From NCBI GenBank assembly GCA_025057135.1, contig JANWXY010000047.1, positions 1-50,039 on the forward strand: DNA of 50,039 nucleotides, in the 5' to 3' direction. Each line of letters opens with the position of its first letter. The first letter of the stretch is position 1. The translations under genes were made by a program, and so were the position numbers. This document shows positions 1-50,039 of the stretch, piece by piece. The notes under the pieces are model-generated. The model was not told the origin of the DNA. It ran no database searches and saw only the letters and a program-made list of their open reading frames with translations. This DNA comes from Bacteroidia bacterium. GTDB taxonomy: Bacteria; Bacteroidota; Bacteroidia; SpSt-205.

Positions 1-174
1 ATCCCCATCTCCATCCCGGTAGCGTATAACTATCAATAGCGAACCAAACTCCTGTACTTGCTGGGGCGTTATGCGGACAAACTCTATCTCAGGCGTTATG
101 GAAAATATGATAGGATCACGCTTACACGAAACGAAAGCCAACAGGGCTGAGGCTAAAAGACGCCTTAGGACCAT
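1..174 (-). CDS. N-terminal fragment of a lipoprotein, truncated by the window edge
   Basis: Minus-strand reading from ATG at 174: MVLRRLLASALLAFVSCKRDPIIFSITPEIEFVRITPQQVQEFGSLLIVIRYRDGDGD; hydrophobic signal plus lipobox-like FVSC. Not in the supplied ORF track. Confidence 0.65.
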   Translation of the reverse strand, partial: MVLRRLLASALLAFVSCKRDPIIFSITPEIEFVRITPQQVQEFGSLLIVIRYRDGDGD

Positions 175-1520
175 TTCATGCGTTGGAGAAACTGATCATT
201 TATGATGAGCAGCTCCTTGGTAGCCACGCTCTCGGGAGGGAGCCATAGTGGTATTTCCTTTTGGATAGCTTCTTTCAGAGAAGCAATGTAACTTTCCCTC
301 TGAACGAGAGGGATTTCTGTCAGCCAGGGCAGGCTTTCTATCGGCGCATTTATGTCTGCAATAGAGACCTGAGCTTGCGAAGCTTTAGCTATCATCTCAA
401 TGCCTTCAAGAGTAGATTTTACAGTCTGCATAACCCGTTCATAAGCGGTAAAATAGGCAATACCGATATGGAGAAAGCTCTTGCTATCATATGCAGTTAT
501 CGGGAATGGCTCTAAGAAGGCAATCAGTATGAGTCCGGTTAGACCTGTGGAGGTGTAGTATGGAATGATTACCCAATAATGTTCATCTTGGCTGAGTCCG
601 AGGTCCGAAGCGGAGTAGCAGCCAGCTTTTCTGCTTTGTTCCAGCCCTACTTCGGTGGAAGGGGGTAAACTCCAGTCCGCAGGGAAACTGAGGTTTGATT
701 TTTTCCCAATCCACGAGAATAGCGTCCGCCAGTGCGTGTCTTCCCTAAAAAGTATGACGCTCCCTTCTCCATGGAAATACTGCGTCAGCTGAGCGAGAAA
801 GATACGGGATAAGCTGCGTAGGTTAGCTGGTATAGCAGCCGCCATCAGGGTAAATAGGTCAATAACAAAGTTTTGATTATCTGTCTGTTTGGCTAAAAGC
901 TGCTGGGCGCGATGCATCTCCTCTTGCGTAACGGCCAGCTCTTCTAAGTTTTGGCGCAACTCTTCTTCTCTGGTGATAAGCTCTTGATTCTGAACTTGGG
1001 ACTTTTCTAAGAGAGCTTGGATGTATCGCCGAGAGCGTATGCTTTGTAAATATGCTGCCCACTTGTACAAGAAGTCCTGCCACACCGGCTGACTCAGGGT
1101 GGAAAGCACATCCCCTTCTGATGCGATACACCAGACGCCTTCTACTTGGTCTTGGTACAGAAGGGGTACGGCTGAGATATTGATTTCCGTATCTTGTATA
1201 AGTGATGAAGAGACTAAGTTTCCAAGCGATTTAGTAGAAAATCTTTCGGATAGTGCGCGCCTTTCCTTGACTACCTGTCCTAAGAAGCCTTCTTCTGAGG
1301 TAAATCTTTCAGGAATAGGTGCCCCAGATATACCCGAACCGGTTTCGTAGATGTAGAGCTCGTGATTTACTGCGTCGCAAATGTAAAGTAGGCTTGCGCC
1401 GGCGTTTAGATTAGTACAGAGTTTAGCTTGGATTGTCTCTAATACATCTTGTAGTCTCTCTTCGGGTACCGGGACGAGTAGGCCGTCCAGAGCGTCTATT
1501 GATTTAGCTGTTTCCACCAT
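165..1520 (-). CDS. GAF-domain protein (GAF - coiled coil - GAF-like), no obvious output domain
   Basis: 451 aa ORF; N-terminal GAF-like segment, central coiled coil (LEKSQVQNQELITREEELRQNLEELAVTQEEMHRAQQLL), second GAF-like C-terminal part. Confidence 0.75.
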   Translation of the reverse strand: MVETAKSIDALDGLLVPVPEERLQDVLETIQAKLCTNLNAGASLLYICDAVNHELYIYETGSGISGAPIPERFTSEEGFLGQVVKERRALSERFSTKSLGNLVSSSLIQDTEINISAVPLLYQDQVEGVWCIASEGDVLSTLSQPVWQDFLYKWAAYLQSIRSRRYIQALLEKSQVQNQELITREEELRQNLEELAVTQEEMHRAQQLLAKQTDNQNFVIDLFTLMAAAIPANLRSLSRIFLAQLTQYFHGEGSVILFREDTHWRTLFSWIGKKSNLSFPADWSLPPSTEVGLEQSRKAGCYSASDLGLSQDEHYWVIIPYYTSTGLTGLILIAFLEPFPITAYDSKSFLHIGIAYFTAYERVMQTVKSTLEGIEMIAKASQAQVSIADINAPIESLPWLTEIPLVQRESYIASLKEAIQKEIPLWLPPESVATKELLIINDQFLQRMKWS

Positions 1521-1527
1521 AGTAAAG

Positions 1528-2139
1528 TTATACAGATATTCGCTTACGATGCTCTCTAAGGATGCGCCAGAGAATCGGACCTGTGGTCAATATGACCATA
1601 CCCACTATGATCCAGCCGTAGTATTCTTGAACCCAAGGGATGTTGCCCAGAAAATATCCCGTCGTGACAAGTACGAGGGGCCAAGACACTGAACCTATGA
1701 GACTCATGAGGAGAAATTTCTGGTAGGGCATCTGGATTACGCCTGCCAGTAGCGGAGCGAATGTGCGTATGATAGGCAGAAACTTGCCCAGTATAAGGAT
1801 CGTAGAACCGTATTTTCGGTAAAAGTTGCGGGTCACTTCTGCGTATTCTGGTCGGAAGAAGAAACTTTTCGGGCGGTTGAAAAATGCCCGACCAGCGCGC
1901 CAGCCTATCCAGTAGCCGCTCTGATCACCTAATAGAGCAGCACCCGCTATTACAGCGACTACCATTTCCATGGGTAAATGGATTACTTTCACTGCTGTCA
2001 GCAGACCTGCGGTAAAGAGCAGAGAGTCGCCCGGGAAAATGATGCCTATCAGTAGCCCTGTCTCGGCAAAGACTACTGCTGCAAGCAAACCAATCCCACC
2101 AAAGTAGATGATCGTCTTTGGACTGAAGAGGTCAAGCAT
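1528..2139 (-). CDS. DedA / SNARE-associated family membrane protein
   Basis: GxxFPGDSLLFTAGLL and FLPIIRTFAPLLAGVIQMPYQKFL motifs typical of DedA proteins. Confidence 0.88.
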   Translation of the reverse strand: MLDLFSPKTIIYFGGIGLLAAVVFAETGLLIGIIFPGDSLLFTAGLLTAVKVIHLPMEMVVAVIAGAALLGDQSGYWIGWRAGRAFFNRPKSFFFRPEYAEVTRNFYRKYGSTILILGKFLPIIRTFAPLLAGVIQMPYQKFLLMSLIGSVSWPLVLVTTGYFLGNIPWVQEYYGWIIVGMVILTTGPILWRILREHRKRISV

Positions 2140-2506
2140 GAGGTACCAGCTTAGCGTCGCCCCACAACTCTTCTAACCTATAATAGCGTCGCGCTTCTGG
2201 TGAGAGCACATGTATCACTACATCTCCCAAATCTAATAGTATCCACTGTCCTACCTCATAGCCCTCTACCCGATAGCCGATTCGTTCGCCCTCTGCGATC
2301 TTGAGCTGCTCAATGATCGCCTCTACGATGGCTTGGGCTTGTCTGTCAGACTCAGCTGTCGCTACAACGAAGTAATCACAGAGAATATACTGCAGTTCGC
2401 GTAGGTCCAAAGTGACGATATCTTCCGCCTTCTTGTCTGAAAGGACTCTGAGGGCCAGGGATAGCCTCTCTGTCGTAGGGAGTACCTTTGAGGACTGCTT
2501 TACCAT
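2132..2506 (-). CDS. rsfS: Ribosomal silencing factor RsfS
   Basis: 124 aa with KKAEDIVTLDLREL...CDYFVVATAESDRQAQAIVEAI...W.LLDLGDVVIHVLSPEARRYYRLEELWGDA. Confidence 0.92.
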   Translation of the reverse strand: MVKQSSKVLPTTERLSLALRVLSDKKAEDIVTLDLRELQYILCDYFVVATAESDRQAQAIVEAIIEQLKIAEGERIGYRVEGYEVGQWILLDLGDVVIHVLSPEARRYYRLEELWGDAKLVPHA

Positions 2507-2603
2507 GTCTGAACAAATATAACCTTATTTATCCCTGTGAAGGGATAGCAGCAAACTTAGCTGGTGTGGATGGAGTGCGTATAAGCAAGCGTTGGAAGTT
2601 TGT

Positions 2604-2611
2604 TACCTTCG
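2604..2611 (+). promoter_or_regulatory. TACCTTCG -7-like box, 4 nt before dnaN ATG
   Basis: Bacteroidota-type TAnnTTTG-like motif; spacer 2612-2615. Confidence 0.65.
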
Positions 2612-2615
2612 CTCT

Positions 2616-3737
2616 ATGGGATTTAAGGTACGAGTAGAAGCTCTGCGTGAAGCTTTGGGCCGAGTTTTGCCTGTTGTTCCCTCACGATCCTTGTACCCTG
2701 TCACGCAGAATGTACTTCTGTATCAGAGTGGGGACACTTTGGAGATAAGAGCTACTGATCTAGAGATTAGCGTGCGTACCGTCCTGAATGTAGTTCCTGA
2801 GGAGGGGGACGCCATACGGATTGCTTTGCCGCCGAAGCCGCTTACAGACCTGCTCAAGGGGTTTTCTGACGATGAGGTTGTTTCGGCTGCCCAGTCTAAC
2901 TATACCCTCCAGCTGACATCTGCATATGGGAGTTATGAGTTTGGAGGTATAGCGGCGGAGGAGTTTCCAGCTTTTCCAAGTGTGGGGGACATTGGAGCAG
3001 TATCTTTTTCCATAGACCTTCTGGATGAAGTTGTATCGCAGACAGCTTTTGCGGCAAGTAAAGATGATGCTCGCATCGCACTGACAGGTGTGTATTTTGA
3101 TTTCCAAGAGACTCATACAAACTTTGTAGCTACGGATGCGCATACGCTAGTCAGATTGAAGCGGGAGGATATCCGGCTGAGTGATGCTCCTAAGCTTCTC
3201 CTTCCTGTGCGCGCTCTGCAGTCTCTCCAGCAGTCTCTTAGAGGCTTGCCTTCTGGGGATGTTCTTACGCTCTACCCGACGGATGGGCAGGCACTTTTTC
3301 ATCATCCTATATTAGATATGGTCTGTCGTCTGATAGATGCGCGTTATCCTGATTATCAAAGCGCTATTCCACAGAAGCCGCCGTATATGGCGCGCATCAG
3401 CACGGATGCTTTTCGTAGGGCTCTGCGTCGCTTAGTCGTACTTAGCGACCGTACTTCTAATCTGGTTCGGCTAAGTTTTGAAGGCAATACTCTCACTATC
3501 AGTACTGAGGATGCCATGCAAAATCGCTCTGGTAAAGAGACACTTCCTTGCACTTACGAAGGACCCGATTTCAAGATAGCTTTTCGTGGTAGCGTTATCA
3601 GCGGCGTCATAGACCATTTGCAGTCCCCTGATTTTATCCTGCGCATGGAAGCTCCTGGGCGAGCAGTGATAGTGGAACCCGATCCGCAGACTCCACCTAC
3701 GGAAGCTTTATTCCTTGCCATGCCCCTCATCATGTGA
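2616..3737 (+). CDS. dnaN: DNA polymerase III beta sliding clamp
   Basis: Full-length beta clamp similarity. Start MGFKVRVEALREAL at 2616 preferred over ORF-track 2592, with a TACCTTCG box at 2604-2611. Confidence 0.94.
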   Translation: MGFKVRVEALREALGRVLPVVPSRSLYPVTQNVLLYQSGDTLEIRATDLEISVRTVLNVVPEEGDAIRIALPPKPLTDLLKGFSDDEVVSAAQSNYTLQLTSAYGSYEFGGIAAEEFPAFPSVGDIGAVSFSIDLLDEVVSQTAFAASKDDARIALTGVYFDFQETHTNFVATDAHTLVRLKREDIRLSDAPKLLLPVRALQSLQQSLRGLPSGDVLTLYPTDGQALFHHPILDMVCRLIDARYPDYQSAIPQKPPYMARISTDAFRRALRRLVVLSDRTSNLVRLSFEGNTLTISTEDAMQNRSGKETLPCTYEGPDFKIAFRGSVISGVIDHLQSPDFILRMEAPGRAVIVEPDPQTPPTEALFLAMPLIM

Positions 3738-4336
3738 TTCTGTACGGCGGCGGCGATCATGCGCTCGGGCTCTGGGAAGCCATACAACAGCTCGGGCTGC
3801 CTTTTCATGGATTTTTTGATGACGGAGAGGGGCCATTTGTGCTACCAGAGGAGTTTCATCTCGGACCGTATGATTCGGGGGTATATGCCTCCGTGCCGAT
3901 TATCATTGCTATCACAGATAATGTCATTCGGCGCAACTTATCCCTCCGAGTCAAGCACCCTATAGCGCCCCCGTTGATTCATCCGAAGGCTTATGTATCG
4001 CCCTCTGCTTCTTTGAGCTCTGGGGTAGTCGTACTCCCAGGGGCTGTGATACACAGTCGGGCTGAAATCGGTCCTCATGTGATTATTAACTCTGGCGCAG
4101 TCGTAGAACACTTTGTTAGAATAGGGGCATTTGCTCATCTCTCCTCCAGAAGTGTGGCAGGCTGCCGAAGTGAGATAGGCGAAAGCTGCTTTATTGCTAC
4201 CGGGGCGATTATCGCTCCTAATGCTCGGGTAGGTGAAGGATGTATCGTTGGGGCAGGCAGCCTTGTTTTGCGCGAGCTGGCCCCCTTCACGAAAGCTTGG
4301 GGCGTTCCTGCTAAGCCGCAGGAAATGAGTTTTTAA
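3734..4336 (+). CDS. NeuD-like sugar O-acyltransferase, left-handed beta-helix
   Basis: Hexapeptide repeat pattern (GVVVLPGAVIHSRAEIGPHVIINSGAVVEHFVRIGAF...) and N-terminal GGGDHALGLWEAI; overlaps the dnaN stop by 4 nt. Confidence 0.82.
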   Translation: MILYGGGDHALGLWEAIQQLGLPFHGFFDDGEGPFVLPEEFHLGPYDSGVYASVPIIIAITDNVIRRNLSLRVKHPIAPPLIHPKAYVSPSASLSSGVVVLPGAVIHSRAEIGPHVIINSGAVVEHFVRIGAFAHLSSRSVAGCRSEIGESCFIATGAIIAPNARVGEGCIVGAGSLVLRELAPFTKAWGVPAKPQEMSF

Positions 4337-4350
4337 GGAGAAGAGGCGCT

Positions 4351-5340
4351 TCAACGAGGCAGGGTTGCTGCACCTCCCCGTAGGCTGTATATATCGCTGC
4401 GTCCTGTTTTTCGCCGTAGTGCATAAGCTATTTGCCGACTGCGATTACCCGCTTCGCACACGATAACTATCGGTGATGAAGGCAAATCCCATGTGTCCCA
4501 TTTGTACCACGCATACGATATGCTTGGAACGATCAGAGGAGACATTCTTTCTTCTCGGATATCAATCCAAACGGCCGACTGCATCTGCAGGGCAGTCTCG
4601 GCTGGGATTTCCATTCCGATTTCAGGGAGATTGTGACGAGGGAGTATCTCAAAAACCTCACTTTTCCCAGTTCTCAGGTCTATGCGGTAGAGGAGGTTTT
4701 TGATGAAAGAAGCGGGGTCAGCTAAGTATTGGGCAGCGAGGGCAGCCTGCCAGCTTCCGATAATCCCCGGTAAGGCGCCTATGACACCAGCTTCACTGCA
4801 GGGGGGGCTATCGGCGCTTTCGCCAAATAGTTCTTTATAGGACACCTCTGCCAGTAAAGCTACCTGACCTTCCCATTGGAATATCGCTCCATATACCCAT
4901 GGTTTGTGGAGAGTATAGGCAGCTTCGTCTATGGCGAGGCGGCTTTGCAGGTTGTCTGTGCCATCTATCCAAATAGAAGCTGTTTTCCCCACCCGCTGTA
5001 AAAAATCACTATCTGCCCATATAGGGTACTTTTCTATCACGAGGTCTGGTCGGAAACTGAGCAGGTACTCAGAGAGTGCATCCACTTTTAACCGACCGAT
5101 ACTGGTAGGGGGATACAGCGGTTGTCGGTGAAGGTTTTCTTCTGCAACGGTATCCGGGTCGGCGATGATAAGTCGTCCGATACCCATTGCGGCTAAGTAT
5201 AGCGCGGCTGGACACCCTAAGCCCCCAACTCCAACTATTAGTACAGTCGCATTCCGAATCGCAGACTGCCGCCATCCTGGCAGACGGCTCTGAGCAAGGT
5301 ATCTACGGTCCGACGGAAATTCGGCTCGTTCTGCGCTCAT
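4351..5340 (-). CDS. ThiF/MoeB-type E1-like adenylyltransferase with C-terminal rhodanese domain
   Basis: GVGGLGCPAALYLAAMGIGRLIIADPDTVAEENLHRQ...IDGTDNLQSR; C-terminal rhodanese loop CEAGNRSRQIAY. Confidence 0.9.
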   Translation of the reverse strand: MSAERAEFPSDRRYLAQSRLPGWRQSAIRNATVLIVGVGGLGCPAALYLAAMGIGRLIIADPDTVAEENLHRQPLYPPTSIGRLKVDALSEYLLSFRPDLVIEKYPIWADSDFLQRVGKTASIWIDGTDNLQSRLAIDEAAYTLHKPWVYGAIFQWEGQVALLAEVSYKELFGESADSPPCSEAGVIGALPGIIGSWQAALAAQYLADPASFIKNLLYRIDLRTGKSEVFEILPRHNLPEIGMEIPAETALQMQSAVWIDIREERMSPLIVPSISYAWYKWDTWDLPSSPIVIVCEAGNRSRQIAYALRRKTGRSDIYSLRGGAATLPR

Positions 5341-7012
5341 ACTCCCAGATTATCAGGCGGTATTTTTCGCAGTTTGGAGGAAGGGTGTAAAGGTTCAGAA
5401 TCCCTTTATGCTCTCCTCGGGGAGGGGTGTTGCGCTGATAATCGTTACATAGCTTCACTAAATACTGGGCAGCATCATAGCCCTGGGCATGGAAGAAAGA
5501 TACTCTGGGTACATGTTGAAGGCGTAGTTTTTTAGTGAAAGAGTCCCACTCGGCGCTATCTGGCACAAATGATTGCGGCATCCGAATGCGTAAGCGAGGA
5601 TAATCTGTAAGATTGGTATGCTTGAAAAGTCCCCAACTTTCTAATCCGATGACGAGGGGAGTATCAGGCAGATTGCGAAGTGTATGGAGCGCATAATTGA
5701 CAAGGTCCTCCTGTGAGAAAAAAAGCCCGTACCAGTCTAACTTACCGAGGGAGTCTCGGAGCGCTGTCCATGTTTGAGCCATTTCTGCGAGGGTACTGGG
5801 AATTTCAAACAGGGGGGCATACCAGCGGCGACGAAACCCCTCTGCTACGGCTTTGCCCTGTGGATCACCAGAGGTATAAAATATAGCCCCGCGTCTTAGA
5901 CTTCTTTTTGATAAAATATCTGCCAACTGCCATCCGACACACTCGCCCGGTATAGTAAGCGGCACGGTTAAGCGTCGCTGGGGATAGGCAGGATTGATTG
6001 GGACGAGGTGCCATACTTCTTTGCGTTCGCAAAAGTCAGCAATTGTTTGATTGAGCGTCCATGAAACTTCCCCAATAATCACATGAGGTGGTGTGCTATC
6101 CCATGTAGCAAGCAAGCTTTGTATGCGTAATGGATCGCGCTCTGAGTCTTCTACTTCTATTCGCCAAACGGGATACAGTGAGCGTACATCTGATAGCCCA
6201 GCTTCAAATCCGCGCCAGAACTCCAAAAACGGAGAGGAACGCTCTTGATTGGCCATGAGAGGAAGAAGAAGAACTACTCGGAGGGTCTCTGGGGGTAGCT
6301 CTCGTACTAAGCTGTCCCAACGCAGACTGTCTGGGACGGAGTCGCATCTATCAGTATAAATGCTTTCCCAGAGTGGCCAGAGCCTCCACTCACAACTTTG
6401 TCTCATCTGATAGAGGAGAGACGGAAGAAAATAGGGGTACAGGGTAGAATTCCCTTCAATAAGGTAGCCCCATAAGCTACCCAAATCATTTTCATGCCAG
6501 AAAAAGTACTCCAGACGGCGCTCTACCGCTGCTCGTAAGTCGGGAGGAGTATTTGGGTCCTCCAGCAAGGTTCGGAGGAGGTACAAGCCGCTATGGCGAG
6601 TGAGGTAACTTTTGAGAAGGCGGTCCGCCCGCCAGAAACTCGCCTCAAAAATAAGGGGCGAACGGGGCTTACGTTGCGATAGTGCGTACCATTCTCGGAG
6701 GGCGTCTTTTTCTCGCCCGCTCTTAAGCGCAAAGTAGCCTTGTAGGAGAGCGGCTTCCTGGCGAACTAAGCTGTCCGGATGCTCTCTCGCCTGAGCTAAA
6801 AGCCGTTGAGCATTCACAGTAAGTCCTCGCTGGATAGCTTCATAAACCTCAGGCAACGGGGATGGGCGCTGAGCCCATATGACAGGCATCAGAAGTGTAA
6901 ATGCTCTTAGCAACCAGCACGGAGCGCTCTGAACTGAAAGTTTAGCTATCTTATTCCCACTCAATGGTAGCTGGGGGCTTAGTGGAAAGGTCATAGACGA
7001 CACGGACGACAT
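5303..7012 (-). CDS. Secreted protein: N-terminal TPR-like helices plus periplasmic-binding-like fold (LpoA-like architecture); start uncertain
   Basis: 569 aa ORF; signal-like CWLLRAFTLLMPVIWAQ, helical-repeat N-terminus, then RVVLLLPLMANQERSSPFLEFWRGFEAGLSD typical of Peripla_BP_6-like domains. The ORF start lies inside guaA, so the true start is probably downstream. Confidence 0.65.
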   Translation of the reverse strand: MSSVSSMTFPLSPQLPLSGNKIAKLSVQSAPCWLLRAFTLLMPVIWAQRPSPLPEVYEAIQRGLTVNAQRLLAQAREHPDSLVRQEAALLQGYFALKSGREKDALREWYALSQRKPRSPLIFEASFWRADRLLKSYLTRHSGLYLLRTLLEDPNTPPDLRAAVERRLEYFFWHENDLGSLWGYLIEGNSTLYPYFLPSLLYQMRQSCEWRLWPLWESIYTDRCDSVPDSLRWDSLVRELPPETLRVVLLLPLMANQERSSPFLEFWRGFEAGLSDVRSLYPVWRIEVEDSERDPLRIQSLLATWDSTPPHVIIGEVSWTLNQTIADFCERKEVWHLVPINPAYPQRRLTVPLTIPGECVGWQLADILSKRSLRRGAIFYTSGDPQGKAVAEGFRRRWYAPLFEIPSTLAEMAQTWTALRDSLGKLDWYGLFFSQEDLVNYALHTLRNLPDTPLVIGLESWGLFKHTNLTDYPRLRIRMPQSFVPDSAEWDSFTKKLRLQHVPRVSFFHAQGYDAAQYLVKLCNDYQRNTPPRGEHKGILNLYTLPPNCEKYRLIIWEYERRTSRISVGP

Positions 7013-8462
7013 TAGGCACCTCGGCTAAAATACGACGAGCAGCCTCAAAAAGCAGCTCTTGCGGCAGGGCGGTAGGATCAGCTGTCATGCCATCTGTGCT
7101 ATTTACTGCTCGTAGAGCGATTGTTTCTCCGTATCGGCGCTGGTCACCCGCTACACCCACAGACTTCTGAGGGAGTAGCACAGCGAAGGCTTGCCATGTG
7201 CGGTCGTACCAGCCATGTGCTTCTAATACCTGTAGGAAGATCGCATCTGCTTGACGCAAGCGATTCACGCGTTCAGGAGTGATTTCGCCTAAGATGCGCA
7301 CGGCTAATCCAGGTCCAGGAAATGGATGACGCCTAAGGAAGGCCTCAGGCAGCCCCAGTTTTCGTCCGAGAGCGCGAACTTCATCCTTGAAAAAAAGGCG
7401 TAAAGGTTCTACGAGCTCCAAAGCTAACTTTTCAGGTAATCCCCCGACATTATGGTGTGACTTGATAGTGGCAGAGACGCCTGTTCCACTTTCCACTACG
7501 TCGGGGTAAATCGTTCCTTGAACTAAGTAGCGTACCTCGGGGAGCTTTTGAGCTTCCTTTTCAAATACTTCTATAAACAGGCGACCGATGGTCTTGCGTT
7601 TCAGCTCGGGGTCGGTGATGCCATTCAGGGCGGAGAGGAATAGCTTCTCAGCGCATACCCGCTGAACAGGCAAGCCTACCTGCTGATAGGCATTGAGGAC
7701 AGCTTCTACTTCCCCTGCCCTTAGAAGTCCTGTATCCACAAATACCCCGTGAAACCTTTCTCCGATTGCTCTATGAACCAGAAGGGCCGCTACGGTGGAG
7801 TCAATGCCGCCAGAAAGAGCCCCTATGGCATGCCCATCAGGCATTTGTCTCTGGAGGGAAGCAATGACACTATCTATTTCGGCTTCGGGGCGCCAGTCGC
7901 CCTTGAAACCGCAGATTTCATACAGAAAGTTGCGAAGTATAGTTGCGCCTGCTTCGGTATGCGCTACTTCTGGATGAAACTGCACCGCATACACAGACCG
8001 GTCCGCTATCTCATAAGCCGCATAAGGAATGTCAGCCGTGCGAGCTAATGCTTTGGCCCCCCTGGGCAGCTGGATAATGGTGTCACTGTGGCTCATCCAG
8101 ACTCTGGAGGAAACCGGCATGTCTCGCCATAGAGGCGAATGGGCTATTAGCTCTAACTGTGCGGGTCCATATTCTCTTGCGTGGCTCTCAGCTACGGCTC
8201 CTCCAGCTTTAGCGGCGAGCCACTGCGCACTATAGCAGATAGCTAAACTGGGCCGCTGTCCTATCCAACTCTCTGGGAGAGGCGGCCCTTCGGAGGCGGA
8301 TGCATGACTCCCTGAGAAGATGATCCCCCGAACTTCTGGGGGAATAGCTTCTGGGAGTCTATTCCACGGTAATAGTTCTGCATATACGCCCAGCTCCCGT
8401 GCCCGCCGCACTATAAGCAGGCTATACTGGGAGCCAAAATCAACTACCCATAACTTTTCCAC
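6951..8462 (-). CDS. guaA: GMP synthase (glutamine-hydrolysing)
   Basis: Class I amidotransferase plus ATP-pyrophosphatase motifs: GALSGGIDSTVAALLVHRAIG, RHPFPGPGLAVRILGEITPERV, C-terminal TKPPATIEWE. Confidence 0.97.
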   Translation of the reverse strand: MEKLWVVDFGSQYSLLIVRRARELGVYAELLPWNRLPEAIPPEVRGIIFSGSHASASEGPPLPESWIGQRPSLAICYSAQWLAAKAGGAVAESHAREYGPAQLELIAHSPLWRDMPVSSRVWMSHSDTIIQLPRGAKALARTADIPYAAYEIADRSVYAVQFHPEVAHTEAGATILRNFLYEICGFKGDWRPEAEIDSVIASLQRQMPDGHAIGALSGGIDSTVAALLVHRAIGERFHGVFVDTGLLRAGEVEAVLNAYQQVGLPVQRVCAEKLFLSALNGITDPELKRKTIGRLFIEVFEKEAQKLPEVRYLVQGTIYPDVVESGTGVSATIKSHHNVGGLPEKLALELVEPLRLFFKDEVRALGRKLGLPEAFLRRHPFPGPGLAVRILGEITPERVNRLRQADAIFLQVLEAHGWYDRTWQAFAVLLPQKSVGVAGDQRRYGETIALRAVNSTDGMTADPTALPQELLFEAARRILAEVPNVVRVVYDLSTKPPATIEWE

Positions 8463-9089
8463 TCAACTATTTCGGGCTGCGTGAAAGTTTCTTTCAGCCT
8501 GCTCCCAGTTCACGACATTCCACCAGGCCTTGACATAATCAGCCCGACGGTTCTGATAACGCAAATAGTAGGCATGCTCCCACACATCTAAGCCAAGTAT
8601 AGGTTGGCCTTTGAATTCACTAATGTCCATGAGTGGATTGTCCTGATTAGGGGTGGAGCCAATTTCCAGTTTGCCATCGCGCCATACGAGCCATGCCCAT
8701 CCTGAGCCGAAGCGTCCCAGAGCAGCTGCGGTAAATTTTTCCTTGAAGGCATCAAAGCTGCCAAAAGTCTGCTGAATCGCTTCAGCGAGCTGACCTATGG
8801 GCTGACCTTGTCCCTTGGGGGTAAGTAAAGGCCAGAAAAAGCTATGATTCCAGTGGCCCCCCCCATTATTCCGCACCGCCACGCGTATATCCTCAGGCAG
8901 TTTTCCGATGCTGGATAGTATCTCCTCAAACGGCTTAGCTGCCCAATCAGGGTATTTCTCTAAGGCAGCCTTGAGATTAGTGAGGTAGGTGCCATGGTGC
9001 TTCTGATGATGGATCTCCATCGTCATCTGGTCTATATGCGGTTCTAACGCATCGTATGCGTACGGCAAGCTTGGTAGTACGAACTCCAT
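8463..9089 (-). CDS. sodA: Superoxide dismutase (Fe/Mn)
   Basis: [39 protein letters not shown]...[29 protein letters not shown]. Start trimmed from 9230 to 9089. Confidence 0.94.
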
Positions 9090-9094
9090 AGGTG

Positions 9095-9102
9095 CAAAGA
9101 TA
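9095..9102 (-). promoter_or_regulatory. TATCTTTG box, 5 nt before sodA ATG
   Basis: Exact TAnnTTTG on the minus strand (CAAAGATA on +). Confidence 0.65.
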
Positions 9103-9149
9103 GGATGATGATTGGGCTCATCGCCTGATGTTGAAGGGTCGGTTTTGTC

Positions 9150-9157
9150 CATCTTTG
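9150..9157 (+). promoter_or_regulatory. CATCTTTG box, 4 nt before the dihydroorotase-like GTG
   Basis: One mismatch to TAnnTTTG; spacer 9158-9161. Confidence 0.5.
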
Positions 9158-9161
9158 TCTG

Positions 9162-10370
9162 GTGCGGTTTGGTCCTGTGCGACTTCTGACCCTTGGGTCT
9201 CGCTGGCATGGGCGTTCGGTATATCTGCATTTAGATGAAAAAGGTATTCAGGGGATAGAGCTTTCGGATGCGCCTCCTCTGGCGGAAATATCGGTAGGAT
9301 GGGTGGACCTTTTAGCATGGACTCGTCAGCCTGAGATGCCTTCGTCAGAGAGCCTACATAGCCTTGCGGAGAGAGCCCGGAAGGGAGGCTTTACCCATGT
9401 CTTAGTGGGTGGCTGGGGCGGTTGGCATGAGCCGGCGGTACTTGCGAAGCTGTATTCTGACGCTGTGGGGCTGCCCGTCTGGATGCACTTCTTGGCTGCA
9501 TGGGCTACACCCGAAGGAAACCTTGCCCCCTTAGAAAGCCTGCGGGCTGAGGGCGCCGCGGGCTGGAGTATCCCTCCATATCAGCCTATTCCTTGGCGGA
9601 CGCTCATTCAAGCGTTACCATATCTGAGATACTTAGGCGGTCCTGTGTTCCTACTGCCTTTTTGGGAGGCTGCCCAGGGCGAAATCGGCGTGTCGGAAAC
9701 TTTATCTTTGGCTTTGTCTGGCTGGCGAGGCACGCCTGTCTTTGCTGAGACCGTTGCCATTCATGCTATTGCTGCTCTTCACCGGGCCTTGGGCAGCATG
9801 ATGTGTATCGGCCCCCTCTCTTCTAAAGAAGGACAAGAAGTAGCTCAGTTCTATGGATTGCAAACATTTACGAGCATTAGTTATCTCGTAGCCCATGCAG
9901 AAAAGCTTTTGAGCTATAATCCCTTTTGGAAGCTCCATCCCCCATTACGCAGCGCTGCTGACCAGCGCTATCTTGGACAAGCTGTGCTTTCGAGAGAAAT
10001 GCTTGTGGCTTCAGGAGACATTTTACCGCCTGCGGAGGAAAAAAATATAGAATGGAGCGCTGCGGCTATCGGACAGCCAACGGTACATGTTTTTGCTTCC
10101 CTACTATGGGAGACTGGAGGCACACTTTCTTCTGAGGGATGGGCACCAGAAAAGCTTATTCAGCTCTTAGCAGAAAATCCTCGCCGATTTTTAGGTATTT
10201 CTCCATTTGGATTAGAGGTGGGTGCGCCGCTGGACTTTACGGTATTCCGGATAGAGGATAGAGCTGAACCCCTTTCTGCTCCTTGGTCAGAATATACTTC
10301 TGCGCTTAGAGTTTTGGGGACTATCCGTTGCTTAGCCGACGCACATAGTCTTCAAAGCCAAATGTCTTGA
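9162..10370 (+). CDS. Dihydroorotase-like protein, predicted inactive (metal ligands lost)
   Basis: [20 protein letters not shown] matches the DHOase NPPLR region, but HxH is replaced by LxW and SDHAP by SGDILP. GTG start. Confidence 0.8.
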
Positions 10371-11445
10371 CGATCCGAAAGCCGCCCTTTTCCATGACTA
10401 TAAGCGATGGATGGGCTACCCCGTTGAACATAGTCGTTTTCACAAATGTGTAGTGCGCCATATCATGGAAGGTGATGCGCTGCCCCACTTCCAAAGGTTG
10501 AGGGAAGCTATATGGTCCCATTTCGTCTCCTGCTAAGCAAGTAACCCCTCCCAACCAATAAGTTGGAAAGGTAGGATTGATTTCGGGGAGGGCTTCGCGC
10601 ACGATAGGGCGATAGGGCATTTCTAAGGTGTCTGGCATATGCGCTGTGAAAGACACATCCAACATAGCCCATCGGCGCCCTGCCGTTTCTGTGATGTCCA
10701 AGATTTCACTTACTAAAGTGCCAGCTTCCCACACAAAGGCCGCGCTGGGTTCTATGGATATGCGTTCTATGTGAGGTAAGCGCTGTTTGAGCCGCTTAAT
10801 CGTCTCTAAAAAAAGCGCGAGGTTATACCCAGTCCGGGTAATCAAGTGCCCCCCGCCGAGATTCAGCCAGCGGATATGAGCCAGCCAGGGAGCAAATTGC
10901 TGGAGGAGAGCCTCAATGAGCGTAGAAAAAGCCTCCGCTCCGGCTTCGCACAGTGTATGGACATGAAGGCCCGAAATCCGCGGTGGCAAGGGATACTGGG
11001 TGGCGGAAGGAGCTACCCCTAACCGTGATCCGGGTCGTCCTGGATTGTAGATGTCAGCACTGGCATGTCCATAATGGGGGTTGACCCGTAGCCCTATTTC
11101 TATGGACTCAGGGAGGTGGGTTTGCCAGCGATGGTAGGCTTCTAAGGAGTTGAATATCCATGTCCCTGTGATAGGTATCAGCACGGGCACATCCTCTGGG
11201 CGATACGCGGGCGCATACAGATGGACAGGCTTTCGGCTATGCATATGCCCAAATAGCGCTTCATTGAGGGAGCTGGCCGAAACTGCATCCGCCACGCTTA
11301 GAATATCAGGCATTAGAGCTGGCAGAGCGAAGCCCTTCAAAGCAAATAGCAGTTCTATCCCGGCTGCCTCCTTCGCTGCCCGGAGAAGATTGAGGTTGGT
11401 TTTGAGCTTTTCTCGGTCAATAATAAAAGCTGGGGATGGTAGCAT
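10321..11445 (-). CDS. nspC: Carboxynorspermidine decarboxylase
   Basis: LLFALKGFALPALMPDI, SRLGVAPS, LHVHTLCEAGAEAF, LNLGGGHLITRTGYN, ISIEPSAAFVWEAG, GVTCLAGDEMGPYSFPQPLEVGQRITFHDMAHYTFVKTTMFNGV. Confidence 0.92.
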   Translation of the reverse strand: MLPSPAFIIDREKLKTNLNLLRAAKEAAGIELLFALKGFALPALMPDILSVADAVSASSLNEALFGHMHSRKPVHLYAPAYRPEDVPVLIPITGTWIFNSLEAYHRWQTHLPESIEIGLRVNPHYGHASADIYNPGRPGSRLGVAPSATQYPLPPRISGLHVHTLCEAGAEAFSTLIEALLQQFAPWLAHIRWLNLGGGHLITRTGYNLALFLETIKRLKQRLPHIERISIEPSAAFVWEAGTLVSEILDITETAGRRWAMLDVSFTAHMPDTLEMPYRPIVREALPEINPTFPTYWLGGVTCLAGDEMGPYSFPQPLEVGQRITFHDMAHYTFVKTTMFNGVAHPSLIVMEKGGFRIVKTFGFEDYVRRLSNG

Positions 11446-11449
11446 TGGG

Positions 11450-11457
11450 CAAAAATG
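11450..11457 (-). promoter_or_regulatory. CATTTTTG box, 4 nt before nspC ATG
   Basis: CAAAAATG on +; spacer 11446-11449. Confidence 0.5.
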
Positions 11458-11459
11458 CG

Positions 11460-11467
11460 TAGCTTTG
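11460..11467 (+). promoter_or_regulatory. TAGCTTTG box, 4 nt before tatA ATG
   Basis: Exact TAnnTTTG; spacer 11468-11471. Confidence 0.65.
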
Positions 11468-11471
11468 AGCC

Positions 11472-11666
11472 ATGTTTGGGCTCGGATACGGGGAGTGGCT
11501 TTTGATTTTCGGGGTACTGCTACTGCTTTTTGGGGGGCGAAAGCTGCCTGAGTTAGCTCGTGGGCTGGGAGCGAGCATTCGGGAGTTTAGGGAAGCGATG
11601 CGTAGTGAAAGTAGCGAGCGTACCTTGAAGGACGTCACTCCTTCCAAAGAAAAAACCTTAGAATGA
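11472..11666 (+). CDS. tatA: Sec-independent translocase TatA/E family
   Basis: 64 aa: MFGLGYGEWLLIFGVLLLLFGGRKLPELARGLGASIREFREAM. Confidence 0.92.
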   Translation: MFGLGYGEWLLIFGVLLLLFGGRKLPELARGLGASIREFREAMRSESSERTLKDVTPSKEKTLE

Positions 11667-13057
11667 CCACCTCTTACATCGCCCTAAGAGGGGCTGTAGA
11701 GAGGGGCGAAATGACTTTTACTCAAGCGGTAGAGCGCTTTTTGCAGCAGATACAGGAGAGAAATCCTCACATAAATGCGCTCCTGGAGGTTTATGACATA
11801 GAGGCGCTGGAGCAAGCCCATCAATGGGATGCTGCTTGGAAAGTTGGTCAGTCGCTACCACCCTTGGCAGGCTTAGTTTATGTGCATAAAGATAACATAG
11901 CCGTAGCAGGCCATAAACTCAGCGCTGCTTCCAGAATCTTAGGAGGGTATGTTTCGCCATTTGATGCGACAGTTATTGAACGGCTGCGGAAGGCGGGCGC
12001 CATATGCATAGGGCGTGCGAACTGCGACGAGTTCGCCATGGGCTCCTCTAATGAGAACTCTGCTTTCGGTCCTGTGCAGCATCCTTATTTGGAGGGATAC
12101 GTTCCGGGTGGGTCCTCGGGGGGGTCTGCTGCTGCTGCGGCGGCGGGTTTCTGTCATGTGGCTCTCGGGAGTGATACGGGCGGGTCTATCCGTCAGCCAG
12201 CGGCATTCTGCGGACTATATGGGCTCAAGCCCACTTATGGGCGCGTTTCTCGTTATGGGCTGATAGCGTACGCTTCGTCATTTGACCAAATAGGCCCCTT
12301 GGCTCGTAGCTTAGAGGACCTCATCGCAGTGTATGAGATAATAGCTGGATTTGACCCACGGGATGCTACGACTGCCGCAGAGGACATTATTCCTTTCTCC
12401 TCTGATGAGGCTATTCCCCAGAGATGGGCTCTTCTCAGTCCAGAGGGAATGCATCCTGTGGTAGAGTCTGCCATTTCTTCTCTGGTAGAAAATCTGCGTT
12501 CTGCTGGTGCGCTCGTAGAGAAAATAGATTTTCCTTACTGGGACTACCTCATTCCGACTTACTACATTCTTACAACAGCTGAAGCCTCCTCCAACCTCGC
12601 TCGGTATGATGGGGTGCGTTATGGGCATCGTACCAAAGAAGCCCCTAACATGGAGTCTCTCTACGCTCGCTCTCGTAGTGAGGGCTTTGGAAGAGAGGTC
12701 AAACGCCGCATCCTTTTGGGGACATTCGTGCTTTCCGCAGGCTACTACGATGCGTACTACACCAAAGCGCAAAAGGTGCGTCGCCTGTTATACGACTATA
12801 CAGAGTCTTTGTTTGAGTCATACGATGTCATAGCTTTGCCTACCAGTGCTACGCCTCCCTTTCGTTTAGGGGAAAAAACTCAGGACCCTATCCAGATGTA
12901 TCTCTCCGACCTTTTTACTGTCTATGCCAATCTAACGGGTCATCCGAGCTTACAGATTCCCCTACATAGTTATACAGGGATTCAGCTGATAGCCCCATTA
13001 TTCAAAGAAAATCGGTTATTTGCGGCAGCGTATGCGCTTCGTCATATGGGGAGTTAG
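11663..13057 (+). CDS. gatA: Asp/Glu-tRNA amidotransferase subunit A
   Basis: Amidase signature VHKDNIAVAGHKLSAASRIL...GSSNENSAFGPVQHP...VPGGSSGGSAAAAAAG...LGSDTGGSIRQPAAFCGLYGLKPTYGRVSRYGL. Confidence 0.96.
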   Translation: MTTSYIALRGAVERGEMTFTQAVERFLQQIQERNPHINALLEVYDIEALEQAHQWDAAWKVGQSLPPLAGLVYVHKDNIAVAGHKLSAASRILGGYVSPFDATVIERLRKAGAICIGRANCDEFAMGSSNENSAFGPVQHPYLEGYVPGGSSGGSAAAAAAGFCHVALGSDTGGSIRQPAAFCGLYGLKPTYGRVSRYGLIAYASSFDQIGPLARSLEDLIAVYEIIAGFDPRDATTAAEDIIPFSSDEAIPQRWALLSPEGMHPVVESAISSLVENLRSAGALVEKIDFPYWDYLIPTYYILTTAEASSNLARYDGVRYGHRTKEAPNMESLYARSRSEGFGREVKRRILLGTFVLSAGYYDAYYTKAQKVRRLLYDYTESLFESYDVIALPTSATPPFRLGEKTQDPIQMYLSDLFTVYANLTGHPSLQIPLHSYTGIQLIAPLFKENRLFAAAYALRHMGS

Positions 13058-14399
13058 CTGGGCGTTATTATTGAGAGGTCAGAGCTGGGATGCGCGCATA
13101 AGGGAGATGGATAGCCTCGTCAAATCTTATATCGCATGGCAGCGAGAAGGAGGGGAAACGCCTCCTATCAAATCGGATTTGCTACCCTTAGACCCGCAAG
13201 TCTTTGAGGAGCGTCTTCACGCTCTCAACGCTACCATTCCTCTTGAAGCTAATCCTGCCAGCTTACAGCAGGTTTATCTATATATTTATCAACAATCCAC
13301 GCTCACTGCCTATCTTTTGGGACTTGCAGATTATTATCTGCCGATCATTGAACCGATTTTGCGTTCCTATGGGCTGCCTTCAGAGCTTCAATACCTGCCG
13401 ATTATTGAGAGTGCATTTGTTCCTGAGGCGCTTTCGCCTATGGCAGCTGCTGGTATCTGGCAGTTTATTCCGGGAACTGGGCGCATATACGGCTTACGGG
13501 TAGATAGAATCATAGACGAAAGATACGATGTAGTCAAGTCCACCCACGCAGCCGCTCGTTATTTGAGGGATAGTTATCAGATATTAGGGGATTGGCTTCT
13601 GGTTATTGCCTCCTATAATTGCGGCGTAGGGCGCGTGCTTCGGGCGATAAAAATGTCTGGGGGTAAGACAAACTACTGGGAGATAGCGCCTTACCTTCCC
13701 CTGGAAACTCGCGGGTATGTGCCTGCCTTTATTGCCGCTTGTTACATTATGAACTATGCGCAGGCTCACGGGATTCAGCCGATTTTCCCGGATATTCCGA
13801 GGGAAACAGATACGGTTACCTGCCCCATTAGAATGAAACTTTCTCTCATCGCTTCTGCCTCAAAAGTGCCCCTGTCGTGGCTTAAGTTTTATAATGCAGA
13901 GCTGAGGGCTGATATCGTACCAGCTGGATATGTTTTGCGGGTACCTGCGATAGCCGCCTATGAGATATCTGAGGCGATTGGTCGTCTGAGTAGAGGCGAG
14001 CTCGCTCTGCAGCCCGTATCTCAGCGATATAGTGGCTACAAGCAACTCATCTGGCATACCGTACGACCTGGCGAAAACCTCTATACTATAGCGCGCACCT
14101 ATCAGGTATCGCCATATCATATTGTTCGGACTAATCAACTCTGGGGGTATAAAGTCGCTCCCGGTATGCGTCTGCGCATCGTCCCTCAAGCAGATTCAGT
14201 AGAGAGCTTAGAAGAATGGGGAGCTTATATAGAAGGAGGGGTGGCTTGGAAGCGTCAATATATTCCTGTATTCCCCTACATCATCCCTCGTTTTGTTCCA
14301 TTCAAGTTGCCGGTGAAAGTTTCGCCTGATACGATTCCTATGCCTGAACTTCCAGTGGAAGGGCCTTCATCTGCCACCCATCGGCGACGACGCTTTTGA
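13020..14399 (+). CDS. MltD-like lytic transglycosylase with LysM domain
   Basis: LPSELQYLPIIESAFVPEALSPMAAAGIWQFIPGTGRIYGL...ASYNCGVGRVLRAI; LysM HTVRPGENLYTIARTYQVSPYHIVRTNQLWG. Confidence 0.92.
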   Translation: MRQRMRFVIWGVSWALLLRGQSWDARIREMDSLVKSYIAWQREGGETPPIKSDLLPLDPQVFEERLHALNATIPLEANPASLQQVYLYIYQQSTLTAYLLGLADYYLPIIEPILRSYGLPSELQYLPIIESAFVPEALSPMAAAGIWQFIPGTGRIYGLRVDRIIDERYDVVKSTHAAARYLRDSYQILGDWLLVIASYNCGVGRVLRAIKMSGGKTNYWEIAPYLPLETRGYVPAFIAACYIMNYAQAHGIQPIFPDIPRETDTVTCPIRMKLSLIASASKVPLSWLKFYNAELRADIVPAGYVLRVPAIAAYEISEAIGRLSRGELALQPVSQRYSGYKQLIWHTVRPGENLYTIARTYQVSPYHIVRTNQLWGYKVAPGMRLRIVPQADSVESLEEWGAYIEGGVAWKRQYIPVFPYIIPRFVPFKLPVKVSPDTIPMPELPVEGPSSATHRRRRF

Positions 14400-14940
14400 A
14401 AAAGTCGTACCAAAATGGTTTGTTGTGCGCGTGTTCGTGCAGAACTACGATATCTCCTGACCGCAGTTGTGCTAGTAGCTGATGCAGCCATTTTTTATGG
14501 CGTAAATAGTCCGGAGGCATAAGGTCCCAAAAAACCAGCTTGATTTTCTCGGGGAGAGGCGAAAATCCCCAATGCCCATAGGGTGCCCTAAAAGCAGGTA
14601 TAAGAGGCACACCCACTTTTTTCCATAAAGCTATCGCTCTGGTGATCTCTCTGGCAGTTCGTTTCACTCGCCATCCACTGAGATGTGTCATACCGTGAAT
14701 GCCGACATTATGTCCGTTTTTCCAGAGCAGAGGCACTACGGGTGTAGTGATATTTTCCTTGTATCGGCTCCATGTCCAAAAAAAACTGGCGCATCCGTCC
14801 CAAGCTCCCAGAAGGTCTATGAGCACAGCTGTATTAGGACTCGGACCGTCATCAAAGGTTAGATAGAACTCTCGCTGACCTCCCCTAGGGGGCAAATAGG
14901 CGCCTAAAGCGCGTTGAATAAGCCGAGACAGCCGCCACAA
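14338..14940 (-). CDS. Polysaccharide deacetylase family protein (TTG start in the ORF track)
   Basis: REFYLTFDDGPSPNTAVLIDLL; HNVGIHGMTHLSG; FRAPYGHWGF; GDIVVLHEH. Confidence 0.9.
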   Translation of the reverse strand: MWRLSRLIQRALGAYLPPRGGQREFYLTFDDGPSPNTAVLIDLLGAWDGCASFFWTWSRYKENITTPVVPLLWKNGHNVGIHGMTHLSGWRVKRTAREITRAIALWKKVGVPLIPAFRAPYGHWGFSPLPEKIKLVFWDLMPPDYLRHKKWLHQLLAQLRSGDIVVLHEHAHNKPFWYDFFKSVVADGWQMKALPLEVQA

Positions 14941-15066
14941 AGTGAGGCGATAAACTCAGATGCTGAAGCGATTGTGAGCTTGGTATCCCTCGGAAAGCAA
15001 AACAGTCCCCCCGAAAGTTTGCTTTCACAAACCTTATAAGGCTCTAATAAAGTGGTCGTAGCTATC

Positions 15067-15915
15067 TCACGAGAGGGAGTCATTGCCGTTATCCTGACTA
15101 TCAGCTTTATTTGGGGATGGGAAAAAGAGCCAGGCCGCCTGACTATCTATTTCTGATTCGGGTATGGAACGCATAGCTGGTAGTATATGCATGGGGTCAC
15201 TAAAATAGGCAATCACGTCCGCTTCATACGATCGGCTCGTTTCCAGTAGTAGGCGGACTAAATGGACACTTTCCCACACCACAGGTTGATAATCAGCGCC
15301 ATGGGTTAGCTGCTGCCTAATCTTCTTGTGAATCTTTTCTATGGCGGGGGTCGGAGGTAATAAGGCTACTCCAGCCACAGATGGGACTAACTTCTGGGTG
15401 AGCAGTCGTAGAAGCCTTTTTCCAATAGGGGAATGGAAATTAGGATGATACGCTATCAGTAGCCGTTTCCAACGAACCTGGGTCTGAGGGAAGGTAATCA
15501 GCACCGGTATAGGCGAATGTCGGATAAAATGGCGTGCATGGAATCCAATGGCAGCCTTTTCAGTTTCGGTTTCACCCCGAGCCCCCATAGCCAGTAAAAT
15601 GTATTTTCCAGTCTCTAAGTGTCTGAATAGACCATCAGTGAGAAAATCTCGCTGGGTAATGATTTTGACTCGCTGAATATCCGCAGGAGGGAAGGTATCA
15701 TGCAAAAATCGGCGAAGTTTCTGTTGAGTGGCTTTTTCCGCTTCCATCTCCATATCCTCTATGACATGGGCAGAGAGAAACGGCAGTCCCTTAGGCAGCT
15801 GATAGGCATGATACAAGGCGATGCTTTGCTTAGTTGCTTTTCGTATCGGAATGAGCGCTTCCAAGGCTCGTACAGACGCCGGGCTGTAGTCAATCCCAGC
15901 GATCAATTTTGCCAT
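15067..15915 (-). CDS. Universal stress protein (tandem UspA-like)
   Basis: KLIAGIDYSPASVRALEALIPI...LLAMGARGETETEKAAIGFHARHFIRHSPIPVLI. Confidence 0.82.
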   Translation of the reverse strand: MAKLIAGIDYSPASVRALEALIPIRKATKQSIALYHAYQLPKGLPFLSAHVIEDMEMEAEKATQQKLRRFLHDTFPPADIQRVKIITQRDFLTDGLFRHLETGKYILLAMGARGETETEKAAIGFHARHFIRHSPIPVLITFPQTQVRWKRLLIAYHPNFHSPIGKRLLRLLTQKLVPSVAGVALLPPTPAIEKIHKKIRQQLTHGADYQPVVWESVHLVRLLLETSRSYEADVIAYFSDPMHILPAMRSIPESEIDSQAAWLFFPSPNKADSQDNGNDSLS

Positions 15916-15919
15916 GTAA

Positions 15920-15927
15920 CAAATATA
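15920..15927 (-). promoter_or_regulatory. TATATTTG box, 4 nt before uspA-like ATG
   Basis: Exact TAnnTTTG on the minus strand; spacer 15916-15919. Confidence 0.65.
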
Positions 15928-15941
15928 TGCTGATTTTCTCG

Positions 15942-15949
15942 TACCTTTG
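15942..15949 (+). promoter_or_regulatory. TACCTTTG box upstream of the DUF349-like gene
   Basis: Exact TAnnTTTG; 9 nt before ATG 15959. Confidence 0.6.
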
Positions 15950-15958
15950 CGGGGCTAT

Positions 15959-17821
15959 ATGGTGGAGCCTCACACCCCTGAGCGGTCAGATGCAGAGGTC
16001 TCTTTTCCTGAAGAGCACCTACGAAAAACTTTGGAAGAGCTCCTTTCAGAAACCTCTGAAAATCTGAAGCGAGAGCTTGAAAAACGCCGTCCGCATTTGT
16101 CCGAGGTGACCTTGCTGACAGAGTATTTGACTTCTCTGCCTTATCAGCGCAGTTTCAATCCCCTCTTGCAGGCCTTCAAGCGGTATGTCACTCAACACAT
16201 GACGGAATGGCGTTCTAATCCACGAGAAGATATCCCCCGTCTGGAAAGCTTTCAGCGCCGCTTTGAAGATGCGGTGGTTCGGTTTGAGGAAGCTCGTAAA
16301 GCTTACGAGCTGCGCTGTAAGGAGAATGCCGAGAAAGCTCGCTCCTTCCTCGCTGAGCTGAAAGATATTGTATTGAATGAACAGCTGGATAACTATCCCC
16401 GGGTTCGCCAAATTACTCGTGAATGGTCTCGCCTGCGTCGGGAGCTCCTCCCCAGTGATAGAAAGGAGTTAGAGCGTCCTATTCAAGATTTCCTCAAACA
16501 GTTTGATGCACTGTACCAGCGATACAAGGATATATTTGAAGGTGAAAGAAACGCACTCTTCCAACGGCGCAGTCAGATTGTCTCTGAGATAGAAAAACTA
16601 TTTCCACCTGATGGTGCTCAGACTACTTTTGAGTTTTGGCAGCAACAGAGAGATCGGCTTGCCCTGCTCCAGAGCGAATGGCAATCATTACCTCGCTTGG
16701 GAAGTAGGCAAGAGCGAGAACTGGGGGCCATCTACCGCCAGCTTATCCAGAAATTCCGTGAGCAATATAGCCTATTCCGCTCACAGGCTTATCAGCGTAT
16801 CCAGAAAAATCCCGTTCTACAAGAAACTTTTCGGCGAAAGCGTCAAATTGTTGAGCTTTTGCGCCCGTTGGTAGAAAGGGAGTATAAAACCTTAGAAGAT
16901 TGGCGACAAGCTAATCAGCAAGCTCGTCAGTATGTCAAAGAGTGGCGTACTCTCACTGAAAAATCCCTGGCTCAGGACGACTCCAAAGAAGTCAGAAAAT
17001 TCTACGCTCCACTCAATCAGCAGTTTAGCGAGCTGTTAGACAGGTTCAACGAGAAGTCTGAGGTCTTTAGCCAAGAGTATCGTCGCAAGCAGATCAGTCG
17101 CATGGAGAGTATGGGGCGACAAATCATCAAAGATGTGCAGAAACACCTCAAAGCCAACAACATATTAGAAGCGGTGAGGCTGTTTCGCTCTCAGATCGCT
17201 CCATGGAAGCGTAGAGCTCATCGTTTCCAAGGTGAGCCTGCGATTACCGAAGTAAGTCAACAGCTTGCCGAGCTCGGTCAGCAGCTGCGAGAAGCTCAGA
17301 AAGCTTATACCCAGAAACTAAACGAACATTTAGAGAAGCGTATCCACCTGCTCAATGAGATGGATGAGTTGAGTGAGCAAGCGACTGCGGACAAGTTAGA
17401 CTTGTTTATCGCTAAGTTGATGGAGTACGAGCAGGCCGGAGAAGTAGCCCCTTCTCATCGGGAGCGATTGCTGAATAGACAGCGGCAAGCAATTCAGAGA
17501 TTTTTAGCGAATGCCCGCATAGAAGAGGCCGCTTTTCAAGAAGCATGGATGAATGCGCAGATCGCCTATCAATCTCCTGCACAGGTCAGAAAAAGTATAG
17601 AATCTCTGCGCGCACAACTGTCTAAGCAAAAACAAGACCTTCAAGGCTATCAAAATACCCTCGCCCTTTTGGCTCGAGGCAAAGGGAGTGAAGCCCTCCG
17701 TAAGGAAATAGAATCTAAGATAGCTGATGCGGAAGCTCAAATCAAGCGTACGCAAGAGATGATTAAGCGACTTCAGCAGCGGCTTCAGTCTGCCAGTGCG
17801 TCGTCCGCCTCATCCGCTTGA
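15959..17821 (+). CDS. Long coiled-coil protein resembling DUF349 family
   Basis: Charged helical repeats of the type LQSEWQSLPRLGSRQERELGAIYRQLIQKFREQYSLF; in-frame ATG at 15959 after a TACCTTTG box. Confidence 0.68.
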   Translation: MVEPHTPERSDAEVSFPEEHLRKTLEELLSETSENLKRELEKRRPHLSEVTLLTEYLTSLPYQRSFNPLLQAFKRYVTQHMTEWRSNPREDIPRLESFQRRFEDAVVRFEEARKAYELRCKENAEKARSFLAELKDIVLNEQLDNYPRVRQITREWSRLRRELLPSDRKELERPIQDFLKQFDALYQRYKDIFEGERNALFQRRSQIVSEIEKLFPPDGAQTTFEFWQQQRDRLALLQSEWQSLPRLGSRQERELGAIYRQLIQKFREQYSLFRSQAYQRIQKNPVLQETFRRKRQIVELLRPLVEREYKTLEDWRQANQQARQYVKEWRTLTEKSLAQDDSKEVRKFYAPLNQQFSELLDRFNEKSEVFSQEYRRKQISRMESMGRQIIKDVQKHLKANNILEAVRLFRSQIAPWKRRAHRFQGEPAITEVSQQLAELGQQLREAQKAYTQKLNEHLEKRIHLLNEMDELSEQATADKLDLFIAKLMEYEQAGEVAPSHRERLLNRQRQAIQRFLANARIEEAAFQEAWMNAQIAYQSPAQVRKSIESLRAQLSKQKQDLQGYQNTLALLARGKGSEALRKEIESKIADAEAQIKRTQEMIKRLQQRLQSASASSASSA

Positions 17822-18569
17822 GTTTTATCGGCGATTACACGAGTCGCGGCATCGCTACGAGACAGGGCTCTTCTTAGCTCCAGGTAAGAAGCTCTTTTGG
17901 GAGGCGTTGAGGAGCCTACCCTTGGAGCGTTTCCACTGCATATTCTATGGGGAGATGGGGGAGCATCCTACCCTTCCCGAGGAGCTTAAGGAAAAGTGCT
18001 ATCGCTTACCCAACTGGCAGATAGAGCGATTGAGTGGGCAGGATACGCCAGAAGGTATCGTATCTGTGCTATATATGCCGCCAGAATCCAGAGTCCTTGA
18101 CGCTTCACCTGCTATTTTGGCAGAGCGTTTGCAGGACCCAGGAAACCTCGGTACGCTTCTGCGTTCCATGGAGTGGTTCGGATATGAGCAACTTTGGCTC
18201 ACGGCGGATAGCGCGGATCCTTTTAGTCCGAAAGCTGTGCGAGCAAGTATGGGGAGTGTCTTTCGTCTGCGAGTGCAGCGTGTGAAAGACTGGAGCTCTC
18301 TACTTACAGCATATGAAGGAAGGTGCGTAGTGGCGACTATGCAGGGAATGCCAATACACGAAGTGCCATGGTCAAAACTTGATTCGCTCTATATCGGAAG
18401 TGAGGCGCATGGGGTTAACCTTGCCCCACCTCACTGGATGCGAGTCTCCATCCCTCCTTCATCCACTTCTCGAGGAGACTCTCTCAACGTGGCCGTAGCG
18501 GCCACGCTTCTCTTATTTGTACGACGGGAGATTATAGCCGGTAGGCTACATACTTTGCCGCCTCTATGA
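17796..18569 (+). CDS. TrmH/SpoU family RNA 2'-O-methyltransferase
   Basis: LAERLQDPGNLGTLLRSMEWFGYEQLWL...FSPKAVRASMGSVFRLRV...LYIGSEAHGVNL...SLNVAVAATLLLF. Confidence 0.93.
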   Translation: MRRPPHPLEFYRRLHESRHRYETGLFLAPGKKLFWEALRSLPLERFHCIFYGEMGEHPTLPEELKEKCYRLPNWQIERLSGQDTPEGIVSVLYMPPESRVLDASPAILAERLQDPGNLGTLLRSMEWFGYEQLWLTADSADPFSPKAVRASMGSVFRLRVQRVKDWSSLLTAYEGRCVVATMQGMPIHEVPWSKLDSLYIGSEAHGVNLAPPHWMRVSIPPSSTSRGDSLNVAVAATLLLFVRREIIAGRLHTLPPL

Positions 18570-19515
18570 CTTTTCGGGGATTGGGAAGGAAGGCCTCAAC
18601 GAGGGTCGGTGCATAGCCCATCGGGGCATCGGCGCCTGTAACCCTAACTATCGGTGCATCTAGATAATCAAAAGCCCGTCTCTGTACCATAAAGCTCACC
18701 TCAGCAGCTATCCCGCCTAAAGGCCAAGACTCCTCAACGATAACGAGCCGATTAGTGCGTTGTACAGACTTTATCACGGTATCATAGTCTATGGGGCGGA
18801 GGCTTCGGAGGTCTATCACCTCTGCTGATAGGCCCTCTGTCTCTAAGGCATGGGCGGCTTCTAAGGCTACATGCACCATCTTGCCGAAGCATACGATGGT
18901 CACATCATTTCCAGGACGCTTAATATCCGCTTGGCCTATGGGTATTAGAAACTCTGAGTCTTCTGGCACTTCCCCTTTCATGCCATACATCAGCTCAGAC
19001 TCCATGACGATGACAGGGTCATCATCCCGTATAGCACTTTTCAGCAGTCCTTTTGCATCTCTGGGGGTACTGGGGGAAACGACTTTTAGGCCGGGGACAT
19101 TGGCATACCAGTTCTCGAATGATTGCGAGTGCTGCTGGGCCAGTTGCCCTGCTGAACCGCTCGGGCCCCGGAAGACAATCGGTACGGAAAATTGCCCGCC
19201 GCTCATATGAAGCATTTTAGCGGCATGATTAACGACTTGGTCTATGGCGAGTAGGGCAAAGTTGAAAGTCATGAACTCTATGACAGGACGCAGCCCTACC
19301 ATAGCGGCACCTACACCGATAGCAGCGAAGCCGAGCTCGGATATGGGGGTGTCTATGACCCGTCGCGGTCCAAACTCTGCCAAGAGCCCTTCACTGACTT
19401 TGTAAGCGCCATTATACTCAGCGACTTCTTCACCCATCAAAAAGACTCGTGGGTCTCGTTGCATCTCTTCACGCAGGGCGGCTCGCAGCGCTTCCCGAAA
19501 CTGCATTACAGCCAT
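18532..19515 (-). CDS. pdhB: Pyruvate/2-oxoacid dehydrogenase E1 component beta subunit
   Basis: REALRAALREEMQRDPRVFLMGEEVAEYNGAYKVSEGLL...RVIDTPISELGFAAIGVGAAMVGLRPVIEFMTFNF. Confidence 0.92.
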   Translation of the reverse strand: MAVMQFREALRAALREEMQRDPRVFLMGEEVAEYNGAYKVSEGLLAEFGPRRVIDTPISELGFAAIGVGAAMVGLRPVIEFMTFNFALLAIDQVVNHAAKMLHMSGGQFSVPIVFRGPSGSAGQLAQQHSQSFENWYANVPGLKVVSPSTPRDAKGLLKSAIRDDDPVIVMESELMYGMKGEVPEDSEFLIPIGQADIKRPGNDVTIVCFGKMVHVALEAAHALETEGLSAEVIDLRSLRPIDYDTVIKSVQRTNRLVIVEESWPLGGIAAEVSFMVQRRAFDYLDAPIVRVTGADAPMGYAPTLVEAFLPNPRKVIEAAKYVAYRL

Positions 19516-19519
19516 GTCG

Positions 19520-19527
19520 CAAAGTTA
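19520..19527 (-). promoter_or_regulatory. TAACTTTG box, 4 nt before pdhB ATG, overlapping the comF stop codon
   Basis: Exact TAnnTTTG; spacer 19516-19519. Confidence 0.6.
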
Positions 19528-20199
19528 GCGCCGTCGCTGTGTGATACCTATGGTAAAGACCCAGACTTGCATCGTGCTGGGTAATGAATTCAAGGCAGCC
19601 GCAAGAGTAGCCCCCGTTGTGAGTACATCATCTACTACACCGATAGGTGAAGGAACTGGCCTTATACACAGAAATTCCGCTTCCATCGCTCGCCATCGTT
19701 CAGCTCTATCACGAGCGAGCTGTGAGTCGCTACTCGGGCGGCGCTGCCAGTGTTTAGTCAAAACTGGAAGTCCCCACACTTCAGCTAATCCACGAGCTGC
19801 CCATTCTGCTTGATTATAGCCGCGTTTTCGGCGCCTGAGACTGGATATTGGAATAGGTAATAGGGCTTTGAGCCCTCGGACGAGACTATCGTTTTTGTCC
19901 CGTATCAACGCACCCATATACCGAGCTGCGGCATATAGGAGCTGCGGTCGTCCGTGATACTTAGCTGCTTGTACCCAGCTTCGCAGGGGGCTGCCCGCGA
20001 CGTACCAGAACCCAGAAATGACTCCTTGAAGAGTCGGTACATGAGGCGCTAAACGAAAATATCCCTCGTTATTCTGAGGGTCTATCCAGAAATGGGTTTG
20101 AGGAAGGGCCATGAGACATTTCAAACAGGCACTGCGCTCAGAGGATAGAAGAGGCATTCCACAGGATAGACACACCGAGGGGAAAAGCCATTCCCTCAT
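19525..20199 (-). CDS. ComF family phosphoribosyltransferase-like protein
   Basis: LFPSVCLSCGMPLLSSERSACLKCL zinc motif; LLPIPISSLRRRKRGYNQAEWAARGLAE; PIGVVDDVLTTGATLAA. Confidence 0.92.
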   Translation of the reverse strand: MREWLFPSVCLSCGMPLLSSERSACLKCLMALPQTHFWIDPQNNEGYFRLAPHVPTLQGVISGFWYVAGSPLRSWVQAAKYHGRPQLLYAAARYMGALIRDKNDSLVRGLKALLPIPISSLRRRKRGYNQAEWAARGLAEVWGLPVLTKHWQRRPSSDSQLARDRAERWRAMEAEFLCIRPVPSPIGVVDDVLTTGATLAAALNSLPSTMQVWVFTIGITQRRR

Positions 20200-22307
20200 G
20201 GCATTTCTCCAGAACGGATGCGTGCTATCTGCTGGTGGTAGTATGCTGCTTTTTCGGGGTGTTTTTGAGATAGCGCTTCGTAAATTTCTATGGCACGCAC
20301 TATATCTCCTTGAGACCAGTGTAGGCGCGCCATAGTTTCTGTATAGACGCGAGGACCAGAAGGAACTGGCTCCCAGTTCGGAATAGATAGCTCGGGTACC
20401 TCCCGTTCAACAGAAGGAGGGGTATGTGATTGGAGAGCGGACAGTTTGCTGATAAGTCTGTCAATCAAGTTATTCTCTTGTGTGGGCGTAGCTAAATGGG
20501 GATGTACCAACCTGCGCGCTAAAAGCCTTCGTATAAACTCGTGTCGTAGATTTTCCAGCTCTTTGGTGGCGAGAGAGCTTTTGGAATCTGGCAGAGGAAT
20601 CTCCTTTTGAAGCTCCGCAAGGAAAGATTCCCAAGAAGCTTTCGGCTTGATATCCTGAGGGGGAGGTGGAGCTTCTGCTTGACTAGTGGGAGTAAAGATG
20701 GGCAGGCTATCGGCAGACTCTGGATTAGGCACTGGGAGATGTACCGATGCCTCTAAGTCAATGTCAAAAGGAATAAATGCTCGTATAGGCGACTCACTTT
20801 TGAATGGCGTATTTTCTGGGGTAGGTGGGTATGCTGCCTCAGTCGGGCTCAAACGCAAAGGTTTGTCTGCGTCGTCCAGGGGGATATATTCGCGTAAGAA
20901 CTGCTCTCTCAACTCTGCTCCGACGACCTGGTCCGCAGAAGTGGGTTGGATTGGTGAGTCAGGCGGCTGAGATGGTAGATGAATCGGAGCAGATACAGAC
21001 TCTAAGGGGATATATGTCCTGTGAAACTGCTCTCGTAGCTCGTCAGCCGAGATTTCTGAAAGGGGAGAGACTTGAACCTCTTCTCTGCCAGAAGGGATTA
21101 CGGTTGGCGTGTCAGCACCGGGTTGGGCGTCTGATATTGAGTCTCTGGGCGAAACATCAGAACTGAAAGTATCCGAGGACTCATACTGATGCTGCGACGG
21201 CTGTATTAGCTCTTCAGCTAAGGTGGAGGACTTCTCAGGGGAGGCAGAACTTCGCTCTTCTATGGACGAGGTGTTGGACGCCGTTGAGGGGGGATGAAGA
21301 GCTAACTCAGGCAAATGACCATGGAGCGCGGTCGCTTCTGATGTGTCGGAGATATGGGGGGGAGATTTTGGGTGCTTCCCCAAAGGTAGCTCTATCTGAA
21401 GGATGGAGCTCACCCCCAAAGGTGAGAACGTGAGAGGTTGATTAGATGTGGATTCTGTGACTTTGGTCGGTCGGCTATGAGACAGATGAGATGCTGAGGG
21501 AGGCTCTCTTGTTGCAGAAACCCCTTCCCGTCTAACCGCTTCTGTACTGGAGAAGGTAGTCTCGGCTACTGGCTCTGCTATTGTGGCAGGTTCGGTGGAG
21601 GTAAGATGGGTAGGTGGAAAATCTGATGGAAAAGGGGTGTCAGGTTGTAGAGGTTCCTTTGGCTCCTCCGGTGAAGTTACTATGGGGGCCTGAGGTTCTG
21701 CTACATCCGTAGGTGGGGTTTGGATATATTCTGATGGAATATCTGCGTGAGCGGCGGGAATGTCTACTTGTGTAGCAGGGGGGGAGAGACTTGGGGGGCC
21801 TTCTGCGGAAGGGGGAATTATATTCTCCACTGCTGGTATAGAGGCTATCCTCAGCTGGGAGCGGATACGCTGCCCAGCTTTGGCATATAGAACTTGTCGT
21901 GCCGCTATCCAGCCTTGAAGCGGGGGTAAGAAAGCTTCGGAGTATGGCATTTCAGCAGGACCAGGCTCTTCACTGGATGGGGCTTTTTCGTCTTTCTGTT
22001 CGCTGCGAACGGGAGGCGTCTGCGGTTCGCGTCCCGCTCCGGTTATTCTGGGCGGTGGAGCGACACGAGGGCGCATTTTCTCTTCTAAGAAGAACGCGTA
22101 ATGCTGCCTTGATGGAGCATAGAGAGCGCCTAAAAATCGCAGTTGTTGTGCTCGGGAATCGCCCAGTTTCGTCGCTACTTTCGCCATCATCATTCGTCCC
22201 ATGGCGAAAAATGGGTATTTCTCCAGCACAGATGCAAGCTCTTTTTGGTGTATTTCATCCAGTGCTGTACCCGCTTTCATGTGTAGATATACTTCGTGCC
22301 AGTTCAT
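20196..22307 (-). CDS. Pro/Ser/Thr-rich protein with conserved termini and TPR-like C-terminus
   Basis: N-terminus MNWHEVYLHMKAGTALDEIHQKELASVLEKYPFFAMGRMMMAKVA; C-terminus TETMARLHWSQGDIVRAIEIYEALSQKHPEKAAYYHQQI; long low-complexity middle. Confidence 0.72.
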   Translation of the reverse strand: MNWHEVYLHMKAGTALDEIHQKELASVLEKYPFFAMGRMMMAKVATKLGDSRAQQLRFLGALYAPSRQHYAFFLEEKMRPRVAPPPRITGAGREPQTPPVRSEQKDEKAPSSEEPGPAEMPYSEAFLPPLQGWIAARQVLYAKAGQRIRSQLRIASIPAVENIIPPSAEGPPSLSPPATQVDIPAAHADIPSEYIQTPPTDVAEPQAPIVTSPEEPKEPLQPDTPFPSDFPPTHLTSTEPATIAEPVAETTFSSTEAVRREGVSATREPPSASHLSHSRPTKVTESTSNQPLTFSPLGVSSILQIELPLGKHPKSPPHISDTSEATALHGHLPELALHPPSTASNTSSIEERSSASPEKSSTLAEELIQPSQHQYESSDTFSSDVSPRDSISDAQPGADTPTVIPSGREEVQVSPLSEISADELREQFHRTYIPLESVSAPIHLPSQPPDSPIQPTSADQVVGAELREQFLREYIPLDDADKPLRLSPTEAAYPPTPENTPFKSESPIRAFIPFDIDLEASVHLPVPNPESADSLPIFTPTSQAEAPPPPQDIKPKASWESFLAELQKEIPLPDSKSSLATKELENLRHEFIRRLLARRLVHPHLATPTQENNLIDRLISKLSALQSHTPPSVEREVPELSIPNWEPVPSGPRVYTETMARLHWSQGDIVRAIEIYEALSQKHPEKAAYYHQQIARIRSGEMP

Positions 22308-22308
22308 A

Positions 22309-22809
22309 TCACCAGAAAGATAAGGTTTTATTCACTACATCTTGGGCTATGCGCTCACAGATATCCACAATCAGCGCATCTTGTACAGTAGATAACGGCT
22401 GTCCCGCAGGAAAGTCAGAAAAGTTCATGAAGCTCTGCTCCCAACTAAGCTCAGGGTGTCGGGAACTCACGCAGCGAATGTGTATTGTGATGCTGAGACG
22501 GTTTTGGGCGGCTTGCTGAGTGCCTTGTATAGCTATCGGAGCTACTTTGAAATCTGTGATACGCCCATACAGCATAAGGTCGCCTTTTTCCTTGGCAAGC
22601 CCTAAAGGAGACTGCGAAATAAACTTTTGCCGAAGCGCTTCGGCAAAAGTCTGTGTAAGTGTTGGGATGACCACTCTGGCCTCATTCTCAATAGGGAAGA
22701 CGGTCACTGTCCGTACATCAGGGGGAAGGGCTCCGCTACGAAACGAGTAAGCGCAGGCCCCAAGCGCACTTCCTATTATCGCCACCGCCACTTTATGCCT
22801 CGATCGCAT
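22309..22809 (-). CDS. LptE-like LPS-assembly lipoprotein
   Basis: Signal GSALGACAYSFRSGALPPDVRTVTVFPIENEARVVIPTLTQTFAEALRQKF...LYGRITDFKVAPIAIQG. Confidence 0.82.
   Translation of the reverse strand: MRSRHKVAVAIIGSALGACAYSFRSGALPPDVRTVTVFPIENEARVVIPTLTQTFAEALRQKFISQSPLGLAKEKGDLMLYGRITDFKVAPIAIQGTQQAAQNRLSITIHIRCVSSRHPELSWEQSFMNFSDFPAGQPLSTVQDALIVDICERIAQDVVNKTLSFW
22623..22650. repeat. Perfect 28-bp palindrome ACTTTTGCCGAAGCGCTTCGGCAAAAGT inside the lptE-like gene
   Basis: The first 14 nt are the exact reverse complement of the last 14 nt. Confidence 0.95.
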
Positions 22810-23974
22810 ATTCTTCTATCTTGCGGTAAAGCGTGCGTTCTGAAATCCCAAGCGCCTGTGCGGCTTTTTTGCGATTACTATTGAATCGGCGAAGGGCGGC
22901 TTCTATCAGGCGGCGTTCATTAGCTTCTAAGGATAGAGTTTCAGGTTCGGGTGGAGTAGCTGGCGGTAAAAGGCGCTCTTTGTCAGCATTCAATACATGT
23001 TGGCCTATTTGCCTCAACATCTCTTGCAGGACGAGAAGATGCTCCTGAATGCGAATAAGGTGTGACTCAATGTGCTGCACCTTTGCATATAAGTGTCCAT
23101 CCCCGGTATTGTGCTCTGGCGAACGGAAGTTAGACGAGGTCTCGCGAACGGACGAAATGATCGGTAGAAGCATGTCCCGCTCCGGAAGGTACTCTTGAAG
23201 AATCTGCTCTGTGATACGCTGACCCGGGTGAAGGATCATAAGTTTTTCCACAAGATGTTTGAGCTCTCGCACATTTCCAGGCCACGGGTAGCGCCTGAGC
23301 TTTTCTAACCCACTACTGTCCAGCTCTATTGGAGGAGCGCCAAGCTGGCGGGCCTGCTCATCTACGAAAAACTCAAAAAGTAGTTCTATGTCTTCGGTAC
23401 GCTCCCGAAGAGGAGGGACTTGTATAGTGATTGTATTGAGGCGGTGAAAAAGGTCCTCTCGGAACTTTCCTTTACGAATAAGCCGAAGAAGGTCTCGGTT
23501 TGTGGCGGCGATGAGGCGAACATCTGTTTTCTGGACTTTACTACTACCTACTCGCAGATATTCTCCTGTTTCTAATACCCGTAAAAGGCGCGCCTGGGTA
23601 CCCAGGGGCATTTCTCCGACTTCGTCCAGAAAGAGGGTGCCTCCATTGGCGACCTCAAAGTAGCCTTTACGACTCTCGTGGGCCGAAGTGAAAGCACCTC
23701 TCTCATGTCCAAAAAGCTCTGAATCCATCGTTCCCTCGGGTATTGCCCCGCAGTTGATAGCGAGAAAAGCCTTATCACGACGGAGACTGAGCTGGTGGAT
23801 AATATGGGCGAAAATTTCTTTACCTGTACCGTTTTCGCCTAAGATTAGCACTGGGACATTTGTAGGGGCAACCCTTGCCGCCAGCTCTACCGCTCGCAGA
23901 AGTTGGGGCGATTCTCCGATCAGGCGAAACCTCCGAGCGATATCTCGGGGTTTTTCAGTTAGAAGAGGCTGCAT
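22793..23974 (-). CDS. Sigma-54-type AAA+ transcriptional activator without N-terminal receiver domain
   Basis: Walker A GENGTGKEIFA, GHERGAFTSAHESRKGYFEVANGGTLFLDEVGEMP, RFREDLFHRLN-like region, C-terminal Fis-type HTH. Confidence 0.92.
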   Translation of the reverse strand: MQPLLTEKPRDIARRFRLIGESPQLLRAVELAARVAPTNVPVLILGENGTGKEIFAHIIHQLSLRRDKAFLAINCGAIPEGTMDSELFGHERGAFTSAHESRKGYFEVANGGTLFLDEVGEMPLGTQARLLRVLETGEYLRVGSSKVQKTDVRLIAATNRDLLRLIRKGKFREDLFHRLNTITIQVPPLRERTEDIELLFEFFVDEQARQLGAPPIELDSSGLEKLRRYPWPGNVRELKHLVEKLMILHPGQRITEQILQEYLPERDMLLPIISSVRETSSNFRSPEHNTGDGHLYAKVQHIESHLIRIQEHLLVLQEMLRQIGQHVLNADKERLLPPATPPEPETLSLEANERRLIEAALRRFNSNRKKAAQALGISERTLYRKIEEYAIEA

Positions 23975-25340
23975 ACCCTATTAGCGTGGCAGAAGAAGCA
24001 CCTGTGACATTTACAGAAAGGATGTCACCTGGTTGAGCAAACGCTGCAGCGCCCCGAACGACAATCGCTCGCCCAGAGAAGGTTCTCCCAGCCAAGTCGT
24101 TCGGATCTCGCCGAGAAGGCTTTTCCACGAGAACGCGCTGCTGAGAGTTAAGCTGAGCTTGATTTCGCTCTAAGCTAATCGCTTGCGCCAAGGCAATTAC
24201 CCGTTCAAGCCGTTCCTGCTTGACTTGAGGAGGTACATCGTCAGCATATCTGCGGGCTGCTAAGGTGCCTGGACGCTCGGAATACATAAACTGATACACG
24301 GAGTCAAAACGCACTGTTCGCATCAACGATAGTGTCTCCTCAAAGTCTGCCTCCGTCTCTCCACAAAATCCTACAATAATATCCGTGGAAATCACCGCTT
24401 CTGGTAGATATCGTCGTATCGCTTCTATGCGTTGAATGTACCATTCCGCTGAATAGCCTCTGTTCATTCGTTCAAGTACAGCGTCGCTGCCTGCCTGTAC
24501 TGGCAAGTGAATGTACGGTGTTAGATTGGGGTAAAGCGAAATAGTTTCTAGTACGTCATCCAGCATATCTTTTGGATGGGAAGTGGCAAAGCGAATCCAT
24601 ACATTCGGTGCGGCTTCGGCTACCTTAGAGAGAAGCTGCGCAAACCGGAGTCCTCTGTCATTATAGGAGTCTACATTTTGTCCGAGGAGAGTAATCTCTT
24701 TATATCCAGCTTTGGCGAGCCCTTCTACCTCCTGAACAATGCTTTCCCAAGGGCGACTCCTTTCCCGTCCTCGAGTGAAGGGGACTATGCAGAAAGAGCA
24801 CATATTATTACATCCCCGCATGATTGAGATATAAGCGCTTACTCGGTGAGGAGAAAGTCGCAGGGGCGCCATATCCGCATACGTCTCCTCTCGAGAGAGG
24901 AGCACATGAATGGCTTTCGTTCCACTCTCTACCTGACGGATGAGCTGAGGAAGGTGGCGATACGAGTCTGGCCCTGCTATGAGGTCAACGACCGGTTCTT
25001 CCTCCAAGAGTTTCTTTTTGAGCCGTTCTGCCATACACCCCAAAACGCCGACTATGAGGTGGGAGCGTTGCCGTTTGATAGAAGCAAAGTATTTTAGCCG
25101 TTGCCAAATCTTCTCTTCTGCGTGCTCTCGAATCGCACAAGTGTTAATGAGAATAAGGTCCGCCTCCTCCGGCGATGGAGTGAAAGTGTAGCCAGTCGTT
25201 TGCAGTATTCCCGCCACAAGCTCGCTGTCAGCGAAGTTCATTTGACAGCCGTAAGTTTCTATGTAAGCTTTATACGACGCCTCTGGGTAAATTATAGCTT
25301 CTGCCCGCTGCCCAAATACCCGCTCATGTGCCAGTGCCAT
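23955..25340 (-). CDS. miaB: tRNA-2-methylthio-N6-dimethylallyladenosine synthase
   Basis: YIETYGCQMNFADSE...ISIMRGCNNMCSFCIVPFTRGRERSRP...TDIIVGFCGETEADFEETL. Confidence 0.95.
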   Translation of the reverse strand: MALAHERVFGQRAEAIIYPEASYKAYIETYGCQMNFADSELVAGILQTTGYTFTPSPEEADLILINTCAIREHAEEKIWQRLKYFASIKRQRSHLIVGVLGCMAERLKKKLLEEEPVVDLIAGPDSYRHLPQLIRQVESGTKAIHVLLSREETYADMAPLRLSPHRVSAYISIMRGCNNMCSFCIVPFTRGRERSRPWESIVQEVEGLAKAGYKEITLLGQNVDSYNDRGLRFAQLLSKVAEAAPNVWIRFATSHPKDMLDDVLETISLYPNLTPYIHLPVQAGSDAVLERMNRGYSAEWYIQRIEAIRRYLPEAVISTDIIVGFCGETEADFEETLSLMRTVRFDSVYQFMYSERPGTLAARRYADDVPPQVKQERLERVIALAQAISLERNQAQLNSQQRVLVEKPSRRDPNDLAGRTFSGRAIVVRGAAAFAQPGDILSVNVTGASSATLIGYAASSN

Positions 25341-25958
25341 ATTTTCACAAAGGTAGGAAGTTTTTTCATCGCTGGTATCTCACTTCTTTTTGCACAGGCG
25401 CCTGTGAAACTGCTCTTGGGTCCAGATAGTATTCCTATCTACCTGATGGAGCCTGTGGAGATTGTTGCCGAAGCTCCCCCTCCTGAACGCGTCGCCGAAA
25501 TACGCAAGCAATGGGCGGCTTTTTATCGCCTGCGTCGTAATGTGCATTTGGTATATCCTTTAGCGAAAGAGGCTGCCCGTATCGTTCGCGAAGTAGATAA
25601 TGAGCGCGCACGCCTCGGAGAGAAAAGCCGAGACTATAAGCGATATTCCAAGCGCATGAAAAAAGATTTATTTGACAAATATGAGCCTATTTTGCGCGAA
25701 ATGACAATCAGTCAAGGCATTTTGCTGATAAAGCTCATCTACCGAGAAACTGGTATAGATGCCTATCACCTCATAGAAGATTATTTAGGGGGGCTGCAGG
25801 CAAGCTTTTGGCAGGGGGTGGCTCGCTTATATGGCTCCAATCTGAAACTCAAATACAATCCCAAAGAGGAGCCTGTGATAGAAGCAATCATTGCTGAGAT
25901 TGAGACAGGACAGAGTGCGGATTGGGTGATCCAGGCTTATGAGATTCCTGCAGAATGA
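25326..25958 (+). CDS. DUF4294-like secreted protein; start uncertain
   Basis: Signal-like GSFFIAGISLLFAQA followed by LRRNVHLVYPLAKEAARIVREVDNER...LIYRETGIDAYHLIEDYLGGLQASFWQGVARLYGSNLKLKYNP. Confidence 0.75.
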   Translation: MCQCHIFTKVGSFFIAGISLLFAQAPVKLLLGPDSIPIYLMEPVEIVAEAPPPERVAEIRKQWAAFYRLRRNVHLVYPLAKEAARIVREVDNERARLGEKSRDYKRYSKRMKKDLFDKYEPILREMTISQGILLIKLIYRETGIDAYHLIEDYLGGLQASFWQGVARLYGSNLKLKYNPKEEPVIEAIIAEIETGQSADWVIQAYEIPAE

Positions 25959-26748
25959 ACCGATGCACATCTCGGACCAATGGCCGCCGATGGGTAAGTA
26001 TCAAAGCATGCCCGGCGTTTGGATATAATAGAAGGTGCGCTTTGGGGATATTTTCCGCCAAAAGATAGCTGTGATGAGTAGGTACCATAAAGTCTGATGT
26101 GCCTCCGACCACCAAAGTGGGCTTCGTGATTGAACGGAGATATGGACGACCATCAAACGTGTGGATATTCTCCGCATCCGCTAAAATAACTTCCAACCGC
26201 AGGCTACGAAGGACTCTTTTGTACCACTGTATAATCTCAGGGGGAAACTCTTCTGAGCCAAAGATTTGTGGATACAGGAGATTGGCAATAGAAGCAAGGG
26301 GGAGCATTCTGAGTAGTCTCGGTAGCAGGCGACCTTGCCACTGCTCCAATGTCGTAGCAGGCTTGTAGGCAAAAGTACAAGCTAAGATAACGCCCTGTAC
26401 AAGCTCCGAATAATCCCGTACTAAAAGTTGGGCGAGTGCGCCGCCCATGGAATATCCCATCACCCAGACAGGTTCATTTTTAGCGACGGCGTGTATGAGG
26501 TGGGCAAGGTCCTGAACGCGCTGAGAAAATGTGTAAGGCCCCTCCCAATTCCAAGCACTTCCATAGCCGCGCAAATCAGGAATAATAAGCCGATAGTGCT
26601 GGGCGAGAACGCTTTCCACAGGGGCAAACATTCCCCCATCTACCATGTACCCGTGTATCAGTAGTAGCCATGGCCCTTGCCGTCCTAAGCGTTTATGTGG
26701 AAGAAGGCGCTGGTTCATCATCTTTTCGGGGAAAAAGTAGGGAGACAA
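25888..26748 (-). CDS. Alpha/beta hydrolase
   Basis: LLLIHGYMVDGGMFAPVESVLAQHYRLIIPDLRGYG; nucleophile elbow GYSMGG; AGHALILTHRRPLV. Confidence 0.9.
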   Translation of the reverse strand: MSPYFFPEKMMNQRLLPHKRLGRQGPWLLLIHGYMVDGGMFAPVESVLAQHYRLIIPDLRGYGSAWNWEGPYTFSQRVQDLAHLIHAVAKNEPVWVMGYSMGGALAQLLVRDYSELVQGVILACTFAYKPATTLEQWQGRLLPRLLRMLPLASIANLLYPQIFGSEEFPPEIIQWYKRVLRSLRLEVILADAENIHTFDGRPYLRSITKPTLVVGGTSDFMVPTHHSYLLAENIPKAHLLLYPNAGHALILTHRRPLVRDVHRFILQESHKPGSPNPHSVLSQSQQ

Positions 26749-27634
26749 TTATACTCAGAGTTAGGGCACTCAGAATAAATGCCAGAGAAATTTCCGCGGA
26801 AATGTGAAGCCCTATTAAGGATTGAAACATTTTCAGACCAATTCCTGTCAGAACAATAGATATCCCGTACTCCAAAGCCCAGAAACGATTCATTACGGCA
26901 GCTAAAAGAAAAAACATGGATCGCAGTCCCATTACTGCAAGGATATTTGAACTAAAAAGTACGTCCTCATCCTGTGTAATAGCAAATGCGGCAGGGATAG
27001 AATCTATGGCAAAAATTAGGTCTGAGATTTCTACCATCAAAAGCGCCAGAGCCAGAAGCGTAAAGAACCGTTTTTTATGTCTGTAAATGATGAATTTGCC
27101 TTGATGGGGAGCCGTTGTTATGCGCAGATAGCGACTCAAAAATCGCAATAAAGGATTTTTGCTGAGGTCTGGCGGTTCATCGGAGCGAAAAAATAAATTC
27201 TTAATCCCAGCCCACACTAAAAGCGCTCCGAAAATGTACAATATCCAGCTAAACTTTTTTACCAGGAAAACGCCCGCAAATATAAATATGCCTCTCATGA
27301 ATATTGCGCCTATTATCCCCCAAAATAGGATTTTATGATGATATTGCGGTTCTATAGAAAAATAGCGAAAAATCAGGAGGATTACGAAGACATTATCCAT
27401 AGACAGAGCATACTCCATGACATAAGCAGAATAGTATTCGGCGGCGGCGCTGCGGCCTTTTTGAGCATACACAAATACCCCGAATGCTATCGCTATCACG
27501 ACAATAGCGAGAGACTGCCATGCCGCCTGACGCAGAGTAAGGGCACGGACTTTTTTATGGAATAGACCAAGATCTAATATCAAATATCCGGATACAAGGG
27601 CGATAAATCCCCACAATACAGGATGATCAAGCAT
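26693..27634 (-). CDS. TerC/Alx family integral membrane protein
   Basis: EYALSMDNVFVILLIFRYF, EISDLIFAIDSIPAAFAITQDEDVLFSSNILAVMGLRSMFFLL. Confidence 0.93.
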   Translation of the reverse strand: MLDHPVLWGFIALVSGYLILDLGLFHKKVRALTLRQAAWQSLAIVVIAIAFGVFVYAQKGRSAAAEYYSAYVMEYALSMDNVFVILLIFRYFSIEPQYHHKILFWGIIGAIFMRGIFIFAGVFLVKKFSWILYIFGALLVWAGIKNLFFRSDEPPDLSKNPLLRFLSRYLRITTAPHQGKFIIYRHKKRFFTLLALALLMVEISDLIFAIDSIPAAFAITQDEDVLFSSNILAVMGLRSMFFLLAAVMNRFWALEYGISIVLTGIGLKMFQSLIGLHISAEISLAFILSALTLSIIVSLLFPRKDDEPAPSST

Positions 27635-28178
27635 ACAAGCGCTTGAAAAGTCTCAAAAGTATTAGAGCAACTGCACTCCCAACTAACCATCCTAAAATAA
27701 TATCACTCGGATAATGCACGCCTAAATACACTCGGGTAAAACTATGGAAAAATGCCCATACACCGCCTATGAGCCAGATCATAGGGTGGCGCATGAGGGC
27801 GGCATAAGCGATGACTCCTGCGGCGGAGTTTGCGGCGTGATTAGAAGGGCAGCCAAAGCGTCCCCCTCTGTAGTTGTGTACAAGACGCAGTCGGTTAGAG
27901 ACGATAGGGTCATGAGAAGGGCGCAAGCGTCCGATGAGGGGTTTGAGTACCCTCCCAGTGAGCAAATCAGCCGTCCCCACCGCTATCGCCGTTACTGAGA
28001 GAATACTCAGGGCATGGCGCCACTTCCTTCGCCATATGGTCCATAGGGCTGCTATGAAGTACAAAGGTAACCCTGTCCAACTTTGAGTCCCATACCAGCA
28101 TATTGTATCCCACGGCTCTGCGCCAGAGCTATTTATAAGCAGAAGAAGCCAAGTGTCCCATTGATATATTAGCTCCAT
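27627..28178 (-). CDS. PAP2-family membrane phosphatase
   Basis: KPLIGRLRPSHD...GCPSNHAANSAAGVIAY...FTRVYLGVHYPSDIILGWLVG. Confidence 0.92.
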   Translation of the reverse strand: MELIYQWDTWLLLLINSSGAEPWDTICWYGTQSWTGLPLYFIAALWTIWRRKWRHALSILSVTAIAVGTADLLTGRVLKPLIGRLRPSHDPIVSNRLRLVHNYRGGRFGCPSNHAANSAAGVIAYAALMRHPMIWLIGGVWAFFHSFTRVYLGVHYPSDIILGWLVGSAVALILLRLFKRLYA

Positions 28179-28320
28179 GCCTAATCAAGCTTTCCTATAA
28201 GTTAGCCGCCATACCACTCCAAGGCGCATTACTAAACAAATAGGCATAGGAGTTCAGCTCGTGTTTGTACAAAGGTATCTCTGCGCAACCCAAACTTTCT
28301 CTCTTTCGTATAAAAAGCGT

Positions 28321-28800
28321 ATGAAGAGAAATACTCATCCTATCGGTTGGCTGCTGGGAGTCAGCTTGATAGCCTTCGCTCAGCCTTCTGGCGGAAGCGC
28401 TCTCGGCGTTGCAATCAGTAAAGATGGAGTGCGGGCAGTCTCTCTGCGTCTCGCCTCGCCGAACAACCCTACCCTCAACCTTAGCCTCATAGCTGGTACG
28501 GAAGCGGGAGTAGGTATCACAGGAGGCTTAGCCGTACAGCAGTATCTGAACTACGGGGGAGCCTGTGGTGGGGGCGCATGTGTCCGAGGCGGCATACAGA
28601 TAGCGCCTTACTTAGAAGGAGGTATTCGTTTCAGAAAGTCATCAGAGAATCCTCAGATGGATATACTTGGGCACTTGGGCTTAGGTGGATTGGTACCTTT
28701 GAGTAGAATAGAGCTTTTTGCTCAGGGCAACTTATACACTCTTCTTTCGCCAGCCAAACCCTTGATTGACATCGTAGGCGGACTGAGGTGGAGATTCTGA
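28321..28800 (+). CDS. Hypothetical secreted/outer-membrane protein; start uncertain
   Basis: Signal peptide MKRNTHPIGWLLGVSLIAFAQ then a Gly-rich beta pattern ending in GGLRWRF; followed by a terminator. Confidence 0.6.
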   Translation: MKRNTHPIGWLLGVSLIAFAQPSGGSALGVAISKDGVRAVSLRLASPNNPTLNLSLIAGTEAGVGITGGLAVQQYLNYGGACGGGACVRGGIQIAPYLEGGIRFRKSSENPQMDILGHLGLGGLVPLSRIELFAQGNLYTLLSPAKPLIDIVGGLRWRF

Positions 28801-28837
28801 AAGCCTAAGCCTTGGGTCTTTGCTGGATAGGTTGCTA

Positions 28838-28863
28838 GCCCCCCTCTGGGGGGCATATTTTCT
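28838..28863 (+). terminator. Rho-independent-like terminator
   Basis: GCCCCCC TCT GGGGGGC perfect 7-bp stem (28838-28854) followed by ATATTTTCT. Confidence 0.72.
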
Positions 28864-28916
28864 TAAGTCATTTTGGCTGTGGCAAGTTTCCTGGACTATT
28901 AGGAACGACTTTTGTT

Positions 28917-28924
28917 TATCTTTG
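28917..28924 (+). promoter_or_regulatory. TATCTTTG box upstream of the TPR gene
   Basis: Exact TAnnTTTG; 10 nt before ATG 28935. Confidence 0.6.
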
Positions 28925-28934
28925 TTGTTAGTTT

Positions 28935-29495
28935 ATGGTCGCCGAATACTTAGGGCAAAGCCTTCGCCTTAGTGAGTCGGGTCTCTTACGAGAAGCTCTC
29001 ACTCCTCTACATGTAGGCTTAAGTCTTTTTCCCAATAGTCCTGAGCTATGGTATGAGAAATATCGCCTACTCAAAAAACTGGGGCAGCAGGAAGCGTATT
29101 CTGCACTGGTTCAGTGTCGTCGCGTTTCTCCATCCTACTTACCTGCTCTTCGAGCGCACTATGAGGAACTTTTGAAACAAAATCGGATTCGCGAGGCGTA
29201 TCATCTTCTACAAGAGCTCCTTAAGCAGGATGGCGAGAACCCGCGTTGGTGGGCTCATAAAGCCTTCTGGGCAATGTACTTCGGCGATATGGAGGCTGCC
29301 GAAGAAGCCATTCAGAAAGCCAGCGAACTGCCTCATCAGACCCCGGAAATAATGTATTATAGAGCGCTCTTTCTCGCCCGGTTAGGTCAGCATGAGGAGG
29401 CGACTGAAGTTTTGCAGAAATGTATCCAGCAGGAGCCTACACTCCTGTCCGAAGCGGCTGAGGAGCCCCTACTAAGCTCACTCTTAGCCAAATAG
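28935..29495 (+). CDS. Tetratricopeptide repeat protein
   Basis: Repeated TPR-like helices (GLLREALTPLHVGLSLFPNSPELWYEKYRLLKKLG...GQHEEATEVLQKCIQQEP). Confidence 0.8.
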   Translation: MVAEYLGQSLRLSESGLLREALTPLHVGLSLFPNSPELWYEKYRLLKKLGQQEAYSALVQCRRVSPSYLPALRAHYEELLKQNRIREAYHLLQELLKQDGENPRWWAHKAFWAMYFGDMEAAEEAIQKASELPHQTPEIMYYRALFLARLGQHEEATEVLQKCIQQEPTLLSEAAEEPLLSSLLAK

Positions 29496-30719
29496 CCGCA
29501 TTCGCCGTTCCCGGTAAAAGCTTTGTAAAATTCCTATCCCCGCGCCTATCGCCACCCACGAGGAGCCTCCATAGCTTATGAGAGTCAGTGGAATCCCTAC
29601 GACAGGAAATAATCCTATAATCATCGCCACATTAATCAGAAGGTGTATCCAAAGAACGGCCGATAGGCTATATCCGTAAATAATCGCAAATCGGCTATTA
29701 GCGTTTTCTGCTACCCATGTGATCCGTAGCAGAAGGGAAATATAGATGCCTAATACAGTTACTGCGCCGAGCCAACCCCACTCTTCCGCTATGCCACAGA
29801 AAGCAAAATCTGTGTGACGCTGCGGAATAAAGTCTAACTTACTCTGAAGACCTCGTCCATACCCCTGCCCAGTAAATCCACCTGCCACCACAGCTAATCT
29901 CGCTTGAATCGTATTCCACCCAGCGCCTAAGGGGTCTTTATAGGGGTCCAGCAGAACCTGAATGCGTTGGCGCTGGTGCGGAGCCAGTACTTTTTGGTAC
30001 AGGAAACCCGATAATCCCAGCCATGACCAGAGAAAAGCAAGAATGCCTACATGTAGCCATAAGTGCTTCCGCCTGAAAAGTAAAAGGTAGCTTATGATGA
30101 TAGTCAGCGTCACTCCTACACCGATGTATCCCCATGGATACAGCAGTGTCAAAAATGACAATACACCCAGTAGCCCAGGAATGATAATAACCCAAATGGA
30201 AAGTCCCCACCTGTAGAGTGGTACGAGGTATGCGAGAAAGGTCAGAGCGGTTCCTGTATCCCTTTGTAGTAGGGTGAAAACGGCGGGTGTTGATATCAAA
30301 GCAGCGATTGCGATGCGGTCACGCCAGTGCGTCCATCGAAAGTCATACCTATTGATATATGCAGCCAGCGCGAGGCCAGTTGCTATTTTCATGAACTCGG
30401 AGGGTTGGAGGCGTAGAGGTCCTATGTCTAACCATGCTTTGGCTCCACTGATTTCACGTCCGACAAATACCGGCAAGAGCATAACGGCGAGGGAAATCGC
30501 ATATATCCCATATGAAAAGTAACGCCACACTTGCCCCTCTATGAGAGTAGTGAAAATCATTATGAAAAGGCTAACCGCTGCCCATACAAGCTGACGGGTA
30601 TAAGCATACTTCCAACTCAACTGTGCAAAGCCTTCTATGGAATACAGGTTGAGTATGCCTATTCCCATCAAAAGGACAACGATCGCATACAGGAGCCAAT
30701 CTGGGGCGACTTTCTGCAT
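29484..30719 (-). CDS. rodA: FtsW/RodA/SpoVE family peptidoglycan polymerase, RodA-like
   Basis: GAKAWLDIGPLRLQPSEFMKIATGLALA...LQRDTGTALTF...GGFTGQGYGRGLQSKLDFIPQRHTDFAFCGIAEEWG...GIPLTLISYGGSSW. Confidence 0.92.
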   Translation of the reverse strand: MQKVAPDWLLYAIVVLLMGIGILNLYSIEGFAQLSWKYAYTRQLVWAAVSLFIMIFTTLIEGQVWRYFSYGIYAISLAVMLLPVFVGREISGAKAWLDIGPLRLQPSEFMKIATGLALAAYINRYDFRWTHWRDRIAIAALISTPAVFTLLQRDTGTALTFLAYLVPLYRWGLSIWVIIIPGLLGVLSFLTLLYPWGYIGVGVTLTIIISYLLLFRRKHLWLHVGILAFLWSWLGLSGFLYQKVLAPHQRQRIQVLLDPYKDPLGAGWNTIQARLAVVAGGFTGQGYGRGLQSKLDFIPQRHTDFAFCGIAEEWGWLGAVTVLGIYISLLLRITWVAENANSRFAIIYGYSLSAVLWIHLLINVAMIIGLFPVVGIPLTLISYGGSSWVAIGAGIGILQSFYRERRMRLFG

Positions 30720-30722
30720 TCG

Positions 30723-31661
30723 TCAATAGGGGACTGTGTTGAGCAGTTCCGTTATGAAGCTGTCGGTGCGGATATTTTCTGCAATAGCCACATAGGAGAG
30801 TATAATCCGATGCCTTAATACGGCATGTGCGATGGCCTTTATATCTTCTGGCAGTACCATGGCTCGTCCCAATAAAAAAGCCCGAGCGCGTGCTGCTCTA
30901 TGAAGAGCAAGTCCAGCTCTGGGAGAAGCACCGTAAGCGATTTTACCTTTCCATGCCTTGAGACCGATAGTCTCGGGAGAACGGGTCGCTCTAACCAGCC
31001 GCACGATATACTGCTCTAAGCGAGGTGCAACTTCTATTCGGGTGGCTTCTTCTTGATATTCCAAAATTTTCTTAGCGGAGAGAAGGGGTGGGGGTAATTC
31101 AGGATAGATGCGTCGAGCCCACCGTCTCAAAACTTCTTCTTCTTCTTCTGCGGTGGGGTATTCCACCTCTATCCGGAAGAGGAAGCGGTCAATCTGAGCT
31201 TCGGGGAGAGCGTAAGTCCCTTCTTGTTCTATGGGGTTTTGGGTCGCAAGTACCCAGAAAGGGCGCATAAGAGGGTAAGTTTCATCCCCTAATGTGACTT
31301 GCCCTTCCTGCATGCATTCTAAGAGGGCGCTCTGTACCTTGGCCGGGGCGCGGTTAATCTCATCGGCTAAAAGTACTTGAGTAAATATCGGACCTTTCCG
31401 CACAGAGAAGCGTCCCGGCCCTTCATACACTAAGCCGCCTGTCAGGTCAGAAGGAAGCATGTCAGGGGTAAATTGCACGCGACGAAACTCTAGCCCAGAT
31501 AAACGAGCCATGGTACTCGCCATGAGAGTTTTGGCTACACCGGGAACGCCCTCTAAAAGTACATGCCCCCCTGCGATTAGAGCAGTCCATAAATGCTCCA
31601 GCGTTCCTCGCTGTCCAATGATGACCTGTTGTGCAGCGCTTATAAGCTGCTCTAATAGCAC
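30723..31661 (-). CDS. MoxR family AAA+ ATPase (GTG start proposed at 31661; ORF-track start 31694 is the alternative)
   Basis: GGHVLLEGVPGVAKTLMASTMARLSGLEFRRVQFTPDMLPSDLTGG...LLADEINRAPAKVQSALLECMQEGQVTL...PEAQIDRFLF. CATATTTG box 4 nt before the GTG. Confidence 0.92.
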   Translation of the reverse strand: MLLEQLISAAQQVIIGQRGTLEHLWTALIAGGHVLLEGVPGVAKTLMASTMARLSGLEFRRVQFTPDMLPSDLTGGLVYEGPGRFSVRKGPIFTQVLLADEINRAPAKVQSALLECMQEGQVTLGDETYPLMRPFWVLATQNPIEQEGTYALPEAQIDRFLFRIEVEYPTAEEEEEVLRRWARRIYPELPPPLLSAKKILEYQEEATRIEVAPRLEQYIVRLVRATRSPETIGLKAWKGKIAYGASPRAGLALHRAARARAFLLGRAMVLPEDIKAIAHAVLRHRIILSYVAIAENIRTDSFITELLNTVPY

Positions 31662-31665
31662 CGCG

Positions 31666-31673
31666 CAAATATG
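31666..31673 (-). promoter_or_regulatory. CATATTTG box, 4 nt before the proposed moxR GTG
   Basis: Spacer 31662-31665; depends on the GTG start. Confidence 0.45.
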
Positions 31674-31692
31674 TTTATTTTGCTGTATATTC

Positions 31693-34365
31693 ATGTGGAA
31701 AGTCCTCGCCTTTTTCGCGTTACCTGCTTTATGGGCGACTCATGGGCTTGCAGGCCAAATAACCTATACGTATATCGGACCGAACCGATATCGGGTGACC
31801 GTTACGTATTATTCGGACTCAGCGGCAGCCGGAGTGGATCGCTGCTTTATAGATATGGAAGTTTGGAGTATCGTAGGAAATACCAAGACGCTCGTCAATA
31901 CCTATACGGGGATTCCTCGGGCGAATGGTCCCTTGGGTTCAGGCTGCAGCGCCCCCGCTCGGATTGGAGTGACACTCCGTCCCAGAGTCAAACGCAGTGA
32001 TTATGTCGTGGAAATAACTCTCCCAGGTCCGGGTCTATACGAGCTGCGTTTCTCCGATTTTGCTCGGGTGGAAAATGTCCGTAATATGACAAACTCGGTA
32101 GCGACTTCGTTTTACATAGAAACCCTTCTCAATAACAACCCCTTCATCGGTACGAACAACTCTCCTATCCTTTTGAATGACCCTATAGACGATGCTTGCA
32201 CAGGGCGGTTATGGACCCATAATCCAGGCGCATATGACCCTGATGGAGATTCTCTGGTATTTAGTCTAATACCCTGCCAGCAATATGATCCAGCTACGAT
32301 GCAGAATCCCATACCTGTGGCTAACTATCGCTTCCCCGACGCTTTTGGGGGGGCCTTTGCTATAGACCCAAGAACAGGTCTGATTACTTGGAATACCCCT
32401 CAGCAAGTCGGCGTATATAATATCGCTATCCTTATAGAAGAGTACAGAAATGGACGCCGGATTGGGTACGTGATTCGGGATATGGCGATATTCGTTTTCC
32501 CCTGTCAAAACCGTCCCCCAGTCATTCAAGCCCCCGCTGAAACCTGTATCACGGCAGGGCAGCGCCTCAGCTTCCGAGTACAGGCTAATGACCCTGATCC
32601 CACAGACAGCATCTACTTTTATCTAAACAACGCGGGCCTGGGATTTAATGGACCTTTTCAAGCTCAGCCCAGTCCCGCCACCATATCGCCCAGTAGTTTC
32701 CCTCTGGTTGGGTATAATCCTCCTATTGTGAGTGCTCTATTTAGCTGGCAGACTGTGTGTGCCCACATCCGAGCAAACTTCTATCAGATAGACTGGTACG
32801 CCCACGATAACTTTCGGAATCGTCCACCGCTGGCAGCGAATGCGGTCACCCGTATATATGTCATTGGTCCTCCACCTACTGGCCTGACTTTGACGCCTGG
32901 TCCGCGACAGATTACCCTTACTTGGCAACCGCCTTCCTGCCCCCCAGATGTGTATGAGATATACCGCTCGCCGACTTCTCAGTCGTATGTAGATACCCCA
33001 TGCTGTCGTAGCCCCCTCGTCGGATATGAACTCATCGCCATCGTACCTGGAAATCAAACTACTTATACAGATGCTAACATAGAGTTTAGTCCGAGGTATT
33101 GCTATCGTTTGCGGGCTCGTTATAGGGGGAGTCTTAGCTGTCCCAGTGAAGAGGTTTGCATAGACCTGCCTCTGAACTTTCCTATTATGCTTCAAGATAG
33201 CGTTCATACTACCGATGCACAAAATGGGGCTATACTCGTGGCATGGCAGGCACCACTCGTTCTGGATACGACTTTTTTCCCTCCACCTTACAGCTATGCG
33301 CTGGAGAGGACGACCGGCTTCACGAACGCTACATTTCAAACAATCGCCACCGGCCTTAGCACCGATAGGTACTTGGACCAGGCAGGCCTCTCAACCAGTG
33401 CTCAGCCATATCGGTATAGGGTACGACTTTACGATGGTACAGGACGAGAGGTCGTCTCCAGTAATACAGCAACGAGCATTTTCTTGACTGTATCCCCGAG
33501 GGACGGAGCTCTTTTGCTTCGGTGGGAGCAGAATGTGCCGTGGGTGAATGATACCTTTTTCATTTACCGAGCGAATCCCCCTCAGCCAGGGGCTTTCAAT
33601 AGGATTGCTGCTATACCGGTGCAGGCCGCAGGACGACAAGTATTTACTTACTTAGATCAAGGGCTCACTAATGGGCAGACGTACTGTTACTACATTCTAA
33701 GCCGTGGAGACTACGGCGTCGCAGGTATTCGCTCTCCGCTCTGGAATGCTTCTAACACTGCCTGCGAAGCTCCCCGAGATACCACTCCGCCTTGCTTGCC
33801 TGATCCCACGACTTATCAGATAGAGTCAGACTGCGAAAACTACACGATAGATATCCGCTGGGCAAGGCCCGATAGTAGCTGCGGTGGCGATGTGGGAAGT
33901 TATGGGGTCTATGTCGCCTCCAATCCCGAGGGTCCGTATTCCCTTATTCAATATGTGCAGGAGCCCCAAAGGCATTTTACTTGGCGTGCTCCTACCACAC
34001 TCAATCTCTGTATAGCTCTTAGCGCCCGAGATACCAGCAATAATGAGAGCCCACTGAGTGCTCCTATTTGCTTTGATAACTGTCCTGTACTCATGCTCCC
34101 CAATACCTTTTCTCCCAACGGCGACGGCATTAATGATGTTTTCCGTCCCTTCATTTATCGCAATATTCGCTCTATTCAGTGCTGGATATATGATAGATGG
34201 GGTATGCTTGTCGCTCAAAGCCGAGATATAGAGAATCTCTGGGATGGCACCCATAAAGGGCGACCTGCCCCTGAGGGAACCTACTTCTTCATGATAGAGG
34301 CGGAGCTGGACACTCGGGAAAAGCGAACTTTCCGGAAAGCAGGGTCAATCACACTTTTACGCTGA
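31693..34365 (+). CDS. Large secreted protein with fibronectin-III-like segments and gliding/T9SS type B (CHU_C) C-terminal domain
   Basis: Signal MWKVLAFFALPALWATHGLAG; C-terminus LPNTFSPNGDGINDVFRPFIYRNIRSIQCWIYDRWGMLVAQS...WDGTHKGRPAPEGTYFFMIEAE. Confidence 0.88.
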   Translation: MWKVLAFFALPALWATHGLAGQITYTYIGPNRYRVTVTYYSDSAAAGVDRCFIDMEVWSIVGNTKTLVNTYTGIPRANGPLGSGCSAPARIGVTLRPRVKRSDYVVEITLPGPGLYELRFSDFARVENVRNMTNSVATSFYIETLLNNNPFIGTNNSPILLNDPIDDACTGRLWTHNPGAYDPDGDSLVFSLIPCQQYDPATMQNPIPVANYRFPDAFGGAFAIDPRTGLITWNTPQQVGVYNIAILIEEYRNGRRIGYVIRDMAIFVFPCQNRPPVIQAPAETCITAGQRLSFRVQANDPDPTDSIYFYLNNAGLGFNGPFQAQPSPATISPSSFPLVGYNPPIVSALFSWQTVCAHIRANFYQIDWYAHDNFRNRPPLAANAVTRIYVIGPPPTGLTLTPGPRQITLTWQPPSCPPDVYEIYRSPTSQSYVDTPCCRSPLVGYELIAIVPGNQTTYTDANIEFSPRYCYRLRARYRGSLSCPSEEVCIDLPLNFPIMLQDSVHTTDAQNGAILVAWQAPLVLDTTFFPPPYSYALERTTGFTNATFQTIATGLSTDRYLDQAGLSTSAQPYRYRVRLYDGTGREVVSSNTATSIFLTVSPRDGALLLRWEQNVPWVNDTFFIYRANPPQPGAFNRIAAIPVQAAGRQVFTYLDQGLTNGQTYCYYILSRGDYGVAGIRSPLWNASNTACEAPRDTTPPCLPDPTTYQIESDCENYTIDIRWARPDSSCGGDVGSYGVYVASNPEGPYSLIQYVQEPQRHFTWRAPTTLNLCIALSARDTSNNESPLSAPICFDNCPVLMLPNTFSPNGDGINDVFRPFIYRNIRSIQCWIYDRWGMLVAQSRDIENLWDGTHKGRPAPEGTYFFMIEAELDTREKRTFRKAGSITLLR

Positions 34366-34368
34366 ACC

Positions 34369-34998
34369 ATGTTCTCAGGAATAGTAGAAGCAATAGGTAT
34401 TGTAAGGGCGATTGAAACAGTGGCAGCGGGAAGGCGGCTTTGGATTCAAGCCCCTTTCGTAGAAGCTCTATCTCTCGGTAATAGCGTCGCTCATGATGGG
34501 GCATGCCTCTCGGTAATCGCTATCAAGCATCGTTTCTATTGTGTAGAAGCCGTTCAAGAGACCCTCAATCGTACCACCCTCGGAGACTTAGACCTCGGCG
34601 ATAGCCTCAACTTGGAGCGGGCTCTTCCCGTCTCTGCCCGATTAGAAGGGCATCTCGTACAAGGGCATGTAGATACGGTCCTCGAGGTCTTAGATGTCAC
34701 AAAAGTCGGTGGTGAAAGTTTCTACTTTAGCTTTTCCCTTCCGGAGCAATGGGCACCATATGTAGTGGAAAAAGGCTCTATTGCTATCAATGGGGTCAGT
34801 CTGACTGTGGCTGGGGTAGAAAAAGGAGCCTTCCGAGTAGCGATTATTCCATGGACTTATCAGCATACGACCTTCTCCCAGTTAAAACGAGGGTCCAAGG
34901 TAAATGTAGAGTTTGATATCATTGCTAAGTACCTGTGGCACTGGACACAAGCATACGGGGTACAGCTCTCCAAAGGAGCGTCACATTTATCTAAATAG
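34369..34998 (+). CDS. ribE: Riboflavin synthase alpha subunit
   Basis: MFSGIVEAIGIVRAIE...NSVAHDGACLSVIAI...LEGHLVQGHVDTVLEVLD...GSIAINGVSLTVAGV. Confidence 0.95.
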   Translation: MFSGIVEAIGIVRAIETVAAGRRLWIQAPFVEALSLGNSVAHDGACLSVIAIKHRFYCVEAVQETLNRTTLGDLDLGDSLNLERALPVSARLEGHLVQGHVDTVLEVLDVTKVGGESFYFSFSLPEQWAPYVVEKGSIAINGVSLTVAGVEKGAFRVAIIPWTYQHTTFSQLKRGSKVNVEFDIIAKYLWHWTQAYGVQLSKGASHLSK

Positions 34999-35005
34999 GC
35001 GGTCC

Positions 35006-35815
35006 ATGCAGACTTATTATGATCTATTTGGATTGCCTTTTGGGGCGCCTGAAAGTCAGGTCAAGCAGCGCTATCGTGAGTTGGCCAAGCGTTTCCATCC
35101 TGATGTCAATCCTTCTCCTGAGGCGGCTCATCAAATGCAGCTTCTGAATGAAGCATATCGCATTCTGACGACCCCCCATTTGCGGCTGGCTTATCATTTG
35201 CGCATGCTTGCCTTAATCAAGCGGCAAAAAGTCCGTATGTCTGCTGAAGCCCAGGCTCATCGCGTGTTGCATGTTGAATCTGCACGGAGCGGCATTCATC
35301 TCGTTCTTTTACCGCTTATCGGTGTGGTAGTGGCGGCTGCCCTTACCTACCACTGGATGCACCCGTTTCCTTTTCAAAAGCTTGACTTGCGCCGTTTTCA
35401 GCTCAAAAAGCTTCCTTCTTATCTGTACCTTCCGACTTCTATCCAGCGAATAGACCTTTCATATAACCGATTTACAAGCATACCCTCTGAGATTGAAAAA
35501 CTCCCCCTGCTTGCCAGCTTAAATATGTCCCACAATCGGCTGAGGGAGCTTTCTTCACGGATTGCGTACCTCCATCGGTTAGAGGAGTTAGATTTGTCTC
35601 ATAATCAAATTTCTGCTCTGCCGCTTGGTATCGGCGAGATGATGCGACTGCGGCGGCTTTATTTGCGCGGAAATCGTCTTACTGACCTTCCCGAAGAGCT
35701 GTTTCTTCTCCCAAATATAGAGCTACTGGATGTAAGAGATAATCCCCTCTCTCCTACTGCTCGAGATAGGCTGCGAAACTTTCAGGCAAATACTACCTGC
35801 CAGGTCATGTGGTGA
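35006..35815 (+). CDS. J-domain / transmembrane helix / leucine-rich-repeat fusion protein
   Basis: MQTYYDLFGLPFGAPESQVKQRYRELAKRFHPDVNPSPEAAHQMQLLNEAYRIL (HPD present); TM HLVLLPLIGVVVAAALTYHWM; LRRs SIQRIDLSYNRFTSIPSEIEKLPLLASLNMSHNRLRELSSRIAYLHRLEELDLSHNQISALP. Start trimmed from 34913. Confidence 0.88.
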   Translation: MQTYYDLFGLPFGAPESQVKQRYRELAKRFHPDVNPSPEAAHQMQLLNEAYRILTTPHLRLAYHLRMLALIKRQKVRMSAEAQAHRVLHVESARSGIHLVLLPLIGVVVAAALTYHWMHPFPFQKLDLRRFQLKKLPSYLYLPTSIQRIDLSYNRFTSIPSEIEKLPLLASLNMSHNRLRELSSRIAYLHRLEELDLSHNQISALPLGIGEMMRLRRLYLRGNRLTDLPEELFLLPNIELLDVRDNPLSPTARDRLRNFQANTTCQVMW

Positions 35816-35871
35816 GCCGTATAGGGCATGCATATCACCTCATGTACTCTCAGGGTATGCTATCAAAGAAG

Positions 35872-36903
35872 CTACTTCATTAGCTCTAACTCTCGCAGAG
35901 CTATCTCAGCTTCGGGAAAGCTTCCGGAAAGTTCTATGGACTTTTTGTAGTGATACTTGGCTTTTTCATAGTTGCCCTTCTGCTCGAGGAGGCTGCCGGT
36001 CATAAAGTGGGCGCGAGCGTCTCTGGGATTGAGCTCGGTGGCTCTGGAAAAGTCATCTAAGGCCTTATCGTACTTGCCCAAGAGGAAATATACATATCCC
36101 CGATTGTAATGAGCCTGTGCATGGGCAGGATAGGCTAATATCGCTTGGCTATAAGCTTGTGTTGCTTGAAAGCCCCAGTAGGCGCGCTCTTTTAGATGAG
36201 CTTCGTCAGCGGGTACAGAGCGAAGTTTATAGAGGTAGTAATTGCCTAACTGGAAGTTCAATAAAGGATTGAAGCGCTCGTGACGCCAATAGGGGTCTAA
36301 GTAGTACTTTTTAGCTGTTTCTGGCTGACCGAAGTCATTCAGATAAAGGTCGTATAGGAAGGTACGAGCTTTTTCATGGGTAGAGTCAAAGCGTAAGGCT
36401 TTTTTCCAATACTGGTCGGCTTCTTTGAGACGTTTCTGGAGATGAGCCCAGAGCCCTAAGGCGATCCAAACTTCGCCATTAGAGCTATCGGCTGCAAGCG
36501 CCTGGGTGAGGTGATAATAGGCATCTTTCCATCGCTGCTGTGTAATATAGGCGGTGCCCATCTTATAGTGGAGGGTAGGAGAGAGACCTCCTCGTTCAGA
36601 GGCTTGTTTGTAGTACCAGAGGGCTAAGCTGTCTTCTTTTTGGGTGTAGTGGTAGTATCCCTTGATTTCGTAAAGTATAGCTTCATTTGGAGCTCGGGCG
36701 AGGGCTTTATCTACGAGATTGAGAGCACTTAGGGTATCCCCTCTGGAAAAGGCTTGCAAACTTTGATTTAGCAGGACATTCCAGCCGGCGGTGTCAAGGG
36801 CAGTTGTATCGGTGGGAGGGGTATGTTGGCGGGAGGGCTTACAAGATGCCCCCATCCAGACCCACAACATGACTGCCAGAGCTGTAATACGGTAGCGTTC
36901 CAT
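35872..36903 (-). CDS. TPR-containing lipoprotein
   Basis: Lipoprotein signal MERYRITALAVMLWVWMGASC; multiple TPRs (HYNRGYVYFLLGKYDKALDDFSRATELNPRDARAHFMTGSLLEQKGNYEKAKYHYKKSIEL). Confidence 0.88.
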   Translation of the reverse strand: MERYRITALAVMLWVWMGASCKPSRQHTPPTDTTALDTAGWNVLLNQSLQAFSRGDTLSALNLVDKALARAPNEAILYEIKGYYHYTQKEDSLALWYYKQASERGGLSPTLHYKMGTAYITQQRWKDAYYHLTQALAADSSNGEVWIALGLWAHLQKRLKEADQYWKKALRFDSTHEKARTFLYDLYLNDFGQPETAKKYYLDPYWRHERFNPLLNFQLGNYYLYKLRSVPADEAHLKERAYWGFQATQAYSQAILAYPAHAQAHYNRGYVYFLLGKYDKALDDFSRATELNPRDARAHFMTGSLLEQKGNYEKAKYHYKKSIELSGSFPEAEIALRELELMK

Positions 36904-37316
36904 TTAGGGAGGTAAAAATAGGGTGCAATATCCTTCCAAGGTCCCAATACAAATGTCCTGTATGGAATCCACGGATGCGGTAGAGTAAGCTGGGCTGTGG
37001 AAAGGGTCGTCTCTCCATAAGCTAAAAGGTCTAAGTCTATAATGCGGGGACCCCAGCGATGCCGCAGGGACTGGGGCCTCCCCAGAATAGTCTCCACATT
37101 TTGAAGGACTGACAAAAGCTCCTCTGGGGGGAGGGCGGTATTCACCTCCCAGACTGCGTTGAGGTATAAGGGTTGCTCCGTATCGCCCCATGGCTGGGTC
37201 TCATATACAGGGGAGCTATTTACTACATGCACACTTTGCTCCTCTAAGAGCAGCCATGCTGTAGAAATAGCATGCCATCGCTCCCCTAGGTTAGTTCCTA
37301 CGCCGATGAAGATCAT
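36768..37316 (-). CDS. folK: 6-hydroxymethyl-7,8-dihydropterin pyrophosphokinase
   Basis: IGVGTNLGERWHAI...SSPVYETQPWGDTEQPLYLNAVWEV...RHRWGPRIIDLDLLAYG...LPHPWIPYRTFVLGPW. Confidence 0.92.
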   Translation of the reverse strand: MIFIGVGTNLGERWHAISTAWLLLEEQSVHVVNSSPVYETQPWGDTEQPLYLNAVWEVNTALPPEELLSVLQNVETILGRPQSLRHRWGPRIIDLDLLAYGETTLSTAQLTLPHPWIPYRTFVLGPWKDIAPYFYLPKWNATVLQLWQSCCGSGWGHLVSPPANIPLPPIQLPLTPPAGMSC

Positions 37317-38272
37317 TTTCGTTGAATAGCCCGTTCTACCGCTGCGATGATGTGGTGAGCCGTCAGTCCATACTTTTGTAGCAGCTCATCAGGTTTTCCA
37401 CTTTCTCCAAAGGTGTCTTGTACAGCGACCCGTTCTACAAATCGCGGTCTATACTTGGTGGAGATGTGGCTGATAATGTCGCCCAAACCATTATGTACCT
37501 GATGCTCTTCGGCGGTAACTATCACGGGGGTCTGTTCAAGCCAGGAGAGAATGCCCATCTCATCTACGGGCTTGAGCGTATGGACATTGACGACGGCTAT
37601 GGACAGCCCTTTTTCTTCTAAAGCATACGACGCCTGTAGGGCATGCCAGACCATGTGTCCTGTAGCGAAGATTACGCCATCCGTACCTGAGAGGAGCACT
37701 TGAACTTTCCCAATCTCAAAACTGGGATCATCTGCTGGGGTGAAGTTAGGTACGACAGGACGCCCGAAGCGTAAATATACCGGTCCTTCCCATTGCGCTG
37801 CCGCCAGTGTGGCGAGGCGCGTCTGATTAAAGTCGCAGGGGCTAATCACTGTCATTTCAGGCAGGCCGCGCATCATGCCAATATCCTCTAACATTTGGTG
37901 GGTCGCTCCATCTTCTCCTAAGGTGAGACCCGCATGAGAAGCGGCTATTTTGACATTTTTCTTAGAGTAGCATACACTCTGCCGAATCTGGTCATATACC
38001 CGTCCCGTAGCGAAGTTGGCGAATGTGCCTACAAAGGGTATGAGTCCTGTGGTAGCTAATCCAGCTGCCACGCCTATCATATTAGCTTCTGAGACACCCG
38101 CTTGAAAAAAGCGCTCGGGAAAATGCTTGGCGAAGGCTTCCATTTTCACAGAACCCATGAGGTCAGCGGATAGAGCGACGATTCGGGAATCTCTCTGAGC
38201 TGCTTCCAATAAGCCTACGCCAAATCCCGAGCGCGTGTCCTTAGCTCCCAAATCTATGAATCGTGGTCTCAT
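37313..38272 (-). CDS. Transketolase C-terminal subunit (split transketolase)
   Basis: RPRFIDLGAKDTRSGFGVGLLEAAQRDSRIVALSADLMGSVKMEAFAKHFPERFFQAGVSEANMIGVAAGLATTGLIPFVGTFANFATGR. Start trimmed to the ATG at 38272. Confidence 0.92.
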   Translation of the reverse strand: MRPRFIDLGAKDTRSGFGVGLLEAAQRDSRIVALSADLMGSVKMEAFAKHFPERFFQAGVSEANMIGVAAGLATTGLIPFVGTFANFATGRVYDQIRQSVCYSKKNVKIAASHAGLTLGEDGATHQMLEDIGMMRGLPEMTVISPCDFNQTRLATLAAAQWEGPVYLRFGRPVVPNFTPADDPSFEIGKVQVLLSGTDGVIFATGHMVWHALQASYALEEKGLSIAVVNVHTLKPVDEMGILSWLEQTPVIVTAEEHQVHNGLGDIISHISTKYRPRFVERVAVQDTFGESGKPDELLQKYGLTAHHIIAAVERAIQRK

Positions 38273-38273
38273 T

Positions 38274-39119
38274 TCAGAAATCCTGCAAAGTAGGTGGAAG
38301 CTGGGCAATTGCCCGCTCATATTCGGGGGGGGCGGGCGCCTTACCATGCCAGCGATAATCATTTTCCATGAAGTCCACGCCTTTACCCATCGTCGTATAG
38401 GCGATAATCATGACAGGCTTTCCTTTGCCTGAGAGCGAAACAGCCTCTCTGAGAGTAGAGAGGATTGCAGGGAGGCTATGGGCCTCATACAGAGAGAGCG
38501 TTTCCCAACCAAAGGCTCGCCATTTCTCTTCTAAGGGGTCTGTATTCAGAACATCTCGGGTGTCACCGTCTATCTGCTTATAGTTGCGGTCTGTAATCGC
38601 TATGAGATTATCTACCCGATGGTGTGCAGCAAAAAGGGCGGCTTCCCATATTTGTCCCTCGTTGGATTCTCCATCCCCTATCATTACATAAACGAGGTGG
38701 GGGTCTTTTTGAAGCTTTTTGCCCAGGGCTATTCCAATAGCGACTGAAAGCCCCTGTCCCAATGACCCGGTAGCGATTCTGACGCCTGGGAGTTTTTCCT
38801 TAGTCGCGGGGTGTCCTTGGAGGCGGCTATTTATCCGACGAAAGGTTTTTAGCTCCTCTATCGGGAAGTATCCACTTCGCGCAAGGACGGAATACCATGC
38901 AGCGCAAATGTGCCCATTGGAGAGGATGAAGACATCTTCGCCTATGCCATCCATAGAAAAAGGATAAGGTTTATGGCGCATATGAGCGAAATAAAGAGCC
39001 ACGAAAATGTCCGCTGCTCCGAGTGCTCCGCCTGGGTGTCCTGACTGAGCGGCATATATCATTCGTATAGCATCTCGACGCACCTGGGCAGCGATTTTTT
39101 CTAACTCTTGTATGTCCAT
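38274..39119 (-). CDS. Transketolase N-terminal subunit (split transketolase)
   Basis: SGHPGGALGAADIFVALYF...ATGSLGQGLSVAIGIALGKKL...YVMIGDGESNEGQIWEAALFAAHHRVDNLIAITDRN. ATG at 39119 preferred over TTG at 39128. Confidence 0.92.
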   Translation of the reverse strand: MDIQELEKIAAQVRRDAIRMIYAAQSGHPGGALGAADIFVALYFAHMRHKPYPFSMDGIGEDVFILSNGHICAAWYSVLARSGYFPIEELKTFRRINSRLQGHPATKEKLPGVRIATGSLGQGLSVAIGIALGKKLQKDPHLVYVMIGDGESNEGQIWEAALFAAHHRVDNLIAITDRNYKQIDGDTRDVLNTDPLEEKWRAFGWETLSLYEAHSLPAILSTLREAVSLSGKGKPVMIIAYTTMGKGVDFMENDYRWHGKAPAPPEYERAIAQLPPTLQDF

Positions 39120-39125
39120 GCACCT

Positions 39126-39133
39126 CAAAGTTA
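39126..39133 (-). promoter_or_regulatory. TAACTTTG box, 6 nt before the transketolase N-subunit ATG
   Basis: Exact TAnnTTTG on the minus strand. Confidence 0.6.
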
Positions 39134-39144
39134 GTCAGAGCGCT

Positions 39145-39152
39145 TACTTTTG
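39145..39152 (+). promoter_or_regulatory. TACTTTTG box, 4 nt before the EGF-lipoprotein GTG
   Basis: Exact TAnnTTTG; spacer 39153-39156. Confidence 0.6.
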
Positions 39153-39156
39153 TAGT

Positions 39157-39669
39157 GTGAGATACTTCTGGTTTTGGATACTTGGTTTCAGTATAGGCTT
39201 CTGGGGGGGCTGTAAGCGCGGCTCATGCGAGGGGGTAGAGTGCCTAAATGGTGGTAGGTGTCGAGGGGGACGATGCGACTGCCCGGTTGGATTTGGAGGG
39301 GGGCGCTGCGAGCAGAAATGGAGTGATGGATGGGTCGGTAACTACACTGTGGATGACCGTTGCCGGGTCGTAGGGCTTATACCTCAATACAATGCCACTA
39401 TATCGCCCTCCAGCATTTATCCAGATGTGATTTATCTTGAAGGTTTCGGAGATATACGATGCGAAGGGCAACCCTTGCGGGTGGAAGCCCGGCTTATCAG
39501 TGCCGACCGCATAGAGATCGGCCGGCAGAGTAGCTGCAATCGCCGTTATACGATAGAAGGCAGTGGTTGGCGCAACTCAGACTACCGTATTATTACCGTG
39601 GAGTATTACTATCATGACTTTCAAACGGGGCTCAGAGACACTTGTAGGGCGGAGTGGCGCCGTTACTGA
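39157..39669 (+). CDS. Lipoprotein with EGF-like domain (GTG start proposed)
   Basis: (M)RYFWFWILGFSIGFWGGC lipobox-like signal; EGF pattern CEGVECLNGGRCRGGRCDCPVGFGGGRC. Confidence 0.78.
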   Translation: MRYFWFWILGFSIGFWGGCKRGSCEGVECLNGGRCRGGRCDCPVGFGGGRCEQKWSDGWVGNYTVDDRCRVVGLIPQYNATISPSSIYPDVIYLEGFGDIRCEGQPLRVEARLISADRIEIGRQSSCNRRYTIEGSGWRNSDYRIITVEYYYHDFQTGLRDTCRAEWRRY

Positions 39670-39720
39670 AACTCTGAGACATGAATTCTACGAGAAAGGC
39701 GTAATTTTTTACCTTCGTAT

Positions 39721-40044
39721 ATGCACATGCTGACAGGTGTCGCGCTTTTTTGCAGCGTACTTTGGGCACAGTTGGACACTATCGTCATTCACAGCTCAAA
39801 TATCGTTTGTCAAACCTGCCGCCGTACAATTATTCGTGGATTATCTACACGAAAGGGCATTCGTTTTGTGGAGGTAGATATACCCAATAAGAATATCTTC
39901 GTGGTGTTTAGGTCGGATAAAACGGATCCAAGTCAGATTCGCCGTTCTGTGGCTCGCTTAGGGTACAACGCAGATGAGGTACCCTATGACAAGGAAGCTT
40001 ACGAACGCCTGCCTGCTTGCTGTAAGTCAGATCGTCTGCACTGA
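39721..40044 (+). CDS. Secreted HMA-like (heavy-metal-associated) small protein
   Basis: Signal-like MHMLTGVALFCSVLWAQ, then IVIHSSNIVCQTCRRTIIRGLSTRKGIRFVEVDIPNKNIFVVF with CxxC. Confidence 0.78.
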   Translation: MHMLTGVALFCSVLWAQLDTIVIHSSNIVCQTCRRTIIRGLSTRKGIRFVEVDIPNKNIFVVFRSDKTDPSQIRRSVARLGYNADEVPYDKEAYERLPACCKSDRLH

Positions 40045-40048
40045 GGGT

Positions 40049-40624
40049 ATGGAACCGATTCTACCACCTGGGACAGGTTGGATAGAAGTGATTTGTGGAG
40101 GGATGTTTTCTGGGAAAACTGAGGAGCTGCTGCGCCGCGTTCGTCGTGCTCAGATAGCTGGCCAAAGAGTTCTCCTTTTCAAGCCTGAGATAGATACTCG
40201 CTATCATCCGTTAGCGATAGTTTCTCATGACCAGAATTCCCTTCAGGCACACCCTGTTCCTAACTCTGGCTCTCTCTATCTCATGAGCAGTGAGGCCGAT
40301 GTGATTGCCATAGATGAAGCGCAGTTTTTTGATGATGGAATCATCACGGTAGCGGATAGGCTGGCGGATGAAGGCAAAAGGGTGATAATTGCTGGCTTAG
40401 ACATGGACTACTGTGGTCGCCCCTTTGGTCCGATGCCTTCACTTATGGCGATAGCGGAGTTTGTCACTAAGCTCCATGCGGTCTGTACCCGTACGGGTCT
40501 TCCGGCGCATTATTCTTATCGGCGCATTCCCTCAGATGGAACCGTTTTGCCAGGTGGGGCGGAAATGTATGAGCCCGTTTCTCGGAAAGCTTTCTATGAA
40601 CTGGGAGCAAAGTGTAGAGATTGA
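40049..40624 (+). CDS. tdk: Thymidine kinase
   Basis: GWIEVICGGMFSGKTEELLRRVRRAQIAGQRVLLFKPEIDTRY...VIAIDEAQFFDDGI...VIIAGLDMDYCGRPFGPMPSLMAIAEFVTKLHAVC. Confidence 0.95.
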   Translation: MEPILPPGTGWIEVICGGMFSGKTEELLRRVRRAQIAGQRVLLFKPEIDTRYHPLAIVSHDQNSLQAHPVPNSGSLYLMSSEADVIAIDEAQFFDDGIITVADRLADEGKRVIIAGLDMDYCGRPFGPMPSLMAIAEFVTKLHAVCTRTGLPAHYSYRRIPSDGTVLPGGAEMYEPVSRKAFYELGAKCRD

Positions 40625-40991
40625 CTTTTATGATCGTGTCTGGCGGGTAGTTCGGGCTGTGCCGTCGGGGCGCGTCACCACTTATGGAGCGATAGCTAAA
40701 TATCTGGGGATGAGGAGAGGGGCTCGGCTGGTTGGCTATGCGATGAATGCCAGTCATACAGCCATTCCACCCGTACCTGCGCATCGTGTCGTAAATCATG
40801 CGGGACTACTTACAGGAAAGTTTCACTTTTCTACTCCCACTACCATGCAGCAGCTCTTAGAAGCTGAAGGTGTCATTATCATAAACGACAAAGTGAGAGA
40901 CTTTGCCAAACTTTTTTGGGACCCTTTACAAAATCTACCGCTACCGGATATTTTTTTCATGCAGACATGCCATCCGGAGGATATGCTTTGA
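40596..40991 (+). CDS. Alkyltransferase-like (ATL) DNA-binding protein, MGMT homologue lacking active-site Cys
   Basis: IDFYDRVWRVVRAVPSGRVTTYGAIAKYLGMRRGARLVGYAMNAS...PPVPAHRVVNHAGLLTG; PAHRV where MGMT has PCHRV. Confidence 0.88.
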   Translation: MNWEQSVEIDFYDRVWRVVRAVPSGRVTTYGAIAKYLGMRRGARLVGYAMNASHTAIPPVPAHRVVNHAGLLTGKFHFSTPTTMQQLLEAEGVIIINDKVRDFAKLFWDPLQNLPLPDIFFMQTCHPEDML

Positions 40992-40998
40992 CAATGAT

Positions 40999-41817
40999 AT
41001 GCCTAAGGTTGGAATTTTTGACTCAGGATTAGGGGGACTGCTCACCGCTCGGCTGCTGCGTGAGAAGCGCCCAGATATATCTATTCTTTACTATGGCGAT
41101 ACTGCGCATCTTCCTTATGGAGACAAATCTTCCAGCCAGATACGAACGTACGTCAGGGATATCGTACGCTTCCTGCGGGCGCAAGGGGCGGAAATCATAG
41201 CTATTGCTTGTAACACTGCTTCGGCTGTGGGTTATGATACTGCCTGTGAAGCAGCTGAAAATATACCCGTACTAAGCGCTATCTATCCAGCCCTAAATGC
41301 ATTCTCGGAGCTTCGTTTCTCCGAACCCGTGGGCGTCATAGGGACATATACTACTATTCGCTCGGGGATTTATGGACGAGCCCTGAAAGCGATGGGTTAT
41401 AGGGTGCGTGAGCTGGCTACGCCAGTATTAGTTCCCTTGATAGAGGAGGGATGGATTGAGCATCCCGCGACAGCGGCTGCCATACACACCTACTTGTCCG
41501 AGTTAGGCGAAGTGGAGACTTTGCTTTTAGCCTGCACGCACTACCCACTCCTTCAAAATCAGATGCAAAAGTATTATACCCAAGTGGGTATGGAGGTACA
41601 TATTGTCAGCACTGCAGAACTGCTGGCAGAGGCTGTCGCTCGGGCGGTTGGTCAGGAGGGTACTGTACATGGAGAGAGCCATTTTTGGGTATCTGATGCG
41701 AATCCGCGCTTCATTGAGCTGGCTAAGCGTTTCTGGGGAGCAGACATTATTTTAGAAGAAGCACCAGCAGGCACCAGTACGGAGTATTTACCCAGTCAGG
41801 TTTTACCTGTGAAATAG
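40999..41817 (+). CDS. murI: Glutamate racemase
   Basis: VGIFDSGLGGLLTARLLREKRPDISILYYGDTAHLPYGDKS...IIAIACNTASAVGYD...LLLACTHYPLLQNQM. Confidence 0.96.
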   Translation: MPKVGIFDSGLGGLLTARLLREKRPDISILYYGDTAHLPYGDKSSSQIRTYVRDIVRFLRAQGAEIIAIACNTASAVGYDTACEAAENIPVLSAIYPALNAFSELRFSEPVGVIGTYTTIRSGIYGRALKAMGYRVRELATPVLVPLIEEGWIEHPATAAAIHTYLSELGEVETLLLACTHYPLLQNQMQKYYTQVGMEVHIVSTAELLAEAVARAVGQEGTVHGESHFWVSDANPRFIELAKRFWGADIILEEAPAGTSTEYLPSQVLPVK

Positions 41818-41858
41818 AAGCCCCGTTTTTTGCAGACGGGACGCTCTCAGGGGGCTTT
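41818..41858 (+). terminator. Possible terminator hairpin downstream of murI
   Basis: AAGCCCC ... GGGGCTTT arms around 41818-41857 with a nested CCCGT/ACGGG; only a short T-run. Confidence 0.4.
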
Positions 41859-41911
41859 ATTATCCAAAATCCAACTCTGTGCAGGTAAGCTTTACGCACG
41901 AGCAAAGCTTG

Positions 41912-41919
41912 TATCTTTG
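41912..41919 (+). promoter_or_regulatory. TATCTTTG box, 4 nt before redoxin ATG
   Basis: Exact TAnnTTTG; spacer 41920-41923. Confidence 0.65.
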
Positions 41920-41923
41920 AAAT

Positions 41924-42475
41924 ATGCCTACTTACGCCGAAGCAACCCCACTCGGGGCTACTTTACCTGCCTTTAGTTTATTAGGTGTATGTGGTGAGCG
42001 CGTTGAAAGCCAGAGCCTTTCTGGTAAGCCACTTGTGGTCGTATTTACCTGCGGGCACTGCCCATATGTTCAAGCCATAGAGGATAGAATGTTAGCCTTA
42101 GCCAGGGAGTTTATTCCGAGGGGTATTTCATGGGTGGGGATAGCAGCGAATGATCCTTCCCTTTATCCTGAGGAGGATTCGCCTGAGGCTTTATGTCGTC
42201 GTACTCGGGAGAAAGATTATCCATTCCCTATTTTATATGACGAGACGCAGGCGGTGGCGCGCGCCTTCGGAGCGGTATGTACGCCTGAGTTTTTTTTGTA
42301 TGATGCTTCTCACCGTCTCTACTATCATGGACGCTTAGATGATAACTGGCAAAATCCTCATGCGGTCACGCGACACGAGCTACGTGATGCTCTGGAAGCC
42401 CTGCTGGCTGGCTTACCTGCTCCTTCGCCTCAGTACCCTGCCATGGGCTGCTCTATCAAATGGCGCTCCGCTTGA
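41924..42475 (+). CDS. Thioredoxin-fold / AhpC-TSA-like redoxin
   Basis: LVVVFTCGHCPYVQAIEDRMLALAREFIPRGISWVGIAANDPSLYPEEDSPEAL...YPFPILYDETQAVARAFGAVCTPEFFLYD. Confidence 0.9.
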   Translation: MPTYAEATPLGATLPAFSLLGVCGERVESQSLSGKPLVVVFTCGHCPYVQAIEDRMLALAREFIPRGISWVGIAANDPSLYPEEDSPEALCRRTREKDYPFPILYDETQAVARAFGAVCTPEFFLYDASHRLYYHGRLDDNWQNPHAVTRHELRDALEALLAGLPAPSPQYPAMGCSIKWRSA

Positions 42476-43041
42476 AAGTCAGTCTCATCGGCCCAATACT
42501 GAGTTTAGTATTCGGGCAGCGCTTACTTGTAGGTCCTACGGGAAAGGATACCGTTTTACCTGCGGGGAAGGTAATAGTGCGCTATGTTGCGCCTCCAGGT
42601 TGGCAGCGGGATACCTTTATTCTGGTGGTTCGGAATGCTCTGGGCATCGTACATCGTGGGCGCCTTTTGCCTCATTCAAACGCTGTTCATCAAGCTGAGC
42701 TAAACTTATCTAAGTCAGGCTTCTTTGTTTTGCTGGTGTATCATCCTCGAGCGGGGGGACGGATTTGGGCATCGCATCGATTATACCTTTTGTCTCCGCC
42801 TCATACGACGGTGGCTCACGTGCGAGCCTATCATAATGCTCTCCTCGCTAAAAAGCCTTCTCCTATACAGTCCCTTTCCACTAATCTCCCGGAAGATTTA
42901 GAGCCTCTCACTGAGCCTTTTTCGGATGCTGCGCCTTTACCAGCCATAGATATAGAGGCTGAGACAGAGAGCATCCTAATAGACGAGCCTACCCAGGGAT
43001 TGGATGAAAGGGGCGACGAGGAGGTTTTGGACGATGAGTAA
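42460..43041 (+). CDS. Hypothetical protein, possibly exported
   Basis: 193 aa ORF overlapping the upstream gene by 16 nt; N-terminal hydrophobic LKVSLIGPILSLVFG, acidic C-terminus. Confidence 0.6.
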   Translation: MALRLKVSLIGPILSLVFGQRLLVGPTGKDTVLPAGKVIVRYVAPPGWQRDTFILVVRNALGIVHRGRLLPHSNAVHQAELNLSKSGFFVLLVYHPRAGGRIWASHRLYLLSPPHTTVAHVRAYHNALLAKKPSPIQSLSTNLPEDLEPLTEPFSDAAPLPAIDIEAETESILIDEPTQGLDERGDEEVLDDE

Positions 43042-43045
43042 AATC

Positions 43046-43288
43046 TTACAGGAGTGTCTTATTTTCGGGGAAAGAGTCGCTTTTTTGCTGGGTATCAGCA
43101 GGGGGTAAAGGGTCTACTTGATCATCAACTCCCAGTCGGCGCAAGGAGGCTTCCATTTGTTGAAGCTCCCATTCAGCTTTTTGGCGAAGTCGTCGCCGAC
43201 GAAGCTCTTCTATGAAAGCCTTTCGCTCTCGTAAGTCATTCTTGTAAAATTCTTTCAAGCGCTCGTATTCCTCGGGTGAGTAGGGCAT
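43046..43288 (-). CDS. Small charged coiled-coil protein
   Basis: 80 aa; ATG overlaps the stop of the PspA-like gene (TAATG), consistent with translational coupling. Confidence 0.65.
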   Translation of the reverse strand: MPYSPEEYERLKEFYKNDLRERKAFIEELRRRRLRQKAEWELQQMEASLRRLGVDDQVDPLPPADTQQKSDSFPENKTLL

Positions 43289-44022
43289 TACAGGAGCGGG
43301 CTTTTGCCTTGACTTTCTTGACCTTCCTGCTGCGGAGAGGGAGGCGGTGGAGCTTCTAAACCGAGTTCTGCTTTTAGACGAGCGAGCGATTCGCGAGCTT
43401 GAATCTTTTCCATCTCTTCATCCAGTTTGAGGCGAGAAGTATCTATGCTGTCCATAGCCAGCTCCAAGCGTGCCTCATAAGCGGCGGATTTTTCTTGGAG
43501 ACGGCGCACCATTTCATCGTGTGTCTGGTCTATGCCTCCTACTTCAAACTGCTCAAATGCATCGGCGATTCGGGCTTGCCATTTAGCGCGTTCATACTGT
43601 TGGAGGGCCGCCCGGGCTTCCTGAATCTTACGTTCGCGCTCACGCATGAAAAGCTTTTTGACTTCCAACGCTTTATCGTATGCTCGGCGGGCTGCTTCCA
43701 GCTCTGCTTGGGTCTGAACGAGGCTCTGCTTCAGTTTTTCCACTCGGAGGGCATACTGCTCCGCAAGGTCTTCACGATTTTGATTGAGGGCAGCGCGTAC
43801 CCGTGTTACCAAATCATTGTACTCTTTTTGGTACTTATCCAGCTCTCGCTCTAAAAGAGTCACTGTGGCTTTGACTGAGGCGATGTGTTCATTCATTTTA
43901 GGGACCTGCTCATTCAGCTCGCGGATATTCTGTTCTAAGATGAGCTTGGGGTCCTCTATGGTTTCTATGGCTTTGCCAAAAAGGGCGCGCACGGCGCGCT
44001 TAAACCGCTTCCACAGAGACAT
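43288..44022 (-). CDS. PspA/IM30 family protein
   Basis: MSLWKRFKRAVRALFGKAIETIEDPKLILEQNIRELNEQVPKMNEHIASVKATVTLLERELDKYQKEYNDL. Confidence 0.88.
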   Translation of the reverse strand: MSLWKRFKRAVRALFGKAIETIEDPKLILEQNIRELNEQVPKMNEHIASVKATVTLLERELDKYQKEYNDLVTRVRAALNQNREDLAEQYALRVEKLKQSLVQTQAELEAARRAYDKALEVKKLFMRERERKIQEARAALQQYERAKWQARIADAFEQFEVGGIDQTHDEMVRRLQEKSAAYEARLELAMDSIDTSRLKLDEEMEKIQARESLARLKAELGLEAPPPPSPQQEGQESQGKSPLL

Positions 44023-45001
44023 GATTGCGCAAAAACTCGGTTATACGGTCTATTTCTGTCGCTGGTCCGAGAAAGAGTGGTGTCCGCTGGTGAATCTTTT
44101 TCGCTGGAACATCTAAGAGAGTTTGATACCCATCGGAAGCTTTGCCTCCGGCTTGTTCTGTCAGCCATGCCATGGGAAATCCTTCGTATAAGAGACGCAG
44201 TTTGCCCTCAGGCTTTTTCACTGTGCCGGGATACATAAAGAGCCCTCCTTTCAGCAAGTTACGATGGAAGTCTGCTACCAGAGAGCCTACATATCGTAAA
44301 GACTGAGGTTTATCAGAGGAACGATTCCGAGCGTGTAGGTCGGTTACATAGCGCTGCAGTCCCTCGCTCCATTCATGCAGCTGATTGTCGTTGAAGGAGT
44401 AGTAGGAGGATTTCGTTGGCATTTGTACCTGAGGATAAGTGAGGAGAAATTCTCCCGCCGCGGGTTCTAAGGTGAAGCCATGTACGCCGCGTCCCGTGGT
44501 GTAGAAAAGCAGAGTGCTCGTGCCGTACAGTACATATCCTGCGGCGACTTGATGCCGACCTCCTTGAAGAAAGTCGGCTTCTGTACAAGGCTCCCCTATG
44601 GATGAAACGCGCCGGTAGATAGAGAAAATTGTGCCCACCGGTACCCCGACGTCAATATTTGAGGAGCCATCCAAGGGATCCAACAGGATAACATATCGCC
44701 CTTCGGGGTGAGTAGGTATGATGTGCTCTTCCTCCTCAGAAGCTATGCCAGCGATGTGCGGATTTTTGGAAAAAAGATTGATAAACAGGCGATTGGCCAT
44801 GTCGTCTAACTTTTGGACACTTTCGCCTTGAACATTGGTGATACCTATCTCGCCTAAGAAGCCGGCTAAAGAAGCTCGCCTCAGATAAAAGCTAACCAGC
44901 TTTGCTCCAAGGCTGATATCTCTCAGGATTTTGGAGAAAGCGCCGGTGGCACTTTCCAATTCCTGCTGGCGGTCAGCAATAAACTGTTCCAGAGTTATCA
45001 T
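44000..45001 (-). CDS. fbp: Fructose-1,6-bisphosphatase class I
   Basis: ITLEQFIADRQQELESATGAFSKILRDISLGAKLVSFYLRRA...NVQGESVQKLDDMAN...YVILLDPLDGSSNIDVGVPVGTIFSIYRR. Confidence 0.96.
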   Translation of the reverse strand: MITLEQFIADRQQELESATGAFSKILRDISLGAKLVSFYLRRASLAGFLGEIGITNVQGESVQKLDDMANRLFINLFSKNPHIAGIASEEEEHIIPTHPEGRYVILLDPLDGSSNIDVGVPVGTIFSIYRRVSSIGEPCTEADFLQGGRHQVAAGYVLYGTSTLLFYTTGRGVHGFTLEPAAGEFLLTYPQVQMPTKSSYYSFNDNQLHEWSEGLQRYVTDLHARNRSSDKPQSLRYVGSLVADFHRNLLKGGLFMYPGTVKKPEGKLRLLYEGFPMAWLTEQAGGKASDGYQTLLDVPAKKIHQRTPLFLGPATEIDRITEFLRNHVSVEAV

Positions 45002-45002
45002 G

Positions 45003-45090
45003 CGGAGGGAGAGGGATTCGAACCCCCGAGCCCGCTAAGCGAGCTACCTGATTTCAAGTCAGGCCCGTTCGACCACTCCGGCATCCCTCC
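45003..45090 (-). tRNA. tRNA-Ser (anticodon TGA)
   Basis: Reverse complement GGAGGGATGCCGGAGTGGTCGAACGGGCCTGACTTGAAATCAGGTAGCTCGCTTAGCGGGCTCGGGGGTTCGAATCCCTCTCCCTCCG: acceptor GGAGGGA/TCCCTCC, anticodon stem CCTGA/TCAGG with loop CTTGAAA, long variable arm, GGTTCGAATCC T-arm. CCA not encoded. Confidence 0.96.
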
Positions 45091-45094
45091 ACAG

Positions 45095-45102
45095 CAAAAG
45101 TA
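45095..45102 (-). promoter_or_regulatory. TACTTTTG box, 4 nt before the mature 5' end of tRNA-Ser
   Basis: CAAAAGTA on +; spacer 45091-45094. Confidence 0.65.
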
Positions 45103-45114
45103 CGACAAGCTGCT

Positions 45115-45122
45115 TACTTTTG
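45115..45122 (+). promoter_or_regulatory. TACTTTTG box upstream of porV
   Basis: Exact TAnnTTTG; 22 nt before ATG 45145. Confidence 0.6.
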
Positions 45123-45144
45123 CAGAGAAACTTTATCGCTCTGT

Positions 45145-46260
45145 ATGCGAAGGGGTATCATTTTAGCCGGGCTTTTAGCCCAGGCATTTGCGCAGGCTCA
45201 ATCTACGCCCAGTGGGCAAATTCGGGCTATTACTACGGCGGTACCGTTTCTTCTGATTTGTCCAGATGCTCGTAGTGGTGGCATGGCAGAGACTGGAGTC
45301 GCTATCGTACCAGGACCTTACAGCATTCATTGGAATGTCGGCGCCCTTGCTATGGCCCCCGATAGGGCTGGTATAGCGGCTTCTTATACTCCATGGTTGC
45401 GTGCTTTGGGCATAGGTGACATTAATCACTTCTTCCTCCCTTTTTATGCGCACATCGGGGAGCGAGCGGGAACGGTAGCAGCTTCTATGACATTTTTCAG
45501 CCTTGGTAGAATCGAATTCACTGATAATGCCGGCCTAAAGACGGGGGAATACGACGCCAATGAGTTTGCATTTACTGGCGCGTATAGTCGCCAGCTCTCT
45601 GGCAACCTCTCGGCTGGTGTCGCCCTCAAGTACATCCAGAGCAATCTGACTGGCGCTACCACCGTAGGCGGACTTACTACACAACCTGGGCGTTCGGTCG
45701 CAGGAGACATGGGACTGTATTATCAGAAAGATTTCACTATCAAGGTTCGTCCGCAAGCCCTACCGGCGACATTTCGTTGGGGGCTAAACATATCCAATAT
45801 CGGCGCCAAAATGGCTTACACAGCTTCTGGTCAGCGTGACTTTATTCCTACAAACCTGCGGTTAGGCTACTCTTTGACATTCAAACTGGATGATTTCAAT
45901 AGCTTTACCTTCGCAAACGATTTCAACAAGCTTCTGGTACCCTCAGCTGGTGGAGCAGCTCAGGTGCCACTCTTGGAGGGAATCTTCAAGAGCTTCGGTG
46001 ATGCTCAGGGAGGGTGGAGAGAGGAGCTATCAGAGGTGTATTGGAGCCTCGCCGCAGAGTACGATTACAATCGCCTATTCAAAGTACGAGGCGGATTTTT
46101 CTACGAAGACCCGATGAAAGGTAATAGGCGATTTATCACGCTGGGGGCTGGATTACACTTCAGACGGATGGGGATAGACGTGGCCTATCTCACTTCCTTA
46201 GTCCAGAATCATCCTCTGCAGAATACTCTGCGTTTCAGTCTCTTTTTTACATGGAAATGA
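45145..46260 (+). CDS. porV: PorV-like type IX secretion outer-membrane protein
   Basis: AITTAVPFLLICPDARSGGMAETGVAIVPGPYSIHWNVGALAMAPDRAGIAASYTPWLRALGIGDINHFFLPFYAHI; C-terminal beta-strand ending RFSLFFTWK. Confidence 0.9.
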   Translation: MRRGIILAGLLAQAFAQAQSTPSGQIRAITTAVPFLLICPDARSGGMAETGVAIVPGPYSIHWNVGALAMAPDRAGIAASYTPWLRALGIGDINHFFLPFYAHIGERAGTVAASMTFFSLGRIEFTDNAGLKTGEYDANEFAFTGAYSRQLSGNLSAGVALKYIQSNLTGATTVGGLTTQPGRSVAGDMGLYYQKDFTIKVRPQALPATFRWGLNISNIGAKMAYTASGQRDFIPTNLRLGYSLTFKLDDFNSFTFANDFNKLLVPSAGGAAQVPLLEGIFKSFGDAQGGWREELSEVYWSLAAEYDYNRLFKVRGGFFYEDPMKGNRRFITLGAGLHFRRMGIDVAYLTSLVQNHPLQNTLRFSLFFTWK

Positions 46261-47320
46261 GGATAGCTTGAGCAGCTACTTCAGCCGCAGATTCAGGGCT
46301 GAGACGTTCTCGTAAAGTGAGGAGTTTGGCTTTGATGCTCTGCTGATTTTGTATTTGGGTTCTCAGGGCATGCTCGAGAGCAGGTAGGGTGTAGGCGCTT
46401 TGGATGAGCTCAGGGAAAATCGGCTCCCCAAGAATCAGGTTAGGCAGACCGATGAAGGGTACTCGTACAAGCTGCTTCGCCAAGAGATAGGAGAAGTAGT
46501 TGCCTTTATACACGATTACACTGGGCGTACCGATAAGGGCTGCTTCCAAGGTCGCTGTACCAGACGTAACTACTGCTGCAGTGGCGCCTGCTAATAGGCT
46601 CTGCGTTTGTCCCTCCACGAGAGGTAAGCCAGGGGCAAGCTGTTCATAAATAGACACCGGTAAGTGCTTTACCTTAGAGACGATAAAATCCCATTCGGGG
46701 AGTACGGAAGGCAGTTTAGCCATGAGCGGTAACATGTTTTTTACTTCATGGATGCGACTGCCAGGTAGAAGCGCAATATACGGTCGGCTCCAGCGCAGCG
46801 CAGTGACGCCCTCCACCTGCTTCAGTAGCGGATGCCCGACATAGGTTGCTTTTACGCCATATTGAGCATAAAATGCTGGTTCAAAGGGTAAAATACAGAG
46901 TATCTGCACAAGTGGATGCCGAAGGTGGCGCACTCGCCCGGGATTCCAAGCCCAGAGCTGGGGTGGTATGAAATAAGTTACTTTGATACCTCGGCGTACC
47001 GCCCAGCGTGCCAAGCGAAGATTCAGTCCCGGATAATCTACCAAAATTAGCTGATCAGGAGCGTAATCTAAAATATCCTTTTGCAAGCGCCTATATAGCC
47101 TGATGAACTTTGAAAGATTGCGCAAAACTTCTACAAATCCTACGACTGCATACGCCTTCCAGTCTGTGATGAGCTGCACTCCGTGATTTGCCATGAGCTC
47201 GCCTCCCATTCCACGCATCTCTATGTTGGGGCTAAGCTGTCGGAGGGCTTTTATGACAGAAACTGCGTGAAGTTCGCCCGATAGCTCTCCTACGACCCAG
47301 TATAGCCGCTTTTTTTCCAC
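46247..47320 (-). CDS. lpxB: Lipid-A-disaccharide synthase (GTG start)
   Basis: LYWVVGELSGELHAVSVIKALRQLSPNIEMRGMGGELMANHGVQLI...LVDYPGLNLRLARWAVRRGIKVTYFIPPQLWAWNPGRV...VGHPLL. Confidence 0.94.
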   Translation of the reverse strand: MEKKRLYWVVGELSGELHAVSVIKALRQLSPNIEMRGMGGELMANHGVQLITDWKAYAVVGFVEVLRNLSKFIRLYRRLQKDILDYAPDQLILVDYPGLNLRLARWAVRRGIKVTYFIPPQLWAWNPGRVRHLRHPLVQILCILPFEPAFYAQYGVKATYVGHPLLKQVEGVTALRWSRPYIALLPGSRIHEVKNMLPLMAKLPSVLPEWDFIVSKVKHLPVSIYEQLAPGLPLVEGQTQSLLAGATAAVVTSGTATLEAALIGTPSVIVYKGNYFSYLLAKQLVRVPFIGLPNLILGEPIFPELIQSAYTLPALEHALRTQIQNQQSIKAKLLTLRERLSPESAAEVAAQAILISM

Positions 47321-47324
47321 TGGG

Positions 47325-47332
47325 CGAAGGTA
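47325..47332 (-). promoter_or_regulatory. TACCTTCG box, 4 nt before lpxB GTG
   Basis: Same octamer as dnaN; spacer 47321-47324. Confidence 0.6.
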
Positions 47333-47464
47333 GGGAGGGTTTCCCAGCCGGATAGCCTCGGTGAAAAAAAGCCTTCGGACAATGATACTGTGTATTCAGC
47401 TGCTGCTTCAATCATTGGATGCCACCACCTAATGGAGAGAGGGACATTTCTGAAGGTCGTTGCG

Positions 47465-48799
47465 CTAAACTTCATTTTGACTTGTAGGTGGCAATCGCCG
47501 AAAGTTCTGTTGAAGGCGAGTGAGAATGCTCTGCATTAGAGATTGTAGCTGCTGCTGGAGCTCGGGACTTTTTAGGCGCTCTAAGAGGTGGAGAATGAGA
47601 CTGTCAGAGAGTTCTGACAAGGCTTTTTTGCCTGCCTCGCTTTGAAAGTAGGTTTCTGCGTCTAATAGGAGCTTCTCGGAAGTTTGCCGTGCCACTTTTC
47701 GCAAAAGTTCAATCAGTTTCTCCCGTGGAATTCCGGGCAGAGTAGGCAGGTTTTGACGCAGGCTCTGAGCCAAGCTATCTTCAATCAGCTGAGTGAGAGC
47801 CGGTGTGCGACGCAATCCGCCTATCAAAGGGGCGGCTTCCTCGGCTACGATAGTGCGCAGGAGCGGACGCGCTTCCTTCAGCGCTTCACTCATTAGGTTT
47901 ATCTCTTCTCCCTTTTGAGCTTGACGCTTAATCTGCTCCAAAATCTGATAGGCCACTTCATCAGAAATAGTTTTTGCGATGAGGCGGGATTGCTGGGAGA
48001 GAAAGCGCATTACCAGTGTATTTGAGAAGTTAATCACCTTGCTACGATTGAGCCGCAGGTAGAGGTTCCAAATGCGTAGGAGACGAAACCATCGGAGGCT
48101 ACGCAGCGGCGCCAGGGCTAAAACATCATACCAGTGAGCTATGGGGTACATCCACCAATATGCGTAACGCCGAGTACGGATTGCTACCAGCCATGCGGCC
48201 CAGAACTCTATCCAGAAAAACACCAGGAAGGGAAGGTCCAGTTTCCAGAAATGATCCTCATAGCTTCCAGAAAGGTCGTAGTGGCGATAGTAGTTTACGA
48301 GAAGGTAATAACGCAGCTCCCGTTGATAAAAGTCCAAATGTAAAGCCGCATTTTCGGGTCTAAGCCGCCAGAATTCCCTGAATGCATCGCTACTGCGCAG
48401 TTTGAGGCCGTACTGCTGTTCTACAAACTGTTTTACCGCAGTCTTCAGACGCTCCTGATATGCCATGAGACCAAACCGCTCATACGGACGCTCGGAGAGA
48501 ATCTTCAGCGAGAGCGCGTACAAAGTATCTCCGAAAGCTTGGAGCTCCTCCGAAGGTAGAGGAGCAGAGATTTTCCATCGTGAGTATAGGCTGTCAGCCA
48601 ACTGACGATAAGTATCAGTAGTCCAGTGCGGTTCTATGCCTTTATACGGGTCATACCACGTCGTGATAGAAGGAAGGTACTTGATATAAGTCGGACGCAA
48701 AGACACGTAGGAGAGGTCAAAAATCATCAGCATAAGGTTAGTTACAGCTACACCGAGCATGAAAATGTCCCATATGGTCTCAAGTTGCTGACGACTCAC
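47465..48799 (-). CDS. Membrane protein with voltage-sensor-like helices and long helical C-terminal tail (GTG start)
   Basis: FLVFFWIEFWAAWLVAIRTRRYAYWWMYPIAHWYDVLALAPLRSLRWFRLLRIWNLYLRLNRSK: S2-S3-S4-like with Arg every third residue; remainder soluble helical. Confidence 0.7.
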   Translation of the reverse strand: MSRQQLETIWDIFMLGVAVTNLMLMIFDLSYVSLRPTYIKYLPSITTWYDPYKGIEPHWTTDTYRQLADSLYSRWKISAPLPSEELQAFGDTLYALSLKILSERPYERFGLMAYQERLKTAVKQFVEQQYGLKLRSSDAFREFWRLRPENAALHLDFYQRELRYYLLVNYYRHYDLSGSYEDHFWKLDLPFLVFFWIEFWAAWLVAIRTRRYAYWWMYPIAHWYDVLALAPLRSLRWFRLLRIWNLYLRLNRSKVINFSNTLVMRFLSQQSRLIAKTISDEVAYQILEQIKRQAQKGEEINLMSEALKEARPLLRTIVAEEAAPLIGGLRRTPALTQLIEDSLAQSLRQNLPTLPGIPREKLIELLRKVARQTSEKLLLDAETYFQSEAGKKALSELSDSLILHLLERLKSPELQQQLQSLMQSILTRLQQNFRRLPPTSQNEV

Positions 48800-48803
48800 A
48801 TAG

Positions 48804-48811
48804 CGAAGGTA
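48804..48811 (-). promoter_or_regulatory. TACCTTCG box, 4 nt before the voltage-sensor-like gene GTG
   Basis: Spacer 48800-48803. Confidence 0.6.
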
Positions 48812-48814
48812 GGT

Positions 48815-48822
48815 TACTTTTG
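48815..48822 (+). promoter_or_regulatory. TACTTTTG box, 4 nt before the DUF1343/namZ-like ATG
   Basis: Exact TAnnTTTG; spacer 48823-48826. Confidence 0.65.
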
Positions 48823-48826
48823 ATGG

Positions 48827-50017
48827 ATGCGATATGGATGGCTGGCGCTGGCTTGTAGTTGGGGATTGTCTGGGTACTCAGCTAAGCTGAGCCTTTTTCA
48901 AAGCATGCCCTTATCAATGCGTAGCAGTTGGGAAGTATTCAAGGAGCGTTTTTTGCCCTCTCGCAAGCATCAGCGCTGGGTAGTTATTGTCCATCGCCCT
49001 ACCTATACTCTTGTAGATAGCCTACTTCAACAAGGCGTTTCGGTGATGCGAATCTATGCCCCAGAACATGGCATTTTTGGGGAGAAAGCGGCGGGTCTCA
49101 CTATTCAGGATACAGCGTACAAAGGCATTCCGGTGATTTCCTTATATGGTAAAAGAAAAGCCCCCGAGATTCACGAGCTAAATGAGGCAGATGCGGTGCT
49201 TTTTGCCCTGCGAGATGTTGGGGTGAGACATTATACTTACCTAAGCACCCTCAGCTACACCCTCAGAGCGGCTTCTTTGGCTAAGCGTCCCGTTTGGGTC
49301 TTAGATTTCCCTAATCCTCATGCGCACTATGCCTATGGGGCTGTACTGGATAGTACGCTGTTTTCGTTTGTGGGGCTACATCCTGTACCACTTGTGCCAG
49401 GGCTCACGATAGGTGAATATGCTCGTCTTCTTGTGGGAGAAGGGTGGATTCCTATGGTGTCCCTTGAAGTAGTTCCATGGGAAGGGTGGCAGAGGAAGTT
49501 GCCAGTGCCTAATGAGGCTCCGTTTTTTTCAGAACCTCCCTCCCCAGCGCTAAAATCTATCACTGCCATGGAGCTCTATCCTATCCTCGGCTGGTATGAG
49601 GGCACTCGGTGTGTAAGCGTGGGCAGAAATACGGCGCATCCCTTCGAGCAGGTGGGCATTCCTCGTAAATACTATTTGCCTTTGCGGGATACAGTGCTTT
49701 ACGGGTATGAACTGAAAGCAGTTCAATTTCGTCCTCAGTATGAGACCGAAGAGTACCACGGCTGGCGCATTCGTAGGCTCTATGGAGGTAAAGTACAGCC
49801 GGATAGCCTGTTTCGGTTGGGCTTTTTTCTCCTGAAAACTTTTCGTAAAGCGGTAGGCGCTTCGGAGGCTTTTTACCACGCTGAGTTTTTTGATAAGCTC
49901 TTTGGGAGTTCTACATATCGCCAGCATGAGCATGAGAGTGTAGAGGAAGCCTACGGACGGTTTATAGTGCCGAAGACATGGGAGAGGATGCGGCGGAGAT
50001 ATGGGTTGTATGAGTAG
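48827..50017 (+). CDS. DUF1343 (NamZ/YbbC-like exo-beta-N-acetylmuramidase family) protein
   Basis: RIYAPEHGIFGEKAAGLTIQDTAYKGIPVISLYGKRKAPEIHELNEADAVLFALRDVGVRHYTYLSTLSYTL...VLDFPNPHAHYAYGAVLDSTLFSFVGLHPVPLVPGLTIGEYARLL. Confidence 0.9.
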   Translation: MRYGWLALACSWGLSGYSAKLSLFQSMPLSMRSSWEVFKERFLPSRKHQRWVVIVHRPTYTLVDSLLQQGVSVMRIYAPEHGIFGEKAAGLTIQDTAYKGIPVISLYGKRKAPEIHELNEADAVLFALRDVGVRHYTYLSTLSYTLRAASLAKRPVWVLDFPNPHAHYAYGAVLDSTLFSFVGLHPVPLVPGLTIGEYARLLVGEGWIPMVSLEVVPWEGWQRKLPVPNEAPFFSEPPSPALKSITAMELYPILGWYEGTRCVSVGRNTAHPFEQVGIPRKYYLPLRDTVLYGYELKAVQFRPQYETEEYHGWRIRRLYGGKVQPDSLFRLGFFLLKTFRKAVGASEAFYHAEFFDKLFGSSTYRQHEHESVEEAYGRFIVPKTWERMRRRYGLYE

Positions 50018-50039
50018 GTGTAGCTGTTGTGTTAGGGGC

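Follow-up and report, generated by a model that had tools for sequence, protein, structure and literature searches.

In a 50,039-nucleotide stretch of Bacteroidia DNA (here referred to as the window), we identified a gene for a 269-amino-acid protein whose N-terminal J-domain is connected through a single transmembrane helix to a domain of leucine-rich repeats (LRRs). This J-TM-LRR architecture is rare. On balance, sequence and structure prediction lead us to favor the reading that the product would be a membrane-tethered J-protein docking DnaK at a partner chosen by the LRR domain. Its role as a DnaK co-chaperone appears highly probable, and the LRR domain would probably serve as the partner-docking module. 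Bacterial membrane-bound J-proteins are few, and their client choice is unclear.

The gene (35006..35815, 269 amino acids plus stop; like all features given below with coordinates in this form, on the forward strand) was delimited by ORF calling and by its homologues. As the first-pass annotation had described, it begins with a J-domain with an intact HPD motif: residues 3 to 63 (35012..35194) match Pfam DnaJ (PF00226, E = 3.4e-15), with AlphaFold2 (AF2) helices at residues 16 to 30 and 38 to 55, and the motif occupies residues 31 to 33 (35096..35104). The basic linker and single transmembrane segment described there were also recovered. The linker, poorly conserved, covers residues 64 to 93 (35195..35284), and the helix, supported by hydrophobicity, alignment and AF2, covers residues 94 to 118 (35285..35359). 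Residues 96 to 114 have a Kyte-Doolittle value of 2.31, compared to 0.93 for the next-best segment, and an uninterrupted hydrophobic segment of 19 to 25 residues is found at the same position in all other members examined. The helix is followed by a YHWxHPF-type juxtamembrane motif conserved in the window's family.

The LRR domain, predicted to be periplasmic, spans residues 124 to 249 (35375..35752) and was recognized by Pfam LRR_8 and LRR_4 and by its Leptospira-like solenoid. Several LRR families matched, LRR_8 (PF13855, E = 1.7e-22) in four stretches, and both DnaJ and the principal LRR families scored above their curated cut-offs; the tandem repeats (LxxLxLxxNxLxxLP type), together with the modeled solenoid fold, place the protein among LRR proteins. 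The initial count of about four to five repeats is corrected to five, with a further, sixth strand and a helix forming a cap. The C-terminal cap (residues 250 to 269; 35753..35812), modeled as a helix at 250 to 262 and a strand at 266 to 268, can be aligned even in distant members.

In the AF2 model, which was built with 11 homologues, helix 94-118 lies between the J-fold and a complete LRR solenoid with its capping helix and strand. Mean pLDDT was 88, with both domains mostly at ∼90 or above, and pTM was only 0.56. Since this pTM is accompanied by pLDDT values below 50 in linker residues 85 to 93, the model gives no placement of the domains relative to each other. The best PDB matches of the LRR part, by both sequence and fold, were LRR proteins of Leptospira.

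Near-full-length homologues (44 to 58% identity) were present in all 11 other family genomes examined (ten of the window's genus and one of another genus), and every one of them has kept the HPD motif and the transmembrane segment. Because the full layout is kept in 12/12 family genomes, we exclude a chance origin of the architecture, or a misread ORF, and conclude that this is a real gene. A read error fusing two genes was also ruled out, as the same single-frame fusion occurs in independent assemblies, including a single-contig genome of 2.27 Mb. One homologue (G006, L012:1489-2298) carries an in-frame TGA just after the transmembrane segment, which may reflect a pseudogene or an assembly error. 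The relatives are MAGs of Bacteroidia (SKYB, SKW and KatS3mg series), whose names may indicate a hot-spring habitat.

More distantly, the same architecture was found in two other Bacteroidia families, in three genomes in total. These proteins show 25 to 30% identity, their DnaJ and LRR domains were confirmed by Pfam, and the HPD motif is invariant across all aligned members, distant ones included. With no more than six candidates per genome scored, and at strict E-values, by which very divergent members may be missed, a class-wide sample of 395 genomes yielded the full architecture in the window's family (12 genomes) and family f49 (2 genomes) only, another class-wide sample of 394 genomes, overlapping the first, had the same outcome, and a phylum-wide sample of 398 genomes contained no carrier other than the window. 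The order of G059 contributed one further family, f80 (G395, E = 1.2e-42). A TM-LRR fragment at a contig end in G012, which represents a third other family and belongs to the window's order (L154:1573-2019), is probably a truncated copy of this protein, its J-domain cut off where the contig stops. In a J-domain pattern scan that also reached beyond Bacteroidota, matches outside the window's family covered the J-domain region only. No paper describing a DnaJ-LRR fusion was found in the open-access literature, which, together with the rarity in the class and phylum samples, agrees with the initial impression that the architecture is not a standard one. We also considered a phage or mobile origin and rejected it: none of the plasmid or phage records aligns over 80% of its length, and the listed matches extend over the J-domain or the LRR domain only.

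Conservation is uneven along the protein. Mean column entropy was 0.69 bits in the J-domain, the most conserved part, 1.43 bits in the LRR domain and 2.09 bits in the linker; within the LRR domain the C-terminal repeats are better conserved, and exposed positions vary among homologues. In a J-domain tree the window's family forms a supported clade, the J-domain being too short to place this clade among other J-TM proteins, and the J-domain and LRR trees, with their long branches, give no answer as to a single origin of the fusion across families.

Directly upstream of the gene lies ribE (34369..34998; riboflavin synthase, Lum_binding). The start ATG of the J-TM-LRR gene is 7 nt past the ribE stop codon, and the two genes are probably co-transcribed in the window genome. 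An upstream ribE is seen in only four family genomes, all of one subclade; in seven loci of another subclade the homologue is adjoined by a divergent gene for a putative capsule-assembly (Wzi-like) protein, and ubiA lies near the homologue in G008 and three genes downstream of it in G059. Comparison of the family loci revealed no conserved signaling operon or partner gene beside the homologues. The J-TM-LRR gene belongs to the core of the window's family as a single gene, with changing neighbors and outside any fixed operon. With neighbors varying, we dropped a conserved operon as a functional clue, and since none of them is conserved across subclades, the neighborhood does not indicate a partner. 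Upstream of ribE, positions 31459-34365 encode a large protein that combines a fibronectin type III domain with a CHU_C type IX secretion signal; because this ORF overlaps on the opposite strand with a MoxR-like gene, translation probably begins at a site far inside it. Another ORF (39112-39669) encodes a putative exported protein of 185 amino acids with one EGF-like cysteine motif, CEGVECLNGGRCRGGRCDCPVGFGGGRC, for which Pfam gave only a weak teneurin-EGF match below the cut-off.

The J-domain had been assigned to the cytoplasm and the LRR domain to the periplasm by the positive-inside rule. This argument holds over 30 residues and family-wide only. Across 14 related proteins, whose rows are not independent, the 30 residues before the helix contain on average 5.9 K/R compared to 3.1 after it (Wilcoxon P = 0.003), and net charge is +5.4 on the N side compared to +1.6 on the C side (Wilcoxon P = 0.001). 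The window protein taken alone shows little difference (7 K/R before the helix versus 5 after it, within 30 residues), and its 15-residue flanks are equivocal (2 versus 2). The window genome has one strong full-length Hsp70 match (8.8e-259) and one weak partial match (2.4e-7); with one clear DnaK, a J-domain on the outside would have no evident partner, and the J-domain is therefore probably cytoplasmic. Bacterial LRRs can be cytoplasmic. Here, a periplasmic location is favored by the Leptospira matches and by the LRR relatives in class Bacteroidia, which begin with apparent signal peptides as judged by eye. Each of these lines is weak alone; taken together, charge bias, single DnaK and LRR relatives favor a J-domain inside and an LRR domain in the periplasm, and we regard the predicted periplasmic location of the LRR domain as likely.

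We thus picture the protein as a class C J-protein of the inner membrane that is bitopic (type II), with its J-domain facing the cytoplasm. DnaK recruitment, already proposed in the first-pass annotation, would follow from the intact HPD motif and established J-protein biochemistry, by which the J-domain would stimulate the DnaK ATPase. The flexible linker and the single predicted helix would tether the J-domain to the inner membrane, while the LRR solenoid would bind one envelope or membrane partner from the periplasmic side. DnaK could then be loaded onto cytoplasmic parts of the partner's complex, leading to its assembly, remodeling or protection, and the LRR domain would provide client or site choice by location, not by binding unfolded chains. 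As the window genome has one strong Hsp70 and also encodes separate soluble DnaJ-type and CbpA-type proteins, the J-TM-LRR protein would be an extra, specialized J-protein. A conserved J-domain and a more variable LRR domain fit a fixed DnaK output combined with a recognition surface that may drift or follow its partner.

Other explanations account for part of these observations. The LRR domain had initially been suggested to act as a sensor, which was not borne out by the higher variability of the LRR domain relative to the J-domain or by the genomic neighborhood. In its developed form, this idea describes a transmembrane LRR receptor with Hsp70 output: an envelope-stress or other external ligand would bind the periplasmic LRR domain, the helices would cluster, and the clustered J-domains would recruit DnaK for a cytoplasmic response, so that an extracytoplasmic ligand would directly control the place or the timing of DnaK action on the inner membrane. 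LRRs are a common ligand-binding fold, and many members have small-xxx-small patterns in the transmembrane segment, although these are missing in several members and are frequent by chance. For DjlA, the transmembrane segment is cited as a dimerization domain, and DjlA overproduction is reported to induce Rcs (PMC11709261). Yet no conserved signaling partner gene adjoins the homologues, and the variable LRR surface speaks against one strictly conserved ligand, a point that also weighs against our preferred reading. We therefore consider ligand-gated sensing by the LRR domain unlikely and the complete receptor scheme doubtful; constitutive docking or tethering needs fewer assumptions. If a ligand-gated LRR did exist, it would be a direct link from the envelope to Hsp70.

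Constitutive tethering might also be unspecific, with a J-domain that serves nascent or translocating proteins in a Sec63-like logic and an LRR domain that is only a wall or outer-membrane anchor or a folding cap. The far stronger conservation of the J-domain, the status of a core family gene at changing loci and the existence in the class of J-TM proteins that carry a different C-terminal domain or lack one are all in line with such a general membrane tether for DnaK. The LRR domain and its end cap have nevertheless been retained at full length by every intact member and also in two additional families, which argues for a specific role and makes the general tether improbable in our judgment. 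Still less probable is an arrangement with both domains in the cytoplasm, where the helix would be re-entrant or peripheral and the LRR domain would bind clients directly. The protein has a single hydrophobic segment only, and in the window protein K/R residues occur on the LRR side too, but the strong, uninterrupted helix in all members, the family-wide charge asymmetry and the apparent signal peptides on LRR relatives in the class point the other way.

Among known systems, the J-TM-LRR protein is a class C J-protein by its predicted domain content: it has a J-domain with HPD, whereas the DnaJ zinc finger and C-terminal substrate-binding domains are absent, DnaJ and LRR being its only Pfam families. 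E. coli DjlA is likewise membrane anchored, with a single transmembrane helix and a cytoplasmic J-domain, and cooperates with DnaK at the inner membrane (PMC11709261), features that are predicted for the J-TM-LRR protein. DjlA has no specific substrate-binding domain; its membrane anchoring, its J-domain and DnaK are all required for Rcs induction, and it weakens the IgaA-RcsD interaction (PMC11709261). DjlA consists of an N-terminal transmembrane segment, a TerB-like middle domain and a C-terminal J-domain with almost nothing in the periplasm (PMC11709261), whereas the J-TM-LRR protein has an N-terminal J-domain, a folded LRR domain beyond the helix and a predicted inverted topology; Pfam found no TerB match in it. 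The protein is thus not a DjlA, differing in domain order, topology and accessory domain, but it would be DjlA-like in working principle. In the E. coli class C proteins DjlB and DjlC, too, a cytoplasmic J-domain precedes the transmembrane segment, but they are described as tail anchored and paired with the Hsp70 HscC (PMC8215388), whereas the J-TM-LRR protein has an LRR domain of ∼150 amino acids past the helix and DnaK as the only clear Hsp70 in its genome.

For the LRR domain, the closest solved structures are the Leptospira proteins LIC12759, LIC11098, LIC10831 and LIC12234 (about 28 to 36% identity); the matches cover the LRR domain only, and those chains have no J-domain in these comparisons. 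A related LRR array with a C-terminal cap occurs in secreted LRR proteins of Bacteroidia linked to ribF. These secreted-type proteins of ∼200 amino acids (L016-L022, L126-L129, L131, L135-L139 and L141) have an apparent cleavable signal peptide, usually an SPxCxC ending and no J-domain, and the J-TM-LRR protein does not belong to this family; no second LRR protein of the ribF-linked type was found in the window genome. In 18 of the 22 loci checked, the secreted LRR gene had a gene carrying the RibF motif (GxFDGxHxGH) within about 1.5 kb, and this association of a secreted LRR protein with FAD synthetase is widely kept in Bacteroidia.

In the eukaryotic membrane J-proteins Sec63 and ERdj1, a transmembrane helix also parts the J-domain from a partner-binding domain, as in the J-TM-LRR protein, but partner domains and compartments are unrelated. 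Closer to hand is a broad set of Bacteroidia proteins with an N-terminal J-domain followed by at least one transmembrane helix (L143, L144, L145, L146, L147 and L148), a layout that the J-TM-LRR protein shares, and whose C termini vary. Pfam recognized DnaJ only in the five that were scanned. L143, L144, L147 and L148, for example, have the N-terminal J-domain, linker and helix in common with the J-TM-LRR protein but end in a short tail, a second transmembrane segment or a non-LRR domain. Such differing C termini make it plausible that the distal parts attached to a membrane J-module can be exchanged. The membrane J-module is known from other Bacteroidia proteins, and the attachment of LRRs to it is the unusual part.
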